A stretch of 64,000 bases of DNA, from positions 129,624 to 193,623 of the forward strand of contig PKVY01000059.1 of NCBI GenBank assembly GCA_003131625.1. Direction: 5' to 3'. The stretch is from Acidobacterium sp. (GTDB taxonomy: Bacteria; Acidobacteriota; Terriglobia; Terriglobales; Acidobacteriaceae). The notes beneath the pieces are model-generated. The model saw nothing but the letters and a program-made list of their open reading frames with translations, searched no databases and was not told where the DNA came from. Position 1 is the stretch's first letter. Every line of letters begins with the position of its first letter. This document shows, piece after piece, positions 1 to 64,000 of the stretch. The position numbers were made by a program, and so were the translations under genes.

Positions 1-521
1 ATGATGATGTAGGAGGCAAGCACGATGCAGGCAGCCAAGATCGTCGTGATTGCCCCGCCAGGCTCCGTCAGAAGGCTTGTGGATGAGACCTTGGTAAAGA
101 GATCCGAGACAATCTGAAGCCCCTGGGTCATGATGTCCGATGGATTCTGAGCCACGGAAACGCCCGAAGCATTTGCACCGAGCTGAGCGAAACTATTGAC
201 GATGGCCGGTATCCAGGTCTGGCCATTGATGAGGACGGCGTAGAAGAAGGAGATGACCAGCAGCTTCTTGATCAAGCTGAGGAACAAGCCGTTGAAGTCG
301 TGTTCCCGGAGCAGTTGCGGCGCTCCCCAGGCGAAGTCCAAGAGGGCCAGAACGTAGAACAGGAAGGAGGCTTCCTGCATGATGGCGGGAATCCATGCGT
401 TCGCCGCCTGCTCGATCTGCTGAAATGTTCCGCCCACATCGACAGGAGCTTGAGCATGGGCTGTGGTGGCTGAGGCAAACGCCACGGCCACCACATAGAG
501 AAGTTTTCGTCTCTGAGCCAT
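1..521 (-). CDS. trbL: TrbL/VirB6-type mating-pore membrane protein, N-terminal part
   Basis: The reading frame starts at ATG 521 behind a GAGG ribosome site and is still open at the window edge, so about 173 N-terminal residues are visible. It opens with a signal-peptide-like stretch ending near THAQA, followed by hydrophobic segments (around FLFYVLALLDFAW, KKLLVISFFYAVLI and ITTILAACIVLASY). TrbL/VirB6 proteins are polytopic inner-membrane components of conjugative type IV secretion channels. Family assignment rests on this architecture and on position directly after trbE, trbJ and an exclusion lipoprotein, the IncP/Ti order. The C-terminal membrane domain lies outside the window. Confidence 0.8.
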   Translation of the reverse strand, partial: MAQRRKLLYVVAVAFASATTAHAQAPVDVGGTFQQIEQAANAWIPAIMQEASFLFYVLALLDFAWGAPQLLREHDFNGLFLSLIKKLLVISFFYAVLINGQTWIPAIVNSFAQLGANASGVSVAQNPSDIMTQGLQIVSDLFTKVSSTSLLTEPGGAITTILAACIVLASYII

Positions 522-529
522 ACGTTACC

Positions 530-850
530 TCAAAACGCCACACCATCGGACTTCAGTGTGGGTTTTCCGAAGAAGTTGGCGCTTGCATTGCCCGCGCACA
601 CCTTGCCCTCGTCCGTGGTTGCCCAATCTGCCAGAGCACCTGCTTGCCTTTGTTTGCAGAGAGGAGTGAGTTGCTTGCGGAGATCCTCGCGCTTGGCAAG
701 AAACGCCGAAATGCTGCCGGGAGTGGCATGGCCGACATCGCCTCCCCCGGCATTGTGAAAGGCCGTCACGATCGGACTCGGCGCAGCGTTTCTGCATCCT
801 GCCAGAATCGCCAGGCCGGCACCGACCACAAAAACGCAAAACGTCTTCAT
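530..850 (-). CDS. EexN-like entry-exclusion lipoprotein
   Basis: This 106-residue protein has a short signal sequence ending in a lipobox (LAGC), so it should be lipid-anchored. A Leu-Cys motif near LTPLCKQR and a second Cys near KVCAGNASA resemble EexN/TrbK-type lipoproteins, which sit between trbJ and trbL in IncP-like systems and block redundant mating. An AGGAG site lies six bases before the ATG, and the gene is packed 8 bases before trbL. Its last residues (FFG then SDGVAF) mirror the C-terminus of the upstream TrbJ, which is unexpected. Exclusion activity is inferred from type and position only. Confidence 0.65.
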   Translation of the reverse strand: MKTFCVFVVGAGLAILAGCRNAAPSPIVTAFHNAGGGDVGHATPGSISAFLAKREDLRKQLTPLCKQRQAGALADWATTDEGKVCAGNASANFFGKPTLKSDGVAF

Positions 851-859
851 CGCATTCTC

Positions 860-1588
860 CTAAAATGAAACGCCGTCGCTCGTCACCTGAGTTTGGCCGA
901 AGAACAAATCGGAGTTTGCCTGCTTTGTTGCTTCGGCCTGAACGAGCGCTCCTTGATAAGACGCTTTGCTCTGCATATCCGCCATCATCAGTTGCCGCAA
1001 TTTCATCAATTGCTCAGACTGATTCTCCGCAATCTGGTTCCCCACCTCGATAGCCTGCATTCTGCCCACGGCCGATTCGCTCTGACCTTTGAGAGTTTCG
1101 AGCAATGCTTCGTCGCTGTTGAATTGCGAGTTTTGTAGCCCGGCGGTATTAAGGGCGCCGCGCGTGCTATCGAGACTGGTTTGACTCCAGGTCTGATACG
1201 ACTGCCCGTAGTTGATGGACGAGGAATAGCCGGGGAATCGGAGACGAAATGCCCCGTCCAGGTTGCCCATTGTGTAGGAGAGCGATTGACCCGTATTCAC
1301 GATCTGGTTCAGATTGGTAATGTCCGCCGCCACGGTCCCGAAGAGCTGATTTGGGATCGGGAGACCGTGTTTTACCTGGTTCGCGATCTGAGCAAGCTGG
1401 TTCTCAACCATCAATGCCTGCTGTTCGAGCTGGCCGACTAGCTCGATGTAGTTGAGTAGTTGAGTGAACTCCGTTGCAAAGACTCCCGGCACGCCCGCAT
1501 AGGCCGGGACAGGGTTGACGGTTTCAGTCGCCATCAGGGCGACCAGGACGATTGCGGTTGCGCTCTTAGCGAGCCATTTGGGTTGCAT
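860..1588 (-). CDS. trbJ: TrbJ/VirB5-like conjugal transfer protein
   Basis: This 242-residue protein has an N-terminal signal peptide (hydrophobic ATAIVLVALMA, probable cleavage after PAYA) and a long helical, Gln-rich body with an ELVGQLEQQALMVENQL stretch, as expected of TrbJ, the VirB5-like periplasmic or pilus-associated component of P-type mating channels. Length is close to RP4 TrbJ (about 258 residues). Its start overlaps the 3' end of trbE by 23 bases, implying translational coupling. The C-terminal tail FFG-x4-SDGVSF recurs in the next lipoprotein. Confidence 0.85.
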   Translation of the reverse strand: MQPKWLAKSATAIVLVALMATETVNPVPAYAGVPGVFATEFTQLLNYIELVGQLEQQALMVENQLAQIANQVKHGLPIPNQLFGTVAADITNLNQIVNTGQSLSYTMGNLDGAFRLRFPGYSSSINYGQSYQTWSQTSLDSTRGALNTAGLQNSQFNSDEALLETLKGQSESAVGRMQAIEVGNQIAENQSEQLMKLRQLMMADMQSKASYQGALVQAEATKQANSDLFFGQTQVTSDGVSF

Positions 1589-4058
1589 GATTCACTCCTC
1601 CTTCGTAATAGTCGATCCATCCTTGCTCAACTTTCCTTTCCTTCATCCACTCGGAGATCCATCCCTCGCCGAATTCCGCAGCCAGGGCGTCGATTCGTGC
1701 CCTATCCTTTTGGCCGGAGACGCCAAGAAAGGCGAGCGCTACCGGCCCGAGGCGGAAAGAGATCATGCGCCGTCCAAGCCGTTGCACGATGTAGTAATCG
1801 CGCTTTGGCGTCGCGGTCTGAAGCAACTCAATCTCTCTGCTATTGAGTCCGGCGTACTCGTAGAACTGGCGCATTCCTTCGTTGCCGGCCTCGGAATTAG
1901 GCAGGTAAATCTTCGTCGCAGTGCTCTGCAAGATCGCCGATGCAATCGGCGACTCCTTCACATCCGCCATGCTCTGCGTCGCAAGCAGAAGCACGGCGTT
2001 TTTCTTGCGCAGTGTCTTGAGCCAGTCCTGAATCTTGTCCCGCCATGCCGGATGCTTCAGGAAAAGCCAGGCTTCGTCGATGGGAACGAGCGTCGGACTG
2101 CCGTCCAACGACCGCTCCATTCGCCGAAAGAGATAGAGCAGAACGGCCATGACTGTCGCTTCGCCGTAGGAGCCGCTCAACAGCGTCTCCATCTCGCAGA
2201 CGACAAATCGAGAAGTCGTCAGCCCGTCGTTGCGCGAGTCGAGCAAACCGCCCAATGCGCCGTCGATGACGTAAGGCTGCAATCCAGCCTTGAGCTTTTC
2301 ATCTTGGAGGTTGGCTTCAAGCTCGGTTAGCGTCCGCCGCTCACGCGGGGCGCTCGCGAGCTGCTGCAAAGCGCGATGGATGGTGTTCCGTTCCCCCGGC
2401 CCAATCTCGACCTTCTGCATTCGCAGGACGGTCTCCACCCATTCCTGCCCCCAGCCAAACTCCGCATCGTCGTCAATGTCCCGCAGCGGCTGGAAGGACA
2501 GCCCGCCTTCGCCGACGTCATAAAAGCGCCCGCCCGCTGCTTTGCACAGGCCGTACAGGGAATGCCCCTTGTCGAAGGCGAAGACCTGCGCATTGGGATA
2601 ACGGAACCACTGCGCAACAAACAGAGCCAGGCTTACGGATTTGCCCGCGCCTGTCGGACCGATAAGAAGCGTGTGCCCAACGTCGTAATCGTGCAGGTTC
2701 AGGCGATACGGCACCCCGCCTTGCGTGGCCGCGTAGAGCAACGGGGGCGAATCCGGAGGCATCAGCGAAGAGGGATTCTTCTTCTCGCCCGCCCACACCG
2801 CGGAAATCGGCATCAGGTCTACATAGTTGCGTGTATGAGCGATGACGCGCCGCACCTGCGCCACGCCGTTCCCCGGCAATGTGCCGAAGAACGCATCTAC
2901 GGCATTGATGTCTTCAACCCGCACACCGAATCCGCGATTGATGAGCACCTTGCGGAACTCTCCGATGATGCTCTCCAGGAACTTCCGGTCCTTCTGTTCG
3001 AGGACGATGGAAGAGGACAGGTAGCAGAAATGCACGTCTCCCGAAGTTGCCTCGGCCAGCGCGCCATCTGTGTCAGAGACCATCGTCATGGCGAACTGAT
3101 TCAATTGGCCGCCACCGCTTGACTTGAAGACCTGGTCCTTCAATCCGCGCTGCTGAAACTTCCACTTCTGCCCGATTTTAGCGATGATTCCCTGTGCCTC
3201 AGACGGGTCCATCAAGATCGCGCGCGTGTTCCAGCGATACTCGCAGGGCACGGTGTCCAGCACCGAGAGAGCGCCGGGATACGTCGAGCGTGGGAAGGCA
3301 TCGACAGACAACGTGCGCAGATGACGGTCTCCCATCATTGGCTCGGTCCCGCCGCGGAAGTCCTCCATCGAGAGCAGATCGTTTAAGAAAACCGGAATCT
3401 CCGGCTGCATGACCGGACCTTTCACGCTGGTCAGGCAGCGGCGGAGGTAGGCGAGCAATTCATCGTCCACGCGCTCGTATCCATCGCCTAGTTTCGTAAC
3501 GGCAGCCTTCAGTCGCGACACGGGAAACTGTGCCGCGAAGACATCCTCGAATTGACGAATCTTCGCTTTGAAGAACCGCAACGCCTCTGCGCCCGCATTG
3601 GCCCCTTCACTATGAGTCGAGTCCGAACCCGACATCATGAAGCCCGTCAGCTTCTCAGACGCAACCAGCGGAGGCATATACGTCAGAGCCAGAAAGTATT
3701 CGTTCTCAAAATGGCTACCCTCAAGGGCAAACTGCTCCCGCCGCTCCCGATCAATCAGCGCGGTGACATCATCCGGGAAAGCGCCTTCAGGTGAATAGCC
3801 GCTTGAGAACGAGCGGAAGGAATCGACCTGAATCATCCACCCGCTTCCAAGCCGAAGAATCCGGTTCAGTCGCCGCGCAATCGCCGCCATCTCTGCATGA
3901 GTGGCGGACTGAAGATCAGGCCCCCGGTACTGCCAAGCCGCGAGCAGTGACCCGTCCCGCTGCAACACAATTCCGTCATCGACCAGCCCAAACCATAGGA
4001 GCAGGTCCGCCAGGCCTGTAGGCTGTTTACGCGTCTCACCAAACACAGCTACCTCCAA
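1566..4058 (-). CDS. trbE: TrbE/VirB4 type IV secretion ATPase
   Basis: This 830-residue protein is the VirB4-class ATPase that powers channel assembly and substrate passage at the inner membrane. The C-terminal motor has a Walker A motif GPTGAGKS near residues 467-474 and a Walker B-like VPIDEAWLFL near residue 655, followed by the family-typical LLLATQS segment. The N-terminal half matches the CagE/TrbE/VirB domain in length and character. Size matches RP4 TrbE (852 residues). Its start overlaps trbD by about 10 bases and its end overlaps trbJ. The Walker residues are intact, so it is probably functional. Confidence 0.95.
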   Translation of the reverse strand: MEVAVFGETRKQPTGLADLLLWFGLVDDGIVLQRDGSLLAAWQYRGPDLQSATHAEMAAIARRLNRILRLGSGWMIQVDSFRSFSSGYSPEGAFPDDVTALIDRERREQFALEGSHFENEYFLALTYMPPLVASEKLTGFMMSGSDSTHSEGANAGAEALRFFKAKIRQFEDVFAAQFPVSRLKAAVTKLGDGYERVDDELLAYLRRCLTSVKGPVMQPEIPVFLNDLLSMEDFRGGTEPMMGDRHLRTLSVDAFPRSTYPGALSVLDTVPCEYRWNTRAILMDPSEAQGIIAKIGQKWKFQQRGLKDQVFKSSGGGQLNQFAMTMVSDTDGALAEATSGDVHFCYLSSSIVLEQKDRKFLESIIGEFRKVLINRGFGVRVEDINAVDAFFGTLPGNGVAQVRRVIAHTRNYVDLMPISAVWAGEKKNPSSLMPPDSPPLLYAATQGGVPYRLNLHDYDVGHTLLIGPTGAGKSVSLALFVAQWFRYPNAQVFAFDKGHSLYGLCKAAGGRFYDVGEGGLSFQPLRDIDDDAEFGWGQEWVETVLRMQKVEIGPGERNTIHRALQQLASAPRERRTLTELEANLQDEKLKAGLQPYVIDGALGGLLDSRNDGLTTSRFVVCEMETLLSGSYGEATVMAVLLYLFRRMERSLDGSPTLVPIDEAWLFLKHPAWRDKIQDWLKTLRKKNAVLLLATQSMADVKESPIASAILQSTATKIYLPNSEAGNEGMRQFYEYAGLNSREIELLQTATPKRDYYIVQRLGRRMISFRLGPVALAFLGVSGQKDRARIDALAAEFGEGWISEWMKERKVEQGWIDYYEGGVNHATQMAR

Positions 4059-4360
4059 CCCCGCTTTGGCGTCTTGCCAAAGCCGGTAACCCCGCTTTTC
4101 GCGGGGTAGAAATCCTTGTATTGCAGGTGTCGGCTGTAGACTTTCCGCATCATCGGATCGGCCTTACCGATCCTCGCCAGGACAATGACAATCGTCCAGA
4201 AGCCAACAAGGGCCAGCAGAAACGAGACGAAGGTCATTACACTCACAGCCATCATGGCCGCGCCCAGCCCGGCCATGATGACCATCTCCCGGTCGCCGCC
4301 CAGGAGTTGCTGCGGCCTGCTCAACGAAGTTCGCATAATGGTTTGTTCCGGTTCGTTCAT
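4049..4360 (-). CDS. trbD: TrbD/VirB3-like inner-membrane protein
   Basis: I chose the ATG at 4360 because GGAGAG lies directly upstream and because it gives 103 residues, the size of RP4 TrbD; the frame is open further upstream but reads as noise. The protein has one long hydrophobic hairpin (about residues 25-60, VIMAGLGAAMM through FWTIVIVLARI) and a basic C-terminal tail containing Y-S-R-H and KDFYPA, as in VirB3/TrbD proteins. It lies between the pilin gene trbC and the ATPase gene trbE, the usual place for this VirB4-associated subunit. Confidence 0.85.
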   Translation of the reverse strand: MNEPEQTIMRTSLSRPQQLLGGDREMVIMAGLGAAMMAVSVMTFVSFLLALVGFWTIVIVLARIGKADPMMRKVYSRHLQYKDFYPAKSGVTGFGKTPKRGWR

Positions 4361-4439
4361 CACTCTCTCCAAGAACAGGGCTCGAATAGACGGGGATGGC
4401 GGAGCTTGCTCCCATCCCCGTTCCAGGGATTCTGTGTTG

Positions 4440-4847
4440 TCACCCTCTCGCCACGAGCGCAAGAGCGGGTTGTGTGATTGCGTGGACTGGCTGCGACAGA
4501 GAAATCTCCGCGGCCTGCCCGATGAACGAGGACATCACCTGTGCCGCGAAGACGACGCAGCAAACGGCAATGCCGACGTGCAGCAGCCGTTTCATCGTCT
4601 CGCCCATCTCGCCGCCGGCGAAGGCGAGCGTCGCTCCAAGCGCCACGATTGCGACAACGGATATGGCATAGGCGACCGGCCCGGTCAACGATGTAACCAG
4701 CGTCGTCAACGGGCCTTCCCAGGGCAGGTTGTTTCCGTTCTCAGCTGCGAATGCACAGCACGAACCCGCCGCTAAGGCGCAGCCAAGGATGAGGACCATC
4801 TGAGCCGTCCGCTGCCGCGCTACAAGAAAACTACGCATTTGATTCAT
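4440..4847 (-). CDS. trbC: TrbC/VirB2-type conjugative pilin
   Basis: The start at 4847 is preceded by GGAGG and gives 135 residues, close to RP4 TrbC (145). A long signal peptide (about residues 10-35, ending near CAFAA) is followed by two hydrophobic helices (VAYAISVVAIVALGATLAF and LLHVGIAVCCVVFAAQVM) joined by the short polar turn GGEMGETMKR, the hallmark of VirB2/TrbC prepilins. The mature subunit would build the conjugative pilus. The signal peptidase-like TraF encoded at 20.5 kb is the expected maturase if this pilin is cyclised as in RP4; that link is inferred. Confidence 0.85.
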   Translation of the reverse strand: MNQMRSFLVARQRTAQMVLILGCALAAGSCCAFAAENGNNLPWEGPLTTLVTSLTGPVAYAISVVAIVALGATLAFAGGEMGETMKRLLHVGIAVCCVVFAAQVMSSFIGQAAEISLSQPVHAITQPALALVARG

Positions 4848-4956
4848 CGATCCCTCCGAGTGCCCTCCGGCACAGTTTAGGCGAAAGGCATCTGTCTCTA
4901 GCAGCCTCCCACGGTGAATAATCAGCTCCGCCACAATCGATCAGAGCTAGGGACTT

Positions 4957-5982
4957 TCAAACCGGCGTCATAAGGTAGCGCCCGTTCTCATACCCAGTAA
5001 CAACAGCCACCTCTTGAACTTTCCGGCCAGCAATCGGATCGTTGACTACCGAAATGACAAGATCGACGGCGCTCCCGATCATGCGCTGTTGCGGTGCGTC
5101 CGTCGCCTCCCTCACCAAAGCCTCCAGCCGGTCAAGCGCTTCCGTGGCGCTGTTGGCGTGGAGCGTCGAGACACCGCCCGGATGCCCTGTGTTCCAACTC
5201 TTGAGCAGCGGCAGAGCGGCGGCTCCATCTCGCACCTCTCCCACAACGATCCGGTCCGGCTTCAGGCGAAGCGCCACCTTCAGGCACTTCAACTGATCGA
5301 ACTCTGTTGTCGCCAACATGCTTAGGCTGTTTGCCGAGTCAAGGAGAAGTTCCTGCGTGTCCTCGATGACCAGCACGCGATCGCCAGGCGTCAGCGCGCC
5401 AATCTCTTCGAGAATGGCATTAGCAATCGTCGTCTTGCCCGCACCCGTACCGCCGACAATCAGGATGTTCTTGTGGGCAATGATTGCCTGTTGAATGACT
5501 TCAAGGTGATCGAGATTCTTGACCGAATCAATAAAGTCTTCCTGCTGCGAACGGCGGTTTCGCGGATCATCCTTCGTCGTAAGGATGCCCTGCCGCTGAA
5601 GGTCTTTGAGACTCCGCTTCTTGTCCGACTTCACGCGAATCGCAAACGACGGCGACGGAACAACCGGCTCGATCAATCCGGCAAACCGGTACTTCCAGAT
5701 TGGAAGCTGTGTCTCCAGGACTGGTCGCATCTCCGTCACCGTCGTCTTCTGCATCGAGGCAATCGTCATCATTGCTCCGCGTGCCTGCCTGCTTGACAGC
5801 TCTCCAACCTGCTCGAAGGGCGCCCCGGTTCGCTTTACCCAGATGCGGGAATCCTCGTTGACGAGGATGTCCTCAAGGCCGCTGGACCTGTCGAGCAGGC
5901 CGACGATAACCGGCCCCAGCTCATCGCGTAGCTTCTCTTTGAGCCGTTCCTGCTTTTCGTCCGAGTGCGAGTCCTGGTTCAT
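4957..5982 (-). CDS. trbB: TrbB/VirB11 secretion ATPase
   Basis: The ATG at 5982 follows a GAGGGG ribosome site and yields 341 residues; an upstream extension of 34 codons is Arg-rich and probably untranslated. The VirB11 hexameric ATPase motifs are present in order: Walker A GGTGAGKTT, an Asp box (VLVIEDTQEL), Walker B (RIVVGEVRDG) and a His box (HPGGVSTLHANS). The protein sits at the cytoplasmic base of the mating channel and works with TrbE. It is the first gene of the leftward trb operon, and its promoter region is shared with the divergent primase gene. Confidence 0.93.
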   Translation of the reverse strand: MNQDSHSDEKQERLKEKLRDELGPVIVGLLDRSSGLEDILVNEDSRIWVKRTGAPFEQVGELSSRQARGAMMTIASMQKTTVTEMRPVLETQLPIWKYRFAGLIEPVVPSPSFAIRVKSDKKRSLKDLQRQGILTTKDDPRNRRSQQEDFIDSVKNLDHLEVIQQAIIAHKNILIVGGTGAGKTTIANAILEEIGALTPGDRVLVIEDTQELLLDSANSLSMLATTEFDQLKCLKVALRLKPDRIVVGEVRDGAAALPLLKSWNTGHPGGVSTLHANSATEALDRLEALVREATDAPQQRMIGSAVDLVISVVNDPIAGRKVQEVAVVTGYENGRYLMTPV

Positions 5983-6026
5983 CGGCCCCTCAAATCCACC
6001 ATCAATCCGGGCTTGCTTTCGCCTAT

Positions 6027-6048
6027 TACTGCGATGTACATTGCAGTA
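6027..6048. promoter_or_regulatory. 22-bp palindromic operator between trbB and primase gene
   Basis: The half sites TACTGCGATGT and ACATTGCAGTA form an inverted repeat matching at 10 of 11 positions and centred on TGTACA. It lies in the 131-bp divergent region between trbB (start 5982) and the primase gene (start 6114). A closely related palindrome occurs at 13876..13897 before the traJ-like gene. A dimeric repressor or activator is inferred; its identity is unknown. Confidence 0.6.
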
Positions 6049-6113
6049 GACGTATCGTAACACCATTCCGGGAGAGTCTGGCAAATCATATTTTTCGACG
6101 GGGGAATCGGAGC

Positions 6114-6977
6114 ATGGACAGAACGCTCGTTGCGGTCCAAAGAATGCTTGCCGCGCTTGACGCGCCGGCCTACGACATCGGCGTCTTGAGCGACCGGGGA
6201 ATGCTCCCCGGTCTATCCAGTCTGTCCGCGGAGAACGTCCTCTCTCGGCTTTCGCTCCTCAAGGCCCACAATGCGCGCGGGGCACACATCTACATACGGC
6301 CAGCCGGAGAGCACTGCTTCAGCGTCCTCGACGACCTGAATTCGGATTCTGTTGCCCGGCTCACCGGCGACTGCCTTGAGCCGTGCGCCGTGGTCGAGAC
6401 CAGCCTCGGCAACTTCCAAGCGTGGCTGAAGCACGATGATGTGTACCCGGTGCCTCTGGCCACGTTCATTGCACAGACCCTTGCCAAGCGGTACGGTGCG
6501 GACCCCAGCGCGGCGGACTGGCGGCGCTTTGGCCGTCTCCCTGGCTTCACCAACTGCAAGCCCAAATACCGCAGGGACAACGACCTTTATCCCTACGTTT
6601 TGCTGCGTAGCGCGACCGGAGTGCGATTCCGGCAGGCCGCCTACGTGCGACTGGAAATGACGAAGCTCTACCAACTCCAGGAACAGGAGCGGGAAGCGCG
6701 AGCAGCTCAGTACATTGCCAACTCCGCTGCCACAGCTGGAAGGCCGTCTCACTCCTGGCTCTCCCTTGAGCGTTTTCGCAACGCACCCAAATTCCACGAC
6801 CGCCCCGCCGCCGCCGACCTCGCCTTTTGCGTCGCTGCATTGTCGCTACGGATGCCGGATGATGCGATTGCCACAACCCTCGATAGCCAGTACCTCTCCC
6901 GCGACCCCAACCCCTCAAGGAAAGCTGCCTACATCAAGCGCACGATGGCGAAGGCGAGATCATGGGCACAACGCTAG
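6114..6977 (+). CDS. RepB-like DNA primase (archaeo-eukaryotic primase fold)
   Basis: This 287-residue protein resembles the RepB-type primase domain found in mobilisable plasmids and ICEs. The region GAHIYIRPAG...VLDDLNSD carries the acidic Asp-Asp pair expected of a primase active site, followed by VVETSLGNFQAWL and a later GRLPGFTNCKPKYR stretch typical of the family. It probably primes synthesis on transferred single strands in the recipient or during element replication. It is divergent from trbB and followed by an SSB gene. The start is the ATG at 6114 with GGAG just upstream. Confidence 0.8.
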   Translation: MDRTLVAVQRMLAALDAPAYDIGVLSDRGMLPGLSSLSAENVLSRLSLLKAHNARGAHIYIRPAGEHCFSVLDDLNSDSVARLTGDCLEPCAVVETSLGNFQAWLKHDDVYPVPLATFIAQTLAKRYGADPSAADWRRFGRLPGFTNCKPKYRRDNDLYPYVLLRSATGVRFRQAAYVRLEMTKLYQLQEQEREARAAQYIANSAATAGRPSHSWLSLERFRNAPKFHDRPAAADLAFCVAALSLRMPDDAIATTLDSQYLSRDPNPSRKAAYIKRTMAKARSWAQR

Positions 6978-7360
6978 GCACATTCCAGTTGCCGATACCC
7001 GCTCTTGCCTTCCAGCTCTGCCCGCCGCCAGTGTCTCCTCTGGTCCGGCCCCTTCCCGCCGCGGCGAGACCTCTGCAATCCCGACGGCTGAATCTGAGGA
7101 GTTTGAACACGCAGCTCCAATTCAGTTTGCCTTTCTGTTTGCGTTCAGCGTGCCGCGCTCAAAGCACCCACGCCCAGCGGACGCACGCTCTCCCTCCAGA
7201 GATTCTTGTCTTTCGGATGTGGACTCCTCCCCCGAGGCAAGCTCGTGTCCCCTTCCACAAATCTCTTCCACTCGCCTTGGGAGTGGGCCGCGACGGCACA
7301 CCCTCCGGGCAAGCATGTACCGCATCCAGCGGACAAACTTCAAAAAAGGAGCTTCAAACC
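6978..7360. other. 383-bp spacer between primase and SSB genes
   Basis: No credible gene is visible here. One frame stays open into the SSB gene but its translation is Pro/Arg/Ser-rich, without a ribosome site, and unlike SSB proteins. The stretch is pyrimidine-rich on the plus strand. It may be a long leader of the SSB gene, but I see no clear promoter or riboswitch. Confidence 0.4.
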
Positions 7361-7732
7361 ATGTTCAACAAAGTCATCCTCATCGGCCGTCTCGGAAAGA
7401 ATGCAGAAGTCAAAACCGCGCAGAACAAGAAGGACTACACCGTCCTCAGCATCGCCACCAGCGAGAGCTGGAAGGGCGACTTGGGAGAATACGAAACCCG
7501 CACCGAATGGCACCGCGTCTACGCCTGGGGCAATCTCTCCAACTTCGCCAAGACGCTCCTGAAGGGGCAACTCGTTAGCCTGGAGGGGAAAATCAAGTAC
7601 CGCACGGTCGAGGAAGACGTCGAGGGCAAGCCGTTCAAGCACACCATCGCCGAGATCCACGCTTCGAGCATGAGGCGCCTCTCAAAAGTCGAAGCCGCCG
7701 ACGATCCAACCGACGGCGCCGACGAGGAGTAA
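7361..7732 (+). CDS. ssb: Single-stranded DNA-binding protein
   Basis: This 123-residue protein has an SSB OB-fold: the opening MFNKVILIGRLGKNAEVK, then TVLSIATSESWK, TEWHRVYAWGNLSNFAKTLLKGQLVSLEGKI and a C-terminal strand IAEIHASSM. It ends in an acidic tail (DDPTDGADEE), short and without the usual DDDIPF-like tip, so coupling to host replication partners may be reduced. It probably protects single strands during conjugative transfer, together with the upstream primase. The ATG at 7361 was preferred because the protein aligns from its first residue with SSB N-termini. Two inverted repeats overlap and follow its stop codon. Confidence 0.9.
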   Translation: MFNKVILIGRLGKNAEVKTAQNKKDYTVLSIATSESWKGDLGEYETRTEWHRVYAWGNLSNFAKTLLKGQLVSLEGKIKYRTVEEDVEGKPFKHTIAEIHASSMRRLSKVEAADDPTDGADEE

Positions 7733-7749
7733 TCCTCGTCCATAAACGG

Positions 7750-7776
7750 CCCAAGGGCGAGTTACTCGCCCTTGGG
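7750..7776. terminator. Perfect 12-bp stem hairpin after ssb
   Basis: CCCAAGGGCGAG and CTCGCCCTTGGG are separated by a TTA loop 17 bases after the ssb stop. A second hairpin (GACGAGGA/TCCTCGTC, 7721..7740) overlaps the stop codon. The region is convergent with the next leftward gene. No strong T-run follows, so bidirectional termination or mRNA-end protection is inferred. Confidence 0.65.
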
Positions 7777-7845
7777 AAACTTTCACGCCCATTTGTAAAT
7801 CGATAACATGCACATCTATCCCGGTGCGAACATCTGCCACGCCAG

Positions 7846-8685
7846 TCAACTCTCTGCTTCTATCCCGACAGGTACAAATTCCTTTATTGTAGAGACTCCC
7901 GTTGTCGGCATATGCGAAACCAAATAAGATATCTGCCCAGCGATATAGTCAGTTAGCCTCCTAAACCACTTAGGGAATTGATTTGAATCAAATTGCCGCT
8001 TAAGGTATGGTGGTTGATCGCGTTCTTCCCAAAGGGAGGTCATGGCGAAATGAAACATGCCAAAATCTGCCAAGCCTACAAATACTCCATCCTCAGCTTC
8101 TGGGGCAAACTCGCGCACTTCGTCAGGATCTGATCTCATAAGAGCACGAATTGTGTTCTCAATGAATGACGGACTTTGCGTGAAATGCCAGTGCGGTTGA
8201 GCATGGTTGGATACTGGGTCAAGGACAGCAACCTGCGCCCACTCGGCGCGGAATAATGGTATGAGGGATCCTCGAATATCCTGGAATACTAAGATGCTGA
8301 CATCTTGAAGAGTAGACTTTCGTGACTCCACAAGTGCGAATCTTGCGAAGAAGCCAAACCAAAAGCCGCTCCCGCGGTCACCATCAGCCATTATCTCCAT
8401 CACCCAGTGATCCCGGCCGTCTCCATTTCCAGCGACAAACTCTCGGCCTGAAGGGCCACGTTGTATTGTGATTCGTATGTCTCCCGACGATCCCTTCTTC
8501 TCTGGGCGCGTTAGAAACAAAGACCCCTGGCGAAATGATGTCCGAAGCGCGTCCTCAAGCTTCCTGACGATGGAGTCACTGTATTCAACATATTCGGCCA
8601 CGCGTTTCACCTTAAGCAAGGATAGAAAGAACCAATTGGTCAACCTCAGACCACCGGTCGAAACGACCATCACTAATGTCTTCAC
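7846..8685 (-). CDS. Unknown partner of the adjacent DNA methyltransferase
   Basis: I do not recognise this 279-residue protein. It follows the methyltransferase gene with a reading-frame overlap, so both are probably co-translated. The ATG at 8685 lies inside the methyltransferase gene; a GTG at 8610, one base after that gene's stop, is an equally plausible start and gives about 254 residues. Visible stretches include an aromatic segment GSGFWFGFFARFALVESRK and HAQPHWHFTQS. Context suggests a restriction or specificity partner of a modification system, but no nuclease motif is evident. Base composition is lower in GC than the flanking transfer genes, consistent with acquired cargo. Confidence 0.6.
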   Translation of the reverse strand: MKTLVMVVSTGGLRLTNWFFLSLLKVKRVAEYVEYSDSIVRKLEDALRTSFRQGSLFLTRPEKKGSSGDIRITIQRGPSGREFVAGNGDGRDHWVMEIMADGDRGSGFWFGFFARFALVESRKSTLQDVSILVFQDIRGSLIPLFRAEWAQVAVLDPVSNHAQPHWHFTQSPSFIENTIRALMRSDPDEVREFAPEAEDGVFVGLADFGMFHFAMTSLWEERDQPPYLKRQFDSNQFPKWFRRLTDYIAGQISYLVSHMPTTGVSTIKEFVPVGIEAES

Positions 8686-11035
8686 CCATCCGAATCATTT
8701 TGTTCAGTTCAGCCGGCTCAATGGTCGCGAAATTTGGAATCGGCAAATCACCTATGTATTTGCTAGAAAGGTCTAGCTGCCCGCCTGAAACCTGAACAGA
8801 TAAGTATTCAAGTAAATCTCGAGCGAGCGTACTGCAAAGGTAAGTGACAGTTGCAAGGTAAGATTCTTCCTCTGTCATCTCATAGACATTCGTGCCTTCT
8901 TGGTCTTGTGCAGATTCTCCGATTCCACCTTTCTTCAGCAGCCACCCGTTGCCAACGACAACGACGAATTCACCAGATTTGTCAAAAACAAACGGGCGGT
9001 TTCGCCCAAAATATTTTGAAACAATCTTCGGACAAGGCTTCTTTTGCCACGGACGCGACCACAGCAAGTCCCACCACCTCAATTCACTTTGCCGGACCAG
9101 TGTTTTACGCGCCTTAAGTGCTGCCTTAGCTGGCAACAAATACTCCTTGTAGTATCTTGGTACGAACTGCTGAAGACTCTCCTCGTTTTCAATATTAGGT
9201 ACACCTTCCGTATAGGGATAAAATGCATAGTAATCATCACTGAGCACACCATCTACAATTGACGGATTCATCACAGCAGGACGGAAAAAGCGGCGCTCGC
9301 CTTTGTTCAGCCCTTTGAAATACTCTCTGGGCACAATGAAGACATCATTGCCGAGCCTGATGCCCTGATGTATCTCGAAAACCTTCTTTGCCGGTTGCAT
9401 TTTACCGCTATTGTGGAAACGCTTGTAGAGAGACCACGCTTCAAATCTGCGAGCAACCCATGCGTCGGAGTTGATCGCGATATCCGCGCGCGGGTACACG
9501 GAAAATCCGTCCTCAGTAATCGGTAGCGATTCAGCTCCTCGCCATCTCCTCAGCCCACGCAAAGCCCGGCCTAGCGAATTCAGGCTAGCGTCCGCCCAAA
9601 GGACTCCCGTCCGTGGTGCTATGTCCGTCTTCCTCTTTCCCACATAAATCCCTGCGTCCACGAGTGCGCGCGCAAAGATGGTTTGGTCCCCTAGACGAGC
9701 CACTAATTGCGGAGCTAAGGACTGGGCGAGAGCCTCACGAGTCTGCCTCGCAGACGCAGATGAGCCCTCCAGCAAAGAATTGGGAGCGATCATAGCTAAA
9801 ACGCCACCCTCACTCAAGACAGACAATGCGCGACGGGCAAATGCCATCGCCAGATTCGGCTTGCCAGAATCCCCCAAAATTTCCCTAACTACCTCCTGCT
9901 CATCGGACGACATTAACTGCCAAGACTTAAACGGGGGATTCATTACCAAAACATCTACCCTGGCAGGCCAATTTGCTTCAGCGACCGAGTCATGCTCGGA
10001 AATTTCAACATTGACCCGCCCTGGAGGCCAGGCACGCTTTTCCCATGCAAGGACAAATCGCGCCATATCTACAGCCGCAGGGGACTTGTCCCATCCGACT
10101 ATGCGAACTTCTCCTCTATATCCTCGAATTTGTAGAAGCCGCAGCACCTCCTTCAACAATTCGCCAGAACCACATGCCGGGTCAAAAATTGTGAGCGGCC
10201 TTCCCACTGTAACTGGGAACTCAAGCGTAGCCTCCTCAGCGAGTGTTCGAGCCAATGCGGACGGCGTAAAGTAGACGCCAGTTTCGTTCGGAGACGCTGT
10301 GGAGTCGATATTGGCGGGCAACTCGAAACCTGGGAGCCAAAGGGCGAGCGGATTACTGGCCTCAAGGTGTGCATCCTGAAACAACGCACCTGAAGCATGA
10401 CGAAGAACCAACGTGAATTCGGGACGCAACACGTCGTAGCGACCAGGTCCCGATAAATCGTTACAAAGCGTATCCCAGCTGGTCGCATTGATGGTCCTTG
10501 AACGTTCGACAACCTCAGGGCTAAGCCCCCACACTGCAAGATCACCGGCATCAGAGAGGCGATCCCCACCGGAGGCGGCCGAAGCAAGCATATGGAGCAA
10601 AATGGATAATGACTGTAGACCATTACGTTCGTCTTGGGTCGCAGCTCTAATCCGTCTAAAGACACCCAGCACATGAGCCACAATACTCTTCGATTGATCC
10701 GGCGTACTCTTTTCGAGATACCGGTGGAACTCGTGAATCTGAGCAAATACACTCTTGCCGGAAAATCGTTCTTCCGGTGAATTCCGGTCCCATCGATTTA
10801 CCGAAATGGAATCACCGGCGCAGGTAATGTAATGGCCCACATCACATGACCACGCAACAGCACGCTGGGAACGCGGCTCAACGTCCCCTACGAAATCCAG
10901 ACAGAAGTTTCCCCGTGAGCCGTTCAGGAGAACATAGCGGTCAATATTCTCCTCATCGTAACGAAGCCGAACCGGAAGGAGACCAAGCGCCTCCTTCCAT
11001 GCGTCTACGGTGCGGAATTGGGATGTGTCACTCAT
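8612..11035 (-). CDS. N6-adenine DNA methyltransferase (Eco57I/TaqI-like)
   Basis: This 807-residue protein has the amino-methyltransferase motifs: motif I DPACGSGELL near residues 285-294 for S-adenosylmethionine binding and motif IV NPPF near residue 364 for catalysis on adenine, with YFTPSALA just before motif I. About 250 residues precede the catalytic domain and about 400 follow, the latter probably containing a target-recognition domain (GDLPIP near the C-terminus resembles the end of TaqI/Eco57I-type TRDs). No PD-(D/E)XK motif is obvious in the N-terminal part, so cleavage, if any, may come from the downstream partner. The pair lies between ssb and the traM-like block as ICE cargo. Confidence 0.8.
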   Translation of the reverse strand: MSDTSQFRTVDAWKEALGLLPVRLRYDEENIDRYVLLNGSRGNFCLDFVGDVEPRSQRAVAWSCDVGHYITCAGDSISVNRWDRNSPEERFSGKSVFAQIHEFHRYLEKSTPDQSKSIVAHVLGVFRRIRAATQDERNGLQSLSILLHMLASAASGGDRLSDAGDLAVWGLSPEVVERSRTINATSWDTLCNDLSGPGRYDVLRPEFTLVLRHASGALFQDAHLEASNPLALWLPGFELPANIDSTASPNETGVYFTPSALARTLAEEATLEFPVTVGRPLTIFDPACGSGELLKEVLRLLQIRGYRGEVRIVGWDKSPAAVDMARFVLAWEKRAWPPGRVNVEISEHDSVAEANWPARVDVLVMNPPFKSWQLMSSDEQEVVREILGDSGKPNLAMAFARRALSVLSEGGVLAMIAPNSLLEGSSASARQTREALAQSLAPQLVARLGDQTIFARALVDAGIYVGKRKTDIAPRTGVLWADASLNSLGRALRGLRRWRGAESLPITEDGFSVYPRADIAINSDAWVARRFEAWSLYKRFHNSGKMQPAKKVFEIHQGIRLGNDVFIVPREYFKGLNKGERRFFRPAVMNPSIVDGVLSDDYYAFYPYTEGVPNIENEESLQQFVPRYYKEYLLPAKAALKARKTLVRQSELRWWDLLWSRPWQKKPCPKIVSKYFGRNRPFVFDKSGEFVVVVGNGWLLKKGGIGESAQDQEGTNVYEMTEEESYLATVTYLCSTLARDLLEYLSVQVSGGQLDLSSKYIGDLPIPNFATIEPAELNKMIRMGEDISDGRFDRWSEVDQLVLSILA

Positions 11036-11148
11036 GGCCTTTTCGAACCTCGGCTCTCACAGAAAGGGAACATACATAACGTCGATTCCGTCTTCGCCTT
11101 TTCTTTGCCTAGATCATCATAATGCTGTAACCGCTCTTCGATCCCAGT

Positions 11149-11391
11149 TCAGACAGATTTTCCCTCATAGCGGGTTTCAAATCCACGCTCCTTCAGGATC
11201 GCCACGGCTTGATGGGAATTCGTGCTGTCGTTAGGGGGAACCCCAGCAGCATTGAGTACCAGCGGTCTCGCAGGATACTCCTTTCCCTCAACCAGGACCG
11301 TCCACTTCGGCATCTGGCGGCTCCGGTTGAAGGCTTTTGCAGCCTTGATAATATCCTCCCGAGTCAGCCCGGCAACCCTTGGACTCGCCAT
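11149..11391 (-). CDS. Small conserved-looking protein of unknown function
   Basis: The ATG at 11391 follows AAGGAG at a nine-base spacing and gives 80 residues. The sequence reads TREDIIKAAKAF, then LVEGKEYPARPLVL, then GVPPNDSTNSHQAVAIL and GFETRYEG. The GKeYP and terminal GF pattern recalls small N-terminal DNA-binding domains attached to some HNH/McrA-like endonucleases, but this is only an impression. It stands alone upstream of the methyltransferase operon on the same strand and might regulate or assist it. Confidence 0.5.
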   Translation of the reverse strand: MASPRVAGLTREDIIKAAKAFNRSRQMPKWTVLVEGKEYPARPLVLNAAGVPPNDSTNSHQAVAILKERGFETRYEGKSV

Positions 11392-11595
11392 GAGATTGCA
11401 CTCCTTTTGGTGCATTTGGTGAATTCAGAATACAACAATAATTATTCATCACCAAATTTAATGTGCGCATTTTGATGCACGATGACCTGCATGGAATAAC
11501 AAATAGCGTTCCGCTTAAAACGTAGTACAAGATGAAGGCAAAATCTCGGCAAAAGAAATCACTGCATCTCCTTGATGTAGAACATGTTGCACGGA

Positions 11596-12270
11596 TCAAA
11601 GCTGCCTCCCCAGCAAGTATCCCAGGAAGAGAAGGCCAAAGCCGCAAAGAAGTCCGCCGGCAAGCACGCTCCACAGCAGATAGCCCCAGGCACCGACCAG
11701 CTTGATCCGGAAATCCCGCGTCACTGCGGCTAGCGCGTCTTGGGCGTTGCGAATTGCCCCGTCGAGAGCGCCCTTTAGCCACCCGTCCATCTGATTTTGC
11801 GACGTTGCCAGAGCTTGCGCCAGGCTCGATTCAATGATGGTCCGGATGACGGCGGCGAATTGCTGCCGTGTTTCCTCGGTGTAGCACTTGAGAATCGCTT
11901 CACCGGCGATGGAATCGTGGAGACTGGCCTGGACATCCTCCAGAAGTTGGCGGGTCGTTAATCCTGCCTCTTCGATGGTCCCCTTCATCTGAGCAGCAGC
12001 GAAATCGGCGATCTCGCGCGTCACGCCGCGGAGCCTGGCCTGTTCCGCCGCCGCATCGTTCAGCCCCCGCGCCACGTTTTCGAGCGCGCGGCACTCCACC
12101 ACGCTCAGCTTATAGCGGAGCCATTCTGGATCTTCCGGGTCCATCTTCGAGAACTGCTTGACCAGATCGAAGAGAACCCGTTCTCTCGCCTCCCCCTCGG
12201 GGAAAGCGAGATAGACGAGGTCACGAATCCAGGCGGATTTGTCGTTTGCGGCCAGAGGGGCTGTGCTCAT
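11596..12270 (-). CDS. TraM-position membrane-anchored transfer protein
   Basis: This 224-residue protein is largely helical, with many Ala, Glu and Gln residues, and ends in a hydrophobic C-terminal anchor (LVGAWGYLLWSVLAGGLLCGFGLLFLGYLL). It overlaps the ParA-like traL gene by four bases (ATGA) and is the last gene of a traK-traL-X operon, the place of RP4 traM. It may help the relaxosome or TraL work at the membrane. I cannot confirm TraM homology from sequence, so no symbol is given. Confidence 0.7.
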   Translation of the reverse strand: MSTAPLAANDKSAWIRDLVYLAFPEGEARERVLFDLVKQFSKMDPEDPEWLRYKLSVVECRALENVARGLNDAAAEQARLRGVTREIADFAAAQMKGTIEEAGLTTRQLLEDVQASLHDSIAGEAILKCYTEETRQQFAAVIRTIIESSLAQALATSQNQMDGWLKGALDGAIRNAQDALAAVTRDFRIKLVGAWGYLLWSVLAGGLLCGFGLLFLGYLLGRQL

Positions 12271-13016
12271 GGGAGGAGGACCTTTCTCGCCTCGGTAAAT
12301 TGGCTGAACGCCCGGAAGCGGTATGTCCTTGCACGGAGGGTCATGTCCGGCGCTCTCAATTCCGGCACGTTAGTTTTGCGGTCGCCAACGTCACCCAGAG
12401 TGACGTTCATCGTCCGCATCATCCGTTGAAGATCGGGCCGTCTGGCATCCATCCGAATTTCGACGGGTGAGAATACTTCTCGGAAGGCCGTCACATCCGG
12501 CTCCAGCTTAGGATTATCCCAAGACGACGCCACACCATCCTGAAAATGGTTGTGGACGATCACATAATCCACGGTGTTCTGCAGTTCGGCGCCCCACTCG
12601 ATCACCGACCGGGCTGAGGCAATGTCAGCATCGACGACGCCAATGGCCGTCCACCGGAGATCGAGCCCAGACTCCTGCATCACCTTATAGAAGTCTCGGA
12701 ACCATGGAATCATCCGATGCCCTTGTGCAGCGCCCAGGTCAGCTAGAATGACGTCCGCGCTCGATTCCAGGGAGATTCCCAGCAGCTTGTCGTAGGTCCA
12801 GCTCTCCAGCGCCGGCAGCTTGTGCGCTTTGGAGAACAGTGCCTTGAAGCAACCCTCCGCTTTGTTGTCCGGGTCCATATCGAAAAGCTCAGCGGTATAG
12901 GCTGTGCTCGCATACCACTCTGCCAGCGTGGCCATGACCGTCGTCTTTCCCACACCGCCCTTGCCGGCGATTGGAAAGACCACCCGCTTCGGTTTCAAAT
13001 CCAGGGCTGCGTTCAA
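12267..13016 (-). CDS. traL: TraL-like ParA/MinD-type P-loop ATPase
   Basis: The protein has a deviant Walker A motif GKGGVGKTT close to its N-terminus, an LFDMDPDNKAEG segment that binds nucleotide, and VILADLGAAQG as Walker B, all typical of TraL/ParA ATPases of conjugative elements. I place the start at TTG 13016, which has GGAG six bases upstream, overlaps the traK stop by TTGA, and gives 249 residues (RP4 TraL is about 241). An ATG at 13145 would need a 133-bp overlap and an Arg/Gly-rich N-terminus, so I disfavour it. It probably positions the relaxosome or mating apparatus. Confidence 0.75.
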   Translation of the reverse strand: MNAALDLKPKRVVFPIAGKGGVGKTTVMATLAEWYASTAYTAELFDMDPDNKAEGCFKALFSKAHKLPALESWTYDKLLGISLESSADVILADLGAAQGHRMIPWFRDFYKVMQESGLDLRWTAIGVVDADIASARSVIEWGAELQNTVDYVIVHNHFQDGVASSWDNPKLEPDVTAFREVFSPVEIRMDARRPDLQRMMRTMNVTLGDVGDRKTNVPELRAPDMTLRARTYRFRAFSQFTEARKVLLP

Positions 13017-13507
13017 TCCTCGCTCCGCCCCACAAAAACGCTCGGCTTGAAAACCTTCGTCGGTTTCAACCGCGATTCCCGCTGGCGATTCAGTTCCGCT
13101 TCGCGATCCAGTCTCGCCATTGCCTCTTCTCTCTGTACTTGCCATGCCGGTTTCTCCTTGTCCTCTGTGCTTTCAGTGCTCAGGCCGATTTCACGGCCCC
13201 TTGGTTGATGAACTTCTTTCCCCACGACAGGGGGCTGGAGGTTCTTACGCCTTTGAGGCTTTTGAGCGGATGCTCCTGTGAGCCGCACAGCCATCCGCCA
13301 GAACTGTCGATAGCTTCCCTCGTATCCGCATTCTGCCAACGCCCGCCAAATCTCTTTCCAGGGAAGTCCGATTCCATACGCCGCCCCTAATTCAGCCGCG
13401 AGCCCTTTCAAGCCCCGCGCCTTGAATGGCACCAATTCCCGTCGCTCACGGAACCGGGCCAGCAACGCTTCCAGCTCCGGAGATTTGATCTGTAGTGCAA
13501 TGCTCAT
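13013..13507 (-). CDS. traK: TraK-like oriT-binding protein
   Basis: This 164-residue protein starts at ATG 13507 (MSIALQIKSPELEALLARF). The N-terminal 75 residues form a helical DNA-binding module with GLPWKEIWRALAECGYEGSYRQFWRMAVRL, which fits the TraK pattern of a helix-turn-helix followed by a basic region. The C-terminal half is charged and probably disordered. In RP4, TraK binds and bends DNA next to oriT and lies divergent from traJ. The same layout occurs here, with a repeat-rich 400-bp spacer between this gene and the traJ-like gene. Confidence 0.7.
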   Translation of the reverse strand: MSIALQIKSPELEALLARFRERRELVPFKARGLKGLAAELGAAYGIGLPWKEIWRALAECGYEGSYRQFWRMAVRLTGASAQKPQRRKNLQPPVVGKEVHQPRGREIGLSTESTEDKEKPAWQVQREEAMARLDREAELNRQRESRLKPTKVFKPSVFVGRSED

Positions 13508-13584
13508 TTCACTAGAGTATGCCGACTTCGGACTATTCGTGCAAGCCTTGAGAGGCACATTCTTACTCATTTCTGCTCAACGAG

Positions 13585-13690
13585 ACTCATAAAGACTCAC
13601 AAAGCCTCACTCTGGCGTGGCAGCTAAGACGATGAGGCTAAATGAGCCTTTGTTTGGCATTGTGAGTCTTTTCTTGCAGCCGCAGGCTGC
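13585..13690. other. Probable oriT / relaxosome-binding repeats
   Basis: The spacer 13508..13907 has no supported gene. It contains three tandem imperfect 10-bp direct repeats based on GACTCAYAAA (13585..13610). A perfect 12-bp inverted repeat pairs AAAGACTCACAA (13592..13603) with TTGTGAGTCTTT (13660..13671). A hairpin GCAGCC-GCA-GGCTGC follows (13676..13690). Divergent traK and traJ-like genes with a relaxase downstream are the RP4 arrangement around oriT. I could not place a nick site. Confidence 0.55.
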
Positions 13691-13875
13691 GCTTTCCAAA
13701 GGTCGAAGACCACCGGGAGGTTGGCTGTTTTGCAGCCGTCTTCGTTGGGTAATGCAGTAGTGGAACATAAAGCGCAGCGGCACTTTGAAGGTTTGCTCTT
13801 GCCATCTCTGTTTATTGCAATGGTTTATAGCGCGGCACATGAGGTTCCTGAAAGGACCATTGTGCCGCACATTGT

Positions 13876-13897
13876 TATCGCCATGTACATTGCGGTA
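13876..13897. promoter_or_regulatory. Second copy of the ICE palindromic operator
   Basis: The half sites TATCGCCATGT and ACATTGCGGTA pair at 9 of 11 positions around TGTACA. The right half differs by one base from the site at 6027..6048. It ends 10 bases before the traJ-like start codon, so a bound protein would block the promoter or ribosome access. Confidence 0.55.
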
Positions 13898-13907
13898 TAG
13901 TGCCGTT

Positions 13908-14366
13908 ATGCCAAAGCGGAAACGCCACGAATCCGTTCGCTACTCGGTCCGGCTCAGCCAGATCCAATCAGAGCGCCTTGCTGCTTTGCGGGAGCAAATT
14001 CATGCCAGAAGCGACAACGAGGTTTTCGACTACCTCGTTACGGTGGGCACCAACCAGCGCGACGACCTTGAGCAGCTCGTCTACGCGCTGTTTGGGAATC
14101 TCGCGGACAGCCTGGCCCGGAGATTTCAGAGCCTGGAGACCGTCAGCCAGCTTCATCTCGCTTTGACCGACACGTTCATCAAGTATGCCCTCACGGCTCT
14201 CCCCGAGGTTCCAACTTCGCTCATAGCGGGAGCCAGGACGCGGGCAACCAAAATCTATGAGCAGGTGAATATCACTGCCGCCCGAGAATTTCAGCGCCGG
14301 AGAGAATCGGACGCCTATTCTCCGGCGGAACTTGGAATTGAGGAAGAACCGGCGACTCTGTCTTAA
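13908..14366 (+). CDS. TraJ/MobC-like relaxosome accessory protein
   Basis: The start at ATG 13908 gives 152 residues beginning MPKRKRHESVRYSVRLSQIQ, a basic tail followed by a probable ribbon-helix-helix segment (YSVRLSQIQSERLAALREQI). The remainder is helical. The gene lies 22 bases before the relaxase gene and is divergent from traK, the position of RP4 traJ, which recognises oriT and recruits the relaxase. No good ribosome site is present and the operator overlaps the leader, suggesting tight control. Family assignment rests mainly on context. Confidence 0.65.
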   Translation: MPKRKRHESVRYSVRLSQIQSERLAALREQIHARSDNEVFDYLVTVGTNQRDDLEQLVYALFGNLADSLARRFQSLETVSQLHLALTDTFIKYALTALPEVPTSLIAGARTRATKIYEQVNITAAREFQRRRESDAYSPAELGIEEEPATLS

Positions 14367-14388
14367 GGCGTTACGGAGGTGAATTTAC

Positions 14389-15846
14389 ATGCCTCGTGCA
14401 TCGGTGCAGCAAAGCGAGGCCAAAGAAGAGGGCGAGCGTTCGAGCCGCGTTCGGCCTGGCCGAGTTCATCTGACCAACGCCTCACCGCCGCGTGTCAAAG
14501 GCACGGCAAGAAATCTGTTTCGACTTGTCAGGCTTGTTAGCCGGTCCTCTGCCGGTAGTAGTAAAGCCTCATCATCTGTCAACCGACTTCCCGCCCTTGC
14601 ACGATCATCTCCCTTCCAGCGCCGCGCCATCGTGAATGTTCGCTATGCGTCAGCCCGGACGCCGGGGGGATGGAAGGCGCATGGAACCTACATCGAGCGA
14701 GAAAGCGCCAAAGGCGACCGCCTGCCGACTGAGAAAGAGACGGGTTTAGCAATCGGCAGCCAGGTTCCCGACCCAGATCGGATTGGCTTGGCGCAGGAGC
14801 ACCAACTCGGTTCGTTGGCTGAAAGCTGGCAGCGGGCCGGAGACAAGCGCATTTTCAAAATCATCCTGTCTCCAGAAGACCCCAACGTAAACTTCCAGAG
14901 AACTGCGGAAGACATGGTGGCCAGGATCGAGCAGCACACCGGAGCGCCGGTCGAATGGGGAGGTGTGGTCCACCGCAACACCGACCATCCACACGCGCAC
15001 ATCGTTGTGCGGGGCCGTCTGCCATCCGGGGAGCCGCTCAAACTTCCACCGGCCTTGATTCGCAAAGGGCTCAGAGAGGCCGTCCAAAGCTCGCTGACAC
15101 GGCAACTCGGCCCGCGAACCATCGCGGACATCGAGCATCAGAAGCAGATCGAGCTTACCGCCAACCGCGTTACTCCTTTGGACCGCAGTCTGGCCAGGCG
15201 AGCGATCCCATGGCCCGCCGACCCAGCATACAAAGAGGCCGGTGCCGCCGCAAGCGCGGCAGAGGTGTACCGCCTCCGGCACTTGAAAGAACTGGGCCTC
15301 TCGAAGCCATACGACGGCGACCGATGGCTCATTCGGTCTGATTTCGTCACTCAGCTCCAACAGATGAAGGATATTCAGGACCGCGCGCGGACGCTCTTTC
15401 GCAGCGGCGTCGCGATCAGCGATCCACATGCGCCGATGGAGTATTCCACATTCTCAAAGAAGCTGATTGGGCGGGTACTCCTCAACAGTGAAGACGAGCG
15501 TACCGGCGCGCTTCAGACCATCTTCGAGACCACCGAAGGCAAGATCGAGATTATCCGCCACGATGCCACACTCCGTGCGGCATGGGCGCGGGGAGACCTT
15601 GAACCCGGAAACGTAGTGACGATTGACGGTCTGAGGAGCGACCCCGACCAGCTCTACGCCTCCACGGCAGGCAAGGACAAGGACATTCTTTGCGATGGAA
15701 AGGCGCTGGATTCGATTGTTCGCCGGATGCGCGCCATGAATCTTGTAGTCGGCGAGTCCGAAAAAGGATGGATGGGGGAGTTCAACAAAACGCTCCATTC
15801 GAGGATGATGGACCGGACCCGAGGCCGGAGTGTCTCCGAGTGGTAA
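14389..15846 (+). CDS. MobP-type relaxase (VirD2/TraI-like, DUF3363 class)
   Basis: This 485-residue protein starts behind GGAGG. About 80 basic, Ser-rich residues precede the catalytic domain. The third relaxase motif HRNTDHPHAHIVVRG (near residue 200) supplies the metal-binding histidines. The region VRYASARTPGGWKAHGTYIERE, just after the basic leader, is typical of DUF3363 relaxases, and ALRKGLRE-like and RLRHLKELGLS segments follow. It should nick oriT in the spacer at 13.5-13.9 kb and pilot the strand to the TraG coupling protein. The catalytic tyrosine is probably in the N-terminal VRYASA region. A short inverted repeat after the stop (15895..15916) may end transcription. Confidence 0.85.
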   Translation: MPRASVQQSEAKEEGERSSRVRPGRVHLTNASPPRVKGTARNLFRLVRLVSRSSAGSSKASSSVNRLPALARSSPFQRRAIVNVRYASARTPGGWKAHGTYIERESAKGDRLPTEKETGLAIGSQVPDPDRIGLAQEHQLGSLAESWQRAGDKRIFKIILSPEDPNVNFQRTAEDMVARIEQHTGAPVEWGGVVHRNTDHPHAHIVVRGRLPSGEPLKLPPALIRKGLREAVQSSLTRQLGPRTIADIEHQKQIELTANRVTPLDRSLARRAIPWPADPAYKEAGAAASAAEVYRLRHLKELGLSKPYDGDRWLIRSDFVTQLQQMKDIQDRARTLFRSGVAISDPHAPMEYSTFSKKLIGRVLLNSEDERTGALQTIFETTEGKIEIIRHDATLRAAWARGDLEPGNVVTIDGLRSDPDQLYASTAGKDKDILCDGKALDSIVRRMRAMNLVVGESEKGWMGEFNKTLHSRMMDRTRGRSVSEW

Positions 15847-15914
15847 GGGCTGAATGCGTCAATTGAGTATTACTTCCGGAGGGTCGTCGCGATGGATTCC
15901 TAACCTATTTGGAA

Positions 15915-16661
15915 TCACAGTGCGTTCGTCCGCTCACTCCATCTGACGACGTTTAGTCCTCGGACCAGCAGCCAAAGGGTCAAAGCCATTTCCGCGATTC
16001 CCGCAGGAAACATAATGTAGGGAAACAGATGAAGCTCGGCGAGGATTGGAATGACCCTGACGAAAATGTTGGCGACGTAACCCAGCCCACCGATCGCCAG
16101 TGCTATCCCCAGAATTCGGGGGAAGTAGGTAGATCGGTAAAGTAGGTACCCGACAATTGCGCAATGGAGGCCGAAAAAGAACAGCGCGATATCAAAGCCG
16201 AGAGTGCGCATCTTCAGCAAGGTGATCGCGAGAGCTTGCAATTGGCCGGGGCTGAATTCGTCAAGAGAGTGCGAGCCGCCCAGGATGATCGACACTACAA
16301 AGTGATTGATTATATTTGCACTCGCTATAGCCGCAAAGGTAAGCCTGAAGAACGCGGCAAGTAGGGCTATCTTCTTGCTGACGGGCTTGAGCAACTCGTA
16401 GAAGACCAGCGCCAGACTAACGTCGCATGCATATACGACTAACTGTGCGACACCTCCAAATTCATATGAGAGGATGGAGTGCTGAATCTTGGCCAAAGTC
16501 TGGAGCGATGGCTCTCCAAGCATCATTCCGGACGGGGCAACAGCAAATGGGGCAAACAAGCCCCCAAGGATAATCAGAAGATAAAGGAAACCGCCGATTC
16601 TGGCCTGGAGAAGCGGGGAATATTGTGCGGTCACATCGTTCGCGGCAATCTCTCGGTTCAT
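15915..16661 (-). CDS. DUF4386 family membrane protein
   Basis: This 248-residue protein has about six hydrophobic segments (for example IGGFLYLLIILGGLF, VAQLVVYACDVSLALVFYELL, IALFFFGLHCAIVGYLLYRS) and the opening pattern ARIGGFLYLL...G typical of DUF4386 proteins. The function of the family is unknown. It is transcribed leftward, opposite to the flanking transfer genes, and is paired with an AraC-type regulator gene to its right. Together they form a cargo insert between the relaxase gene and traG. Confidence 0.8.
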   Translation of the reverse strand: MNREIAANDVTAQYSPLLQARIGGFLYLLIILGGLFAPFAVAPSGMMLGEPSLQTLAKIQHSILSYEFGGVAQLVVYACDVSLALVFYELLKPVSKKIALLAAFFRLTFAAIASANIINHFVVSIILGGSHSLDEFSPGQLQALAITLLKMRTLGFDIALFFFGLHCAIVGYLLYRSTYFPRILGIALAIGGLGYVANIFVRVIPILAELHLFPYIMFPAGIAEMALTLWLLVRGLNVVRWSERTNAL

Positions 16662-16869
16662 ACGTTCCTCTCGATTCGCGGTTGAGCTGCGGGGTGCAAT
16701 ATCTGGTTTACCCGCGATCCGTCAGATCGCACGCGACAGCGCGAGCCATTCTCGTTCAGCCTTGAATCGTGAAGCACTGAACAAAGTCGGATCTACAGGC
16801 GGCGCGCCGCAATGTCCCTAGCGGCAATTCTGCATGGCAAACGCTTCGATGTCTTGGACAAATCGGAAC

Positions 16870-17673
16870 TCAGCTCTCCGAGATATGGTTCTGACAGCGA
16901 CCTGTCTGCGCCGCATAAGCTGTCGCATCGAGACCCGCAAAGGCTCGAAAATCGTTCGCAAAGTGTGACTGGTCGTAGTACCCACAACTTGAGGCTAGGT
17001 CCGCCAAAGGGACCTTGGTTCCGTCGCGCAGGGAGCGAGTAATATCTTGAAACCGTTGAATGCGGCACCACAACCGGGGGGCAATCCCAACCTCTTCGCG
17101 AAATATTTGAGACAGCCAACGTTCGCTTATGCCGATCGAATGAGCGCATTTGGAAACGCTCAGGCCCTTATTCCGAAATAGGTGCACGGCATAATTCGCG
17201 ATCTCAGACCGGTGCGATCTAGCTTGAACCAGACGGCTTAACTCTTCGTCCAGATGCCGTAGTTTCTGAATCGGGGTTTGCAAATTTGACACATCAGCGG
17301 CGACTTGTGTGCCACGCCAAACGTCCTCTAGCGCGGCTGATTGGCGAAAGAGCAAGTCCGCGCGCTCATTGAACAGTCCGGTAAACCCTCCCGGGCGGAT
17401 CACTATTCCTGCCAGTTCCTCGACACCAGCCGTATCGATAATCTGAAATTGATCACGTACTCCCATCACGACTGCTCGAGAGTGCTTCTCACTCGCGCTT
17501 CCATCAATCTCGCCGTAATTGAGATCATGACTCGATAGGCTGATTACAATTTGCGCACACCCGTTAGGCAAAACTCGCTCTCGTCGACAGGGCATCCTTT
17601 GTGCGTTGCAATACCACAGCGACTTTACCCAAGGGCGCAAGAGCGGAGTTGGAGCTTGCTCGAAAAAGATCAT
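16870..17673 (-). CDS. AraC-family transcriptional regulator
   Basis: I start the gene at ATG 17673 (MIFFEQAPTPLLRPWVKSLWY), giving 267 residues; the frame extends upstream but that part has no family character. The N-terminal domain (residues about 1-140) resembles the sensing domain of this AraC subgroup, with PNGCAQIVISL and GVRDQFQIIDTAGV. The C-terminal half has two helix-turn-helix units (LSVSKCAHSIGISERWLSQIFREEVGIAP and PLADLASSCGYYDQSHFANDFRAFAG). AraC regulators next to DUF4386 genes suggest the pair is co-regulated cargo; the inducer is unknown. Confidence 0.85.
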   Translation of the reverse strand: MIFFEQAPTPLLRPWVKSLWYCNAQRMPCRRERVLPNGCAQIVISLSSHDLNYGEIDGSASEKHSRAVVMGVRDQFQIIDTAGVEELAGIVIRPGGFTGLFNERADLLFRQSAALEDVWRGTQVAADVSNLQTPIQKLRHLDEELSRLVQARSHRSEIANYAVHLFRNKGLSVSKCAHSIGISERWLSQIFREEVGIAPRLWCRIQRFQDITRSLRDGTKVPLADLASSCGYYDQSHFANDFRAFAGLDATAYAAQTGRCQNHISES

Positions 17674-18002
17674 GATGCAGGCGACACTTGGCTTTTGACC
17701 ATGTGGCGTTGATTGTAGTCGATAAGACCCATCTCGGGATGTTTGATGCCAACCCTCGGAGCACCACGCCAACACCATGGATGGAACGGGGCAGATCTCT
17801 GCAACACAGAAGAGAACCGCAGGGCATGTCGCCGCCGGAAGTGATTCTCGGTTCGCGCCAAATCGCCATACCACTTGTTCAGTGTTTTTGCCGATGATCC
17901 TCAAGGTTCACAGTTTTGTTTTATAGACCGGCGAACAACCTCTCGGAAGGACAATTCACGGACTCTCGAAAACCAGAGTTCTGATTTTGCAAACATCAGT
18001 AG

Positions 18003-18046
18003 TGAAATGTACACTCCATTTCATGGAGGCATTCCATGAGAAATGG
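18003..18046 (+). promoter_or_regulatory. Overlapping inverted repeats at the traG start
   Basis: TGAAATG (18003..18009) and CATTTCA (18017..18023) form a perfect inverted repeat with a seven-base spacer. A second structure pairs CCATTTCATGG (18016..18026) with CCATGAGAAATGG (18034..18046), leaving a two-base bulge. The second hairpin contains the ribosome site GGAGG and the traG ATG (18036), so it could hold translation off. CTCCAT-TTC-ATGGAG (18014..18028) is a third palindrome. Confidence 0.5.
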
Positions 18047-20057
18047 AACGACAGCTCCGCCCGGATACGTTCTTCCCAACCGCCCGCGTTGGCAGGGAGG
18101 CTGGAATATCCGATCGGTCGTCGGTGCGGTAATGGTCTTCGTCTTGTCCGCCAGCGCCGCAACGGAGTGGCTTGCGATTCAATTCAACAATCCAGTCGAG
18201 ATGGGCGATCCCATCCTGTGGGTACGCGGTACGGCGATCTTCCAGCCCTTCGCGGCCCTTGTGCTCTGGAAGCACTACGCAGGCAGCCGGCATATCAGTT
18301 CTGGAGTTCGCAAGGACCTCTGGATTGCATTTGGAGCGACCATCGTAGGCGGACTCTTTCTGGCCTACTTCACCTACTGGTTTCTCTCCCTTATCCGCGA
18401 TCGCAAGAGCACGGACAGCCTGATGAACCTGCATGGCTCAGCAACCTGGGCCAAACGTGAAGACATTAAAAAGCTGGGGCTGCTCGACGCAACAGACGGG
18501 GTGTACATCGGCGGGTGGCGAGATCCCGACACACAGCAAATCCACTATCTGCTGCACTCGGGCGCGGAACCCGTCCTCTTGTTCGCTCCCAGCCGAAGCG
18601 GCAAGGGCGTTTCCGCTATCATTCCGACGCTTTGCCAGTGGCGGCAGAGCGTCTTTGTCTATGACTTGAAAGGAGAGAACTGGGACCACTCCGCCGGCTT
18701 CCGCCACGCAATCGGACAACGTGTCTTGAAGTTCGCGCCAACTCTGCCACATGAGAGTTGCTGCTACAACCCCTTGGCCGAGATTCGCTGGGAAACCGAT
18801 TACGAGATTGCCGATGCCCAAACGATTGCGAACGCCGTCATCCGCCACGGCGACGACGACAGCCTTTACAAGCACTTTGAGGATGCAGCCGTGGACCTGG
18901 TATCGGCGGGCATCATTCATCTCGGCTATGTCTTTCGCAATCTCGATGTGCCGCGGGAACCTACGCTGCCGGACGTGCTTGCCCACTACTCTCAGCCGGG
19001 CATGGACTTCACCGACGTGCTCGTCGAGATGCAGAAAACCGTCCATATGCCAGGAGGCAAATCTGCGCCGCGCCTGCAATGGTTTGATGTGAACGGTAAG
19101 CCAACCTTCACCCATCCCTTTGTGAGCAAGGCCGTTCAGCGCCAGCTCAACCGGGCCGACCGCGAGGCATCGAGCATCCAGTCGAGCATCGTCACTCCGA
19201 TGACCCTATACGACGATCCGATCGTTCAGAAGACCGTCTCTCGCTCCGACTTTGTCATTCGCGATCTCGTCTATGGCGAAGTTCCAATGAGCCTCTATTT
19301 CAAAATCCCGCAGCCGGACCGCGAGCGGCTACGGCCGCTAGTCCGGCTAATGCTTCAGCTCATCTTCAATCGGCTCATGGAACAGCTCGACCCGGACCGT
19401 CACCATCTCCTGCTCATGCTTGACGAGTTTCCTGAACTGAGGAAGATTCCCAACCTGTCCGCCGCGATGAGCCTCATGGCGGGCTACAAGATCAAACCAT
19501 ACCTGATTGCTCAGACGCTCACGCAGATCATCGAAGAGTACGGGCCAAACGAGTCCATCACCGACAACTGCTACATCAAGGCCGCCTTCCAGACCGACAA
19601 CCTCCAGACCTGCAAGAACCTCTCCGAACTGAGCGGCAACATGACCGTCGAGAAGGAGACCCTCAACTACAGCGGCCAGCGCACCGACTTCTATCTCAAA
19701 CATATCTTCCGTAGCGTGGAGCAGGTTCAGCGTCCGCTCATCACCGTCGATGAGATACGCCGCATCAAGCCTCCAACCAAGGCCACGAACGACCCAAGCA
19801 GCAAGATCACCGCTCCCGGCGACATGCTCATCTTCATCAATGGAGTCGCGCCGATTTATGGGGTGCAGAGCCTTTACTTTTTGAACAACACTCTTTTGGC
19901 CCGCACCAAACTGAAGCCGCCCGAGTTTCGTACCGCGGCCCAGCCCAGCCCCGTGAAACCCGCTGTGCCATCACAGTTCACTCTCGACATCGCGGCCATT
20001 GCCCATGCCGCTGTTGCAGACCAGGCTATTGAGGAGCAGATCCGTGGAAATACTTAA
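18036..20057 (+). CDS. traG: TraG/VirD4 type IV coupling protein
   Basis: This 673-residue protein links the relaxosome to the mating channel. It has N-terminal membrane segments (about residues 25-50, 60-80 and 95-120), then a P-loop APSRSGKGVS near residues 184-192, SVFVYDLKGEN, and a Walker B-like HHLLLMLDEFPEL. The AIIPTLCQWRQS and YDLKGENW segments are characteristic of VirD4/TraG proteins. RP4 TraG has 635 residues. It begins an operon with a second SSB, traF, traB, a lytic transglycosylase and fic; the next gene overlaps its 3' end by 14 bases. Its start codon lies inside a potential hairpin. Confidence 0.95.
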   Translation: MRNGTTAPPGYVLPNRPRWQGGWNIRSVVGAVMVFVLSASAATEWLAIQFNNPVEMGDPILWVRGTAIFQPFAALVLWKHYAGSRHISSGVRKDLWIAFGATIVGGLFLAYFTYWFLSLIRDRKSTDSLMNLHGSATWAKREDIKKLGLLDATDGVYIGGWRDPDTQQIHYLLHSGAEPVLLFAPSRSGKGVSAIIPTLCQWRQSVFVYDLKGENWDHSAGFRHAIGQRVLKFAPTLPHESCCYNPLAEIRWETDYEIADAQTIANAVIRHGDDDSLYKHFEDAAVDLVSAGIIHLGYVFRNLDVPREPTLPDVLAHYSQPGMDFTDVLVEMQKTVHMPGGKSAPRLQWFDVNGKPTFTHPFVSKAVQRQLNRADREASSIQSSIVTPMTLYDDPIVQKTVSRSDFVIRDLVYGEVPMSLYFKIPQPDRERLRPLVRLMLQLIFNRLMEQLDPDRHHLLLMLDEFPELRKIPNLSAAMSLMAGYKIKPYLIAQTLTQIIEEYGPNESITDNCYIKAAFQTDNLQTCKNLSELSGNMTVEKETLNYSGQRTDFYLKHIFRSVEQVQRPLITVDEIRRIKPPTKATNDPSSKITAPGDMLIFINGVAPIYGVQSLYFLNNTLLARTKLKPPEFRTAAQPSPVKPAVPSQFTLDIAAIAHAAVADQAIEEQIRGNT

Positions 20058-20490
20058 CCACATTGTTCTTGCTGGAAATCTCACCGACCAGCCTTCAGTC
20101 TCCGATGCCGGAGGCCGTCAGTTTGTGCGCGCGCGACTGGCACAGAGTTGGTTCTACGACACACAGGGAAGAACCGTCGAACACCGCCAATTCCTTCCCA
20201 TCACCTTCTTCGGGGAGAGCGCCATCGTCGCCAAGACTTTCCAAAAGGGCGACAACATCCACGTCACCGGCCAGCTTATTCGCCGCGAGCCGCGACCGCG
20301 AGCCGATGGCCAAGGCGTTGGCCGCGAAGTCGGCACCATCTTCGAGATTCATGTCATTCGCGCATTCCGCATCGCGGCCAGCTCGAAATCGGAATCAGCG
20401 GCTATCCATCAAAACGAGATTCGCCGCACCAATGACGCGAAGCAGATTCCGGCATTCCTTCAGGAGAGTGTCCATGATTGGCCCATTTAA
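20044..20490 (+). CDS. Second SSB-like protein (OB fold)
   Basis: The GTG start at 20044 lies seven bases after GAGGAG and inside the traG 3' end, giving 148 residues. The N-terminal 110 residues read as an SSB OB-fold: NHIVLAGNLTDQPSVS, FVRARLAQSWFYDTQGRTVEHRQFLPITFFGESAIVAKTFQKGDNIHVTGQLI and IFEIHVIRAF. The C-terminus lacks the acidic SSB tip. It is probably a transfer-dedicated single-strand binder or a partner of the coupling protein, distinct from the SSB encoded at 7.4 kb. It overlaps traF by 17 bases. Confidence 0.75.
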   Translation: MEILNHIVLAGNLTDQPSVSDAGGRQFVRARLAQSWFYDTQGRTVEHRQFLPITFFGESAIVAKTFQKGDNIHVTGQLIRREPRPRADGQGVGREVGTIFEIHVIRAFRIAASSKSESAAIHQNEIRRTNDAKQIPAFLQESVHDWPI

Positions 20491-21100
20491 GACTGTCCTG
20501 GCTCGCCCACGTCTCAGCTCTTCGATTCGCGCCTTCTCTCGACTACGTTGTGTCCTTGTTCCCATAGCCGTTGCCGCCGTTGGCACGATGGTAGCGTGGG
20601 TAAGTTTCGGACTCATCTTCAACTACACCCACTCTGTTCCGTTCGGGATCTACCGGGAAATTGCCGATCCAGCGAGTACCCCTCGCAACCCCGCGCCTTA
20701 TGTGTTTTTCTGCCCCGATGTTCGCTGGCCGTCGATGAAGGGCCAGCCGAACTATCGGGATCCCATGCGTACCTGTCCTGACGGGTTTTCACCGCTCATC
20801 AAGCCTGTCGTTGCATGGCCCGGTGACACAGTGGAAACTTCCGCTGCAGGCATCGTCGTCAACGGCCAACTGCTGCCGAACACCGCAACAATTAACCGTG
20901 ATTCGACAGGGCGACAGCTTCATCCTTTCCCGGCAGGGACGTACCGCGTGCAGAAAGGGGAACTATGGGTTGTCAGCTCCTTCAGTCCCCGGAGCTTCGA
21001 TTCCAGGTACTTTGGCCCGATCCCCTTGCGGTCCGTCCACAGTTGGATTCGCCCCTTTCTCGTCGAGCATTCGTACCACCCAACCGCCAACCCGAATTGA
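20474..21100 (+). CDS. traF: TraF-like conjugative signal peptidase (S26)
   Basis: I use ATG 20474, preceded by CAGGAG, which gives 208 residues; the longer upstream frame is the out-of-frame read of the SSB-like gene. One N-terminal membrane segment (VLVPIAVAAVGTMVAWVSFGLIF) precedes HSVPFGIYREI with the probable catalytic Ser, then LIKPVVAWPGDTVE with the catalytic Lys, and FDSRYFGPIPLRSV near the end. This motif order matches TraF of RP4 (178 residues), which processes the TrbC pilin. The TrbC encoded at 4.4-4.8 kb is the likely substrate. Confidence 0.88.
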   Translation: MIGPFKTVLARPRLSSSIRAFSRLRCVLVPIAVAAVGTMVAWVSFGLIFNYTHSVPFGIYREIADPASTPRNPAPYVFFCPDVRWPSMKGQPNYRDPMRTCPDGFSPLIKPVVAWPGDTVETSAAGIVVNGQLLPNTATINRDSTGRQLHPFPAGTYRVQKGELWVVSSFSPRSFDSRYFGPIPLRSVHSWIRPFLVEHSYHPTANPN

Positions 21101-21126
21101 CAGGGCAATCCAGAGGGCAGAGAGCG

Positions 21127-22353
21127 ATGGACATTTCAGAAACCGCAACCGTTGCAGCAGACAAAGCGAGATGGAGAATTCCTAGCATCTCTCTTCCCGC
21201 TCAAACCAGAACCGCAATTCTCTTCGTTTGCTCCGCCGCAATCGGCGGCGCAGGCTGGAGTGGCAACTCCGCTCTGAATTATTTCGCGTTGCTTTTCCCT
21301 TTCGTCTACCTTCAGTCAAGGAGCCGCCTGGACTCGCTCTGTGCCGTCTTCTACTACGCAGCCGCTACCTGGAGCGTCATTCCCGGCTCACAAAGCTTCT
21401 TTCAGACAGGTCACAACTTCGTCTTGCCACTCGCCATCTGGGCAGCTTTGGTGGCGCTCTGCTCGGCTCCCTGGGTTTGTCTCTTCAGCCGTCGTTACGT
21501 GCCGCTCTCCGCAATCGCGGCAATTGCGGTTTTAGCTTTTCCACCGCTGAGTCTTGTGACCGTAGCCCATCCGCTCATCGCGGCGGGCCACTGGTTTCCC
21601 GGAACCCGATGGTTCGGTCTGGGGCTGGGCGTCATATTGATAGCAGCGTACAGGCGATTCGGCACACCCATGACCCTTGCCGTTCTCGTTGCGGCATCCA
21701 TCGCAACCCACGCTCGATTCCATCGCCCCGCTCCCGATCCTCATATTGTCGGCGTTAACACCAACTTCGGCGGCCAGTCGCCTCACGACGATATTGATTC
21801 CCGTCTGGAATTGCAGGAGCAGACGATCCAACAAATTGCGCTGGCCCATCCAGACACATTGCTGATCTTCCCGGAATCAGTCATTCCAAGCTGGAATGGA
21901 ATGCACGAGACACGCTGGGCTTCCGTCTTCGCGCAACTTAAGCGGCAGCGCACCGGCCTGCTGATCGGCACCACAATCCCTATTCCGAACACGGAAGCCA
22001 ATCGCAATGTTCTCCTCTCCCGCGGATACACGGAGCGTCTCTCCTACGTTCAGCGAGTACCGGTCCCGATTGGAATGTGGCACCTCAGAGAACAGCGCCG
22101 CGGCTTCCCGCTGATGCTTCGTTTCCCGCCAACCATCCGTGTTTGGAATCGCCGCGCCGGAGTGCTGGTCTGCTACGAGCAACTCGCATTCTGGCCGGCC
22201 ATCGAAACTCTCGCCCACAATCCCGACATGCTGCTTGCGCCCTCCAACGTCTACTGGGCAGTCAACACACCGATTCCAGCGATTCAGCACGTGGCCGCGC
22301 AAGATTGGGCCGACCTCTGGGCCATTCCACTTTATGAGGCAAGCAACCGATGA
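21127..22353 (+). CDS. traB: TraB-like conjugal transfer protein (nitrilase fold, Lnt-like)
   Basis: This 408-residue protein has an N-terminal half with several membrane helices and a C-terminal carbon-nitrogen hydrolase domain, the architecture of TraB from Ti-type plasmids and of apolipoprotein N-acyltransferase. Visible active-site regions are LLIFPESVIPSW (Glu) and AGVLVCYEQLAFWP (Cys). The position of the nitrilase Lys reads YVQRVPVPIGMW, with Gln where Lnt has Lys. TraB aids conjugation in Ti systems, but its reaction is uncertain. The next gene starts within the ATGA overlap. Confidence 0.8.
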   Translation: MDISETATVAADKARWRIPSISLPAQTRTAILFVCSAAIGGAGWSGNSALNYFALLFPFVYLQSRSRLDSLCAVFYYAAATWSVIPGSQSFFQTGHNFVLPLAIWAALVALCSAPWVCLFSRRYVPLSAIAAIAVLAFPPLSLVTVAHPLIAAGHWFPGTRWFGLGLGVILIAAYRRFGTPMTLAVLVAASIATHARFHRPAPDPHIVGVNTNFGGQSPHDDIDSRLELQEQTIQQIALAHPDTLLIFPESVIPSWNGMHETRWASVFAQLKRQRTGLLIGTTIPIPNTEANRNVLLSRGYTERLSYVQRVPVPIGMWHLREQRRGFPLMLRFPPTIRVWNRRAGVLVCYEQLAFWPAIETLAHNPDMLLAPSNVYWAVNTPIPAIQHVAAQDWADLWAIPLYEASNR

Positions 22354-22943
22354 AAATTCTGACCGCAGTATGCCTGCTCTGCTTTGCCCCCAACGTCTGT
22401 GCTCAACGTGCGGACGTTGCCGCTCTCCAATCACGCTGCCTTCCGGCCGTTCCGCTCACGACGCTCAGCGCCATTATCCGCGTTGAATCCGGCGGCAACC
22501 CGAATGCCATGCAGATCGACTTTCCCAGAGCGCTCCTGAAGCAATGGCATCTACCGGAGGGTACATTGCGGCTCAAACGCCAGCCCACCACCGAACGCGA
22601 GGCGTTGGAGTGGCTCGAATACTTCGAGCGCCGCAACATCTCTGTTGACTTGGGGTTAATGCAGGTCAGCACGGCGGAGGCCCATCGCCGCGGGCTTCCC
22701 GCCGAATCTCTTTTAGACCCGTGCTTCAATCTTCGCGCTGGTTGGCAGATTCTCGACAGCGCCTACCAGCTTGAGACTAAAACCTACGGACCCGGTCAAC
22801 CGGCGCTCCAGCACGCCATCTCTCGCTACAACACCGGCGACACCCAGCGCGGCATTGACAACGGCTACCTGGCCCGGATCATGGCGGCACTCAAGCAAGG
22901 CCCCGCGAAAACATCCATGACGAGAGGAGAGGGCAGAAGATGA
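22350..22943 (+). CDS. VirB1/TrbN-like lytic transglycosylase
   Basis: This 197-residue secreted protein has a signal peptide (ILTAVCLLCFAPNVCAQ) and an SLT-type muramidase domain. The catalytic Glu lies in AIIRVESGGNPNA, followed by DLGLMQVS and ISRYNTGD, the usual order of family-1 transglycosylase motifs. An insertion of about 50 residues separates the first two motifs. It opens the peptidoglycan so the mating channel can be assembled. It overlaps traB by ATGA and fic by four bases, so the three genes are probably coupled. Confidence 0.9.
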   Translation: MKILTAVCLLCFAPNVCAQRADVAALQSRCLPAVPLTTLSAIIRVESGGNPNAMQIDFPRALLKQWHLPEGTLRLKRQPTTEREALEWLEYFERRNISVDLGLMQVSTAEAHRRGLPAESLLDPCFNLRAGWQILDSAYQLETKTYGPGQPALQHAISRYNTGDTQRGIDNGYLARIMAALKQGPAKTSMTRGEGRR

Positions 22944-23581
22944 TCGACGCAACCGACTTCACAATTCCGGGCACCGGCGTACTCAGAAACAAACTCGGCA
23001 TCACCGATTCCGCCGCTCTTTTGAAAGCTACGACAGATTCCGCTGTCCTTCGCCTTGCCGAGCTTCATGCTTCGCCTATTCGAGGCGGCTTTGACTCCGG
23101 GCACCTGCAGGCTATTCACCACCATCTCTATCAAGACCTTTACGATTGGGCCGGAGAGCTGCGATCGATCGACGCCGACAACGTGTCCGGGTCTCAAGTG
23201 GAGAAATCCCTCAACAGTGTGCTCGACAGATTGGGAAGGGAGAACCACCTGAAAGGCTTGAGCGCAGAAGAGTGGGCGCGTAGCGCCTCGACATATCTCT
23301 ACGACCTTGGGACAATACAGCCGTTCCTGGCAGGGAACGACATCACCCTCCAGGAATTTGCCGTGGAACTGGCACGCAAGAACAACCTGAGCTTGCAATG
23401 GGAAGCGACACCCAGCATCGCATCCGACTCGATGGCGCCCCTCAGCCAGGCTGAGCAATCTGCCAACCTCCGGCGCCTCATCATGCTGGCGATGGACACT
23501 GACCCCGTAGCGCAGCATTCCAGCCGTAGTTATGTCTTAGAACAGGGGATTGAGCGGTTTCTGCCTAGCCGTATGGGTTGA
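22940..23581 (+). CDS. Fic/DOC-family protein with degenerate active site
   Basis: This 213-residue protein has the Fic fold signature: LQAIHHHLYQDLYDWAGELRSID (the family's flap and early helices) and a core helix with TIQPFLAGNDITLQEFAVELA. The canonical HPFxxGNGR motif is altered: catalytic His is Gln, the metal-binding acidic residue is Ala, and the GNGR end reads GNDI. AMPylation as in typical Fic enzymes is therefore unlikely. It is the last gene of the traG operon and overlaps the transglycosylase gene. Possible roles are a non-enzymatic partner or a decayed addiction toxin. Confidence 0.8.
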   Translation: MIDATDFTIPGTGVLRNKLGITDSAALLKATTDSAVLRLAELHASPIRGGFDSGHLQAIHHHLYQDLYDWAGELRSIDADNVSGSQVEKSLNSVLDRLGRENHLKGLSAEEWARSASTYLYDLGTIQPFLAGNDITLQEFAVELARKNNLSLQWEATPSIASDSMAPLSQAEQSANLRRLIMLAMDTDPVAQHSSRSYVLEQGIERFLPSRMG

Positions 23582-23927
23582 GACGACAAAGCGCATGCTG
23601 CGGGAGCCTTGAGTGTCAGGAAAAAAGTCAGACTCGCACTTGAGCGGTTTTTCCGGTTGTATCGTCCAAACAATGTTGCGGTTACGGACGGGATTCCAAC
23701 AAAGAGAAAGGTAACACGCCATGATTCCAGCGCCATACTTTACCCTCTCTTGGGTTCTTTACCTTGCGTGTTGTGAAAATAGCCGTAACTACCCTAAAGC
23801 AAGGAAAGCTATCCGCTTTCCATACCCATGACTGCGACGACGTGTCCTGCTATTTCGTCGCTATAAGCTGACTACCTTGCTGAAACAGTACATCGTGCAG
23901 GCTGGGTTGTGATGGGAGCAAGTGCGA
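23582..23927. other. 346-bp spacer after the fic gene
   Basis: No gene is supported. The short open frames on the minus strand lack ribosome sites and family resemblance. A GGGAGCA ribosome site at its right end serves the next small gene. I see no clear terminator or repeat. Confidence 0.3.
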
Positions 23928-24188
23928 ATGGCTTACCTAATTGAGCGCAAGGCACGGAGCCTCTATGTCACTGCATCTTCCGTGAGCGAGAACGGCAAGA
24001 AACGCAAGATCGTTGTTGAGAGCCGTCCTGAATTCGCTATCGTCAGACTCGCCGGGTCAAGAGGAGAATTCCCCATTGCCTGGAAAATGATCTATGAAGC
24101 TGCGATGCGGCACCATGCGGAAAACCTGCGTTTGGAGGGCGAGGCCGAGAGGTCTCATAGCCTCCGCAAGAAGAAGCCGGACAAATAG
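23928..24188 (+). CDS. Small basic protein of unknown function
   Basis: This 86-residue protein (MAYLIERKARSLYVTASSVSENGKKRKI...) starts at ATG 23928, with GGGAG about ten bases upstream; a GTG six bases earlier is also possible. It is rich in Lys and Arg, especially at the C-terminus (RKKKPDK). It is convergent with the integrase gene, their stops 12 bases apart. This position at an ICE end would suit a small regulator or excisionase-like factor, but no helix-turn-helix is evident. Confidence 0.5.
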   Translation: MAYLIERKARSLYVTASSVSENGKKRKIVVESRPEFAIVRLAGSRGEFPIAWKMIYEAAMRHHAENLRLEGEAERSHSLRKKKPDK

Positions 24189-24200
24189 CACCGAAACAAG

Positions 24201-25292
24201 TCATGCACTTTTCTTGCGACGCTGAGCCGCTTCCTCAATGCGCGCAACGAGATCCTCTGTGCGCAAATGCGTATATCGCTTCAACATTTGCATACTCTTG
24301 TGGCCGCTGATTGCGGAGACCTCTTGATCAGAGAACCCGGCCTCCACAAATCGACTCACTGCTTCATGGCGTAGATCATGAAAGCGAAAGTCCTTCAGAC
24401 CTTGTTTGCGCTTGATTGCCTGCCACATCCGATCGAATTGATAAGGTCTCCGAACACCATCTCGGCCAGGTGCACCAGAGAAAATCAGATCCGTATCGCC
24501 AGGTCGAACGGGATTCGCAATCGCCTTGCTGAACATTTCGACAGCCGACAGAGTCAAGGGAACGGTGCGCGGCTGAGTGTTCTTTGTCTTCAGCAGTCGA
24601 ACGATCCGGCGTTTGATATCCACCTGCGATTCGCGGAGAGTCAGTATTTCTGACCACCGCATACCAGTCTCAAGAGCGATCCGAACAATCCAACCCATCA
24701 TCGGGTTTGAGTGCAGGTCAACGGCAGCCAACAGGCGCGACTCTTCCTCCTGCGATAGCCTACGATTCCTGCCCGGCCCCGATGCTGGGCGCCTAATATT
24801 TGTGACAGGGTTGGCCGGCAAGTTCACGCCCCACTCTTTGATCGCAATGGTCAGCAGATGACCAAGAAGGGCCAGATCGAGGCGAACCGTACTGTTGGTT
24901 CTCGGTTGCGGATTTCCGGCTGCATTCTTACGATCTTCACCTGCCAAGCGCATATCGCGAAATTGGGCGATGACCTCGGGCGTCAGCGAGGTGAGGGAAT
25001 ATCTTCCCAAATGCTTGACGATTATCTTGGAGCGCCTCAAATCAGCCGCCTGTGTCGTCGGCCGCTTTGACGGCACTACGTCCGCCAGGTAGCGCTTCAT
25101 CGCGGCGGCGACCGTCATCCGGTCGCCAGCAGCCCGCTGGATAAATGCCCCCCTAACCATGTCGTCTTCCGTTCGGCGAGCCCAGTCTCCGGCGTCTCGT
25201 TGGGTTCGAAACGTCTTGACAGTCAGAGGCCAACCGGCCCGGCGAATGATTGCCTTCCACTTGCCGGATGGGGTTTTTACGAGAGTAGCCAT
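24201..25292 (-). CDS. int: ICE tyrosine recombinase (integrase)
   Basis: The start at ATG 25292 (MATLVKTPSGKWKAIIRR) gives 363 residues; the open frame upstream runs through a repeat array and is probably control DNA. An N-terminal arm-binding region and a core-binding domain (residues about 60-160) precede the catalytic domain, where the residues are intact: Arg in ALETGMRWSEIL, His and Arg in FHDLRHEA, His in SGHKSMQM and the nucleophile in KRYTHLR. The gene points away from the tRNA-Leu fragment that starts 168 bp beyond its start codon, as in tRNA-targeted ICEs. Confidence 0.93.
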   Translation of the reverse strand: MATLVKTPSGKWKAIIRRAGWPLTVKTFRTQRDAGDWARRTEDDMVRGAFIQRAAGDRMTVAAAMKRYLADVVPSKRPTTQAADLRRSKIIVKHLGRYSLTSLTPEVIAQFRDMRLAGEDRKNAAGNPQPRTNSTVRLDLALLGHLLTIAIKEWGVNLPANPVTNIRRPASGPGRNRRLSQEEESRLLAAVDLHSNPMMGWIVRIALETGMRWSEILTLRESQVDIKRRIVRLLKTKNTQPRTVPLTLSAVEMFSKAIANPVRPGDTDLIFSGAPGRDGVRRPYQFDRMWQAIKRKQGLKDFRFHDLRHEAVSRFVEAGFSDQEVSAISGHKSMQMLKRYTHLRTEDLVARIEEAAQRRKKSA

Positions 25293-25314
25293 CGGGGTCT
25301 CCAGAAAGTGCGTT

Positions 25315-25370
25315 TGTACCTCGTTTGTACCCGCACTGTACCTGAAATTGTACCCGAAAAGCAATGTACC
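25315..25370. repeat. Five TGTACC direct repeats upstream of int
   Basis: TGTACC (GGTACA on the gene strand) starts at 25315, 25326, 25337, 25349 and 25365, a spacing of 11, 11, 12 and 16 bases. The first four lie nearly on one face of the helix. They occupy the int leader between the start codon and the tRNA-Leu fragment, where arm-type integrase sites or an excisionase/repressor array would be expected. Confidence 0.65.
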
Positions 25371-25459
25371 ACTCAATACCTGAAATTATTCAGGACCCGA
25401 TCCAGCGAACAGTCAACATCTATGTGTCCAATTTTATTAGACTTATGTAGAAATTATTT

Positions 25460-25529
25460 TGGTGCCCGGAGGGGGACTTGAACCCCCATGGGATTGCTCC
25501 CTGCGGATTTTAAGTCCGCTGCGTCTGCC
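25460..25529 (-). other. tRNA-Leu(UAA) 3' fragment, attachment site
   Basis: Reading the minus strand, the sequence matches a bacterial tRNA-Leu from the D-arm to the encoded CCA. It includes GGCAGACGC, an anticodon stem-loop GCGGA-CTTAAAA-TCCGC with anticodon UAA, a variable arm, the T-arm GGGGGTTCAAGTCCCCC and CCGGGCACCA. The 5' acceptor strand and first half of the D-arm are missing: beyond 25529 the sequence becomes AT-rich and unrelated. It cannot be a working tRNA and is best read as the identity segment left by integration into a tRNA-Leu gene. Confidence 0.88.
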
Positions 25530-25869
25530 GATAAGTTAATGATAATAAGGCTTTTAAGTCATGGTGGGCGAGGGGATGTGTAATGCAATGTGAAAGTGTT
25601 GCGATTATCCGGCCGAAAACCCTCAATTCCTGACCCAATTGCTCAGTCCGGCACCGCGCATTAAGGCTCCGTACGCAACAGGTTGAAAGATCGGGACTGG
25701 ACAGACTCCTGGACTCTCCGTTGTCCCCTGAGGGCCTATTCTCACAATCTTACGCCGCAGAGAACTAGCCTAAACTCGATCGATGCGCTAACAATACAAT
25801 GACTGCAGCGTTTCCCTTTAGGAACTCGAAGCCGGATGGCCACTCGAAACTTCAGTTCAGATTTTAGCA
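25530..25869. other. 340-bp non-coding junction beyond the attachment site
   Basis: No gene, tRNA or strong repeat is visible. TTTTAAGTC at the anticodon region recurs once about 44 bases further right, probably by chance. If the tRNA fragment is an element junction, this is the outer end of the neighbouring element. Confidence 0.35.
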
Positions 25870-26799
25870 ATGAAAATCGCGCGGCGGGAAGTCCAAGAAC
25901 TAGAAGCGTTCATTGAACGCCTCGAGAACCCGCAATGGCGCATCGCTGCCATGCATCGGGGTGACCCACTTTTGGATGAGATGGCGACTCGATATTTCAA
26001 CGAGCGTCCTCACCTTTTGATGCCGATTGGTTTCGATGAATATGTCGCTGTGCACGCTTCAGATAGCCGATGCGCGTATACATTGCCGTCGGATACGGAG
26101 AGGTTCTCACTCTTTCGACGGCCACGCGGTGATTGGTGGCAATTAATCTATCCGCCCAAAAACAGAGCGTCTGAGTTTATCTTTTATACGCCCTCGTCTT
26201 GGCGTCGCGAGGTCGCCGATGCGGAGTCTGATCTCGGCGAATATGGACTGCAGATTCCTTTGGAGGATCTCTTCTCTCGGCTCTATTCGATCTGTGATCG
26301 GTGGGAGGATGCGCCGGTCACGCTTTGGGACTCACGACTCTGGACTCCGAAGGCCCAAAAGAGCGAGAAGATCATCCTGACCGAGAATATTCAAGGAGTT
26401 CTAACAGCACTCAAGGCCGAGAAGGTTAATCTCAGACAGGTTAGTTGGCAGCAACTTGAGGAGATCGTTGCTGAGATCCTTCGCGCTGCAGGAATGGAAA
26501 TCCATATTGTGCGCCAACGGCCGCAAGGCGGTCGCGACATTTTGGCGCGAGGCGTGCTCATTCCGGGAGAAGAGCCGCTGACTATTGCTATTGAAGTAAA
26601 ACATAGAGAAGTCGTCGATCGGCCAGACTTAGAGACTGTGCTATGGCAGAATCGAATGTTTCCCGCTCTCCTATTTGTTACGTCGGGCAGGTTCACGGCT
26701 GGCGTTTACAGAGAAAAATCCGGCAAAGAAAACATGCTTCGCCTCTATTTGAAAGACGGAGTGGCATTAGGCGACATGTTGAAACGATATTGGCGTTAG
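25870..26799 (+). CDS. Mrr-type restriction endonuclease-like protein
   Basis: This 309-residue protein has an unrecognised N-terminal region of about 180 residues and a C-terminal PD-(D/E)XK nuclease domain. Visible nuclease features are QQLEEIVAEILRAAGMEI, RPQGGRDILARG (catalytic Asp) and LTIAIEVKHREVVDRPDL (Glu and Lys of the ExK motif), then ALLFVTSGRFT, the usual Mrr_cat order. Such enzymes cut modified or foreign DNA. It stands next to a protein kinase gene just inside the putative second element, so a defence role is likely. No methylase partner is adjacent. Confidence 0.8.
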   Translation: MKIARREVQELEAFIERLENPQWRIAAMHRGDPLLDEMATRYFNERPHLLMPIGFDEYVAVHASDSRCAYTLPSDTERFSLFRRPRGDWWQLIYPPKNRASEFIFYTPSSWRREVADAESDLGEYGLQIPLEDLFSRLYSICDRWEDAPVTLWDSRLWTPKAQKSEKIILTENIQGVLTALKAEKVNLRQVSWQQLEEIVAEILRAAGMEIHIVRQRPQGGRDILARGVLIPGEEPLTIAIEVKHREVVDRPDLETVLWQNRMFPALLFVTSGRFTAGVYREKSGKENMLRLYLKDGVALGDMLKRYWR

Positions 26800-27275
26800 G
26801 ATAATATTCCTCCTGGCCGATTACTCGAACTCCGGCCCGAACGTAAAAGCCAACATCTCAAGAAGATTGATCTGCGACAAATGAGCCACCCTAGGAGCAG
26901 GTCCACATGGCAGTCGCTGATCGTCGACCTTGATGAAGCTCGATGGGGTACAGTCTCCTGAACCGAGATCGGTCGGCGACCACGCGAGCCGTGTGACTGG
27001 GAGCGTAGTAGTAGCCGAGTCGCTTTATTGAGGCGTGTCTAGTCGCAGTGCCGAATTGAATCACCCCGGCGCCACGCCACAAACGAGCGTTTGTTTCTCA
27101 CGTAGAAATCTAGGCGCCGATGTGACGTCCATTCCAAGGGAAGCTGAGGTTGCGACGATTGCGCGACATTTTGCAGGACCGGAGAATGCGTCCTCCCGCT
27201 TTATGCGAGGAGCTTGCCGTGAAATGTGACAGAATTAGTTTCATCTATGGCGTTTAATGGGATTCGATAAATCGG
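26800..27275. other. 476-bp spacer between the nuclease and kinase genes
   Basis: I see no supported gene. Two short open frames (64 codons plus, 63 codons minus) lack ribosome sites and resemble nothing I know. It could be a decayed gene remnant. Confidence 0.3.
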
Positions 27276-28199
27276 ATGCCCGTAGGCACTTCAGTTTCGG
27301 CTATGCCCGATGGCTCGCTGATTGTGGGCGTAAGGCGACTCCGGATCCAAAACTATCGCGTCATCGATATCGTGGGTTCGGGTGCGAACGGCGCTGTCGC
27401 ACGCGCACAGCATCGCTATCTGTCACACGAGGCTGCCGTTAAGGTCTGGCTCAAGCTTAAAGTCAACGATGCTAGAAATAAGTTCAAGCAAGGGATTGCG
27501 GAAGCCCGCAAAGCCGCTGCTGCCGAGAGAATTGATCACACACATGCTGTGAGAGTATTCGACGCAGGAAACGCAGGCGGCCTCTTCTTCGCTGTCATGG
27601 AGTATTTTCCTGGTATCACAGCCCGTCGGTGGTTAGCGGAGCAGTGCCCTCCCCTTTCCTTGCGATGCTGGCTCGCATTTTCGGTTGTGGAGGCAGCGTT
27701 CGCTGCCATGTCGTACGGAGTGATTCATGGCGACCTCCATTTAGGAAACGTGCTCGTAGCTCTAAGCAGTGTCCCTCCGTCTCAGCACTGCCCGGATTTC
27801 CGGATCGTCGATTACGGAACCTCAGTGTTTAGCAAAAAGGAGCATTCACTGATGAGGCATTGGAGGGTCCTTGAAGAGACGGTGTCGACGCTTGTCTCCC
27901 CATTTAACACGCGTGAGTTTTCCTTTCCTTTTCGGCCACGGGAGCTTTCTGAGAGGTCGCTCTTGAGCGTACTGAGTCGATATAGAGCGATGTTCACTAG
28001 GATCACGTGCTTTGTTCACTCCTTGGGCGTGGTGAGAGCCGTTCCCCCTGCGGAGGATGATGAGTGGGAGTCCACACCAGCAGACTATTCACATCTGATC
28101 GGTGATGAATGGCGGGAAAGACTTAGGCAGCTTATAGCTAGTGGAAGGATTCGACTGGACACAAAATGGCTTGGTACAGAGAAAGAGTGGTGGGCGTAA
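27276..28199 (+). CDS. Eukaryotic-like protein kinase
   Basis: This 307-residue protein has a kinase core: glycine loop VGSGANGAVARA (about residue 33), ATP-binding Lys in HEAAVKVWLK, catalytic loop VIHGDLHLGNVLV (the HRD motif reads HGD) and DYGTS for the DFG motif. The HGD and DYG variants are known among kinase-like and aminoglycoside-kinase-like enzymes, so activity is plausible. No membrane segment or sensor domain follows. Its neighbours are an Mrr-like nuclease and a relaxase gene, suggesting defence or element control. The start is uncertain, as no clear ribosome site is present; ATG 27303 is an alternative. Confidence 0.75.
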   Translation: MPVGTSVSAMPDGSLIVGVRRLRIQNYRVIDIVGSGANGAVARAQHRYLSHEAAVKVWLKLKVNDARNKFKQGIAEARKAAAAERIDHTHAVRVFDAGNAGGLFFAVMEYFPGITARRWLAEQCPPLSLRCWLAFSVVEAAFAAMSYGVIHGDLHLGNVLVALSSVPPSQHCPDFRIVDYGTSVFSKKEHSLMRHWRVLEETVSTLVSPFNTREFSFPFRPRELSERSLLSVLSRYRAMFTRITCFVHSLGVVRAVPPAEDDEWESTPADYSHLIGDEWRERLRQLIASGRIRLDTKWLGTEKEWWA

Positions 28200-28346
28200 T
28201 ATCCCGCTGTGATCCGATCTCTCACGACAGGCCCCCAAGCGGTCATCGTACCGCTCGCCCTTTGCTCTTGTTGTGCAAATCCGGTTGAGCGGCAACGTTT
28301 CCCAACAGTACCCGGAAAATCGATATCACTTCCAAATGAGACGCGC

Positions 28347-31112
28347 CTAGGCGCCAAGGCCGACTTCAATCCCATGGGCCCGCGCAGGTTGCGGCGATTT
28401 CGCAACGTGTTCCTGGACGGAAGGAATTGCCCTCTCCGGTTTATGCGCACTCTCATGGGAGACATCTCGACTCAACGCCTCGGCGAGTCTGCCGCGGTCA
28501 TTCGTAAAAATCTGGGCGTCGCAAGCTCCTCGCGAGACGGCGACGTACGCCATTCGGTTATTGATTAGGTCTTTGGCGGGGAGATCGGTATCGACGTGGA
28601 TTAAGACGCGATCTGCAGTCTGCCCTTGTCCGGAATAGCTGGTGACCGCATAACCGTGATCCAGATGCGGGTGGCGCAGCAAATCGAAGCGCAGCTGCCG
28701 CCCGCTATCAAGCCGGAGTGTCATTCCTCCGCTGCCGTCGAAAGCCTCTATGGTTCCAAGCTCGCGGTTTGCGATCTTCAGGTTATGATTCGGAGCGGTA
28801 AACTGAACCCTATCGCCGACAGAGAAGGCTCGCTGCTCATCACGGTAGACCGACACTCCGGTGTGCCGCCGTGGGTCATACGTGGGCTCGCTCCCATCCA
28901 CCCGCGAGACTGTCAACAAGTTGCTGCGAGCGTCAATGCTCGTTACGCGCGCGTACTCCCCCTTTTTCATGCCGGTTTCATTTGAGGTGCGGGAATATCG
29001 CAATACGTCGTTCACTTGATATTTCTGAGCCCAACTGCGATCGGCGCCCGTCATCTCCTGGCGGGCGACCAGCGTCTCCGCTTTGTATTCATTGTGACTC
29101 ACGATGCCGCGCGCCTGGAGCTCCGCGTGGATCCGCTGATTGATCTCTGTGCGGGAACGGTTGTCGGGTGAGACTACCAATGTGCCGTCTGGGGCGCGCG
29201 CATACTCGCGTGCAATGGCAGCGATCCGGTCCGTGCGTGCCGGTATTTCAATCACTCGTCCCTGGCGTTCCAGGCTCGCCACGCCTGCCTGTATCTCCCC
29301 ACGAGCGAACTGCTCCACGACCTGCTTGAGCTCGGGGTCGCGTTGGCGGACGATTTCGTCGAGCCGTACTGTCCTCATGCCGGCTTCCTGAAGCTGCGCG
29401 AAGGGTCGACCCGCCTCAACTGCCTCGTGCTGTCGCGTGTCGCCGACTAATAGCACCCGCTCGTTCGGGTGTAACCGCACAATGAATTCGTGCATTTGAC
29501 GGGTTGACGCTAATGAAGATTCATCGAGCACGTAAAGCTTGCGTTCGCCGGTGTCTGGCTGTTCCCCTCGCGCAAGGTGCCGCTGCAGCGTCGAAGTTTC
29601 GATCCCAGCCTCCGCGAGCTTTTGCGCTGCACGAGATGTGGGCGCGAATCCCTCGACCCTATAGCCCTCTGCCTCCACACCTTCACGGACCACCGCCAGC
29701 GCCGTGGTCTTCCCCGCTCCGGCAATGCCGTCGATCCCAACGATTTTCTCGCGAGACTGAAAGACATCATCGACCGCCTGGCGCTGCGAAACATTCAACT
29801 CTGGGTGACGGTTCTCGGTGCCAATGCGCAGTTCCTGTGAAACGAGCATTGGATCGTGCGGTCCGCGCACGTTGCCCTCCTGCATCCGGCCAATGATTTC
29901 CTTTTCCCGGCGAACCATCTCAGCGGTCGTATATTGAGGGGCTGCCCGCCCTGCGCCATCTTCGAGCCTCCAGAATTCCCCATCTGCGACGCGCTGCTCA
30001 AACTCGTTGCGCACCTCTCCGTGGCTTAACCTCCCCATGCCGCGATCCAACACGGATTGCAGTATCCTTCGCTCGTCCTGAACGGCGGAACGCTCAAAGG
30101 TGTGATGTCGCGCGTACGTTACCGCCTGCTGCATCGTCTTCTCTGGGCTCTCGGCTCGATGGAGACTTTGCTCTCTTGCTTGTGCCACCACGCGGTCGGC
30201 CTGATGACCAAATTGTGCGGCCAGTTCCCGATGGCGTTGCAGTACCTCCTGAGGCGAAAGCAATTCCTTGTTGTCGCGCGTGCGGTGGGCTGCCACCTGA
30301 GCGGCGCCAGCGCCCTCTCTCCCGATCTCTCGCAGGTGTTCTTTGATTTGTTCACGGCGGGGGCTCGACGCGTCAAGATATTCCTGGGTATAGCCTTTGA
30401 TCTCTGGCTGTCCGTGCTTGCCGGTCTGAATCTCGTATCCCAACCCCTGAAGCCGGATGGCAAGCTCGGAACGATACACACTCGTCACATAATGCTGGGA
30501 CTGGAAAAGGCTGCGCTCCTGGAGCGCGCGCGTCTGACCGTTGTCGCGCTCCGTGACATTAAAGATGACAGCATGGGTGTGCAGTTGTGGCGCCGCGTAT
30601 CCTTCGACCGGGCGAGCCGTGTCGTGCTCGAAGGTTGCTGCAACAAATCTGCTGGTCGTCTCAGGCGCGTGGACGTTGCCAATGCGGGCCTGTGTGTAAC
30701 GCTCCAACTCACCCAAAGCCACGCGGACACTTTCGCGGTGAGCGTAGCGCACGCGGTCATCTCCGCCCACGAGAGCGGTGAGTGATACGGACTTCGGCGC
30801 TGAAAATGTCGCGTCCCACCCGGCGCGATGCTCTGCGCTGGTTATCTGCTTGCCGTACTCATTCTCATAGGTCTTTGCGGGCTGATGTTTGACAAGTTGC
30901 ACACCACTGTCAGGGTGCTGGCCCTCACTCAGATGGGCAAAGTGATCGGCCCGGACTGGTCCAACAAGATTCCATTCCTCAGCAAGTTTGCCCTGCCACT
31001 CGCTATGCGCTCGCCGGTCACGGCTCCAGTAGTTCTGTTCCTCGGACGCGAATTCACGGGAGTGGTAGGTTTGCGCCTGGCCCGCAGACAACGATTTGGA
31101 GATGGTCAACAT
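28347..31112 (-). CDS. MobF-type relaxase-helicase (TrwC-like)
   Basis: I start at ATG 31112, eight bases after GGAG, giving 921 residues. The N-terminal relaxase domain has the early tyrosine in AQTYHSREF, a second Tyr in EEQNYWSRD and the histidine triad in APQLHTHAVIFNVTE. The helicase domain follows with Walker A GIAGAGKTTAL, LYVLDESSLAS (motif II), LLVGDTRQHEAVEAG and a C-terminal TSYSGQGQTADRV...AYVAVSRG segment. This is the TrwC/TraI(F) architecture: nicking at oriT, then 5'-3' unwinding. Length is close to R388 TrwC (966). The related coupling protein gene lies upstream, separated by a restriction-modification gene. Confidence 0.93.
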   Translation of the reverse strand: MLTISKSLSAGQAQTYHSREFASEEQNYWSRDRRAHSEWQGKLAEEWNLVGPVRADHFAHLSEGQHPDSGVQLVKHQPAKTYENEYGKQITSAEHRAGWDATFSAPKSVSLTALVGGDDRVRYAHRESVRVALGELERYTQARIGNVHAPETTSRFVAATFEHDTARPVEGYAAPQLHTHAVIFNVTERDNGQTRALQERSLFQSQHYVTSVYRSELAIRLQGLGYEIQTGKHGQPEIKGYTQEYLDASSPRREQIKEHLREIGREGAGAAQVAAHRTRDNKELLSPQEVLQRHRELAAQFGHQADRVVAQAREQSLHRAESPEKTMQQAVTYARHHTFERSAVQDERRILQSVLDRGMGRLSHGEVRNEFEQRVADGEFWRLEDGAGRAAPQYTTAEMVRREKEIIGRMQEGNVRGPHDPMLVSQELRIGTENRHPELNVSQRQAVDDVFQSREKIVGIDGIAGAGKTTALAVVREGVEAEGYRVEGFAPTSRAAQKLAEAGIETSTLQRHLARGEQPDTGERKLYVLDESSLASTRQMHEFIVRLHPNERVLLVGDTRQHEAVEAGRPFAQLQEAGMRTVRLDEIVRQRDPELKQVVEQFARGEIQAGVASLERQGRVIEIPARTDRIAAIAREYARAPDGTLVVSPDNRSRTEINQRIHAELQARGIVSHNEYKAETLVARQEMTGADRSWAQKYQVNDVLRYSRTSNETGMKKGEYARVTSIDARSNLLTVSRVDGSEPTYDPRRHTGVSVYRDEQRAFSVGDRVQFTAPNHNLKIANRELGTIEAFDGSGGMTLRLDSGRQLRFDLLRHPHLDHGYAVTSYSGQGQTADRVLIHVDTDLPAKDLINNRMAYVAVSRGACDAQIFTNDRGRLAEALSRDVSHESAHKPERAIPSVQEHVAKSPQPARAHGIEVGLGA

Positions 31113-31292
31113 GCGCATGACTCCATAAGTGCGCGGCAGCATCTCGCTTCTGCCTGCTGAGATTTTATCCCCACTAAAGAACTATAGGAACTGATCCTCA
31201 AGCGAAGGCCCATCCCGATTTCAATGAGCGCATTGCCCGGTAAGCAACAATTGAAGTCTACGAACATCGCTGATTCCTGAACTCTGGCCGAT

Positions 31293-34200
31293 TCACATCG
31301 TTAATTGGCTCGGTAATCCGCGCGCAGTGGGGAGGATGGCGCCGTAATTGGCGTCGAGGGCCGGACCGAGAAGAAGAATGGCTGTGATTCTGCGAACAAC
31401 CTGAGAGAAATAGCGCGCCTCGTCTTCATGAAGCGGGCGACCCAAGAGCGGTTCCTCGCGGTAGCTGAGCCACTTCTTGAGGACCTGGTAGCCGCCAAGG
31501 GTGTATTCCCATACGTTGGTGGGGACGGCGGTCCAGAATGTTGCATGGTTGAGGTAGACATCGACGCAGCGCGGGCCGAGGAGAACGAGAGCATCATCGA
31601 GACTTAGGTTCTCCACGGCCGCGAGGGCTCTGAGACGCTCAAGCTCTGTGGGGTTCCAATCGCGTTCGGGAGCCCTACCGCGACGAGGCATGACCGTATC
31701 ACCTGGTCCACGCCCTCCCCAGCCGGCTGTGATGGCGAAGCGGGCGGCGTTGCGGCGGTCGCGGTCGGGGGTGTTCTCGGGAAACTCAGCGGCGATCGAG
31801 AGGCGAGCTAGGAAACTCCACTCGGCGGCGAGTTGCAAGTCGGATTCGGGGTCGAGGAAGTCGGCGAGGCGGCGGCCGAGGGCGGCGGATTGGGCGAGGA
31901 GTTCGGCGTTGGCAGGGAGCGGGATCCGCGGCCAGTCGCCGAGGAGAGCCCCGGAGTTTTCGGTGCGATACAGCGGGGTGTGCATGATAGCCAAGGCGTG
32001 GAAGAAGAGGTTCGTTTGCTGCTCCTGCTCAGGGTAATTCTCTTGCACTACTGCAGAAACATTTTGATGCAGAACGTTCGAATGGAACAGGGTGGGCATA
32101 AAAGCCTGTAGCGGTACAACTAGCGCGGTGCGTTCGTCAACGTGCAGGCTGGCGAGGGAACGGGTTATACAGGGAGGATCGAACGCGCGTCGGTTTGCTT
32201 GTGCCGAGAGCATCGCTGGACCGCCCTCTACCCGTGCATGTACATAATCTTCGCGCTTCTCATCCAGAAGCTTTGTATGCATTTCCCAGTAGATCCAGCG
32301 AAGGTCGAACGGCCTATAACAGTACCGCTTGATACGTGAATCAACGAGTTGGCTGGTTACTTCCTTCGCTGTGAGTTGTGGATTGGCTCTAACAGCCTGC
32401 TCATATGCGTTAGCTTCAACTTGCAGTAAAGTGCGCCTTGTATCAACCGCGTTGAAACGTGCTGCATCCGTCATCGCGATGGGAACTTCGCGCTTAACCT
32501 CTTCATCGGTTTTGCGACTGTCCAAGTAGAAATTCATGCGCTCGGCCAGACGCTCCCTCTCGATATCCACTACGACAGGATCGCGGCTTGTCTTGATGCC
32601 CGGAAATGATGTCGGAAATAGTTCTGGCAGGCGAGGCCAAGCGAGATAATCAGCCTCTACTCTGCGAGGTTTAAATGGGAGCCCGAGGATCGGATTCGGG
32701 TCTAATATCTCGTAACTTGCCTCGTCATGGACACTGGCGAGGAGATGGCTTCGACGGTCACAGGCACGGGCATCCTCGAAATCCCGGTAGTAAACAGTCG
32801 CGTGCTCAATTGGCGCGCCAGTCTTTACAAGCGTTGCAACAGCGGTGCCAACCTTGATACCGACGCTGGTGCCCTGCATGGCGAAGACCGTCTCGCTCGT
32901 TCTGCCGTCTGGAGCATATTCGCTGATCCTGCGGTCGCCGTGCAAATTATCGATGTAGACGGCGTTGAAGCTGTGTTGGAGGTGATGGCGCATCGTTGGG
33001 TGCGAGAGACCGTCCAGCCATGAATAGTTCGAAATGTAGGAAAAGATGCCGCGGTGCTGAAGATTCTGCGTGATTCGCCTTTCGGCGATTCGGAAGAATC
33101 GTACGTAAAGCTCATTCAGGCCCTGACCATTTGGCGCTGGCAGACCTTCTACCTGACTCCTGTAGGAATCGCTGAGGTCACGTTCTTCGTTCATCTTCGC
33201 TATGCCAGCGTAGCCGTTGTAGGGCGGATTGCCGAGAATGACGAGGATGGTGTCCGCCTGTTTGACGGCTTCGGCCGCGTCTCGTTCGGCAGTGAAGGCG
33301 GGAAAGCCGAAGGTGGATTGCGGATGACGCGCGGGAACCCACCCGGTGAGGGCGTTGGTGAGGAAGACCTGGGCGCGCTGTGTGTTCGTGAAGGAGGCCC
33401 GGGCGTCTTCGAGAAGCTGCGCGATCTGTAGGTGCGCGATGACAAAGGGCGCGGGCATAATCTCGAAGCCGAAAATGCGAGTGATGGCGGCGCGGCGTAG
33501 GTCAGCGCCAACAAAGGCGTCGTCGTCTTGCGCCTGTTCGCGTAGGGTGCGCTCGATACGGCGGAGGACTTCGACGAGGTAGGCCCCGGTGCCGCAGCAT
33601 GGGTCAAGCACCTGCACGTTGGAGCTGGCGAGACCGAGAGGTTCATGAAGCTCGGTACGCAAGAGATGATCGACCCGCTCCACCATGTAGCGGACGATTT
33701 CACGCGGGGTGTACCAGACCCCGAGTTCCTTGCGCAGCTCGGGATCAAAGGCTTCAAGGAAGGGCTCATAGAAGTACTGGACGGCGTCTTCCTCACGGAA
33801 CGTTGTGAAGAAGTCCCGCTGGACGCGGTTAAGGGCCTCGGTGGCGTGGTCAAGGATTTCGGTGATCTGGACCGTATTTAACGCTCCGGGTTCGGCGACG
33901 GCGTGAAAGAGGGTGCGGAGAACGGGGACGCGGAGGTACTCAGCGGAGAGACGCCAATTGAATATTCCGCTGTGCGCCGAATAGTCGGGCGAGCGGCGCC
34001 AGAGAATCCAGGCAGAGAAGATGCCATAGAAAAGTGTCTGGATGAGGGTGGAGCGAAAGAAATGCTCGCCTTTGTCGCCTTCGAAGGTGATGCCGAGAGA
34101 CTCCTGCAGGGCGGACTTCACGCCATCGAACGCACCGATGGGATGCTCTGCGGCGCGTTCGCGTGCTTCGCGCGCGTAAGAGGCCAGGAGTTCGGCAACG

Positions 34201-34757
34201 TCCTTTGGCCTTTCGAGTGGAACCCTGCGCGTGAGGACGCGGGCGAGGAAGTCCGGGAGGGTCTGCGCGTGGCGTTTGGCGAGCTCGCTGATAGGGAGGT
34301 TCCAGAGGTCGTCGGCGCTGCGGGTGAAATCGTAACTTTCCATTACGGAAGGAGCGCCGTTGCGGAGTTCGACGAGCTGGAACTGGTGGTAGTTGGTGAT
34401 GAGGCAGAGGCCGTATTCCCGCAGATAGCGCCGGACCTGCTCGGATTGGGCGAGCGCGGCGAGGCTTTCGCCGGGCGGTTTGATTTCAACCGCGCCGCGT
34501 TCGGGGCGCTGGTTGGGCAGCGGCTCAGTCTGACGGCGGTTGGCAACGGGAAAAAGACCGCCGTCCGGAAGACCTGCGCCGCGGCTGCCGGGATGAGCGA
34601 CAAAGACGACCCGCGGCTTGAGTGCTTCGCCAACGGTGTTGAGCAGGTTCGAGAGCGGCGTATAGAAGGTGGTTTCGGCGGTGTGCGCGCCGAAGGAGCG
34701 TGCGGTGCGCATAGCCGCGATGTACTGCTCGACAGTAGGTGATATGCGGGATGCCAC
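31293..34757 (-). CDS. Single-chain restriction-modification enzyme (type IIG/ISP-like)
   Basis: This 1154-residue protein seems to combine cutting and methylation. An N-terminal PD-(D/E)XK-like region has LPDGGLF (Asp near 65) and AVEIKPPGE (ExK near 91-93). The N6-methyltransferase core has the lead-in WYTPREIVRYMVERV, motif I DPCCGTGAYLVEVLRR (near 384) and motif IV LGNPPYNGY (near 505). The C-terminal 500 residues resemble the specificity part of type ISP enzymes (RRVEADYLAWPRLPELFP, YCYRPFDLRWIYWE). There is no helicase domain, so a translocating ISP enzyme is unlikely. It sits between the trwB-like and trwC-like genes on the same strand. Confidence 0.85.
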   Translation of the reverse strand: MASRISPTVEQYIAAMRTARSFGAHTAETTFYTPLSNLLNTVGEALKPRVVFVAHPGSRGAGLPDGGLFPVANRRQTEPLPNQRPERGAVEIKPPGESLAALAQSEQVRRYLREYGLCLITNYHQFQLVELRNGAPSVMESYDFTRSADDLWNLPISELAKRHAQTLPDFLARVLTRRVPLERPKDVAELLASYAREARERAAEHPIGAFDGVKSALQESLGITFEGDKGEHFFRSTLIQTLFYGIFSAWILWRRSPDYSAHSGIFNWRLSAEYLRVPVLRTLFHAVAEPGALNTVQITEILDHATEALNRVQRDFFTTFREEDAVQYFYEPFLEAFDPELRKELGVWYTPREIVRYMVERVDHLLRTELHEPLGLASSNVQVLDPCCGTGAYLVEVLRRIERTLREQAQDDDAFVGADLRRAAITRIFGFEIMPAPFVIAHLQIAQLLEDARASFTNTQRAQVFLTNALTGWVPARHPQSTFGFPAFTAERDAAEAVKQADTILVILGNPPYNGYAGIAKMNEERDLSDSYRSQVEGLPAPNGQGLNELYVRFFRIAERRITQNLQHRGIFSYISNYSWLDGLSHPTMRHHLQHSFNAVYIDNLHGDRRISEYAPDGRTSETVFAMQGTSVGIKVGTAVATLVKTGAPIEHATVYYRDFEDARACDRRSHLLASVHDEASYEILDPNPILGLPFKPRRVEADYLAWPRLPELFPTSFPGIKTSRDPVVVDIERERLAERMNFYLDSRKTDEEVKREVPIAMTDAARFNAVDTRRTLLQVEANAYEQAVRANPQLTAKEVTSQLVDSRIKRYCYRPFDLRWIYWEMHTKLLDEKREDYVHARVEGGPAMLSAQANRRAFDPPCITRSLASLHVDERTALVVPLQAFMPTLFHSNVLHQNVSAVVQENYPEQEQQTNLFFHALAIMHTPLYRTENSGALLGDWPRIPLPANAELLAQSAALGRRLADFLDPESDLQLAAEWSFLARLSIAAEFPENTPDRDRRNAARFAITAGWGGRGPGDTVMPRRGRAPERDWNPTELERLRALAAVENLSLDDALVLLGPRCVDVYLNHATFWTAVPTNVWEYTLGGYQVLKKWLSYREEPLLGRPLHEDEARYFSQVVRRITAILLLGPALDANYGAILPTARGLPSQLTM

Positions 34758-34767
34758 GCGTCGATGA

Positions 34768-35004
34768 TTACATGAATCGTCGGCCCGTTACTGGCTTAAG
34801 GAGTACAAGCGTTTTATTGCCGGGTTTTTCGAAGCATGAGTTTGGCAATCTGGTAGAAGGGGGGCTCGTCGGTAACGAAAAAACGGGCTTGGATCGCGCG
34901 ATCCGTTGTGGATCGTCAATAAGCACATTATCGCCGATTCGCTCGTTGAGAATTGGATTTGTATCGATCGTCGGCGGGGCGCCGATGGACTGTTCGGGAG
35001 GCAT
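34768..35004 (-). CDS. Possible small protein between coupling protein and RM genes
   Basis: A 78-codon frame (MPPEQSIGAPPTIDTNPILNERIGDNVLIDDPQRIARSKP...) begins 11 bases after the coupling-protein stop on the same strand and ends 10 bases before the restriction-modification start. Its position and ordinary composition are the only support; there is no clear ribosome site and I recognise no family. It may be non-coding. Confidence 0.3.
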   Translation of the reverse strand: MPPEQSIGAPPTIDTNPILNERIGDNVLIDDPQRIARSKPVFSLPTSPPSTRLPNSCFEKPGNKTLVLLKPVTGRRFM

Positions 35005-35015
35005 CTTTTACAGTT

Positions 35016-37007
35016 TCACTCGATCCACTCCGATTCATGCCAGTCACGCGGCTTTTCATTCACGGCCTTTTGTCGTGTGCTCCCAGGGAATATCGACTGC
35101 TTATTGATCGGCCCCTTCGGTGGATCATCCGGGGCGGTATTCGCATGTAGAAAGTTAACCGATGCCTGCTGCACGGCAACAGATACGTTTCGCTCGATGA
35201 ATCGCGGCTGCCTCTCTATCGGTGCGACATACGGAAAGCGCACTCGAACAACGTAGTTCTCCTGCTTGATGTAGCCGTTAAGGGGCTCCAATCCCGCTAT
35301 TTCCGAAGCCATGACGAGCGGCTTGTTCACGATCTCCATGGTGTATTGTCTATTGCTGGGAAGTAAGCTGTGCCGCCGCGACTCCTTAAGACGCTCCACC
35401 TCGATCTCTCCAATAGCGTCAGAAACCCACTTCGCTGAGTGGGGCTCCGAGGTCTTCAGAAAGAATTTTGTCGCTGGCTGCGAGAGCATTGTTTCAGCGT
35501 CTTTTCCGTAGCGTTTTTCGATTTGGCTACGCCCCTGGAAGCCAAGCACCACCGGATTCCCCGATTTCCGGGCCTCCGTGATTGCTGTATGGAGTTGAGG
35601 CAGCTTATTCAGGCTCGCCACTTCATCGAGAACAAACCACACGGGCTTCGCGCGATGAATTGCCGGCGTCATCGTTCGGAGGATCAGCATGTCCAACCAT
35701 GCACTGTGAAGAGGCAGAATCTTTTGGCGAGAGGCGGGACTCGAAGTCAAGAATATCCACTGCCGCCTCTCAGCATTCCAGCGTCCCGACGAATAGACTG
35801 GGCGGCAGTCATCCTGCGGAGGCAAGAGTTCGAGGCTCTCGGCGATCATATTGAAACTCGAAAGCACGCCCCCTCTTTGGGCAGGTGCTCCGGGATCAAG
35901 GAATGCTGCATAAGGGGTGCCTTTCGCCATCGCGTCGATTTGGTCCGAATTGCCCATCCATGCGATCAGCTGTTGAGGGCTAGGGCGACGGCGCATTAGA
36001 AAGGTGAAGACCCGGCGGGGCGCGTCAGTGAAATACTCCTTTTCGAAGTCCTTATCTGGAAATAACGCCGCCGCCATGGCGGCATTGGCGTCGTCAGATT
36101 CTGATTCGTCCGCTATATCCCAATAGGGGCACCTGCCGTCGAGAGGATTCAGAATGATGTCGCCTCGCTCTGGCGAATAGAACTCCCGTGTGAACTCAAG
36201 GGCTGGATCGTAAACGACTGCTGCTTCCTGCCGAGAGGCGACCTGACGCAGGATCTGGCGCATGGCAGATGTCTTTCCGCTGCCGCTGTCGCCCATGATC
36301 AGGATGTGGCTAGATTCAAGATTTCTGCGAATCCCAAGCGAAGCAGGGCGACGGCCCAGCAGGCGATATTGGACCTGACCGAGCAACGTGGGCGTATCCA
36401 ACTGGAGCCGAAGACCATCTGGCTGCAGCTTGGTATTCCACTCGGCAGCAGAAATCAGCTCCGGCCCCTTCGTCCTTCTTCCATGTCGCTGCTCGTGACT
36501 TCTTGAGGTATTTGATCTGCGTCTGATCGCGATTACCACCGCGAGCAATACAGCAATTCCGAGAGAGCCGGGCAGCAGGGGCTCGGCGATCACCCATTCA
36601 ACGCTATGGCCGTCGTAGATGTTCGCCCGCAGGAACGCTTGCAATTCTGTCGAGGCCACTCGTTCCTGAGCGCCCGCCTCGACGCCCGTCCATCCATCCT
36701 CCTGGGCCGTCGGAGAGAGGCGAACACCGAGAGTTCCACTTTTCGTGGGCTGGACGTCGCGTTCGGTGAGGAGAACACGGCGCCGACCGGGAGCTGTCTT
36801 GTAAAGCCAGACAATCGGAGTCGTTGCACTGCGCTGGCCCGCGATCTTGGCACTTTCTACATATGCGAGCGAATAGTACCGCTGCAACGGGGACTCAGTC
36901 AGGAACGTGAAGGAGGCCAACAGGGGAAGGACGGGAAGCGCGAGGAACACACCAAACAACAGTACGAGCCAGAACAGGGACCGTCGAGGGAATCGGAGAG
37001 GTGGCAC
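35016..37007 (-). CDS. TrwB/TraD-type coupling protein
   Basis: The GTG start at 37007 lies seven bases after a full AGGAGG. The 663-residue protein has two N-terminal membrane segments (SLFWLVLLFGVFLALPVLPLLASF and LPGSLGIAVLLAVVIAI) flanking a periplasmic part. The motor follows: Walker A MGDSGSGKTSAMRQ, VVYDPALEF, and Walker B KPVWFVLDEVASLNKLPQL, then VVLGFQGRSQIEKRYG. This matches TrwB/TraD, the F/W-type partner of MobF relaxases, and differs from the TraG-type protein encoded at 18-20 kb. It follows the TrwA-like gene with an 11-base gap. Confidence 0.9.
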   Translation of the reverse strand: MPPLRFPRRSLFWLVLLFGVFLALPVLPLLASFTFLTESPLQRYYSLAYVESAKIAGQRSATTPIVWLYKTAPGRRRVLLTERDVQPTKSGTLGVRLSPTAQEDGWTGVEAGAQERVASTELQAFLRANIYDGHSVEWVIAEPLLPGSLGIAVLLAVVIAIRRRSNTSRSHEQRHGRRTKGPELISAAEWNTKLQPDGLRLQLDTPTLLGQVQYRLLGRRPASLGIRRNLESSHILIMGDSGSGKTSAMRQILRQVASRQEAAVVYDPALEFTREFYSPERGDIILNPLDGRCPYWDIADESESDDANAAMAAALFPDKDFEKEYFTDAPRRVFTFLMRRRPSPQQLIAWMGNSDQIDAMAKGTPYAAFLDPGAPAQRGGVLSSFNMIAESLELLPPQDDCRPVYSSGRWNAERRQWIFLTSSPASRQKILPLHSAWLDMLILRTMTPAIHRAKPVWFVLDEVASLNKLPQLHTAITEARKSGNPVVLGFQGRSQIEKRYGKDAETMLSQPATKFFLKTSEPHSAKWVSDAIGEIEVERLKESRRHSLLPSNRQYTMEIVNKPLVMASEIAGLEPLNGYIKQENYVVRVRFPYVAPIERQPRFIERNVSVAVQQASVNFLHANTAPDDPPKGPINKQSIFPGSTRQKAVNEKPRDWHESEWIE

Positions 37008-37018
37008 AGTATGACCTC

Positions 37019-37426
37019 CTACATCTTTCCTGTCTTTCCGTCCTTTCGATTTGCTAGAAATTCCTCAGCCTTTTGGAGCTTGATGGAATCTGCGTACACG
37101 GTCATCTTGCGGATGGACTCCTCGCTAAGCGGACCCTTTGAGGCCGACGCAAAGAGGTTCACGAGGAGGGTTCGAACCGCCATCAACTCTGCGAGCAAGA
37201 CGGGGTCCGTCTCGCCAGCGCGCCGCCCTCGGGCTTGTGCGAGGGCAGCATCGCGGAGCCACTCGGCGACCTTCTTGCCCTGGGCGGAAGCGGCCGATTC
37301 AACCTCGGCAAATTCTGTCTCGGTAATCCGGGTGGCGATGGATTTTGCCCGGAAGCTCTCACCTGCCCGGGAAGCGGGCACAGCTGGCGGAACCACAGAT
37401 GGCGGTCTGGTCTCGGGGGAAGACAT
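37019..37426 (-). CDS. TrwA-like relaxosome accessory protein
   Basis: With the start at ATG 37426 (MSSPETRPPSVVPPA) the protein has 135 residues; ATG 37501 is an alternative. A Pro-rich leader precedes a probable ribbon-helix-helix core (IATRITETEFAEVESAASAQGKKVAEWLRDAALAQA), then a helical region that could oligomerise. In R388, trwA lies first in trwABC and binds oriT; the same order trwA-trwB-(RM)-trwC is seen here. It would also repress its own promoter in the spacer to its right. Confidence 0.6.
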   Translation of the reverse strand: MSSPETRPPSVVPPAVPASRAGESFRAKSIATRITETEFAEVESAASAQGKKVAEWLRDAALAQARGRRAGETDPVLLAELMAVRTLLVNLFASASKGPLSEESIRKMTVYADSIKLQKAEEFLANRKDGKTGKM

Positions 37427-37504
37427 CAAATCAGTCGCCTCAGCCGCAAAGTACCCCGGGAGCCTTGTATTGTCAAACGCTGCGGTCGTAAGTGGATACA
37501 TTGA

Positions 37505-37680
37505 AAGACGTTCACATTTGTAAACGGGGTATCGTGGCATCAGCAGTTCGCGTTTACGGACGGGAACACGGTCCGGCTAAGTACCTGAAAATCCAGATGT
37601 TCACAAATTAAAGAGAACACAACCCCTTTGGGGATGACGTGTCAACGTTCACCCGCTGCGCAGCAGCGTGCGCGGGAATT
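37505..37680. other. Candidate oriT/control region upstream of the trwA-like gene
   Basis: The region 37427..37929 holds no supported gene. It contains an imperfect palindrome GTTCACA-TT-TGTAAAC (about 37509..37524), a further TTCACAAATTA half site near 37600, a CCCC-TTT-GGGG hairpin near 37625 and a perfect hairpin CGCTGC-GCA-GCAGCG (37654..37668). R388 places oriT upstream of trwA, so this is where I would look. I found no recognisable nick sequence. Confidence 0.35.
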
Positions 37681-37929
37681 TGAGTCTGAAGGCACGGCGG
37701 TCGCCAGCGGGCCCGCGAATCGTGGCAGAAGTGGGTCGGCACTGCTTGTCCGCCATACCAGCCACTGTGTCATTCTCGCTGGACATGTCCAGATACCGTC
37801 GTTATGCTGCAGAAACGAATCTCTGGCATCCCAGAAACGCCGGGAGACTGGATGAGGCGTCCGAACGCGATCCGTCCTACTTGTGCTAAAAGGAGCGGGT
37901 TTGCCGGCCAGAACCAGGAGAGGTGCTTC

Positions 37930-38646
37930 GTGGATTCAGAGGCGATTATCTCGTTTCCCGTCACGTCGCCCGAACGGCAGCAGACAACGCGAGGGAGAGA
38001 AGACGAGGGAGGGCGCCCAAATTTCGTTGACGAACAGGCCAAAACGGCTGCTGGTGTAGCGCCAGAACCCATCACAACTGATGAGGTCCTTCTTGAGAGC
38101 GTGAGCAGGGGCGACCGGGAAGCCCTCTCCGTGCTTTTCCGTCGCCACGCGCGGATGGTTCGAATTCTGGCGGAAAGGATCCTCCGCAATGCCTCCGAAG
38201 CCGATGATCTCGTCCAGGAAGTGTTTCTCTTTGTCTTTCGCAAGGCCGGTCTTTTCAATCCCGACCGCGGCTCTGCTCGGTCTTGGCTCGCCCAAGTGGC
38301 GTACCACAGGGCTTTCGACCGCCGCCGCTACCTCGCGTCCAGACACTTCTATTCGAACCTCGAGCTGCAGGAGGCCGTGCTGCGGGCCGAGGAGCCGGCA
38401 GCGTTGACCACTTCCTACGACGACACGATCGAAGCTGCCCTAGGCCAGGACGCCTTGCGCCGTATTGACGAAGCGCTCACGGAAGTGCAGCGCCGCGTGA
38501 TGCACCTCCATTTCTTCGACGGCTATACGGTCCAGGAGATCGCCGGCATGATCGGCCAGTCCGTCGGCAATGTCCGCAACCACTATTACCGCGCTCTCGA
38601 GAAAATGCGAAAAGAGCTTTTTCAGAGCGGGATTGCGGAGAAATGA
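37930..38646 (+). CDS. ECF RNA polymerase sigma factor
   Basis: The GTG at 37930 follows AGGAG by nine bases and gives 238 residues; upstream codons read as noise. After about 45 disordered residues come sigma region 2 (DREALSVLFRRHARMVRILAERILRNASEADDLVQEVFLFVFRKA) and region 4 (LTEVQRRVMHLHFFDGYTVQEIAGMIGQSVGNVRNHYYRALEKMRKEL). These are standard ECF features. The gene overlaps the next one, an anti-sigma gene, by ATGA, so the pair forms a self-contained switch. It could control envelope or element genes; targets cannot be told from here. Confidence 0.93.
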   Translation: MDSEAIISFPVTSPERQQTTRGREDEGGRPNFVDEQAKTAAGVAPEPITTDEVLLESVSRGDREALSVLFRRHARMVRILAERILRNASEADDLVQEVFLFVFRKAGLFNPDRGSARSWLAQVAYHRAFDRRRYLASRHFYSNLELQEAVLRAEEPAALTTSYDDTIEAALGQDALRRIDEALTEVQRRVMHLHFFDGYTVQEIAGMIGQSVGNVRNHYYRALEKMRKELFQSGIAEK

Positions 38647-40004
38647 GCAATATGGGAGAGAATGGCTCCGGCAAGTCAGCCTGGCCCTCGACGCCGAGCG
38701 GATCTCACGACGAATTCCTCGAGCTCTGCGCCCTTGCGACTGCCGAACCGCTGAGTGCCCAGGAGCGCCGTCGGCTTGAGGAGCATCTTCGCGGTTGCTC
38801 TTCTTGCCGGGAGATGTGCGCCCAATATCGGTCCTTGGTCGACGTCGGCATTCCGTTCGCTAGCTTGATCCCTGGGGGCAAATATCCCGTCGGATCAGTT
38901 CCAGACCGGTCAATTGAAGACTCAGAGGCAGCACTTTTCGCCAACCTGGATCGGGAACAAATGCGGAGGGCAGAGCCAACAGACGATCAGAATCAAGTTC
39001 AACGGCCTCCAAACGGCCCACGAGTGGTAATTCAGCGTCCGCCCAAACTTGGCGCGGAAGTCAACGGTTTCTTCCGGCGGCAGGAATGGTTGCAGTACGC
39101 CGCCGGCATTCTTCTGGTCACTACCCTCGGCTATTCCCTGTACCGCACCGGAATTCATAAAGGTGTGGAGATGGCCGAAACGTCTGCTCCGCCCGCCCGC
39201 TCGGCCGACGGAAAAGGGACGTCTTCGGCGATTGCGACACCAGCACCGAACCAGCCGGACAACTCTCAGGTTGCCGCACTGAGTTCGCAACTCGCCACCA
39301 AAGCCGCCGAAATCCTACGGCTCGAAGCCGAGAAGACAGCTTTGGAGAAGAATCTGCGTGCGAGCCAGCCAGGACGCGACGAGCTACAGCGAAATCTAGC
39401 TGAAGTGACCCGCCAGCTGACCGCCAGCCAGGCAGATCTCGAAGCGACCAAACAACATCTTGAAGCCGCAGGAGCTCAGAACTCGGAGAAAACCGTCGAG
39501 GTGGCCCAGCTCCACAGCCAAATCGATGAGCTCGAAAATAGCCTGGAACAGCGCGATAAGGAGTTCGCTCGGGAGCAGGAACTCCTCGATCACGACCAGG
39601 ACATCCGCGAGCTCATGGGCTCCCGCAGCCTATATATTGCCGAAGTCTACGATGTGGCCAAGAGCGGCAACACCCAGAGACCTTTCGGACGGGTCTTCTA
39701 TACAGAAGGAAAGTCGCTGATCTTTTATGCCTACGATCTCGATCAACAGCCGGGATTGCGGGACACGAATACTTTTCAGGCTTGGGGCCGCCGCGGCGCG
39801 GACCAGGCGAACTCCGTGAATCTCGGCATCCTCTACGTAGACAATGCTGCCAAGAAGCGCTGGGTTCTTAAGGCCGACGACCCCCAAACCCTCGCCAATA
39901 TCGACGCCGTCTTTGTTACCGTCGAACCAGATGGGGGCAGCAACCATCCCAGCGGCAAACCCCTACTATTTGCCTATCTCCGCGTAGAACCCAATCATCC
40001 CTAG
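38643..40004 (+). CDS. Membrane anti-sigma factor with coiled coil and C-terminal sensor
   Basis: This 453-residue protein has a zinc anti-sigma motif near residues 45-57 (LEEHLRGCSSCREMC), which holds the ECF sigma factor encoded just upstream. A single membrane segment (LQYAAGILLVTTLGYSLYR) follows near residue 155. The outer part has a long coiled coil (about residues 210-320, rich in Glu, Gln and Leu). The C-terminal domain resembles the RskA/anti-sigma-K sensor (RPFGRVFYTEGKSLIFYAYDL, VNLGILYV, FVTVEPDGGSNHPSGKPLLFAYL). The ATGA overlap with the sigma gene indicates coupled expression. Confidence 0.88.
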   Translation: MSNMGENGSGKSAWPSTPSGSHDEFLELCALATAEPLSAQERRRLEEHLRGCSSCREMCAQYRSLVDVGIPFASLIPGGKYPVGSVPDRSIEDSEAALFANLDREQMRRAEPTDDQNQVQRPPNGPRVVIQRPPKLGAEVNGFFRRQEWLQYAAGILLVTTLGYSLYRTGIHKGVEMAETSAPPARSADGKGTSSAIATPAPNQPDNSQVAALSSQLATKAAEILRLEAEKTALEKNLRASQPGRDELQRNLAEVTRQLTASQADLEATKQHLEAAGAQNSEKTVEVAQLHSQIDELENSLEQRDKEFAREQELLDHDQDIRELMGSRSLYIAEVYDVAKSGNTQRPFGRVFYTEGKSLIFYAYDLDQQPGLRDTNTFQAWGRRGADQANSVNLGILYVDNAAKKRWVLKADDPQTLANIDAVFVTVEPDGGSNHPSGKPLLFAYLRVEPNHP

Positions 40005-40154
40005 CTCGGAGCTGAACCGCAGTTCACATTTTTGCCCTAGGGGTCGGCGTTTGGAATCAGCGCCGCAGAAATCCTGAGAGGCCCCTGATGGCGAGGTTAT
40101 AGCAGGCTGACGAGCTGCTCGTCATCCGAACGCCAAGGTGTTGACTGAACTACT

Positions 40155-40367
40155 TCATGAAGAGGATTTGTTTGCTTTCTTCCACGCAGTCCAACGCTTC
40201 TTTTGAGCGGCTGCAATCCGGGCACGAGCTGCGGGGCTCATGATTCGCTTCCTCTTCGGTCCTACGCTCCGGCGGACATGGTTGACATTGCCGACCAGAA
40301 GAGCACGAACTTGCTGAAGAATGGCAATCTCCGAATCGATTGAGGAGAGAAGCGTGGTTGTATCCAT
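40155..40367 (-). CDS. Small basic Acidobacteria-type protein
   Basis: This 70-residue protein starts MDTTTLLSSIDSEIAILQQVRALL and contains a basic motif RKRIMSPAARARIAAAQKKRWTAWKK. Similar small proteins with a MSPxARARIAAAQKKRW motif are, as I recall, frequent in Acidobacteriota genomes, and their function is unknown. The motif resembles nucleic-acid-binding NUMOD-like repeats, so DNA binding is possible. It is a lone gene between the anti-sigma gene and the recombinase pair. Confidence 0.6.
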   Translation of the reverse strand: MDTTTLLSSIDSEIAILQQVRALLVGNVNHVRRSVGPKRKRIMSPAARARIAAAQKKRWTAWKKANKSSS

Positions 40368-40561
40368 GTCGAACAGTGTATAGCGTCCTTAGACCGCTTT
40401 GATGGGGGACCCGCGATTTCAGCGCGCCGCAGAATCATCGCCAGAAAAAAGGGAAAACTGCGCTGCGGTTCGTAGCGGCCGGCGAGTGCGACCGACCGCT
40501 GATTCCTGCTGCGCTTACCTGCAGCGATCAAGTTGAACCCACATTCGTTGGCTATCCCTGC

Positions 40562-41527
40562 CTAAAGTTCTTCAAGGAGTTTCATGAGCGTCGGATCTTC
40601 GCACCACCGCTTCCGGCTCGGCCTTGGGCTCAACGCGTTCAAGTGCTCCCTAAAGCGCTCGGACGACCATCTGAGGTAACGATCCATCGCTTCTAATTTC
40701 ACTTGGCCAATGTACGCAGACAGAGCCGGGATCATTTGGCTCAAATCGGTGCGACTTCGAAACCACTCGTCAAGCCGGTGAACAGCAAATGCATATCGCA
40801 AATCCTGCATCCGCGGTTTCCTTGGATTGCGGTCGTGTCGCTGCACAAGGGCTCGATCTCGAATCCTCTCGAAACTGTTCAAAAGCGTCCGGCTCCTGAT
40901 TCCTTTGCCGTCTTTATCAATAAAGAGATGGGAGCACCGCACGTTCGATCGAAACCTGAAATAGCTGTGCAATATTTCGGAAAGTTCCCGGTTGATCGGG
41001 ACCGTCCTCGGTCTTGTCCAGTGGCTGCCGCAGAACGTTAAAGTCCTCGCCCTAAGGTCGACATCAGTGCACATCAGACTCTGCACTTCACTGACGAGCG
41101 CCCCGGTGGCATATAGAACGATCAGAAATGTGCGAAGGGTGACCGGAGCAATCTTGCGCTTCTCGCTCGGGCTCGTTGCGATCACATCGAGGATTCGTCT
41201 AATCTCCGCCTGTGTATAAACGTGGGGGATAAAGCGACTTGGTTCAGCGGCTGGAAGCCGTGGGGGCATCGGCATCTCGTCCAACTGCTGCCGGGCGATC
41301 CAGTGCAGGAAGAAGTTGCACAGGATGGCGTACTTACGATGCCACGCGCGCCGTGATGTACGTGGACCGCTCAGAAAAATGAGGACGTGCTCCTGGGACA
41401 CCTTCTCAAGCGGCATACGTTGTAGAGGCTTGGCGAATGACCAAAGCACCTTCCCGCAGCTGGTGTAGTCGAAGCCGAGCGTCCTTTTCATTGCAATGTA
41501 TCGTTCCACCGCGAGATCGAGGTTCAT
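40562..41527 (-). CDS. Tyrosine recombinase homologue lacking catalytic residues
   Basis: This 321-residue protein has an N-terminal SAM-like domain (LAVERYIAMKRTLGFDYTSCGKVLWSFAKPL) and a recombinase fold, but key residues are altered. YATGALVSEVQSL has Leu where the first catalytic Arg should be, MQDLRYAFAVHRL has Gln in place of the HxxR His, and SAYIGQVKLEAMDRYLRW has Gln in place of the next His; the nucleophile Tyr remains. It overlaps the intact recombinase upstream by ATGA. Multi-recombinase elements (RIT type) use overlapping genes like these, so it may serve as a non-catalytic partner. Confidence 0.8.
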   Translation of the reverse strand: MNLDLAVERYIAMKRTLGFDYTSCGKVLWSFAKPLQRMPLEKVSQEHVLIFLSGPRTSRRAWHRKYAILCNFFLHWIARQQLDEMPMPPRLPAAEPSRFIPHVYTQAEIRRILDVIATSPSEKRKIAPVTLRTFLIVLYATGALVSEVQSLMCTDVDLRARTLTFCGSHWTRPRTVPINRELSEILHSYFRFRSNVRCSHLFIDKDGKGIRSRTLLNSFERIRDRALVQRHDRNPRKPRMQDLRYAFAVHRLDEWFRSRTDLSQMIPALSAYIGQVKLEAMDRYLRWSSERFREHLNALSPRPSRKRWCEDPTLMKLLEEL

Positions 41528-42768
41528 AGAACCCCTGCGAGGCTGAAGTCTGCCACCTTTTTGAGCAAGCGCTCGTCGTATCTGGCGTAGAGTTCAACAG
41601 ATCCGCCATCTCTGTGCCCCAGGAATTCACCAACCTCCTTCAGTGTCCTGCCCTCTCTCAGGAGGTGAGTCGCGCACGCATGCCTTAGGGAATGGGGACC
41701 GATATGCCGGGTGCAAATTCCCTCTTCTCGCATTGCCGGCCCCACGATCTTCCACATGGTTCCGGGTTCAATTGGGACGAACGGCCGCCGTGCCGTTAGA
41801 AACATGTGCCTGCTCGGTGCATTGGGCCGGCCATGTCTTAAGTATTCCAATATGGCCTCCCCGACTTCGAACTGGATTGGGAAATACTGTATCCCTCCTC
41901 GCTTCGCCCGACGGACAGCGAATGTCTCCCTTCGCCAATCGAAGTCAGTCAGTAGAAGCGCGCCCACTTCGCTGGATCTCAGACCGTAGATCGAAAACAG
42001 AAGCAGCGCTGCCTTTGCGCGCAACTGTGTCGGAGTTGCACCCGGCAATGCGCTGAGGAGCCGCCTAACTTCGTCCCAAGCGGGGCCAGCATAAGAGGCA
42101 TAGTGTCGAGGAACTCGCGGACTGTGGACACCCAGCGCTATCCCGGGAGCGGAAATTCCTTCCTGCTCCAGGAAGGCACAGAACGTGCGCAACCCATAAC
42201 ACATTGCTGCAAGGCTGTTAATGGCCATGCCGCTACCGCGGAGGTCAACGAGGAAGTTGTCGATGTCGTTGATCGAAATCGCGGCCAAAGACAAGCCGTG
42301 GTTCATGAGCCAGATCAGAAAGCGCCACGTTTTGCGAAGGCAGCCCTCTACGGTCACCGGTGATAGCCCTCGATCCCTCTGGACCTTCGCAAATCGAATG
42401 AGCAAATTGTGGAACGGCGGCTTAGGTGGTTCCGTCAGATTTCCGAGGAATCCAAACCACTGTCTTGCATTACGGACAAAATAAACGGATGTGCCTCGAC
42501 GGTGCAGGCTGCGACGATACGGACCGATATACTTCGCCCAACGAGCACCCGCCGCATCGATATCCTGGTACGTAACCTTTCGAAGACATTTGAGCTTCAT
42601 GACCCGGACAATATGCCTGAGGTAGAGAGACGTCGTGCGCAGCTCGTGTGGCGGGGCACCCTGACGTTGCAGGTGGGATAGATATTTTTCGCGTTCGCGT
42701 AACAAGGGGGCCGCGAGATATTTTTGCCGATCATGGTCTCTCGAATAGATTGTTTCAATCATGGTCAT
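41524..42768 (-). CDS. Tyrosine recombinase
   Basis: This 414-residue site-specific recombinase keeps the catalytic set: Arg in FSIYGLRSSEVGALLL, HSLRHACATHLL, and GHRDGGSVELYARYD with His and the probable nucleophile. Two N-terminal domains (residues about 1-110 and 120-230) suit DNA binding. The stop overlaps the start of a degenerate recombinase gene, so both are made together. Pairs or trios of overlapping recombinase genes mark RIT-like elements; only two genes are present here and no flanking ends were found. Confidence 0.85.
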   Translation of the reverse strand: MTMIETIYSRDHDRQKYLAAPLLREREKYLSHLQRQGAPPHELRTTSLYLRHIVRVMKLKCLRKVTYQDIDAAGARWAKYIGPYRRSLHRRGTSVYFVRNARQWFGFLGNLTEPPKPPFHNLLIRFAKVQRDRGLSPVTVEGCLRKTWRFLIWLMNHGLSLAAISINDIDNFLVDLRGSGMAINSLAAMCYGLRTFCAFLEQEGISAPGIALGVHSPRVPRHYASYAGPAWDEVRRLLSALPGATPTQLRAKAALLLFSIYGLRSSEVGALLLTDFDWRRETFAVRRAKRGGIQYFPIQFEVGEAILEYLRHGRPNAPSRHMFLTARRPFVPIEPGTMWKIVGPAMREEGICTRHIGPHSLRHACATHLLREGRTLKEVGEFLGHRDGGSVELYARYDERLLKKVADFSLAGVL

Positions 42769-43005
42769 TCTGCCGCCGAGTCTCCGGGCAGTCCCCGGTT
42801 TGAGCTCCTCGTCGCTGCCATTCTCAACCCAAATGGAAAAGAATACGCAAATCGCAACCCTGCGTACATGACTTGGCGGTCTCCCTGAAACTGATTCTCA
42901 TAGCCGACCAAACGGTAAACGTGCTCGCTTTGAGCATCGTTGAGGTTTGAATCCGTGCTCGTCAGTGGGAGCCGCCGAGTCGGCTCGCGCGCCGCGACAA
43001 GCGGC

Positions 43006-43091
43006 GCTGCCCGTCGGGTGGGCCGAAAATGTCGCACCGGCGCTCTTCCGGGGCATCAATAAAGGGTGGGAAGACGGGCAGGCTCAGCACA
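43006..43091 (+). repeat. Structured GGGTGGG repeat, copy 1
   Basis: This 86-bp unit shares its layout with 43871..43956: GCTGCCCGTC at the left, GGGTGGG (43016..43022), a variable inner hairpin, AAAGGGTGGGA (GGGTGGG at 43064..43070), GACGGGC and AGCACA. CCCGTC and GACGGG pair as an outer stem. A hairpin GCCGC-GACAA-GCGGC lies just upstream. Copies of this kind resemble intergenic repeats I remember from Acidobacteriota. Confidence 0.75.
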
Positions 43092-43219
43092 GAAATCTCT
43101 AAATTCGCGACATATTAAATCTCTCAGCCCCGCGTAACAATCCAGGAGACCTCATGTTTCCAGTCGTAGTGTGGCTACGATAATCGACTCTTCTAGACAG
43201 TTTGTTGCAGCTGTCGTCT

Positions 43220-43519
43220 TTACTGCCGCAACAGGGACTCGATATCCCGGCTGCCCCGGAATACATGAAGGATCAACACGTCCCTCTGGTCGACGCGGTA
43301 AATGACGACATATTGCCCAACAGCAAAACTACGCAGGCCGGGGCGCAAATCCACATCGCGCTGGCGTCCGATGTGGGGGTGACCGGCCAGAAGATAGAAA
43401 CTTTCAGTGATGGAATCAATAAGGCGGTCGGCGATCTCGACGCTGCCGCTTTCTTTGGCGACGTAATACCAGATGTCATCAAGCTCGGCTTCGGCTTCCG
43501 GTGCAAGGCGGTGAGTCAT
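43220..43519 (-). CDS. parE: ParE-family toxin
   Basis: This 99-residue protein has the RelE/ParE pattern: RLAPEAEAELDDIWYYVAKESGS, LLAGHPHIGRQRDVDLRPGLRSFAVGQYVVIYRVDQRDVLILHVFRGSRD. ParE toxins typically poison DNA gyrase. Its start overlaps the antitoxin stop by one base, with the antitoxin gene first. The cassette lies between two copies of the GGGTGGG repeat. Confidence 0.9.
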   Translation of the reverse strand: MTHRLAPEAEAELDDIWYYVAKESGSVEIADRLIDSITESFYLLAGHPHIGRQRDVDLRPGLRSFAVGQYVVIYRVDQRDVLILHVFRGSRDIESLLRQ

Positions 43520-43800
43520 CAGCGGGACGATGACTGCTCAGCGGCGAGGCGGCTGCGGCCACGCCGTTTCACTTCGTCGGCCAGTTGCCGCATGGATTCC
43601 CGCGTGATGACGCGCCCTTCGCCTCGTGCGATGGAAGCGTCTGCCAGTTCAACGGCCGTAAGGATTTCCGCGCGCGTGCGCTCGCGCTCTTCCCACAGGG
43701 AAAGAGCTTCCTGAACGGCGTCCTCCTCACGGTGGAGGCGTCCGCTTTCAATGGCCTGGCGGACAAATGCCTTCTGGTCAGGTGTGAGCTGGACTTCCAT
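43519..43800 (-). CDS. ParD-like antitoxin
   Basis: I use ATG 43800 (MEVQLTPDQKAFVRQAIESGRLHREEDAVQEALSLWEERE), giving 93 residues; the upstream frame reads through the repeat copy and is not credible. The N-terminus matches the ParD/CopG-type ribbon-helix-helix with the F-V-R-Q-A-I-E-S-G-R pattern, and the C-terminal part should wrap the ParE toxin. It precedes the toxin gene with a one-base overlap and probably autoregulates. Confidence 0.85.
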   Translation of the reverse strand: MEVQLTPDQKAFVRQAIESGRLHREEDAVQEALSLWEERERTRAEILTAVELADASIARGEGRVITRESMRQLADEVKRRGRSRLAAEQSSSR

Positions 43801-43870
43801 ACGATTTTCAGCGTAGGCGGACGCGAGGCGGGTGTCAATAACAGGTAATCCCGCCCCAAACGGGGCGGCG

Positions 43871-43956
43871 GCTGCCCGTCGGGTGGGCGAAAGATGCCGC
43901 TCCTGCCGGTTGGCAGGAGCATCGCCAAAGGGTGGGAGGACGGGCTGGCGAGCACA
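43871..43956 (+). repeat. Structured GGGTGGG repeat, copy 2
   Basis: This copy keeps GCTGCCCGTC, GGGTGGGC (43881..43888), AAAGGGTGGGA (GGGTGGG at 43930..43936), GACGGGCTGG and AGCACA. Its inner hairpin CTCCTGCC-GGTT-GGCAGGAG, framed by GATGC and GCATC, differs from copy 1. A separate hairpin of CCGCCCC and GGGGCGG type precedes it. Conserved ends with a changed hairpin suggest that structure is what is kept. Confidence 0.75.
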
Positions 43957-44010
43957 AAAATGCGAAGCCTGTGGTTGCAGGCTCCGCAAGTCCGACGGAC
44001 AAATTGATGG

Positions 44011-45624
44011 TCAGGCGGCAGTCTTCTTCGTCGGCTTCGCCGCCGGTTTGGAGACAGCCTTCTTTGCGCCCATCGTCTTCTCCTTCGCCGCGAACTCCTG
44101 TTTGACCTTCCCGGTGATGGCTTCGACGTCCACCTTGTAGGCCTGAGCGGCATCGCGCAGCACCTTCGCAGAATCGGCCTCGGGGCGCATGGACAGCAGA
44201 ATGACCGTCTCGACCAAAACGCGTCCGAGCTGACTTTCCTCCGCCTTCGGCAGAAAAGCTGCCAGCAGTTTCGCCGGCGCCTCGCTGTCCTTCGGTTTGC
44301 CGATGCCGTGCTGCCGGATGAGTACCGCAACCCGGCGCTCGTCGAGGAGTGCTGTCAGCCGGGCGACCGCAAACAGCAGGTCGCGTTTCATCAGGCGGAC
44401 GGGAACGGCCTCGCCAATAGCTTTCAGGACGCGTAGCCCGGTCACCTGGGCCAGCGCCTCCTCACGGCGGCGCTTCTCCTGTTCGGCCTTGAATGTGGCA
44501 TCGGCCCGTGTCCGTTGTTGCTGCTTTTTCGGGTGATGCACCGGGCATTCGGGATTGGCGCACACCCGGCGCAGTTCGCCTTTCTCGCTGCCTTCGGTGA
44601 CGATGGCCTCGGCGGTAAACTTGCACGTCTTGTATTCCGGCCAGTCGCGCTGTTCTTTCTTCTGCGGCTTCTCCTGCCGGATTTCAACGTACTTGTTGCG
44701 GGGGATGGCGGCGTTACCGTCCTTCGGTTGCCCATAGGCCGTGCTGATCTGTACCAGCCTGGGCTTCGCGGCCACGGTCTGCCTGACGTGAATCTCCAGT
44801 TTGACGGCATAGCATTTCGGATCGGAGCAACTGTCGTGCTTCGTCCCGACGCCCTCAAACAGAAGCGTGTTGTGCCCGGTGCGCTTGGGGCAGTCAACGC
44901 AGGAGCCCGCCTCCGGTACAAGCTGCGCGTCGTCTTTGGAAAACGGCGCGGCGGCAAGTTCCAGAAGAATGTTGTGCTCGATCCATTCCCGGAGATGGCG
45001 GACGGGCAGCAGAATCCGTTTCGATTTGCTGCCGTTGCCGTAGCTCTCCTGCCAGCAGGCGGCCAGGGCTTCCTCCTGCTGCTCGGGCTGAAGTTTGGCC
45101 AGCAGAAGTGCATGGCCCACGCCGATCTCATCTTTCGCAAAGGCTTCGACGACTGCGGGAGCCAGCTCGGTCAATCGAACTCTCGAAGCCACGTACCCCG
45201 GCTGCTTGCCGCACTTGGCCGCGACCTGCTCGATGGAATAGGTCGGCTCCTCTAGACGCAGAAGAGCGGCGAAGCCCTGCGCCTCCTCCAGCGGATGAAC
45301 GTCCCGCCGCTGCAGGTTCTCGACGATGGACATTTCGAGCGCCTGAGCGTCGCTGAGGTCGGCGATGCGAACCGGCACATACCCGATTGCCGCCAGTTGC
45401 GCCGCCCGGTAGCGCCGCGCCCCAGCAACAATCTCATAGGTCTGTGGCCCTTTAGGCCGCACCAGCAGAGGCGACAGCACGCCCTGCGTGCGGATGCTTT
45501 CGGCGAGTTCCTGCAAGGCCGCGTCGTCGAAGGTGCCGCGCGGGTTGAGTTGCGATTCGGTGAGGCTTTCGAGCGGCAGGTTGCGATATTCGGATTGGAC
45601 TGGAGTCTGAACAGCGGTAGTCAT
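44011..45624 (-). CDS. ParB/Spo0J-like protein with cysteine-rich middle
   Basis: The ATG at 45624 follows AAGGAG and gives 537 residues. The N-terminal 220 residues are ParB-like: LTESQLNPRGTFDDAALQELAESIRTQGVLSPLLVRP, then YEIVAGARRYRAAQLA (box II), LSIVENLQRRDVHPLEEAQGFAALL and a helix-turn-helix near SIEQVAAKCGKQPGYVASRV. The middle has cysteine clusters (SCVDCPKRTG, DSCSDPKCYAV and VCANPECPVHHP) that may bind zinc. The C-terminus is Lys/Ala-rich. Such proteins occur on plasmids and ICEs next to ArdC-like genes and may act in partition or DNA metabolism; there is no ParA partner nearby. Confidence 0.82.
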   Translation of the reverse strand: MTTAVQTPVQSEYRNLPLESLTESQLNPRGTFDDAALQELAESIRTQGVLSPLLVRPKGPQTYEIVAGARRYRAAQLAAIGYVPVRIADLSDAQALEMSIVENLQRRDVHPLEEAQGFAALLRLEEPTYSIEQVAAKCGKQPGYVASRVRLTELAPAVVEAFAKDEIGVGHALLLAKLQPEQQEEALAACWQESYGNGSKSKRILLPVRHLREWIEHNILLELAAAPFSKDDAQLVPEAGSCVDCPKRTGHNTLLFEGVGTKHDSCSDPKCYAVKLEIHVRQTVAAKPRLVQISTAYGQPKDGNAAIPRNKYVEIRQEKPQKKEQRDWPEYKTCKFTAEAIVTEGSEKGELRRVCANPECPVHHPKKQQQRTRADATFKAEQEKRRREEALAQVTGLRVLKAIGEAVPVRLMKRDLLFAVARLTALLDERRVAVLIRQHGIGKPKDSEAPAKLLAAFLPKAEESQLGRVLVETVILLSMRPEADSAKVLRDAAQAYKVDVEAITGKVKQEFAAKEKTMGAKKAVSKPAAKPTKKTAA

Positions 45625-45701
45625 GGAAATTCTCCTTTTGAGGTTGTCGAGCGTGAATGCGCAAGCGGGCACACCCTGAGCGCGCCCGCTCAGGATGTTG
45701 G

Positions 45702-46670
45702 TTAGCTGGCGGCTGTAAATCGCTCGTCGTCCACCTGGAGAGCTCCGAGGATGACAGCGGACGTGCGCTGGATGACCTGAAGGCTTTCCGCCAGCAACGC
45801 TGCGTTGCCCTTGTAAAGCTGGATGTAGTCGCTCGATGCCGTGCCCATCTCCAAGCCCACGGCCTGACCCACGATGAAGGCCACGGCCTCGGCTTCGGTT
45901 TCACGCACGGTGGCGGTGGTGATGGTGCGGCGCTCGGCTTTATGCAGCAGTTCGTGCGCCGTCTCGTGTACCAGCGTGGTGAACTCCTCGGCCTTCGACT
46001 GGCCGGGCAGCAGCGCAATCCTGCCGCCGTAAGAGACACCCAGCGCCGGGGCGATGTTTTCGCTGAACTCAAGGGCGATGTTCTGTTGTGTGAGGAAGGC
46101 AACCAGCCGGTCACGGTTGCCGCCCACTTCACCGCCGATGGTGTGGTCCAGTTCCGGCAGGTCTACCCCTTCGGTCTGCGCGTAATCGAAGACATACACG
46201 GCGCGGAAGCCCATCAACACCGGCTGCGGCTTGCTGTCGGTTTCCCCTTCGGCCTCGTCCTTCCTGCGGCGATAGCCGGTCACGGGCGCAAGAATTTGGA
46301 TACCCTTCTCGCCTTTCTTGACAAAACGGCCCAGTTCTTTCCATGCGCCGAATCCCGCAACGCGGGTAGCGGTGGGCCGCTGACGGGCGATTTGCAGAAT
46401 GTTGCCGAAAGAGTAGTTGTGGAACCGCGCCATCGCGCCGAGATACGCTGTGAGGGTTTCGCTGTGGCCTGCCTCAAGCTGTTTCATGAGGTAGTCCACG
46501 GCCTGCTTGATCAGGACCTGGGTGGGGTTGTCCTTCTGCGTGGTGCGCTGCTGATAGGGCGACTCGCTGCGGTTCCGCTGCGCCGCATTTTCCCTGTGCG
46601 GCGCGAAGTTGCTGCTGGTTGGGCCATTGCTGGCGGCGAAGGCTGCGGTGCTGGTGTTTGGCGATGCCAT
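45702..46670 (-). CDS. ArdC-like antirestriction protein (ssDNA-binding plus zincin)
   Basis: The start at ATG 46670, seven bases after AGGAG, gives 322 residues. The N-terminal domain (LEAGHSETLTAYLGAMARFHNYSFGNILQIARQRPTATRVAGFGAWKELGRFVKKGEKGIQILAPV) is the ArdC single-strand-binding domain. The C-terminal half has the zinc peptidase motif TTLVHETAHELLHK with a downstream Glu in ETEAEAVAF. ArdC proteins protect incoming DNA from restriction during conjugation. It lies 77 bases upstream of the ParB-like gene on the same strand. Confidence 0.85.
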   Translation of the reverse strand: MASPNTSTAAFAASNGPTSSNFAPHRENAAQRNRSESPYQQRTTQKDNPTQVLIKQAVDYLMKQLEAGHSETLTAYLGAMARFHNYSFGNILQIARQRPTATRVAGFGAWKELGRFVKKGEKGIQILAPVTGYRRRKDEAEGETDSKPQPVLMGFRAVYVFDYAQTEGVDLPELDHTIGGEVGGNRDRLVAFLTQQNIALEFSENIAPALGVSYGGRIALLPGQSKAEEFTTLVHETAHELLHKAERRTITTATVRETEAEAVAFIVGQAVGLEMGTASSDYIQLYKGNAALLAESLQVIQRTSAVILGALQVDDERFTAAS

Positions 46671-47032
46671 GTTCGTGCTCCTCATGTGCCCGCTCAGGGG
46701 CGATTTGCGTGCATGAGGGAAGCACTCGCCTGAAACCCAAATTTCTTTTGTTAAGTGCTCCCGCTTCATGGCTCTTGCGGCGGGCAGGGGCGAGGCGGGT
46801 TCAGTCAAGGTCGCGGCAGCGCCGCGTCAGCGGTCGAAGCGCAGCGCAGAACCTTGACGGGTTCCGACCGCCTCTGCCACAAAGCCGCCTGAAGCGGGGG
46901 CACAGACGAAAGAAGAAATTCGGGGACGGATTCCGAATCGGCATTACGCACGCCAGGGCCGGGCGTTGAGCTGCATTGTTTTGCGGGCAATGGACGCGAC
47001 GAGGGTTCTACGGGAGGACTAGAATCCCTGTA
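46671..47032. other. Spacer upstream of the radical SAM operon
   Basis: No supported gene lies here. The left part is GC-rich and open in several frames by composition alone, including the upstream extension of the ArdC frame. The right end carries the promoter of the radical SAM operon. Confidence 0.4.
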
Positions 47033-47041
47033 TGTTATAAT
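47033..47041 (+). promoter_or_regulatory. Extended -10 promoter for the radical SAM operon
   Basis: TGTTATAAT is a perfect extended -10 element (TG-N-TATAAT), 54 bases before the GTG start at 47096. No good -35 box lies at the expected spacing, which an extended -10 can tolerate. AAGGAG serves as ribosome site. This is the clearest housekeeping-type promoter in the window. Confidence 0.55.
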
Positions 47042-47095
47042 TCGCGCAATTCAGTCTCACCATTCCGAAGTTGCGCGGGCTAAGGAGTCCTTGAA

Positions 47096-48283
47096 GTGAA
47101 CAGCGCTATTGACTCTGCCGAATCGTTGGTTACGATTGACAATTGGCGACCGAGGCAACCGAGCAGCAACTACGTAATGCAGGGATTAGCCACGAAGAAA
47201 GCCCTCGACACGTATCACCTCATCCTTGCTCCAACCCATGCATGTAATCTTCGCTGCAGGCACTGTTACCTTCCTGACCATGCAGCGCAGCTGCTGCCCG
47301 AAGCAGTTGCTTTGCGGCTCGTGGAAGAGTGGAGTGAAGTTTCTCTGGATGAGCGGGGCGCATTCGGCGGAATCTTTCATGTGAAGGGCGGAGAGCCTTT
47401 CGTTGTGCCGTATCTGAAGAAGATAATGGAGCGCCTCGTCGAGTTGCAATCGCTTCGTCTAATGTTGACGACGAACGGAACATATACAAGTGCAAAAGTT
47501 CTTGAGAGTCTGCGAAAGTGCAATGATGGGCTTCACGGTCATGTAACAGTGATCGTGTCTTTGGATGGCGCGTTCTCGGCGACGCATGACGCGCTACGGG
47601 GCGCCGGTCAGTTTGAGATTACTGTCGGCTTTCTTCGTTCATTGCGGGCAATGAATGTACAGGCTCATCTCAACTGTGTTTTGCATGCAGGAAATGTAAA
47701 AGAGGTTCCAGCCTACATTGGTCTCGCAAAGGATCTCGGCGTCGATCAGATTAATTTCTTGCCGCTGGTCCCTAAAGGTTTTGGCATTGAACTGCAATCA
47801 ATGCAAGTTCCGCATCTGGTCCTTCATCGCGAACTCCAAGCTGTATATGAAACCGGCGATCAAGCAACCAAGAAATTACTAGCAGGCAGCCTATCTCATA
47901 TTCTCGATCGAGAGGAAACGGAACATGTTACGCCTGCGCACGAATGTGTGGCGGCTTACCGCGGCCTTTTTTACATCACTCCGGAGGGCAATGTATATAC
48001 ATGCCCGAACTTGGTTAACACCGAACATAAGATTGGGACTGTATACGGAGCCTCCCTTCGCGAGCTGTGCGATTCGCTCCCAACTCTCTACGCTAATCTA
48101 AGACCGCAAGCCGGGTTCGATGACCGTCTCATTTGCACTGGGGAGCGAGTACTCTACGAGAAGACGGGCCAGACTCTGAGCCTGCAGAACCTGAGGTCGC
48201 TTCAGGCTAAGGCTGGATCACCGCCGACGCTCAAGTCCGAATCCCGAAAAGCCGTCGCTTTCTGCGTCAGTAGGAACTTTTGA
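47096..48283 (+). CDS. Radical SAM protein with SPASM-like C-terminus
   Basis: This 395-residue protein starts at GTG 47096 behind AAGGAG. The 4Fe-4S cluster motif CNLRCRHC (Cys near 50, 54 and 57) and the SAM-binding KGGEPF (near 96) are clear, followed by LMLTTNGTY and VIVSLDGAFSATHD. The C-terminal region has scattered cysteines (HECVAAYRGLFYITPEGNVYTCPNLV and DDRLICTGERVL), a reduced SPASM-type auxiliary cluster site. Such enzymes often modify peptides, but no precursor gene is visible. It is first in an operon with an ABC importer, so it may make or modify a small molecule that the importer handles. Confidence 0.88.
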   Translation: MNSAIDSAESLVTIDNWRPRQPSSNYVMQGLATKKALDTYHLILAPTHACNLRCRHCYLPDHAAQLLPEAVALRLVEEWSEVSLDERGAFGGIFHVKGGEPFVVPYLKKIMERLVELQSLRLMLTTNGTYTSAKVLESLRKCNDGLHGHVTVIVSLDGAFSATHDALRGAGQFEITVGFLRSLRAMNVQAHLNCVLHAGNVKEVPAYIGLAKDLGVDQINFLPLVPKGFGIELQSMQVPHLVLHRELQAVYETGDQATKKLLAGSLSHILDREETEHVTPAHECVAAYRGLFYITPEGNVYTCPNLVNTEHKIGTVYGASLRELCDSLPTLYANLRPQAGFDDRLICTGERVLYEKTGQTLSLQNLRSLQAKAGSPPTLKSESRKAVAFCVSRNF

Positions 48284-48306
48284 CCACCCGGAACTGAGGA
48301 TAGCGG

Positions 48307-50127
48307 ATGACAGGAAGGATGCAGACAGCCAGCGCCTGGATTACGCTGAGTGCCTCAATCGGGTTTATGCTCGCGGTTCCAACGGTCGGCTTCTCGTTGG
48401 GCACGAGACTATTAGGATTGGGCAGTCTGCATTTTCTTATGGGGTTGTGTTGGAGTTCACTATACGATTTTGGCGGTCGCTTATGGTTGCTGGCGAGCTT
48501 TGGCACCACTTTAATAATTACCTATAAAGTGATTACGAGCTTCATGATCGAACAGGAGTATGACTGCCTACGGAAACTGAAGCGATTCCCTTATTATGCG
48601 CACTTCGTCCTTTTATTTGCTATTTTTCTTCCGTTTGCCGGCATGCTTTGTCTTGTTTGGCCGGTATCACTGTACGGTCTAAACGCGATGAAGGGGCTCG
48701 CACTTGCTACCGCAATATGGATGTTGGTGTTTGACTGGTTTATGCTTTCAGCCGTCAGGAAAATGAAGAATGCCAGGCTGACCAAGGACTTCAGGGATGT
48801 TGTGTTCCTTATTGATATACCAGTAACCGGCTCAATCTTCTTGACTCTCGTGTTGGCCCTCTCGTACAAGCACTTGCTTCTGCCCACTGACACAATCTCG
48901 GGCAGGTTCAATGAGGTGTTCGTGACTGGCCTTTCTGCTGGGGCCATTGCTGTGGAGATTTGGTTTGCCAATTTGATCTTCTGGATACTTTTTCATTCAG
49001 AGGAATCTGACGTTGTTCAAGCCGGTGCATCAGGTGGAAAGGGAGCTTCCAGTAGCCAAGAAATTCCATCGACGTCATCTCCTGCCCAGGTTGATCCAAG
49101 TTCGTCGAGCCTTCGTAGAAAAGTGCTAATAGGGGTTGCTGCTGCGGTCATAATGTCGGCATTGGCTGCGAGCTGGCTAATCTGGTCGCGGAATTTTCGC
49201 CACGAAAATTCAGTGATCAGAATTGGCATTGCCACTTGGCCCGGATTTGCTTCTGGCATGGTCGGCAATGAGAAGGGGTACTTTCCAGGAATTAGCCTAC
49301 AGTACCGGACGATTGATGATCTCGCTGCGCGTCACGCTGCGTTTCGCAGCGGTGATTTGGATATTATGGTTTCATCGATGGATCTCTGGGTACAGGAGAA
49401 GGCTCAGGGGCTAGACGGTCAGGCGTTTCTGGTAACGGACGAATCAGCGGGGGCTGACGGCATTGTTGTGAATGCCGAAATTAAAACAATCGCGAACCTT
49501 CGGGGAAAGAGGGTAGCCTTCGCGCGAGCGACTCCGTCGCATTATCTTCTGTTTAAGGTGCTTGAGAATGCGGGGTTGACGCCAGCAGACATTGTTCAAG
49601 TGCCGGTAGATGATCCAGGACTTGCCGGTCAGGCGTTCATCGGCGGTAAAGTTGATGCGGCTGTCACATGGGAGCCGTTCCTAACGCAGGTCAAGGAATC
49701 CGGAAAGGGGCGGGTGCTCGCAAGCAGCAGGGACTTCCCTGGGACGATTGTCGACCTGCTGGTAGCCTCGCCCAAGTTGCTTCAGCAGCCCGAAGTCCTC
49801 AAGAACTTCATTCGTGGATGGCTAGAGTCTGTGGGGTATATCGAAACTCACCCCAATGAGTCGGCGCAGGTCATGGCCACGGGGCTTGGCGTCAAGAAGG
49901 AAGACGCGGAGGGGATGATGGCTGGTGTGCGATTCGCTGATACAGCGAGAAACCGCTACTTCTTCGACTCGAGTGATTTGGCTAAGTCTCCACTGGCCTT
50001 GGTGGCCGAGGACGCGGGGGATTTTTGGAAGCGTCAAGGCATTATCTCGGCGGTTCCGCAGATTCCGAGCCTAATTTCAGGCATCTTCAATGGCATTCCT
50101 GAGCGTCCGGGGCCAGGAGGTAAATAG
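48307..50127 (+). CDS. Polytopic membrane protein fused to NitT/TauT-type binding protein
   Basis: This 606-residue protein has an N-terminal domain with about six membrane segments (residues about 10-240), a Ser-rich linker, another membrane segment (VLIGVAAAVIMSALAASWLIW, about 272-293) and a C-terminal solute-binding domain. That domain matches NMT1/THI5-like or SsuA proteins: IRIGIATWPGFASGMVGNEKGYFPGISLQY, DIMVSSMD, LRGKRVAFARATPSHYLLFKVLENAGLTPADIVQVPVDD, AAVTWEPFL. Binding proteins are normally separate lipoproteins, so this fusion is unusual. The permease and ATPase genes follow at once. The ligand is unknown; nitrate, taurine and thiamine-precursor relatives exist. Confidence 0.8.
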   Translation: MTGRMQTASAWITLSASIGFMLAVPTVGFSLGTRLLGLGSLHFLMGLCWSSLYDFGGRLWLLASFGTTLIITYKVITSFMIEQEYDCLRKLKRFPYYAHFVLLFAIFLPFAGMLCLVWPVSLYGLNAMKGLALATAIWMLVFDWFMLSAVRKMKNARLTKDFRDVVFLIDIPVTGSIFLTLVLALSYKHLLLPTDTISGRFNEVFVTGLSAGAIAVEIWFANLIFWILFHSEESDVVQAGASGGKGASSSQEIPSTSSPAQVDPSSSSLRRKVLIGVAAAVIMSALAASWLIWSRNFRHENSVIRIGIATWPGFASGMVGNEKGYFPGISLQYRTIDDLAARHAAFRSGDLDIMVSSMDLWVQEKAQGLDGQAFLVTDESAGADGIVVNAEIKTIANLRGKRVAFARATPSHYLLFKVLENAGLTPADIVQVPVDDPGLAGQAFIGGKVDAAVTWEPFLTQVKESGKGRVLASSRDFPGTIVDLLVASPKLLQQPEVLKNFIRGWLESVGYIETHPNESAQVMATGLGVKKEDAEGMMAGVRFADTARNRYFFDSSDLAKSPLALVAEDAGDFWKRQGIISAVPQIPSLISGIFNGIPERPGPGGK

Positions 50128-50138
50128 GTGCGTGGCGG

Positions 50139-51047
50139 ATGGCGGGAGGCATCGGATTCAGATTGAATGCGGGTTTGTCTGTCTCGGTTCTGTTGGCGCT
50201 CGTCTACGCGTCTTTATTCGGAGGCCTCATTATCCGCAAGGGGCTACTTTCATCCCTTGCAAGCAACGTTGAACGAAGAAAGCCTTCCAAGCGAGTCTAT
50301 TTGCTCTATTGGTTGAGCCCGTTCTTGCTCGTTGCCCTTTGGGGTACTGTGTCGTATTCTGGCCTTGTCTCCACGGAAATACTTCCAACTCCTGGACAAT
50401 TGTCGAAATCGCTGTACTCGTTGACGGTATCAGGAATACTCCCCATTGAAGCTCTGATTAGTTGTAGGCGGATTGCCGTCGGCTTCACCTTGGCCAGTAT
50501 CATCGGCGTCCCGCTTGGCCTATTGGTTGGCGCATTTTTCGTAGGGCGACAGCTCATCTTGCCGGCCAATAGCTTTCTCCGTTACATCCCTCCGACAGCC
50601 TTTATTTCCCTTATGATTGTTTATTTCGGGGTAGAGGAGAACTTCAAATATGCAGTTGTCTTCTTTGGGGTGATCTTTTTCATCGTTCAGATGGTCGTTG
50701 ATGTGGTTGACGATGTGGACTATCGATATGTTGAGATGTCTTTGACAAGTGGTTTGTCAAACTGGGAGATATTTTGTCAAGTTATTGTTCCCTCTGCGGG
50801 GCCACGGGTCTTCGATGTGCTTCGGATCAACCTCAGCGCTGCGTGGACCTTTCTTGTGGCGGCAGAGTTGATAGGGGCCGAACGGGGCCTTGGGCACTTC
50901 ATTGCGGTGAGCCAGAGGTTTCTGAGAATGGGGGACTTATTTTCCGGGATTCTCGCGTTCGGGATCATCGGGCTTGTGTCGGATGCAGCCCTTGAACGGG
51001 TGAGCCGACGCGTATTCCGGTGGTACTACGTGGCGCTAAAGCGCTGA
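50139..51047 (+). CDS. NitT/TauT-type ABC transporter permease
   Basis: This 302-residue inner-membrane protein has about seven hydrophobic segments. The family's permease motifs are visible: LPIEALISCRRIAVGFTLASIIGVPLGLLVG, RYIPPTAFISLMIVYFGVEENFKYAVVFFGVIF and the ATPase-contact loop NWEIFCQVIVPSAGPRVFDVLRINLSAAWTFLVAAELIGAERGLGHFIAVSQR. An extra N-terminal segment precedes the core. It should pair with the downstream ATPase and the membrane-fused binding protein upstream, 11 bases away. Confidence 0.88.
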   Translation: MAGGIGFRLNAGLSVSVLLALVYASLFGGLIIRKGLLSSLASNVERRKPSKRVYLLYWLSPFLLVALWGTVSYSGLVSTEILPTPGQLSKSLYSLTVSGILPIEALISCRRIAVGFTLASIIGVPLGLLVGAFFVGRQLILPANSFLRYIPPTAFISLMIVYFGVEENFKYAVVFFGVIFFIVQMVVDVVDDVDYRYVEMSLTSGLSNWEIFCQVIVPSAGPRVFDVLRINLSAAWTFLVAAELIGAERGLGHFIAVSQRFLRMGDLFSGILAFGIIGLVSDAALERVSRRVFRWYYVALKR

Positions 51048-51058
51048 AGGAGACCGGC

Positions 51059-51799
51059 GTGGCTTTGGTTCAGATTTCGGATGTGAGCTTCGCTTACCTG
51101 ACAGAAGCCGTTGTATCGCATGTAAATCTCACCGTCGAGAATGGGGAGATTGTTGCGCTGGTCGGGCCTTCTGGCTGTGGGAAATCTACTCTCTTGCGTC
51201 TAATCGCCGGACTCGAGGTTCCGACGAGCGGTCAGATAACAGTAGGCGGATCAGTGGCCGGGCATAATCGGGATGTTCTGCGTTTTCTCTTTCAGGACTA
51301 CGACGCATACCCGTGGTTTACCGTTTGGGAAAATGTGAAGAAGGGGAGTGGCACAAGTCCACATCCGTCTGACAAGGCAGTGCGGGAGATCCTGAGACAC
51401 CTAGAGCTTGGCACTGAGACAACGCTCTATCCAGGAGAGTTGTCAGGTGGGATGAGCAAACGTTTGGCGTTAGCTCGCTGCCTGATAAGGGGCCCCAGCC
51501 TGTTGCTTCTCGATGAGCCGTTCTCCTCGCTCGATGTGAACTTGAAATATCAAATGTATCGGCTGGTCCAACATCTCTGGTCCGATACCAAATGCGCAGT
51601 GATGCTCGTAACGCACGATCTTCAAGAGGCGATTTGGCTCGCAGATCGCATACTTGTATTGGGCGACCGTCCGCTCCATATCCGGGAAACAATCGAAGTG
51701 CTGGCTCCACGCCCTCGAGAGGAGGATTTCGCCGAAACGGACCATTACCATGCCCTTCTGAGCCGTCTAGTCGGTCTGTTTAGACCGGCCAGAGGATGA
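51059..51799 (+). CDS. NitT/TauT-type ABC transporter ATPase
   Basis: The GTG at 51059 lies six bases after AAGGAGA, giving 246 residues; an ATG 39 bases earlier lies inside the permease gene. Motifs are complete: Walker A GPSGCGKSTLLRLIAG, Q-loop LFQDYDAYPW, signature LSGGMSKRLALARCLI, Walker B LLLLDEPFSSLD and H-loop VTHDLQEA. It energises import by the permease. The signature reads LSGGM instead of LSGGQ, a minor variation. Confidence 0.9.
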   Translation: MALVQISDVSFAYLTEAVVSHVNLTVENGEIVALVGPSGCGKSTLLRLIAGLEVPTSGQITVGGSVAGHNRDVLRFLFQDYDAYPWFTVWENVKKGSGTSPHPSDKAVREILRHLELGTETTLYPGELSGGMSKRLALARCLIRGPSLLLLDEPFSSLDVNLKYQMYRLVQHLWSDTKCAVMLVTHDLQEAIWLADRILVLGDRPLHIRETIEVLAPRPREEDFAETDHYHALLSRLVGLFRPARG

Positions 51800-51850
51800 T
51801 TCTGAACAAGACGATTAGGCCTTAAGGAACCTCTGATTAAGTCTGTGTTT

Positions 51851-51916
51851 TGAAAGGGCACGGCTTCAGTCGTGCCATAAAGTGGCGCAAAACGCATGCG
51901 GCTTGAGCGCTGAGGG
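51851..51916. repeat. Acidobacteria-type GGCACGGCTTC hairpin repeat
   Basis: GGCACG-GCTTCAGT-CGTGCC (51857..51876) is a perfect six-base stem, followed by CATAAAGTG and a degenerate GCGGCTT...GCGCTGAGGG stretch. From memory, very similar paired hairpins are scattered between genes in Acidobacteriota genomes. It lies after the ABC operon and may act as a terminator or be a REP-like mobile repeat. Confidence 0.55.
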
Positions 51917-52490
51917 ATGATTTTCGAGTTCTTCAGAGCCTCCTTAAGCGTTTGTGAAGCTTTGGTGCCTTCGGACTCGGTGAGCACGATGGTGCGCGCG
52001 CTAAGACTGTCATCGGCTAGGCCACCTAAGCAGCCCGCCCCCAACCGACGAACGTTGACGTTTTCGCGAAGCGTAGTGTTGATACTCGGCGAAACCTTCG
52101 GGCCTTCAGGGGCTGCAGAGACGAACTTCGTGTCAAGGGATTTTCCTTCCTGTTGCTCTTCGGGTCAATCGCGGCGGCGCTCGTTGGGGGGCCGGGCGTT
52201 GCGGGGCAGGAACAGGCCCCGCTGAGGTGGGTGGCGGAGGACGGCTTAGCCGGCCGCAGACAGGGAGGAGGCTTCCTCCCCCGAAGGCGGAAATGAGTGT
52301 CCGACCTGTGCCGGGGTTCGGAAAAGGTCAGCGACGAGCCTGACCGATAGCCATAAGGTACACAGCGGTTTGTAAGGAACGGGGAAATGACGGAGGGTGC
52401 TGGCAGGGCGCACAGGTTCAGCGGCAGGATTAGTGTCCCGGATCGACAACAGAAACGGGCGACGATGAGGGCCTCGTCTGGACGAGCCCA
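51917..52490. other. 574-bp spacer between ABC operon and ubiquitin-like operon
   Basis: No supported gene is present. A hairpin GGGAGGA-GGCT-TCCTCCC (52263..52280) could end the leftward operon. An 85-codon minus-strand frame starting inside the E1 gene (52246..52503) has a Pro/Arg/Ser-rich translation and no known domain, so I do not call it. Confidence 0.4.
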
Positions 52491-54029
52491 TCAGATGAAC
52501 CATCTGCGATTAGCCGTGCTGTCTTTCCCATCATGCTTCGACTGACAGCTGAGTTGGCAGTTGTCATCCGCTCCGAGCCCGGAGTCGCCGAGACCCCCAT
52601 TAAGAAAATTTAGCGTCGTCATATCGCCACGGGCCGGTGAATCTGCTGAGAAGATCGTGTTCCTCAACAGTGCGGATGCAAGGAGCAGGCCAGAACCTAA
52701 CGATACAAAGCCTGCCGAGAAATCGGCGGGCGGGCGCACGACGTAATCCCTCAATGCAGCCTCTCCGAGCCTGCCGCACTGGGTACCAGACAAGTATTCC
52801 TCTATAGCTTCCGCATCCAAACCACGCGCCGTGAGGAATTCGCGTCGTTCGTGATCAGGCATTCTGCGGAGCTGATCTTCGAGCGCGCGCATCTTCTCGC
52901 CGTCCTTCCCCGCCGGGTTGAAGCAGGCGAGACAAGCTGCTCCGGATCGGCCGCTGTATAAATTGCTCTTGGCCTGAAGATTTAATGTGCTCCCGCCGAG
53001 CAGGAGCTGGGGATGAAGGCCCTGAACATCTTGGCGCGCAGCTCCCTTATCAACACATGAAGCCACAACTGAAAAGACCAGATCGTCGACCTCGTGCGCA
53101 ACGTCTGCGTGGAGACCGAGTCGTACATCTGCCGTATAGGACTTTATTGTTCCCAGAAAGGAGAAAGCCTCGATGCCTCGGGCTTTCAGCGCACGCCCAA
53201 TCGCGTGGACCTTGTGCTGTCCAATATCCAGCCAGCCCGCCAGTAGGCAGCGATTCAGGCTTGTGTCGTCATAGTGATCGTCATCAATCAGAACGAGATA
53301 ACCTTCAGCGAGTCCAAGATTGGCGATGATATAGGCTAAGGCATTTCCGACAGCACCGGTACCGACAATGTGGGTTGGCGGAAGGATTGTGCCCGAAATT
53401 GCCGGGCCGTCGTGGAGATCCATCCAATTCCGCGAAGATGCTCCAGACCAGAGAGAATAGCCGTCACCGGACAGCAACCTTCCGCGGCGGATACCCCGAC
53501 TGTGTTTGAAGATTTCGCCGGCCGCGAGAGCAGCGGCTAGGAACGGACCAAGCGGGTTTGGCGAGGCTGGCAGGACAGATTGGCTCGCATGGGATGGATC
53601 GCCGACCCAAGCTCTCCAGCCGTCGCCGACTGCAAGAAGTCTGTGGCCCTGACAGGGCTCCTGCGGAGCTTCTCCAATGAATACTGTGCAGTTAACAGTC
53701 GATGTGGTCCGCAATGTTGTTACAGAAACCGCACCATTGACAGCCCAAGCAGCTAGCGACCCCAGGCATGCTGGAAAGCGATTGCCGGAATCTCCACTGG
53801 GCAGTTTGATCAGAATGGGTGTATCCGGCGCAATGATTTCAATGTGTCGCACCAACCGAACCTGACGGCAAAGCAGGTTGACCAGACAGGACGCCAGAAG
53901 CTGGCCTGCGCAGGATGATGCCCAGCGCGCTGCGACGACGATGCGAATGCTCTGTTCATTGGCCTGCTGTAAGTCCCGCAACCCATCCGCGGCCAACAGA
54001 TGTCGATTGGCGATTCCATCGGTGTTCAT
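52491..54029 (-). CDS. E1-like ubiquitin-activating enzyme (ThiF/MoeB fold)
   Basis: This 512-residue protein has an unrecognised N-terminal domain (residues 1-215) and a ThiF-type adenylation domain. Visible are the nucleotide loop THIVGTGAVGNALAYII (near 220-236), acidic VLIDDDHYDDTSLNR (near 247-260), CLACF (Cys 366, 369) and CQLSC (Cys 491, 495) as probable zinc ligands, and Cys 418 in SGTQCGRLGEAALRDYVV, which could be the thioester Cys. It should adenylate the C-terminal Gly of the ubiquitin-like protein and pass it to the E2. It is the last of four tightly packed genes and overlaps the JAB gene by four bases. Confidence 0.85.
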   Translation of the reverse strand: MNTDGIANRHLLAADGLRDLQQANEQSIRIVVAARWASSCAGQLLASCLVNLLCRQVRLVRHIEIIAPDTPILIKLPSGDSGNRFPACLGSLAAWAVNGAVSVTTLRTTSTVNCTVFIGEAPQEPCQGHRLLAVGDGWRAWVGDPSHASQSVLPASPNPLGPFLAAALAAGEIFKHSRGIRRGRLLSGDGYSLWSGASSRNWMDLHDGPAISGTILPPTHIVGTGAVGNALAYIIANLGLAEGYLVLIDDDHYDDTSLNRCLLAGWLDIGQHKVHAIGRALKARGIEAFSFLGTIKSYTADVRLGLHADVAHEVDDLVFSVVASCVDKGAARQDVQGLHPQLLLGGSTLNLQAKSNLYSGRSGAACLACFNPAGKDGEKMRALEDQLRRMPDHERREFLTARGLDAEAIEEYLSGTQCGRLGEAALRDYVVRPPADFSAGFVSLGSGLLLASALLRNTIFSADSPARGDMTTLNFLNGGLGDSGLGADDNCQLSCQSKHDGKDSTANRRWFI

Positions 54030-54559
54030 CGCAGATCCTCCACCTGCACAGTCCCGTTGATAATGATGACGCGTCGCTCAGCGGAAGCTTGGTCAAGCAG
54101 ATGCCAGTAGTCGTTCTGCCATTCATGTATTCCAACGCCGATCGGGAAAGGCTGATTGCTGCGCCCATAATATGGAAAGACCAGGGAAACAACGCGGCGA
54201 CTGCTCACCATACGATCATCGTAAGAAGAATGTTCGACGCGCCTGCCAGGGTGGCTGTGAACCTGAGCAAGCGGCTTCCAGTCGTCGGGTAGACCATGAA
54301 CGACTTCGGCTAGGGCATCAGCAGGAATGGTGTAATTCCCCCAGGTCATCCGCTGACGTGGCGCAACGACAAAAGCGACCCTGCCGTTTCCCGCGGCATC
54401 CCTTGGACCATACCAGAGGAGACCGCTTTCCCGGCGACCCGCCCGACCCAATAGCAAGGTTGTCGCAGTTAGCGCATGGGTCGGCACACTCAACCGGAGA
54501 TCGACCGGCACATAAGGGCACGGCGGCGGCAACCTGAAAAGATCATCTTCACTGTCCAC
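54026..54559 (-). CDS. JAB/JAMM metalloprotease (deubiquitinase-like)
   Basis: The GTG at 54559 inside the E2 3' end gives 177 residues; an ATG at 54649 is further back and adds residues unlike the family. The JAMM signature is complete: catalytic Glu in RRESGLLWYGP, HSHPG for zinc ligands and SSYDD for the Ser/Asp pair, in the order H-x-H-P-x7-S-x2-D. Such enzymes in bacterial ubiquitin-like operons trim the precursor C-terminus or cleave conjugates. The ubiquitin-like protein here ends GGA, so one residue should be removed to expose Gly-Gly. The gene overlaps both neighbours. Confidence 0.87.
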   Translation of the reverse strand: MDSEDDLFRLPPPCPYVPVDLRLSVPTHALTATTLLLGRAGRRESGLLWYGPRDAAGNGRVAFVVAPRQRMTWGNYTIPADALAEVVHGLPDDWKPLAQVHSHPGRRVEHSSYDDRMVSSRRVVSLVFPYYGRSNQPFPIGVGIHEWQNDYWHLLDQASAERRVIIINGTVQVEDLR

Positions 54560-55076
54560 TGGCCGAGAAACGTCCTCCGTAGAATGAGGTGAGCGCTTTG
54601 CGAATCGCTGTGATTGTGGTGAGGAACGTGTCAGTTTCCCTCCATACATGTTCAGGCCTTACCTGATGCAGGAACTCGTAGAACTCGAGGGTTGCCGAAC
54701 AGCAAATCAGCTGAACCGGAGCGGCCTGCGGCGTCCGCCGGTAAGCAACATGGGTATAGCATTCCGAACTCGTGAGTTTCGGCACAAACCGCTGATCGTC
54801 CGGATAGACATAGCTTTTGGTTTCAGGATTGACGAATTGCGCACTCGGCGGCCATTTGCGATATGCCTGGAAGCCGAGCCGCACAAGATAGCTGTCCTCA
54901 TTGCCTTGGTATGTGCCAGCCATCGGAACCAGCAGTGACAACTTGTTCAGGCGTGACCACCCCAGTTCTTCAAGGGATGAAGCCCCCATGATCCTCAGAA
55001 CGCGCGGAATGTCCTCGTCAAGCGCGGCGGCGCCCGCGTGGAGATCCTGCGTCGGCAGCTCGTTTGCCCGTGCCAC
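54549..55076 (-). CDS. E2-like ubiquitin-conjugating enzyme
   Basis: This 175-residue protein resembles prokaryotic E2/UBC-fold proteins. A strand region YLVRLGFQAYRKWPPSAQFVNPETKSYVYPDD has the PPxxxFVNP pattern, then YTHVAYR, and VQLICCSATLEFYEFLHQVRPEHVW holds the probable catalytic Cys (125 or 126). C-terminal helices follow (TFLTTITAIRKALTSFY). It would take the ubiquitin-like protein from the E1 and transfer it to targets. It begins two bases after the ubiquitin-like gene and overlaps the JAB gene, so the four genes form one unit. Confidence 0.78.
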   Translation of the reverse strand: MARANELPTQDLHAGAAALDEDIPRVLRIMGASSLEELGWSRLNKLSLLVPMAGTYQGNEDSYLVRLGFQAYRKWPPSAQFVNPETKSYVYPDDQRFVPKLTSSECYTHVAYRRTPQAAPVQLICCSATLEFYEFLHQVRPEHVWRETDTFLTTITAIRKALTSFYGGRFSASGQ

Positions 55077-55078
55077 GA

Positions 55079-55510
55079 TTAAGCGCCGCCAGTCTCGGAG
55101 GCGATGCCGAAGCGGAAGTTCTCGATGACCTTCTGCCGGCGTGCCTCTTCGAGCGTTAGTCCGAGGTAGTTCATCAGCGATTTGGGGTGTTCACCTCCCG
55201 TCTGGAACACATCCTTCGGCTCACGAGCAATCTTGAGCTCGATATAGGATTTGTCCCACACCTGCTGGAGCGTGGACGAGAGCTTCTCCCTGAACGACGC
55301 CTTCTCCACTTCGTTCACGTGGGTTACGTGAACTTCAACGATGTCGCGGTCGCGCTCTGCGTCCTTGATCTCTTCGATGGCCCGCTCAACGTCCAGTTCG
55401 GCAGCGGCTTCCTCGGCGCGCGCGCCGGCCAGCCGCATTTCGGCGGCCTCAAGATCGTGAGTCGCCGCCGCCAAGGGATCGTTGTTGTCTGGTTTGCTGT
55501 TCTCCGTCAC
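55079..55510 (-). CDS. Ubiquitin-like modifier with N-terminal coiled coil, C-terminus GGA
   Basis: The GTG at 55510 follows GGAGAG by six bases and gives 143 residues. Residues about 12-55 are Ala/Glu-rich and helical (LEAAEMRLAGARAEEAAAELDVERAIEEI), a likely coiled coil. The remainder has beta-grasp-like alternation (IVEVHVTHVNEVEKASF, SYIELKIAREPKDVF, then a helical LGLTLEEARRQKV and the strand NFRFGIAS) and ends TGGA. A Gly-Gly tail plus one residue is what a JAB protease would mature for E1 activation. With E2, JAB and E1 genes directly downstream, a modifier role is well supported by context, less by its own sequence. Confidence 0.75.
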   Translation of the reverse strand: MTENSKPDNNDPLAAATHDLEAAEMRLAGARAEEAAAELDVERAIEEIKDAERDRDIVEVHVTHVNEVEKASFREKLSSTLQQVWDKSYIELKIAREPKDVFQTGGEHPKSLMNYLGLTLEEARRQKVIENFRFGIASETGGA

Positions 55511-55580
55511 AAGACACTCTCCGGAGGCCCCCGTCAGGAAGCCTCCCATATGTCATGCTCTCGACCGGAGCGAATTGGAC

Positions 55581-55656
55581 TGCTCCAAATCGAGATTCTT
55601 CACTTTGGCCCGTTTTTCGACCGCGTACACCGTCCAAATCCACGAAATTTGGAGCA
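55581..55656. promoter_or_regulatory. Inverted-repeat operator in the divergent promoter
   Basis: TCCAAAT (55633..55639) and ATTTGGA (55647..55653) form a perfect repeat with a seven-base spacer. TGCTCCAAAT (55581..55590) is a perfect ten-base inverted partner of ATTTGGAGCA (55647..55656). The three half sites lie between the ubiquitin-like gene (start 55510) and the sigma-like gene (start 55689), so one regulator could bind and loop to control both directions. Confidence 0.6.
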
Positions 55657-55688
55657 TCATAAGGGAGAAAGGGCTTGCGGCGGGCCAC

Positions 55689-56333
55689 ATGCAAGAAACG
55701 GCGGGACTGCCGGCGCAGACGGATAGAATTGCCGGGCCAGAGGAGGTCCGCCAGGCAATTTCTGCCCTTACCGAGGGAGAGCTGCTCAAGCTCCAGCGGC
55801 TGGCGGAGCGGGCGATCTTTCGCCTCAGACGAAGGGTCTGGGGGGTTGAGGCCGGCGATCTTCTGAACGACGCAGTTCTTCGGCTGCTCAATGAGAAACG
55901 CCGGTGGAAACCGAAAAGGGTCGATCTGGTGGGACAACTTGCCGGAATTATCGCCAGTATCGAGTCTGATTGGCTCAAACGCGGGAAACGCGGTGAGGTC
56001 CCCATTGTCGAAGCCGACCTCAGGCGTGACGATCCAGAGGGCGCGGAAGTTCCCACCGCTCTGGAATTGGCGGCTGACCCACGGCCTGATCCTGAGCAAG
56101 TGGTGCTCGCGAGTGAGGAGCTGACCCAGGAACAGCTCTTTCACCAAATTGAAGAACTTTTTCGCGAGGACTCGCTCGCGAGTCTCATCTCTAGCGAATG
56201 GCAGCGCGGGACCACCGGGCCCCAAATAATGAAGGCGCTCGATCTCACGCGCCAGCAATACGACACGGCCGTAAGGAGAATGGATCGAGCAATCCAAAAA
56301 CGCTGGCCGGAAGGAATGCCCCATGCCCACTGA
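55689..56333 (+). CDS. Sigma-70/ECF-like protein
   Basis: The ATG at 55689 gives 214 residues. A region 2-like segment (LLKLQRLAERAIFRLRRRVWGVEAGDLLNDAVLRLLNEKRRWKPKRVDLVGQLAGIIASIESDWLKR) and a C-terminal region 4-like helix-turn-helix (PQIMKALDLTRQQYDTAVRRMDRAIQKRW) are visible. Region 2 is not canonical, so it may be a sigma factor or a sigma-derived regulator. It is divergent from the ubiquitin-like operon across an inverted-repeat control region and overlaps the next gene by 11 bases. I infer that it drives or tunes that operon. Confidence 0.75.
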   Translation: MQETAGLPAQTDRIAGPEEVRQAISALTEGELLKLQRLAERAIFRLRRRVWGVEAGDLLNDAVLRLLNEKRRWKPKRVDLVGQLAGIIASIESDWLKRGKRGEVPIVEADLRRDDPEGAEVPTALELAADPRPDPEQVVLASEELTQEQLFHQIEELFREDSLASLISSEWQRGTTGPQIMKALDLTRQQYDTAVRRMDRAIQKRWPEGMPHAH

Positions 56334-56790
56334 CAGAGAACGCACAGAATTGGAAATCCTGTTCGCCAATCTTGCTCGAGGGGTAGAGAATGCTTCTCCT
56401 GAGGACCTTCTAGTGGAGGCTAAGGCGGAAGGTCAGGACACCGAACAGATTGCTTCCAGCGTCAGAGCTACTTTGTTTAACGCTGTTCACAGCTTTGAAC
56501 AGAGAAAACTCCATGCGGCCCGCCATGGATACAGAAAACGTTCCAGAGAACTGAGGAGTAGACGAATTGAGTTTCCGGCTACTCCTGCTGAACGTCTCGC
56601 GCTTCTGATAAGGGCAGCAAGCAGCGATGAGCGTGTCGCCAGGGTGACGGCCCGATTCAGAGATTTAAGGGACATGACGGACGAGGATGTTCAATCGGCC
56701 CTAGAGGATCTAATGGAGCTCGGCGCGCTTGATAGCGTCATGCAAGACAGTCGTGGCGGAGATGAACAAGCAGGGAACGACACCATTTGA
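56323..56790 (+). CDS. Unknown helical protein between sigma and ImmA genes
   Basis: I do not recognise this 155-residue protein. It is charged and mostly helical (TELEILFANLARGVENASPEDLLVEAKAEG..., RVARVTARFRDLRDMTDEDVQSALEDLMELGALDSVM), with a basic middle (RHGYRKRSRELRSRR). It overlaps the sigma-like gene by 11 bases and the ImmA gene by 29, so the three are co-expressed. Candidate roles are an anti-sigma factor or a repressor cleaved by the ImmA protease; both are inferences from position. Confidence 0.65.
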   Translation: MPTDRERTELEILFANLARGVENASPEDLLVEAKAEGQDTEQIASSVRATLFNAVHSFEQRKLHAARHGYRKRSRELRSRRIEFPATPAERLALLIRAASSDERVARVTARFRDLRDMTDEDVQSALEDLMELGALDSVMQDSRGGDEQAGNDTI

Positions 56791-57589
56791 GATCCTCGCT
56801 GAGCTAGGAATATACGAACCGGAGGATCTGGACATCGAGGCCATTGCGTTTCACTGCAGGGCTACGATTGTCTATAAGCCGCTTTTCGGCTGTGAAGCTC
56901 GCATCGTGGGCGTTGGCGACGAGGCAATCATCACGGTCAATACCAGGTCTACTCTTGAACGAAGACGATTCTCTGCCGGCCACGAACTGGGCCACTGGAT
57001 GCGCGATCGAGGAACGGCCGCCTTCCTGTGCGATGACAAGATGATTGACGGGGAATGGTCAAAAGAGAATCCGGAAAAGCGCGCCAACCGATTCGCCTCA
57101 GATCTGCTCATGCCGCCTAAGATGTTTCGCCCGCTTGCAAAAGGGCTTCCCATTACATTTACAACAGTCCAGGAGCTAGCCGGGGTTTTCAAAATGAGCC
57201 TTTCGGCCACGGCGATTCGGCTCGTCGAATACGGCTCCTATCCTGCGATGCTTATATGCAACGGATCGGAAGGCCGCAGATGGTATGTTCCGAGTTCAGA
57301 TGTCGAACGTCGGCTCTGGCCTGTGGATCGGCCCGGACAATGGACGCATGCATCTGGCATTCTGAGCGGAAAATCACGCGCGAGTGGGCCACATGATGTT
57401 CGCGCTGACGAGTGGATCAAGAACTTCCGCGCGGATCAATATTGGGTGAAAGAAGACTCAATTATGTGGTCTTCTGGTACGACGCTGTCCTTGATTTGGT
57501 GGGAAGATGAGAGGCAGCCAAAGGAGCTCGACGATTTCAAAGAGGAAAGCGGTTCATGGCGCACTGATGGAAGGCGAAATTGGGACTAG
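56762..57589 (+). CDS. ImmA/IrrE-family zinc metalloprotease
   Basis: From ATG 56762 the protein has 275 residues; GTG 56753 is an alternative start. The zinc motif RRFSAGHELGHWM (HExxH) lies near residue 76, followed by ENPEKRANRFASDLLMPPKMF with the third ligand Glu/Asn region, the usual ImmA/IrrE order. A C-terminal extension of about 100 residues (VPSSDVERRLWPVDRPGQW..., LSLIWWEDERQP) is not part of the core. These proteases cleave repressors or regulators after stress, so it probably relieves control of the neighbouring operon. Confidence 0.88.
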   Translation: MNKQGTTPFEILAELGIYEPEDLDIEAIAFHCRATIVYKPLFGCEARIVGVGDEAIITVNTRSTLERRRFSAGHELGHWMRDRGTAAFLCDDKMIDGEWSKENPEKRANRFASDLLMPPKMFRPLAKGLPITFTTVQELAGVFKMSLSATAIRLVEYGSYPAMLICNGSEGRRWYVPSSDVERRLWPVDRPGQWTHASGILSGKSRASGPHDVRADEWIKNFRADQYWVKEDSIMWSSGTTLSLIWWEDERQPKELDDFKEESGSWRTDGRRNWD

Positions 57590-57685
57590 GATTTCCGTCG
57601 AGATGGCGACCGATGACCGTGTTGCACAGCGGTTGGCGTTTCAAATCAATATTGTGCACGGATGTACTGATTCTTCCCTAAAACG

Positions 57686-58561
57686 ATGAATAGCCCAAAG
57701 CTACATCATTATGTCCCGCAGTTTTATCTCCGACGATTTGTCGACGATTCGGGGCGCCTATGGGTATGGGATCGTGACAATGACCGCACATTCGCAGTGA
57801 AGCCAGATAACGTAGCAGCTGAGCATAGCTTCTATTTGTCGGATGAACTGGCCGAACTTGGTGAAGATGCACTCGCCATGGAAAAGCAGTTCTCCGAGAT
57901 TGAAGGAGAGGTCGCTCAAATAACCTCCCAATGGCTTGATTGGCTCCGTGAGATGAGCCCAGGAGAACCGATTCCGATCCCGTACGCGAATCGAGAATTG
58001 CTCTCTCTCCATATCTCTTTGCAATTTCTCCGCACGGTTGATACGAGAGATGTTCTGGCAATCTTCGGCGAAAGGACCGAAGGGAGGGCATTGTCGCCCG
58101 AACAGAGACGCAACTTGCACATGTACATGCTGTGGAACAGCCAATTGGTTCACGGGCTCGCCGAAAGAATAAGAACGGCCACGTGGATCTTTGGCAAGAA
58201 CGACACCGAGGTTCCGTTCGTCACATCGGACAACCCTATTGCCTTTAGGACGGGTGACAACTCCATGTGGTGGAGGAATGGCCTCCGAACTCCCGGCACG
58301 TACGCCGTGTTTCCGCTAGCGCCGGACATTGTGATGTACTGTCACCCGAGAGAACCGCCGTGGCTCGCTATCACAGATCTCAACGAATGTTTATCCCCGG
58401 TTCGTTGCACGCAAGAGATGGTAGAGAGTGAGAACTCCGGCCAAGTATTCATGACATCTCGATTCGTATTTTCGCGGCGCGCCCAATTTGACAGTGAGCG
58501 AGAATTTGCCAAAACGATTGGCACCGACATCTACGCTCGTGATCGGAATCACGAAGAATAG
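57686..58561 (+). CDS. DUF4238 family protein
   Basis: This 291-residue protein has the N-terminal signature HHYVPQFYLRRFVDDSGRLWVWDRD of DUF4238, then VAAEHSFYLSD and, near residue 180, VPFVTSDNPIAFRTGD followed by YAVFPLAPDIVMYCHP. The family is uncharacterised; members are often near defence genes, and the conserved His, Arg and Asp residues suggest an enzyme. It is separate from the ImmA gene by about 96 bases and ends at a hairpin terminator. GC is lower than in the transfer regions. Confidence 0.82.
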   Translation: MNSPKLHHYVPQFYLRRFVDDSGRLWVWDRDNDRTFAVKPDNVAAEHSFYLSDELAELGEDALAMEKQFSEIEGEVAQITSQWLDWLREMSPGEPIPIPYANRELLSLHISLQFLRTVDTRDVLAIFGERTEGRALSPEQRRNLHMYMLWNSQLVHGLAERIRTATWIFGKNDTEVPFVTSDNPIAFRTGDNSMWWRNGLRTPGTYAVFPLAPDIVMYCHPREPPWLAITDLNECLSPVRCTQEMVESENSGQVFMTSRFVFSRRAQFDSEREFAKTIGTDIYARDRNHEE

Positions 58562-58581
58562 ACACGCGGGGCGACGATGCC

Positions 58582-58603
58582 AGCTCTTTTAGAGGCTTTT
58601 TTT
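58582..58603 (+). terminator. Rho-independent terminator after the DUF4238 gene
   Basis: AGC-TCT and AGA-GGCT pair across a short loop, with one bulged base, and a run of seven T follows. It lies about 20 bases after the DUF4238 stop. Confidence 0.6.
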
Positions 58604-58698
58604 ACACTTCCCCTCTGCCGCTTTTGCATCCGCTACGGGACTGCTACAGGCTCCGCCTTGCGGCAAATGGGATAGCGAAGTGCATCTCTTTGAGGGAC

Positions 58699-59397
58699 TC
58701 AGGAGAACGTCCGTCGACCAAGCGGGTCATTCTTGAAATGCATATTGTTCACTTGTACCCAATGCCGTTCTTCGGTGTCGCGTGGTTTCTTCCACGGCCT
58801 TGATAACCCCACCGACAACAGGACGTCTTCCTTCACGAGCCGATCTGCAAGGGATCTTATTAGGCGATGACGCGGCGTCTCTTGATCATCTTCGTACAGC
58901 CTCAGATCTGTAACAGAAAAAGCTGGCGCGAAGGTACCATCATCCAAGCGTAGTCGAATCTTGTCATAGGGATCGACATATAAGCTTGAACCCGTTGGCA
59001 AAACCAGACAACCCAACGAAGCAGCGCCTTGGTTTAGATCAACCGCGCACGCTCGACCATGCCGAGCGAGACAGGGACCAAAGACCGCCGCTAGATCTGT
59101 CGCCGCTTCTTGTTGGATCATGTTCCAGAAATCCTGCGGTTCTGCCATGCCAAGGAGCTTAAGATTTCCGGAGTTAAACTGGTGGTCTTCGAGTTCAGGC
59201 GCAGTTCCCACGAAGCGTGTCGGCCCGAGGTCGACCATCGCTCCAATTTCAAAGACACCGCCGTTTTTCAGGAGCAAATCAACTCCGAGGCGTCTCCCCA
59301 GAACCGGTCGCACATGTTTACCGTTGTTGAGATCGATTCCGGCCACGCAAATGTAGCCTGGTTGCATTCTAGTGAGGTGACTTACAGCGATCTTCAT
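58699..59397 (-). CDS. Dual OB domain-like protein
   Basis: The ATG at 59397 (MKIAVSHLTRMQPGYICVAGIDLNNGKHVRPVLGRRLGVDLL) gives 232 residues. The N-terminal 90 residues read like the dual-OB-domain proteins that occur beside DUF488 genes, with ICVAGID...HVRPV and FEIGAMVDLGPT patterns. A cysteine region (FGPCLARHGRACAVDLNQGAASLGCLVL) and a second beta-rich unit (DKIRLRLDDGTFAPAFSVTDLRLYEDD) follow. It ends a leftward operon of two DUF488 genes. Nucleic-acid binding is plausible but unproven. Confidence 0.6.
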   Translation of the reverse strand: MKIAVSHLTRMQPGYICVAGIDLNNGKHVRPVLGRRLGVDLLLKNGGVFEIGAMVDLGPTRFVGTAPELEDHQFNSGNLKLLGMAEPQDFWNMIQQEAATDLAAVFGPCLARHGRACAVDLNQGAASLGCLVLPTGSSLYVDPYDKIRLRLDDGTFAPAFSVTDLRLYEDDQETPRHRLIRSLADRLVKEDVLLSVGLSRPWKKPRDTEERHWVQVNNMHFKNDPLGRRTFS

Positions 59398-59426
59398 AGC
59401 GACCTTCGCGGAACGAGGACTGTTGC

Positions 59427-59867
59427 TTAAATGATGTGTGTGATCTCCAAGCTGCCGCCCCATTTGTCTCTGAGATATTCAGCAACGAGGCGCCTGTGGC
59501 ACCGGTCTGGCCGTTCTTCACTGCAGAGCAGGCAGGAATCTTCCATGACTCTGGGTGACACGCTCTCTTCGACATGCCGTTCCCGCATTAGAGCAAGGAA
59601 GCGATCTTCGTAGACCCGCCAATCTCCCTTCTCCTTCTTGTAGGCATCAAGCATGTCCCGAGTGGGGGCCAATTCTGGGAGGTGCAAGTACTCCATTTGG
59701 CATATCACATCTAGAAGGTAACGGAGGTCGTCCTTCTTTGTGAAACCAGCCAGTTGTGAAACATTGTTGAGGCGCACATCGATGAGGCGTTTTGCGCCTG
59801 ACTCCTTTAGCTTGGAAAAAAACGCCCTTGCAGACTTCTTTGTGAAGCCGATGGTATAGATCGTCAT
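59427..59867 (-). CDS. DUF488 family protein (first paralogue)
   Basis: This 146-residue protein starts MTIYTIGFTKKSARAFFSKLKESGAKRLIDVRLN and contains the DUF488 signatures: TIGF near the start, LIDVRLN, LPELAPT and a C-terminal SCLLCSEERPDRCHRRLVAEYL cysteine-histidine motif. DUF488 proteins have a small nuclease-like or reductase-like fold of unknown activity. It overlaps the other DUF488 gene by four bases and is followed by the dual-OB-like gene. Confidence 0.85.
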   Translation of the reverse strand: MTIYTIGFTKKSARAFFSKLKESGAKRLIDVRLNNVSQLAGFTKKDDLRYLLDVICQMEYLHLPELAPTRDMLDAYKKEKGDWRVYEDRFLALMRERHVEESVSPRVMEDSCLLCSEERPDRCHRRLVAEYLRDKWGGSLEITHII

Positions 59868-60487
59868 CCCGCTGTTCGCTCCCAAATCTCGGGCTCAGAT
59901 GACTCATCGCGGTCCGGTTGAGTGTACGCAATTTTCTCCTCCTGCAACCGATAAGCCTCTGCGATCAGTTGGTTCTGTGGCAAGAACATGTCGGGCAAGG
60001 ACAATGATTGAATGAGACGATTGATCGCGTCTTCATGGGTCTCGAGTGTGCCGTTTGCATGGATGTGCGAAACTGAGATACCTCGGCATTCAACATGTCT
60101 GGCAACTAGAATCGCGCGGTGACACTTGAGAGGCTCCTTTTCAGCACACATCAGCGAGATTCGATACTTCTTCAGGCCATCTTCGATTCGATCCAGTCCT
60201 TTGGCGAACAGAGATGTCTGTGCAATTCGGTCATAGATGACGCGGCCGTTTTCGTAACAGTTTTTGTCGGTCGTCCGCGCACCAAGCTCATCACCTAAGA
60301 AAACATATGCAATCCCGGCTTGCTTCAAGGCTTCTTTGAGCGCTTCGCGATTGAATTGGGGGTTAAGCCGACTGTATGGCTGGGAGCGAACATCACACAG
60401 TGCTTTGATATCGTGCCGCAATAACAGCGCAATGAAGTGCGGCACCGTATGGGTTGAATGGCCGATCGTGAACACTGCGTTTTGCAT
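59864..60487 (-). CDS. DUF488 family protein (second paralogue)
   Basis: From ATG 60487 (MQNAVFTIGHSTHTVPHFIALLLRHDIKALCDVRSQPYSRLNPQFNREAL) this has 207 residues. TIGHS, CDVRSQPYSR, YVFLGDELGAR and SLMCAEKEPLKCHRAILVARHV are the DUF488 hallmarks. It is the longer, more typical form; the next gene is a shorter diverged paralogue. Two DUF488 genes with a dual-OB gene suggest a three-part complex. GAGG upstream supports this start over ATG 60514. Confidence 0.87.
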   Translation of the reverse strand: MQNAVFTIGHSTHTVPHFIALLLRHDIKALCDVRSQPYSRLNPQFNREALKEALKQAGIAYVFLGDELGARTTDKNCYENGRVIYDRIAQTSLFAKGLDRIEDGLKKYRISLMCAEKEPLKCHRAILVARHVECRGISVSHIHANGTLETHEDAINRLIQSLSLPDMFLPQNQLIAEAYRLQEEKIAYTQPDRDESSEPEIWERTAG

Positions 60488-60589
60488 TCCAAGCGCCCTC
60501 ACTGATTGTTCCATAACCGAACGGTTGAAGACACGGCTGTGACCCCTTATTTTACTCGCGCTAATTGTGGCGTACATTTGGGCTCTGGC

Positions 60590-60741
60590 TCATTCAGACG
60601 GCCACCAGAGATACCAGTCATTCAGCACTCCGCCCAATGCCAGAAACGACACCCATCGGCGTAATCGCTCCTGATCGAGGCCATGCTCCCGCGCCACGGG
60701 CGCGAATTGTTGTCCTATCGCTCTCGGGGTATTGGATTCAT
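60590..60741 (-). pseudogene. Truncated AbiEii-like nucleotidyltransferase toxin remnant
   Basis: An ATG at 60741 overlaps the AbiEi stop by ATGA, the usual coupling of AbiEii to AbiEi, but this frame meets a stop after eight codons. One base further, another frame reads RAIGQQFAPVAREHGLDQERLRRWVSFLALGGVL, like the start of AbiEii-family toxins, and then stops at 60590. The nucleotidyltransferase core and the rest of the gene are absent, replaced by the DUF488 operon. The toxin is therefore broken by a frameshift and a deletion. Confidence 0.55.
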
Positions 60742-61352
60742 TTCGTGTCTGCCTCGTGCAATGAACCGTTCTCGTCGAGTCGATGAGTAAATTGGTCGAC
60801 TTGGCGATGGAGACGAGCCTTGTCGGAGTCGTTGATGAGTCTGTCACGCCTTGCGTCCCTTATCGCTTGCCGGACGAGATTGATGCGTCCCGATGAATCG
60901 AGCACATCCGCTACCGTCCTTGCGGCGGTGGTAATGGGCAGACCTTCATGCAGGGTTACGTCCGCTGGTCCCAGAGTGTGCCGGTGAATTGCAATCCAGG
61001 CTGGCCGCTCTCTGGGAAGCCTAGCGGATTTCGGAACCGTGGTGTGAACCTGCGATGGGTTTGCGTCGGAGATGCCATACACGGAGAGCGCGGTCTCATG
61101 GGAGAGCACCGCTTCCTCAGGTCCTTGGCTCGCCTCTGCCCAGAGGATGGCTTCCCGGTACTGCGAAAATCTGGCCTGCGGGTAGTGGGCGATTCGATAG
61201 ACGCCACGGGCTGCGCGCTCTAGGCGGCCGCGCTGCGCTAAGCGCACGAGAACGGAATCGAGTATGCCTGCCCGTCGAGCCTGTTTCGACATCAGCAGGC
61301 CGTCGTTTTCTTCGGCAATGGCGATCAGTTCGTTCATCCGCGACCGGGGCAT
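60738..61352 (-). CDS. AbiEi-family type IV antitoxin
   Basis: This 204-residue protein has an N-terminal winged helix (MNELIAIAEENDGLLMSKQARRAGILDSVLVRLAQRGRLERAARGVYRIA) and the AbiEi C-terminal domain (ILWAEASQGPEEAVLSHETALSVYGISD, HTTVPKSARLPR, TTAARTVADVL). AbiEi represses its own operon by binding inverted repeats and counters the AbiEii nucleotidyltransferase. A 33-bp palindrome lies just upstream. The toxin gene that should follow is a remnant, so this is an orphan antitoxin. Confidence 0.88.
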   Translation of the reverse strand: MPRSRMNELIAIAEENDGLLMSKQARRAGILDSVLVRLAQRGRLERAARGVYRIAHYPQARFSQYREAILWAEASQGPEEAVLSHETALSVYGISDANPSQVHTTVPKSARLPRERPAWIAIHRHTLGPADVTLHEGLPITTAARTVADVLDSSGRINLVRQAIRDARRDRLINDSDKARLHRQVDQFTHRLDENGSLHEADTK

Positions 61353-61382
61353 CTTGTCAGTATGAACTTAGCATGCAGTCAT

Positions 61383-61415
61383 GTCACTATAGTTCCATAA
61401 TGGAATGATAGTGAC
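61383..61415 (-). promoter_or_regulatory. AbiEi operator palindrome
   Basis: The arms GTCACTATAGTTCCAT (61383..61398) and ATGGAATGATAGTGAC (61400..61415) match at 14 of 16 positions around a central A. It lies 31 bases upstream of the AbiEi start codon. Inverted repeats at this place bind AbiEi in characterised systems. Confidence 0.65.
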
Positions 61416-61935
61416 GATGCACAGTGAAGCGATGATACCGCGTATGCTAGTGATGTCCAATGGGTTGTGCGGTCTCAACAGGATTCTTTCAGCACTGTTG
61501 AGAGAATCCTCCAGACACCGTCTGGGGAATCTGCCAACGGCAATCTTGCAGACGGTGTTTGCAAAATGCGCGGTACTAGGTCAAGAGGAAGCTCTCTTCG
61601 ATGAGCTCCGCAATCAGATCGTGCGGGCCTATCCGAATCCGGACCGAATGGGCTGCCCAGATGAGTCAGTCACTCCGCAGAGTGGTGTTCGGGCGAATCA
61701 TGCCATCATGGAGCACGCACACACGTGTGGTCCATGCACGCGGCAGGTTTCGATCTTTGTCAAGGAGAAGGCCCGCAGAAGACCCGCCCCCCGAGGAATT
61801 GGTCTGGTTCTTGATTTGGCCCTGTGCGTCTGGTCTATGGCCACTTCAGGGGTATTGTGGTCGGACCCGCTTCTCTCTGAGACGCCCGCCTCTTCCGACG
61901 AACGGAATTGGCGGGCGTTTTCGCGTAGCCCATAA
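61405..61935 (+). CDS. Small cysteine-motif membrane protein, start uncertain
   Basis: The frame encodes LFDELRNQIVRAYPNPDRMGCPDES, then EHAHTCGPCTRQVSIFVKEKARRR, then a hydrophobic segment (GIGLVLDLALCVWSMATSGVL). The YPNPxRxGCP motif followed by a HxxxCxPCTR motif resembles small proteins of Acidobacteriota with an anti-sigma-like zinc site. The first ATG (61405) lies inside the AbiEi operator, and the N-terminal 50 residues may not be translated; internal starts such as GTG 61555 are possible. Function is unknown. Confidence 0.5.
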   Translation: MIVTMHSEAMIPRMLVMSNGLCGLNRILSALLRESSRHRLGNLPTAILQTVFAKCAVLGQEEALFDELRNQIVRAYPNPDRMGCPDESVTPQSGVRANHAIMEHAHTCGPCTRQVSIFVKEKARRRPAPRGIGLVLDLALCVWSMATSGVLWSDPLLSETPASSDERNWRAFSRSP

Positions 61936-61989
61936 ACGAAAACCGTCGAATGATGCTTATAATGTTGGCCAAGAAAGGCACGGCACGTC

Positions 61990-63123
61990 ATGGGCTTCGA
62001 TCACTCCCACTATGTTCCAATTCTCAAAGGTAAGCAGGGTGAACTAAACGCGCTTCAGAGCACCGACCCGAAGCTGTTAACGAAAGTTACTCCGCTGGTC
62101 GAGATACCCCCAATCCCGCCTGCGTGGCCAGAGGGTGAAAATCAGAAGCCTGTGCCGGGGAAGACGATCGATGAACACATCAAATCGGTAGCCAAAGCAT
62201 TCACCAAGGCTCTCAAGGGAATGCCAGCACTGTTTGTCGATGGTTTTTACATCGAACTTGAGGATGAGCTTGAAAACGGTTCATCCCCGGTGGATGCGAT
62301 TTTCAATGCGCTCCGCTCTGCGAGCGTTCCATTCATCCCAACAATAGGTCTGGACCGTGTGGAAGATTATGCGGATTCAGTCAAGGTCGCCATCGAAACG
62401 GACAAGCGTGGATGCTGTTTAAGGCTCGTCGAGTCAGACTTGGAGAGTTTGTCGGAATTAGGGGGACAAATTGATGGCCTGCTAAAGATCCTCGGCATTC
62501 CTCATGACCAAGTAGATCTGCTCGTCGATTTTGGGCCTAAAGTTCCACAAAAATCAGCTTTGCCGTTCCAAATCGATGCGCTGCCAGCACTGGAGGCTTG
62601 GAGAACCCTGACCGTCGCGTCATCATCGTTCCCGGCAAGCATGATGGGTTTGAAGACAAATAGCATAGAAGAGCGAGAACGTGAAGAGTGGTTGGCATGG
62701 TTGTTCGTGCGCTCAAAGAAGAAGGCGGTAAAACGAGTGCCAACTTTTGGCGACTACGCGATTAACCACCCGATCCTTACAGAGATTAACCCGAAGCTCA
62801 TGCTGATGAGTCCCAATATTCGCTATACGGACTCCGTCAATTTTGTTATTGCTAAGGGACAAGCGCAGCCTCGGAAGAAAAAAAAGCAGACCCCCGAAGA
62901 GGCCGCCGCAAGGGCAAAGCTGGCGCCTACGGTCCAATATCCAATTCTTGCCGCGAAGATAAAAGCCCACCCTGCTTGGAAGGGTCCGAGATTCAGTGCC
63001 GGGGACCATTTCATCGATAGGTGCGCCCGTAAGGAGTGCGTTGGTAGCTCGACAGACTGGAGGGCTGCTGGAACCTGCCATCACATTGCCTTAGTCGTGC
63101 AGCAGATCGCCAGTCTCCCCTAG
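61990..63123 (+). CDS. Beta family protein (Beta_protein domain)
   Basis: This 377-residue protein opens YVPILKGKQGELNALQSTDPKLLTKVTPLVEIPPIP, the characteristic start of the beta-family proteins, and closes WRAAGTCHHIALVVQQIAS, the family's usual C-terminus, so it is complete. A central region reads FIPTIGLDRVEDYADSVKVAIETDKRG, followed by LDFGPKV-like and ASSSFPASMMG segments. The family is of unknown function and often sits beside sce7726-type nuclease-like genes, as here. The two genes converge and overlap by 113 bases. Confidence 0.82.
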   Translation: MGFDHSHYVPILKGKQGELNALQSTDPKLLTKVTPLVEIPPIPPAWPEGENQKPVPGKTIDEHIKSVAKAFTKALKGMPALFVDGFYIELEDELENGSSPVDAIFNALRSASVPFIPTIGLDRVEDYADSVKVAIETDKRGCCLRLVESDLESLSELGGQIDGLLKILGIPHDQVDLLVDFGPKVPQKSALPFQIDALPALEAWRTLTVASSSFPASMMGLKTNSIEEREREEWLAWLFVRSKKKAVKRVPTFGDYAINHPILTEINPKLMLMSPNIRYTDSVNFVIAKGQAQPRKKKKQTPEEAAARAKLAPTVQYPILAAKIKAHPAWKGPRFSAGDHFIDRCARKECVGSSTDWRAAGTCHHIALVVQQIASLP

Positions 63124-63688
63124 CACGCAAGGCTTCCCGAACCAGGGCAGAGAGTCGTTGGACTGGAATCTCTTTCGCCAAACGTGCAACGAGACACTCC
63201 ATCGGCTTTGATCGAATGCCGGAATCTAATCCGAGGCTGCTTAGCAGACGGAGTGCTTCCGGACGCCACAAAAGATACGCAATTGATTCGGCGTGTGGGG
63301 CTGGGTTGCCGCCAGATTCGCGAATTCTCTCTAAGCGAATCCCGCCTCCCGTCGAACACGTCGCCTCAATGATGCCCCACCACTGCGGAATGATTGTTCT
63401 GGCCTGTTGCAGATGGCGCGCCGTAGTCACGAGGGTTGCCTGATCGAAAATCGCAGAGTAGGCATCAACCTGGGTCGGTAGCCGTTCCAGCGTATCCCGA
63501 TCACTTTTGATCTCATATCCGTGCGAACAGCCGTTGAGTGCCGCCACGTCTGCTCGGTTGGCTCCCCCGTAGATCGCGAACTCTTCAAGACAGACCAAGT
63601 CCGGATGCCCTTCATATTCGCCACGAATGAACGGCAGTAAAAGGGCACGGATTCCCGCATCGCGACGAATGTTTTCGTGCTCTGGCAT
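63011..63688 (-). CDS. sce7726 family protein (PD-(D/E)XK-like)
   Basis: From ATG 63688, eight bases after GAGG, the protein has 225 residues. ANRADVAALNGCSHGYEIKSDRDTLERLPTQVDAYSAIFDQATLVTTARHL shows a nuclease-like core: Asp in RADVA and the ExK pair in YEIKSD, the sce7726 pattern. The C-terminal 37 residues lie antisense to the beta-family gene and are basic. Together the two products may form a defence or DNA-processing pair; no activity is known for the pair as far as I recall. Confidence 0.8.
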   Translation of the reverse strand: MPEHENIRRDAGIRALLLPFIRGEYEGHPDLVCLEEFAIYGGANRADVAALNGCSHGYEIKSDRDTLERLPTQVDAYSAIFDQATLVTTARHLQQARTIIPQWWGIIEATCSTGGGIRLERIRESGGNPAPHAESIAYLLWRPEALRLLSSLGLDSGIRSKPMECLVARLAKEIPVQRLSALVREALRARGDWRSAARLRQCDGRFQQPSSLSSYQRTPYGRTYR

Positions 63689-63799
63689 CAACGAGTCCTC
63701 GCTCGGCTCAAACCCCAAACCGATTCGTCCGTCGATGCAACGTCAAGAAGGGAGCCAAGGCCTGATGGCAGCAAGCCTCGCGGTCTAGTGTACACTCTG

Positions 63800-64000
63800 A
63801 TGGCATCCCCATTTCCCCATTATTCAATTATTATTAGGGAATTGAAAAGAATTCGAATCAGGGAACTAGATTCTGTGGCTGGACGAACAAAGCGGTTGCC
63901 TGACGACGCTAAAGTGGTTTCTCTGTCGCTTGGAGGGGCTGAGCGGGTGATCTTAACGGTCATCGAGGTCCGCAGACGACAACGCGGCGAGCGCGGCGAA
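63800..64000 (+). CDS. Unknown protein, N-terminal part
   Basis: A frame opens at ATG 63800 (MASPFPHYSIIIRELKRIRIRELDSVAGRTKRL...) and is still open at the window edge after 67 codons. It is basic at both ends. I do not recognise it, and 67 codons are too few to decide a family. Confidence 0.35.
   Translation, partial: MASPFPHYSIIIRELKRIRIRELDSVAGRTKRLPDDAKVVSLSLGGAERVILTVIEVRRRQRGERGE

What the first reader, a model, noticed from the sequence alone, without database searches (positions are those of the whole stretch)
52491..55510. Four-gene bacterial ubiquitin-like conjugation operon
Directly visible: a modifier ending GGA, an E2-like protein with PPxxxFVNP and a candidate catalytic Cys, a JAMM protease with HSHP/SxxD, and a ThiF-type E1, all overlapping or within two bases of each other. 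Bacterial operons of this kind are known (Bil and related systems), some shown to act against phage. The order modifier-E2-JAB-E1, the coiled-coil modifier and the unrecognised N-terminal E1 domain may place this one in a less described subtype.
Basis: partly seen in the sequence, partly recalled or inferred. Interest (0 to 1): 0.8.

Follow-up and report, generated by a model that had tools for sequence, protein, structure and literature searches.

The report
Bacterial ubiquitin-like operon with sigma switch
Four adjacent genes look like a bacterial relative of the ubiquitin tagging machinery used against phages, and the genes beside them look like a damage-sensing switch, built on a sigma factor, that turns the machinery on.

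Summary
On the minus strand lie a ubiquitin-like protein ending TGGA, an E2, a JAMM protease and an E1. E1 and JAMM protein match solved BilD and BilC; the E2 model's best, though weak, Foldseek matches are chains of the solved Bil E1-E2-Ubl complex; the modifier is modelled as a helix plus one beta-grasp. Gene order is the ordinary Bil order and the E1 N-terminus aligns with BilD, so those two novelty arguments fail. Different from described Bil: the single-domain modifier and a separate E1 clade (97/97). The surprising part lies outside the given coordinates. The divergent neighbours are a sigma-like gene, a 155-residue protein and a CapP-like protease. I found this three-gene cassette at 17 loci; 13 of 17 face E1/ubiquitin-like operons of several types and one faces CBASS. 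GTCC-N17-AGCAT occurs twice in the 64-kb window, both between operon and sigma gene, pointing outward. With one mismatch allowed, such an outward pair stands at 10 of 18 loci against 1 of 9498 control segments; exact pairs at 3 of 18. Five close relatives carry an HTH plus ImmA pair instead. Function, trigger and anti-sigma role are untested inference.

The parts
55079..55510 (-). Ubiquitin-like modifier (BilA-like), 143 aa: N-terminal helix 12-55, beta-grasp 57-138, flexible tail TGGA
   Evidence: model pLDDT 80.1, pTM 0.59; VIA best Z 11.2, rmsd 2.1, 82 residues; Foldseek alone weak, best 8.5e-4. C-terminal part aligns with the C-terminal part of the L011 protein (42% identity), a multiubiquitin protein whose best Pfam Multi_ubiq stretch is N-terminal
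54549..55076 (-). E2-like protein (BilB-like), 175 aa; candidate catalytic C125 in QLICCSA
   Evidence: Model pLDDT 70.6; Foldseek ranks 1-3 are chains C/D of 8tz0/8tyz, E 7.1e-3 to 2.7e-2, none under 0.001; the 50 VIA rows shown are E2 or UEV entries by title, best Z 7.9, rmsd 3.0, 106 residues; C125 in 8 of 8 relatives read
54026..54559 (-). JAB/JAMM protease (BilC-like); frame open to 54649, GTG start at 54559 inferred from homologues
   Evidence: Pfam Prok-JAB 2.2e-4, below cut-off; PDB BilC 8tyx 5.1e-4; JAMM residues invariant in 4 of 4
52491..54029 (-). E1 (BilD-like) with ThiF adenylation domain and candidate catalytic C418
   Evidence: ThiF 4.6e-12; BilD 5.2e-28; PDB BilD 2.7e-10; CGxxG(E/D) around C418 in 7 of 7 rows of its group and in 0 of 7 other E1 rows
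55555..55580 (-). Promoter-like motif GTCC-N17-AGCAT reading towards the Ubl operon
   Evidence: One of only two exact matches in the 64-kb window
55632..55657 (+). Promoter-like motif GTCC-N17-AGCAT reading towards the sigma-like gene
   Evidence: The other exact match in the window
55689..56333 (+). ECF-sigma-like protein, 214 aa
   Evidence: NCBIfam TIGR02937 6.6e-4, 19.3 bits, under the curated 42.9; 8 of 12 family members match, best 1.2e-7
56323..56790 (+). 155-aa protein of unknown fold, proposed anti-sigma / protease substrate
   Evidence: Relatives lie between the sigma-like and ImmA genes in the three-gene cassettes; role is inference
56729..57589 (+). CapP-like ImmA/IrrE metalloprotease with HELGH; ATG start at 56762 more likely than the TTG at 56729 (inference)
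   Evidence: PADLOC capP 2.3e-55; Pfam Peptidase_M78 6.2e-13; PDB CapP 7t5t 2.6e-6

Best explanation
The four genes form a Bil-type protein-conjugation pathway. The JAB protease removes the last alanine of the modifier to expose its Gly-Gly; the E1 adenylates it and takes it on C418; it passes to E2 C125 and on to a target, probably a phage protein; the JAB can also remove it. Expression is kept low until the neighbouring cassette fires. The sigma-like factor recognises GTCC-N17-AGCAT and drives both the Ubl operon and its own operon. The 155-residue protein holds the sigma factor. The CapP-like protease, activated by single-stranded DNA from damage or infection, cuts that protein and frees sigma. 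Shown by sequence: the gene families, the conserved cassette, the paired motifs. Inferred: chemistry, target, DNA-damage trigger, anti-sigma role, anti-phage effect.
For: Conjugation: BilD/BilC matches; E2 and beta-grasp models; conserved candidate catalytic residues; TGGA tail in 7 of 7. Switch: sigma-ORF-ImmA in one order at 17 loci, 13 of 17 divergent to E1/Ubl operons of at least four architectures and 1 of 17 to CBASS. An outward motif pair (at most 1 mismatch, N17, within 350 bases upstream of sigma) at 10 of 18 loci, all 10 with E1/Ubl operons, against 1 of 9498 control segments (same 10). In the own genome 3 of the 5 exact GTCCRA-N15-AGCAT sites lie at its two cassettes. Close relatives carry HTH+ImmA in the same divergent place (L011 annotated; L012, L014, L015, L025 by eye and alignment), so the regulators look interchangeable. 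CapP is activated by ssDNA and cuts the CapH repressor (PMC13373217 passages; PMC10904395 passages).
Against: No experiment. The E2 model is poor in the active-site stretch (pLDDT under 50 at 118-122, 126-131 and 139-147) and its fold scores are middling. PADLOC finds no BilA or BilC here and only a marginal BilB (0.036) at E <= 1. ORF155 has no detectable likeness to an anti-sigma factor or to the CapH-type proteins (hhalign E 0.27). The sigma match of the window protein is below the curated score, Pfam finds no sigma domain in it, and the best PDB sigma match of the family profile is E 0.29. The exact motif is absent upstream of sigma in all 5 loci fetched after it was defined; they show it only with one mismatch (3 of 5). 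Four of 17 cassettes lack a Ubl operon and the motif pair; L058, L136 and L020, with E1 operons, lack the N17 pair too, and L046 has one N17 and one N18 copy. The total of 5 sites in the own genome is about what chance gives (my arithmetic). No phage data.
Confidence: 0.58

Rival explanations
1. The neighbouring cassette is a variant of CapH+CapP: the 155-aa protein is itself the DNA-binding repressor cut by the protease, and the sigma-like gene has a minor or accessory role.
For: Same place and orientation as the HTH+ImmA pair of relatives; ImmA matches capP over nearly its full length; one ORF155 relative (L021) gives a marginal capH hit, 0.079; the sigma match of the window protein is sub-threshold.
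Against: No HTH family found in ORF155; hhalign against the CapH-type proteins E 0.27; a paired bipartite motif with fixed 17-base spacing, one copy for each divergent gene, fits sigma promoters better than a repressor operator.
Confidence: 0.17
2. The operon conjugates the modifier, but through oxyester intermediates on Ser/Thr as recalled for Bub pathways, not through Cys thioesters.
For: A Ser follows the Cys pair (ICCSA) and is invariant in the 6 relatives aligned besides the window, Thr in L025. The Bub chemistry is recalled; the paper is not held.
Against: E1 C418 motif in 7 of 7 of its group and E2 C125 in 8 of 8; a C-E-Y-H pattern close to the CEHH motif reported for BilB; Pfam finds no DUF6791, DUF6527 or Prok-E2_E in the operon.
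Confidence: 0.1
3. The operon serves housekeeping protein modification or sulfur transfer, not defence.
For: No phage test exists; ThiF/JAB proteins also serve sulfur metabolism (general knowledge).
Against: Sparse: E2 relatives in 2 of 399 genomes of the class, one of them the own genome; neighbours match defence-candidate models PDC-M45B/C and capP; the same switch sits beside canonical Bil and CBASS.
Confidence: 0.1

Closest known systems
Bil (bacterial ISG15-like) system, BilABCD
   Same: Gene order Ubl-E2-JAB-E1; E1 related to BilD over the N-terminal and adenylation regions; JAB related to BilC; E2-like fold with a similar Cys/Glu/His pattern; beta-grasp modifier whose Gly-Gly must be exposed by trimming
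   Different: Modifier has one predicted beta-grasp behind a helix rather than two Ubl domains; E2 pattern is C-x5-E-x-Y-x3-H, not CEHH; E1 forms its own clade; PADLOC profiles for BilA and BilC give no hit; regulator is a sigma-like cassette
Bub and multiubiquitin operons (DUF6791/DUF6527/Multi_ubiq/Prok-E2_E; that these domains mark Bub is partly recalled)
   Same: Relatives L011 and L012 of this operon carry a Multi_ubiq modifier; the same cassette stands beside operons with these domains (L043, L047, L134, L138)
   Different: No DUF6791, DUF6527 or Prok-E2_E in the window operon; separate JAB gene; Cys residues conserved
CapH+CapP, CapW, CapK+CapS controllers of immune operons
   Same: CapP-like protease; regulatory genes adjacent to an immune-type operon; likely DNA-damage input (inference)
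   Different: A sigma-like protein plus a 155-aa partner stand where the HTH repressor would be; outward-facing paired promoter-like motifs suggest activation rather than derepression
Operon types 6a-6e of Iyer, Burroughs and Aravind 2006
   Same: Bacterial E1/E2/JAB/Ubl operons in general, including 6d with separate Ubl and E2 genes
   Different: As described in section 14, the part I read, none of the five types has just this gene set; their Table 1 was not read

Membership tests
Bil (BilABCD) | Four genes Ubl, E2, JAB DUB, E1 | tested here: met
Bil (BilABCD) | E1 of BilD type: inactive plus active adenylation halves and a catalytic Cys | tested here: met
   BilD profile 5.2e-28 over residues 24-287, 8tyz 2.7e-10 over 59-397, C418 motif 7 of 7 in its group; the two-half architecture is taken from PMC11354881 (passages), no E1 model was made
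Bil (BilABCD) | E2 with CEHH motif (Cys138, Glu144, His146, His151 in the reported BilB) | tested here: inconclusive
   Window has C125, E131 (+6), Y133 (+8), H137 (+12): Cys and Glu match, one His is Tyr, the other is one residue off; E is Q in L011
Bil (BilABCD) | JAMM protease with E, HxH and SxxD | tested here: met
   all invariant in 4 of 4
Bil (BilABCD) | Modifier with two tandem ubiquitin-like domains (ISG15-like) | tested here: not met
   One long helix and one beta-grasp predicted; so filed as Bil-like, not as BilABCD in the strict sense
Bil (BilABCD) | Protects against phage by tagging the tail fibre | not testable with these tools
   Needs phage challenge; reported for Collimonas Bil (PMC11364771 passage)
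Bub | Bub-type domains (DUF6791, DUF6527, Multi_ubiq, Prok-E2_E) in the operon; link to the name Bub is partly recalled | tested here: not met
   (E up to 1) finds none in the four proteins
CapH+CapP controller | CapP-like ImmA metalloprotease | tested here: met
   PADLOC capP 2.3e-55, PDB CapP 2.6e-6
CapH+CapP controller | Adjacent HTH repressor CapH | tested here: not met
   Adjacent genes are a sigma-like protein and ORF155; no capH hit for either, no HTH family in ORF155, hhalign E 0.27
ECF sigma factor | Sigma regions 2 and 4 | tested here: inconclusive
   TIGR02937 positions 17-158 of 165, E 6.6e-4, 19.3 bits against a curated 42.9; 8 of 12 family members match, best 1.2e-7; Pfam Sigma70_r2 in 6 of 12, not in the window protein; PDB profile search best sigma 0.29
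ECF sigma factor | Transcribes from its own conserved bipartite promoter | not testable with these tools
   Motif pair found; transcription not measured

The most novel reading that the evidence does not exclude
The sigma-ORF155-CapP-like cassette is an undescribed family of immune-operon controllers that uses a dedicated sigma factor: a ssDNA-activated protease frees the sigma, which fires two back-to-back promoters and so commits the cell to express whichever ubiquitin-like (or CBASS) operon lies opposite. One switch has been plugged into Bil, Bub-like, JAB-ThiF and CBASS operons.
Probability: 0.55. Interest if true: 0.75.

Novelty: new variant of a known kind. Interest (0 to 1): 0.62.

Why it matters
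How bacteria keep costly tagging systems silent until needed is open. Repressor-based controllers (CapW, CapH+CapP, CapK+CapS) are described beside Bub and CBASS operons (PMC13373217); none of the paper listings I saw describes one built on a sigma factor. If true, the GTCC-N17-AGCAT motif gives a direct way to predict which operons the switch controls, and the modifier with a coiled coil gives a Bil-like enzyme set with a simpler, single-domain tag.

Tried and rejected
Close E1 relatives by peptide patterns in genome contigs: none; the E2 alignment gave 4 loci there and none in viral contigs. ORF155 as a CapH relative: not supported by profile comparison. Unsupervised per-locus search for any shared outward bipartite word: not informative, since shuffles reach nearly the same score at most loci; the specific motif was tested instead. 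ORF155 relatives in plasmids: none by tblastn. Chance-like matches dropped: E2 to a capsid protein at 0.45, E2 to DUF7665 at 0.17 (DUF7665 is hit at 1e-32 by the E2 of L046), modifier to FimV at 0.011 and to chorismate mutase at 0.0087. Plain Bub membership was dropped for lack of those domains. The papers on Bub and Bil chemistry (PMC12885553, PMC12145246, PMC11476048) are not held, so their content is recalled or second-hand.

Rows left out: of 17 sigma places, 10 carry all three genes; the other 7 (L050, L051, L053-L057) do not, some on short contigs where genes may be cut, and were not counted. Of 11 plasmid records, regions of 5 were fetched (L020-L024); two have all three genes, three lack the ImmA gene; L020 is kept as the 18th motif locus. 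Of 21 places, five new strong ones were fetched; 13 weak ones (E 1.6e-7 or weaker) were not. Of 23 Multi_ubiq loci, 21 were examined. L048/L049 and L043/L044 are near copies, so the 13 of 17 are about 11 independent cases. In L044 and L049 the E1 gene was identified by BLAST to other loci only. L013 and L017 were not in the tree. The own-genome motif sites on C15 and C89 were not looked at.
Full report
What is there. On the minus strand, four frames abut or overlap: Ubl 55079-55510, E2 54549-55076, JAB 54026-54559 (frame open to 54649), E1 52491-54029. Pfam finds ThiF in the E1 (4.6e-12) and a sub-threshold Prok-JAB in the JAB protein (2.2e-4), nothing significant in the other two. PADLOC finds BilD in the E1 (5.2e-28, residues 24-287) and a marginal BilB in the E2 (0.036); no BilA or BilC hit. 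Against solved structures the E1 matches BilD 8tyz (2.7e-10, residues 59-397) and the JAB matches BilC 8tyx (5.1e-4); the E2 and the modifier have no sequence match of note.

Relatives. The same operon is in a family relative (L013; its E1 is split by a frameshift), a Sinorhizobium fredii plasmid (L011, where the modifier is annotated 'multiubiquitin domain-containing'), a Rhizobium plasmid (L012), an Acidobacteriia bin (L014), Rhizobium esperanzae (L015), Novosphingobium taihuense (L016) and, truncated, a Bradyrhizobium (L017). A more distant one is L025. It is rare: the E2 profile found 2 of 399 genomes of the class, one being the own genome. In an E1 tree of 14 rows six of these (window, L011, L012, L014, L015, L016) form a clade with 97/97 support, apart from three other Bil-type or Bil-like E1 lineages; L025 joins with weak support (76/80). 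The window pairs with the Acidobacteriia bin, so the source is probably an acidobacterium (inference).

Modifier. The model (pLDDT 80.1, pTM 0.59, 4 sequences) is a helix 12-55, then strands 57-64 and 70-76, helix 81-92, strand 100-104, helix 120-125, strand 133-138 and a disordered TGGA tail. The 50 VIA rows shown match mainly residues 55-143 and are, by title, ubiquitin-like or related domains (USP DUSP-UBL, UFM1, UBX, FERM, PI3K); best Z 11.2, rmsd 2.1, 82 residues. Foldseek alone is weak (best E 8.5e-4). In L011, L012 and L015 the N-terminal helix is replaced by longer sequence; Pfam reads Multi_ubiq, two stretches each, in the two tested, L011 and L012, the best stretch being N-terminal. 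The C-terminal parts align. TGGA ends 7 of 7.

E2. Model pLDDT 70.6, with the helix, four-strand meander and C-terminal helix expected of E2s but an unreliable active-site stretch. Foldseek's first three matches are chains 8tz0_C, 8tyz_C and 8tz0_D of the bacterial E1-E2-Ubl complex (E 7e-3 to 2.7e-2), which I take to be the E2 chains from their length and alignment; none is under 0.001. The 50 VIA rows shown are E2 or UEV entries by title, best Z 7.9, rmsd 3.0, 106 residues, a middling score. The stretch is QLICCSA or QLVCCSA in the six relatives aligned, while L025 reads QLLCFTF, which points to the first Cys, C125, as the catalytic one. Glu follows at +6 (Gln in L011), Tyr at +8, His at +12, against Cys-Glu(+6)-His(+8)-His(+13) reported for BilB (PMC11354881, passages).

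E1 and JAB. The E1 has GTGAVG at 223, CLAC at 366 and C418 in CGRLGE; the CGxxG(E/D) pattern is in 7 of 7 rows of its group and in 0 of the 7 other E1 rows. The JAB has Glu, HSHP, six residues, SxxD, all invariant in 4 of 4.

Order. BilA-B-C-D is the naming order of Bil, and the own genome carries a second operon on contig C74 (L046) with BilA (4.5e-40), BilB (1.6e-50) and BilD (1.2e-130) in that order and a JAB-like frame between B and D (by eye). The order is therefore not a mark of a new subtype.

The divergent cassette. On the plus strand lie a sigma-like gene (55689-56333), ORF155 (56323-56790) and an ImmA gene (56729-57589), overlapping. The ImmA matches capP at 2.3e-55 and solved CapP 7t5t at 2.6e-6, with HELGH. 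The sigma assignment rests on the family and is weak for the window protein: TIGR02937 at 6.6e-4, under its curated score; 8 of 12 members match, best 1.2e-7; 6 of 12 match Sigma70_r2, not the window protein; two relatives on plasmids are annotated sigma-70 family; the PDB gives only 0.29.

Its neighbours. I searched the sigma in 298 genomes of the order (17 places in 16 genomes, 10 with all three genes), in plasmids (11 records, 5 fetched, 2 with all three genes) and, with a profile, in 396 genomes of the phylum (five new strong ones fetched, 5 of 5 with all three genes). Of the 17 three-gene cassettes, 13 face an E1/Ubl-type operon: Bil-like here; canonical Bil (L046); BilC/BilD-like (L137); Prok-E2_E plus ThiF (L043 with a JAB part and DUF6527, L044 by BLAST, L134, and L136 where Prok-E2_E is sub-threshold); DUF6791-ThiF with DUF6527 (L047, with Multi_ubiq, and L138); ThiF, in L048 with a sub-threshold JAB (L045, L048, L049, L058). 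One faces CBASS (L135: SAVED-HNH, cyclase, E2). Three face other genes (L021 Beta_protein, L024, L052). L020 has sigma and ORF without ImmA beside Multi_ubiq and ThiF genes. Seen from the other side the cassette is a minority choice: of 21 Multi_ubiq loci of the order examined, 1 has it (L047), 5 have an HTH plus ImmA pair (L091, L093, L096, L101, L107), 2 have an ImmA hit alone and 3 an HTH hit alone, and 10 have neither, some at contig ends. Within the window's own group L011 has an annotated HTH plus ImmA pair in the same divergent place, and L012, L014, L015 and L025 have one by eye and alignment; these five seeded the HTH profile, and four of them the ImmA profile, so their hits there are partly by construction. 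L016 has an HTH-like gene by eye but no profile hit; L013 has none.

Promoters. Aligning the intergenic regions showed GTCC-N17-AGCAT. In the whole 64-kb window it occurs exactly twice, at 55555-55580 (minus) and 55632-55657 (plus), both between the two operons and pointing outward. In the 5.39-Mb genome GTCCRA-N15-AGCAT occurs five times, three of them at the two cassettes; the tool's reversed control pattern occurs once; five is about what equal base composition would give, so the argument is the place, not the number. Within 350 bases upstream of sigma an outward pair is found at 10 of 18 loci with one mismatch allowed (window, L043, L044, L045, L047, L048, L049, L134, L137, L138) and at 3 of 18 exactly (window, L044, L047); random segments of the same loci give 1 of 9498 and 0 of 9498 (without the test of direction, gave the same ten loci and 1 of 6330). 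L046 has one N17 and one N18 copy; L020, L058 and L136 lack the pair, as do the four loci without a Ubl operon.

How it most likely works is given under best explanation; chemistry, trigger and target are inference. Literature: passages of PMC13373217 (12 of 17 places shown) say 219 of 544 Bub operons have CapW or CapH+CapP and 59 have CapK+CapS; the 'sigma factor' passages I saw concern the anti-sigma likeness of CapK/CapS. Searches for a sigma/ImmA controller listed no paper that, by title or start of abstract, describes one; only open-licence papers are held and supplements were not read, so prior description is possible. Section 14 of PMC1779556 was read, and passages of PMC11354881, PMC11364771 and PMC10904395.

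Noticed in passing
window 58699-60577: A DuOB-domain gene and two DUF488-like genes (name recalled) on the minus strand; the latter two match PADLOC candidates PDC-M45C (5.2e-71) and PDC-M45B (8.5e-84). L137 has look-alike genes (by eye) downstream of its sigma cassette.
   Followed up: partly
window 61990-63718: A gene that reads like Pfam Beta_protein and one like sce7726 (by eye, not searched); a Beta_protein gene and a gene annotated sce7726 also stand beside the sigma cassette of Azospirillum plasmid L021.
   Followed up: no
window 57686-58561: DUF4238 protein (2e-33) about 100 bases behind the ImmA gene, with a weak PADLOC DUF4238-Pers match (5.3e-4).
   Followed up: no
L046 5410-5889 (own genome, contig C74): The E2 of the second, canonical Bil operon (PADLOC BilB 1.6e-50) has a single Cys, in NEYCFRFEL, and none further down where a catalytic Cys would be expected; it may work without an E2 thioester or the copy may be altered.
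   Followed up: no
L135 5419-11311: The sigma-ORF-ImmA cassette faces a CBASS operon (SAVED-HNH effector, cyclase, E2), so the switch is not confined to ubiquitin-like operons.
   Followed up: partly
L013 7257-8805; L017 9001-10994: Decayed copies: the E1 in L013 is split by a frameshift and the operon in L017 lacks the front of its E2.
   Followed up: no
L012 1806-3881, L015 5844-7919, L025 7066-9124: In these relatives a third gene of 207-209 residues with a GNAT-like look (by eye) sits with the HTH and ImmA genes, a three-gene divergent cassette of its own.
   Followed up: no
L022, L023: Bradyrhizobium plasmids carry the sigma gene with a short ORF but no ImmA, with an rRNA adenine methyltransferase-like gene nearby on the other strand.
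   Followed up: no
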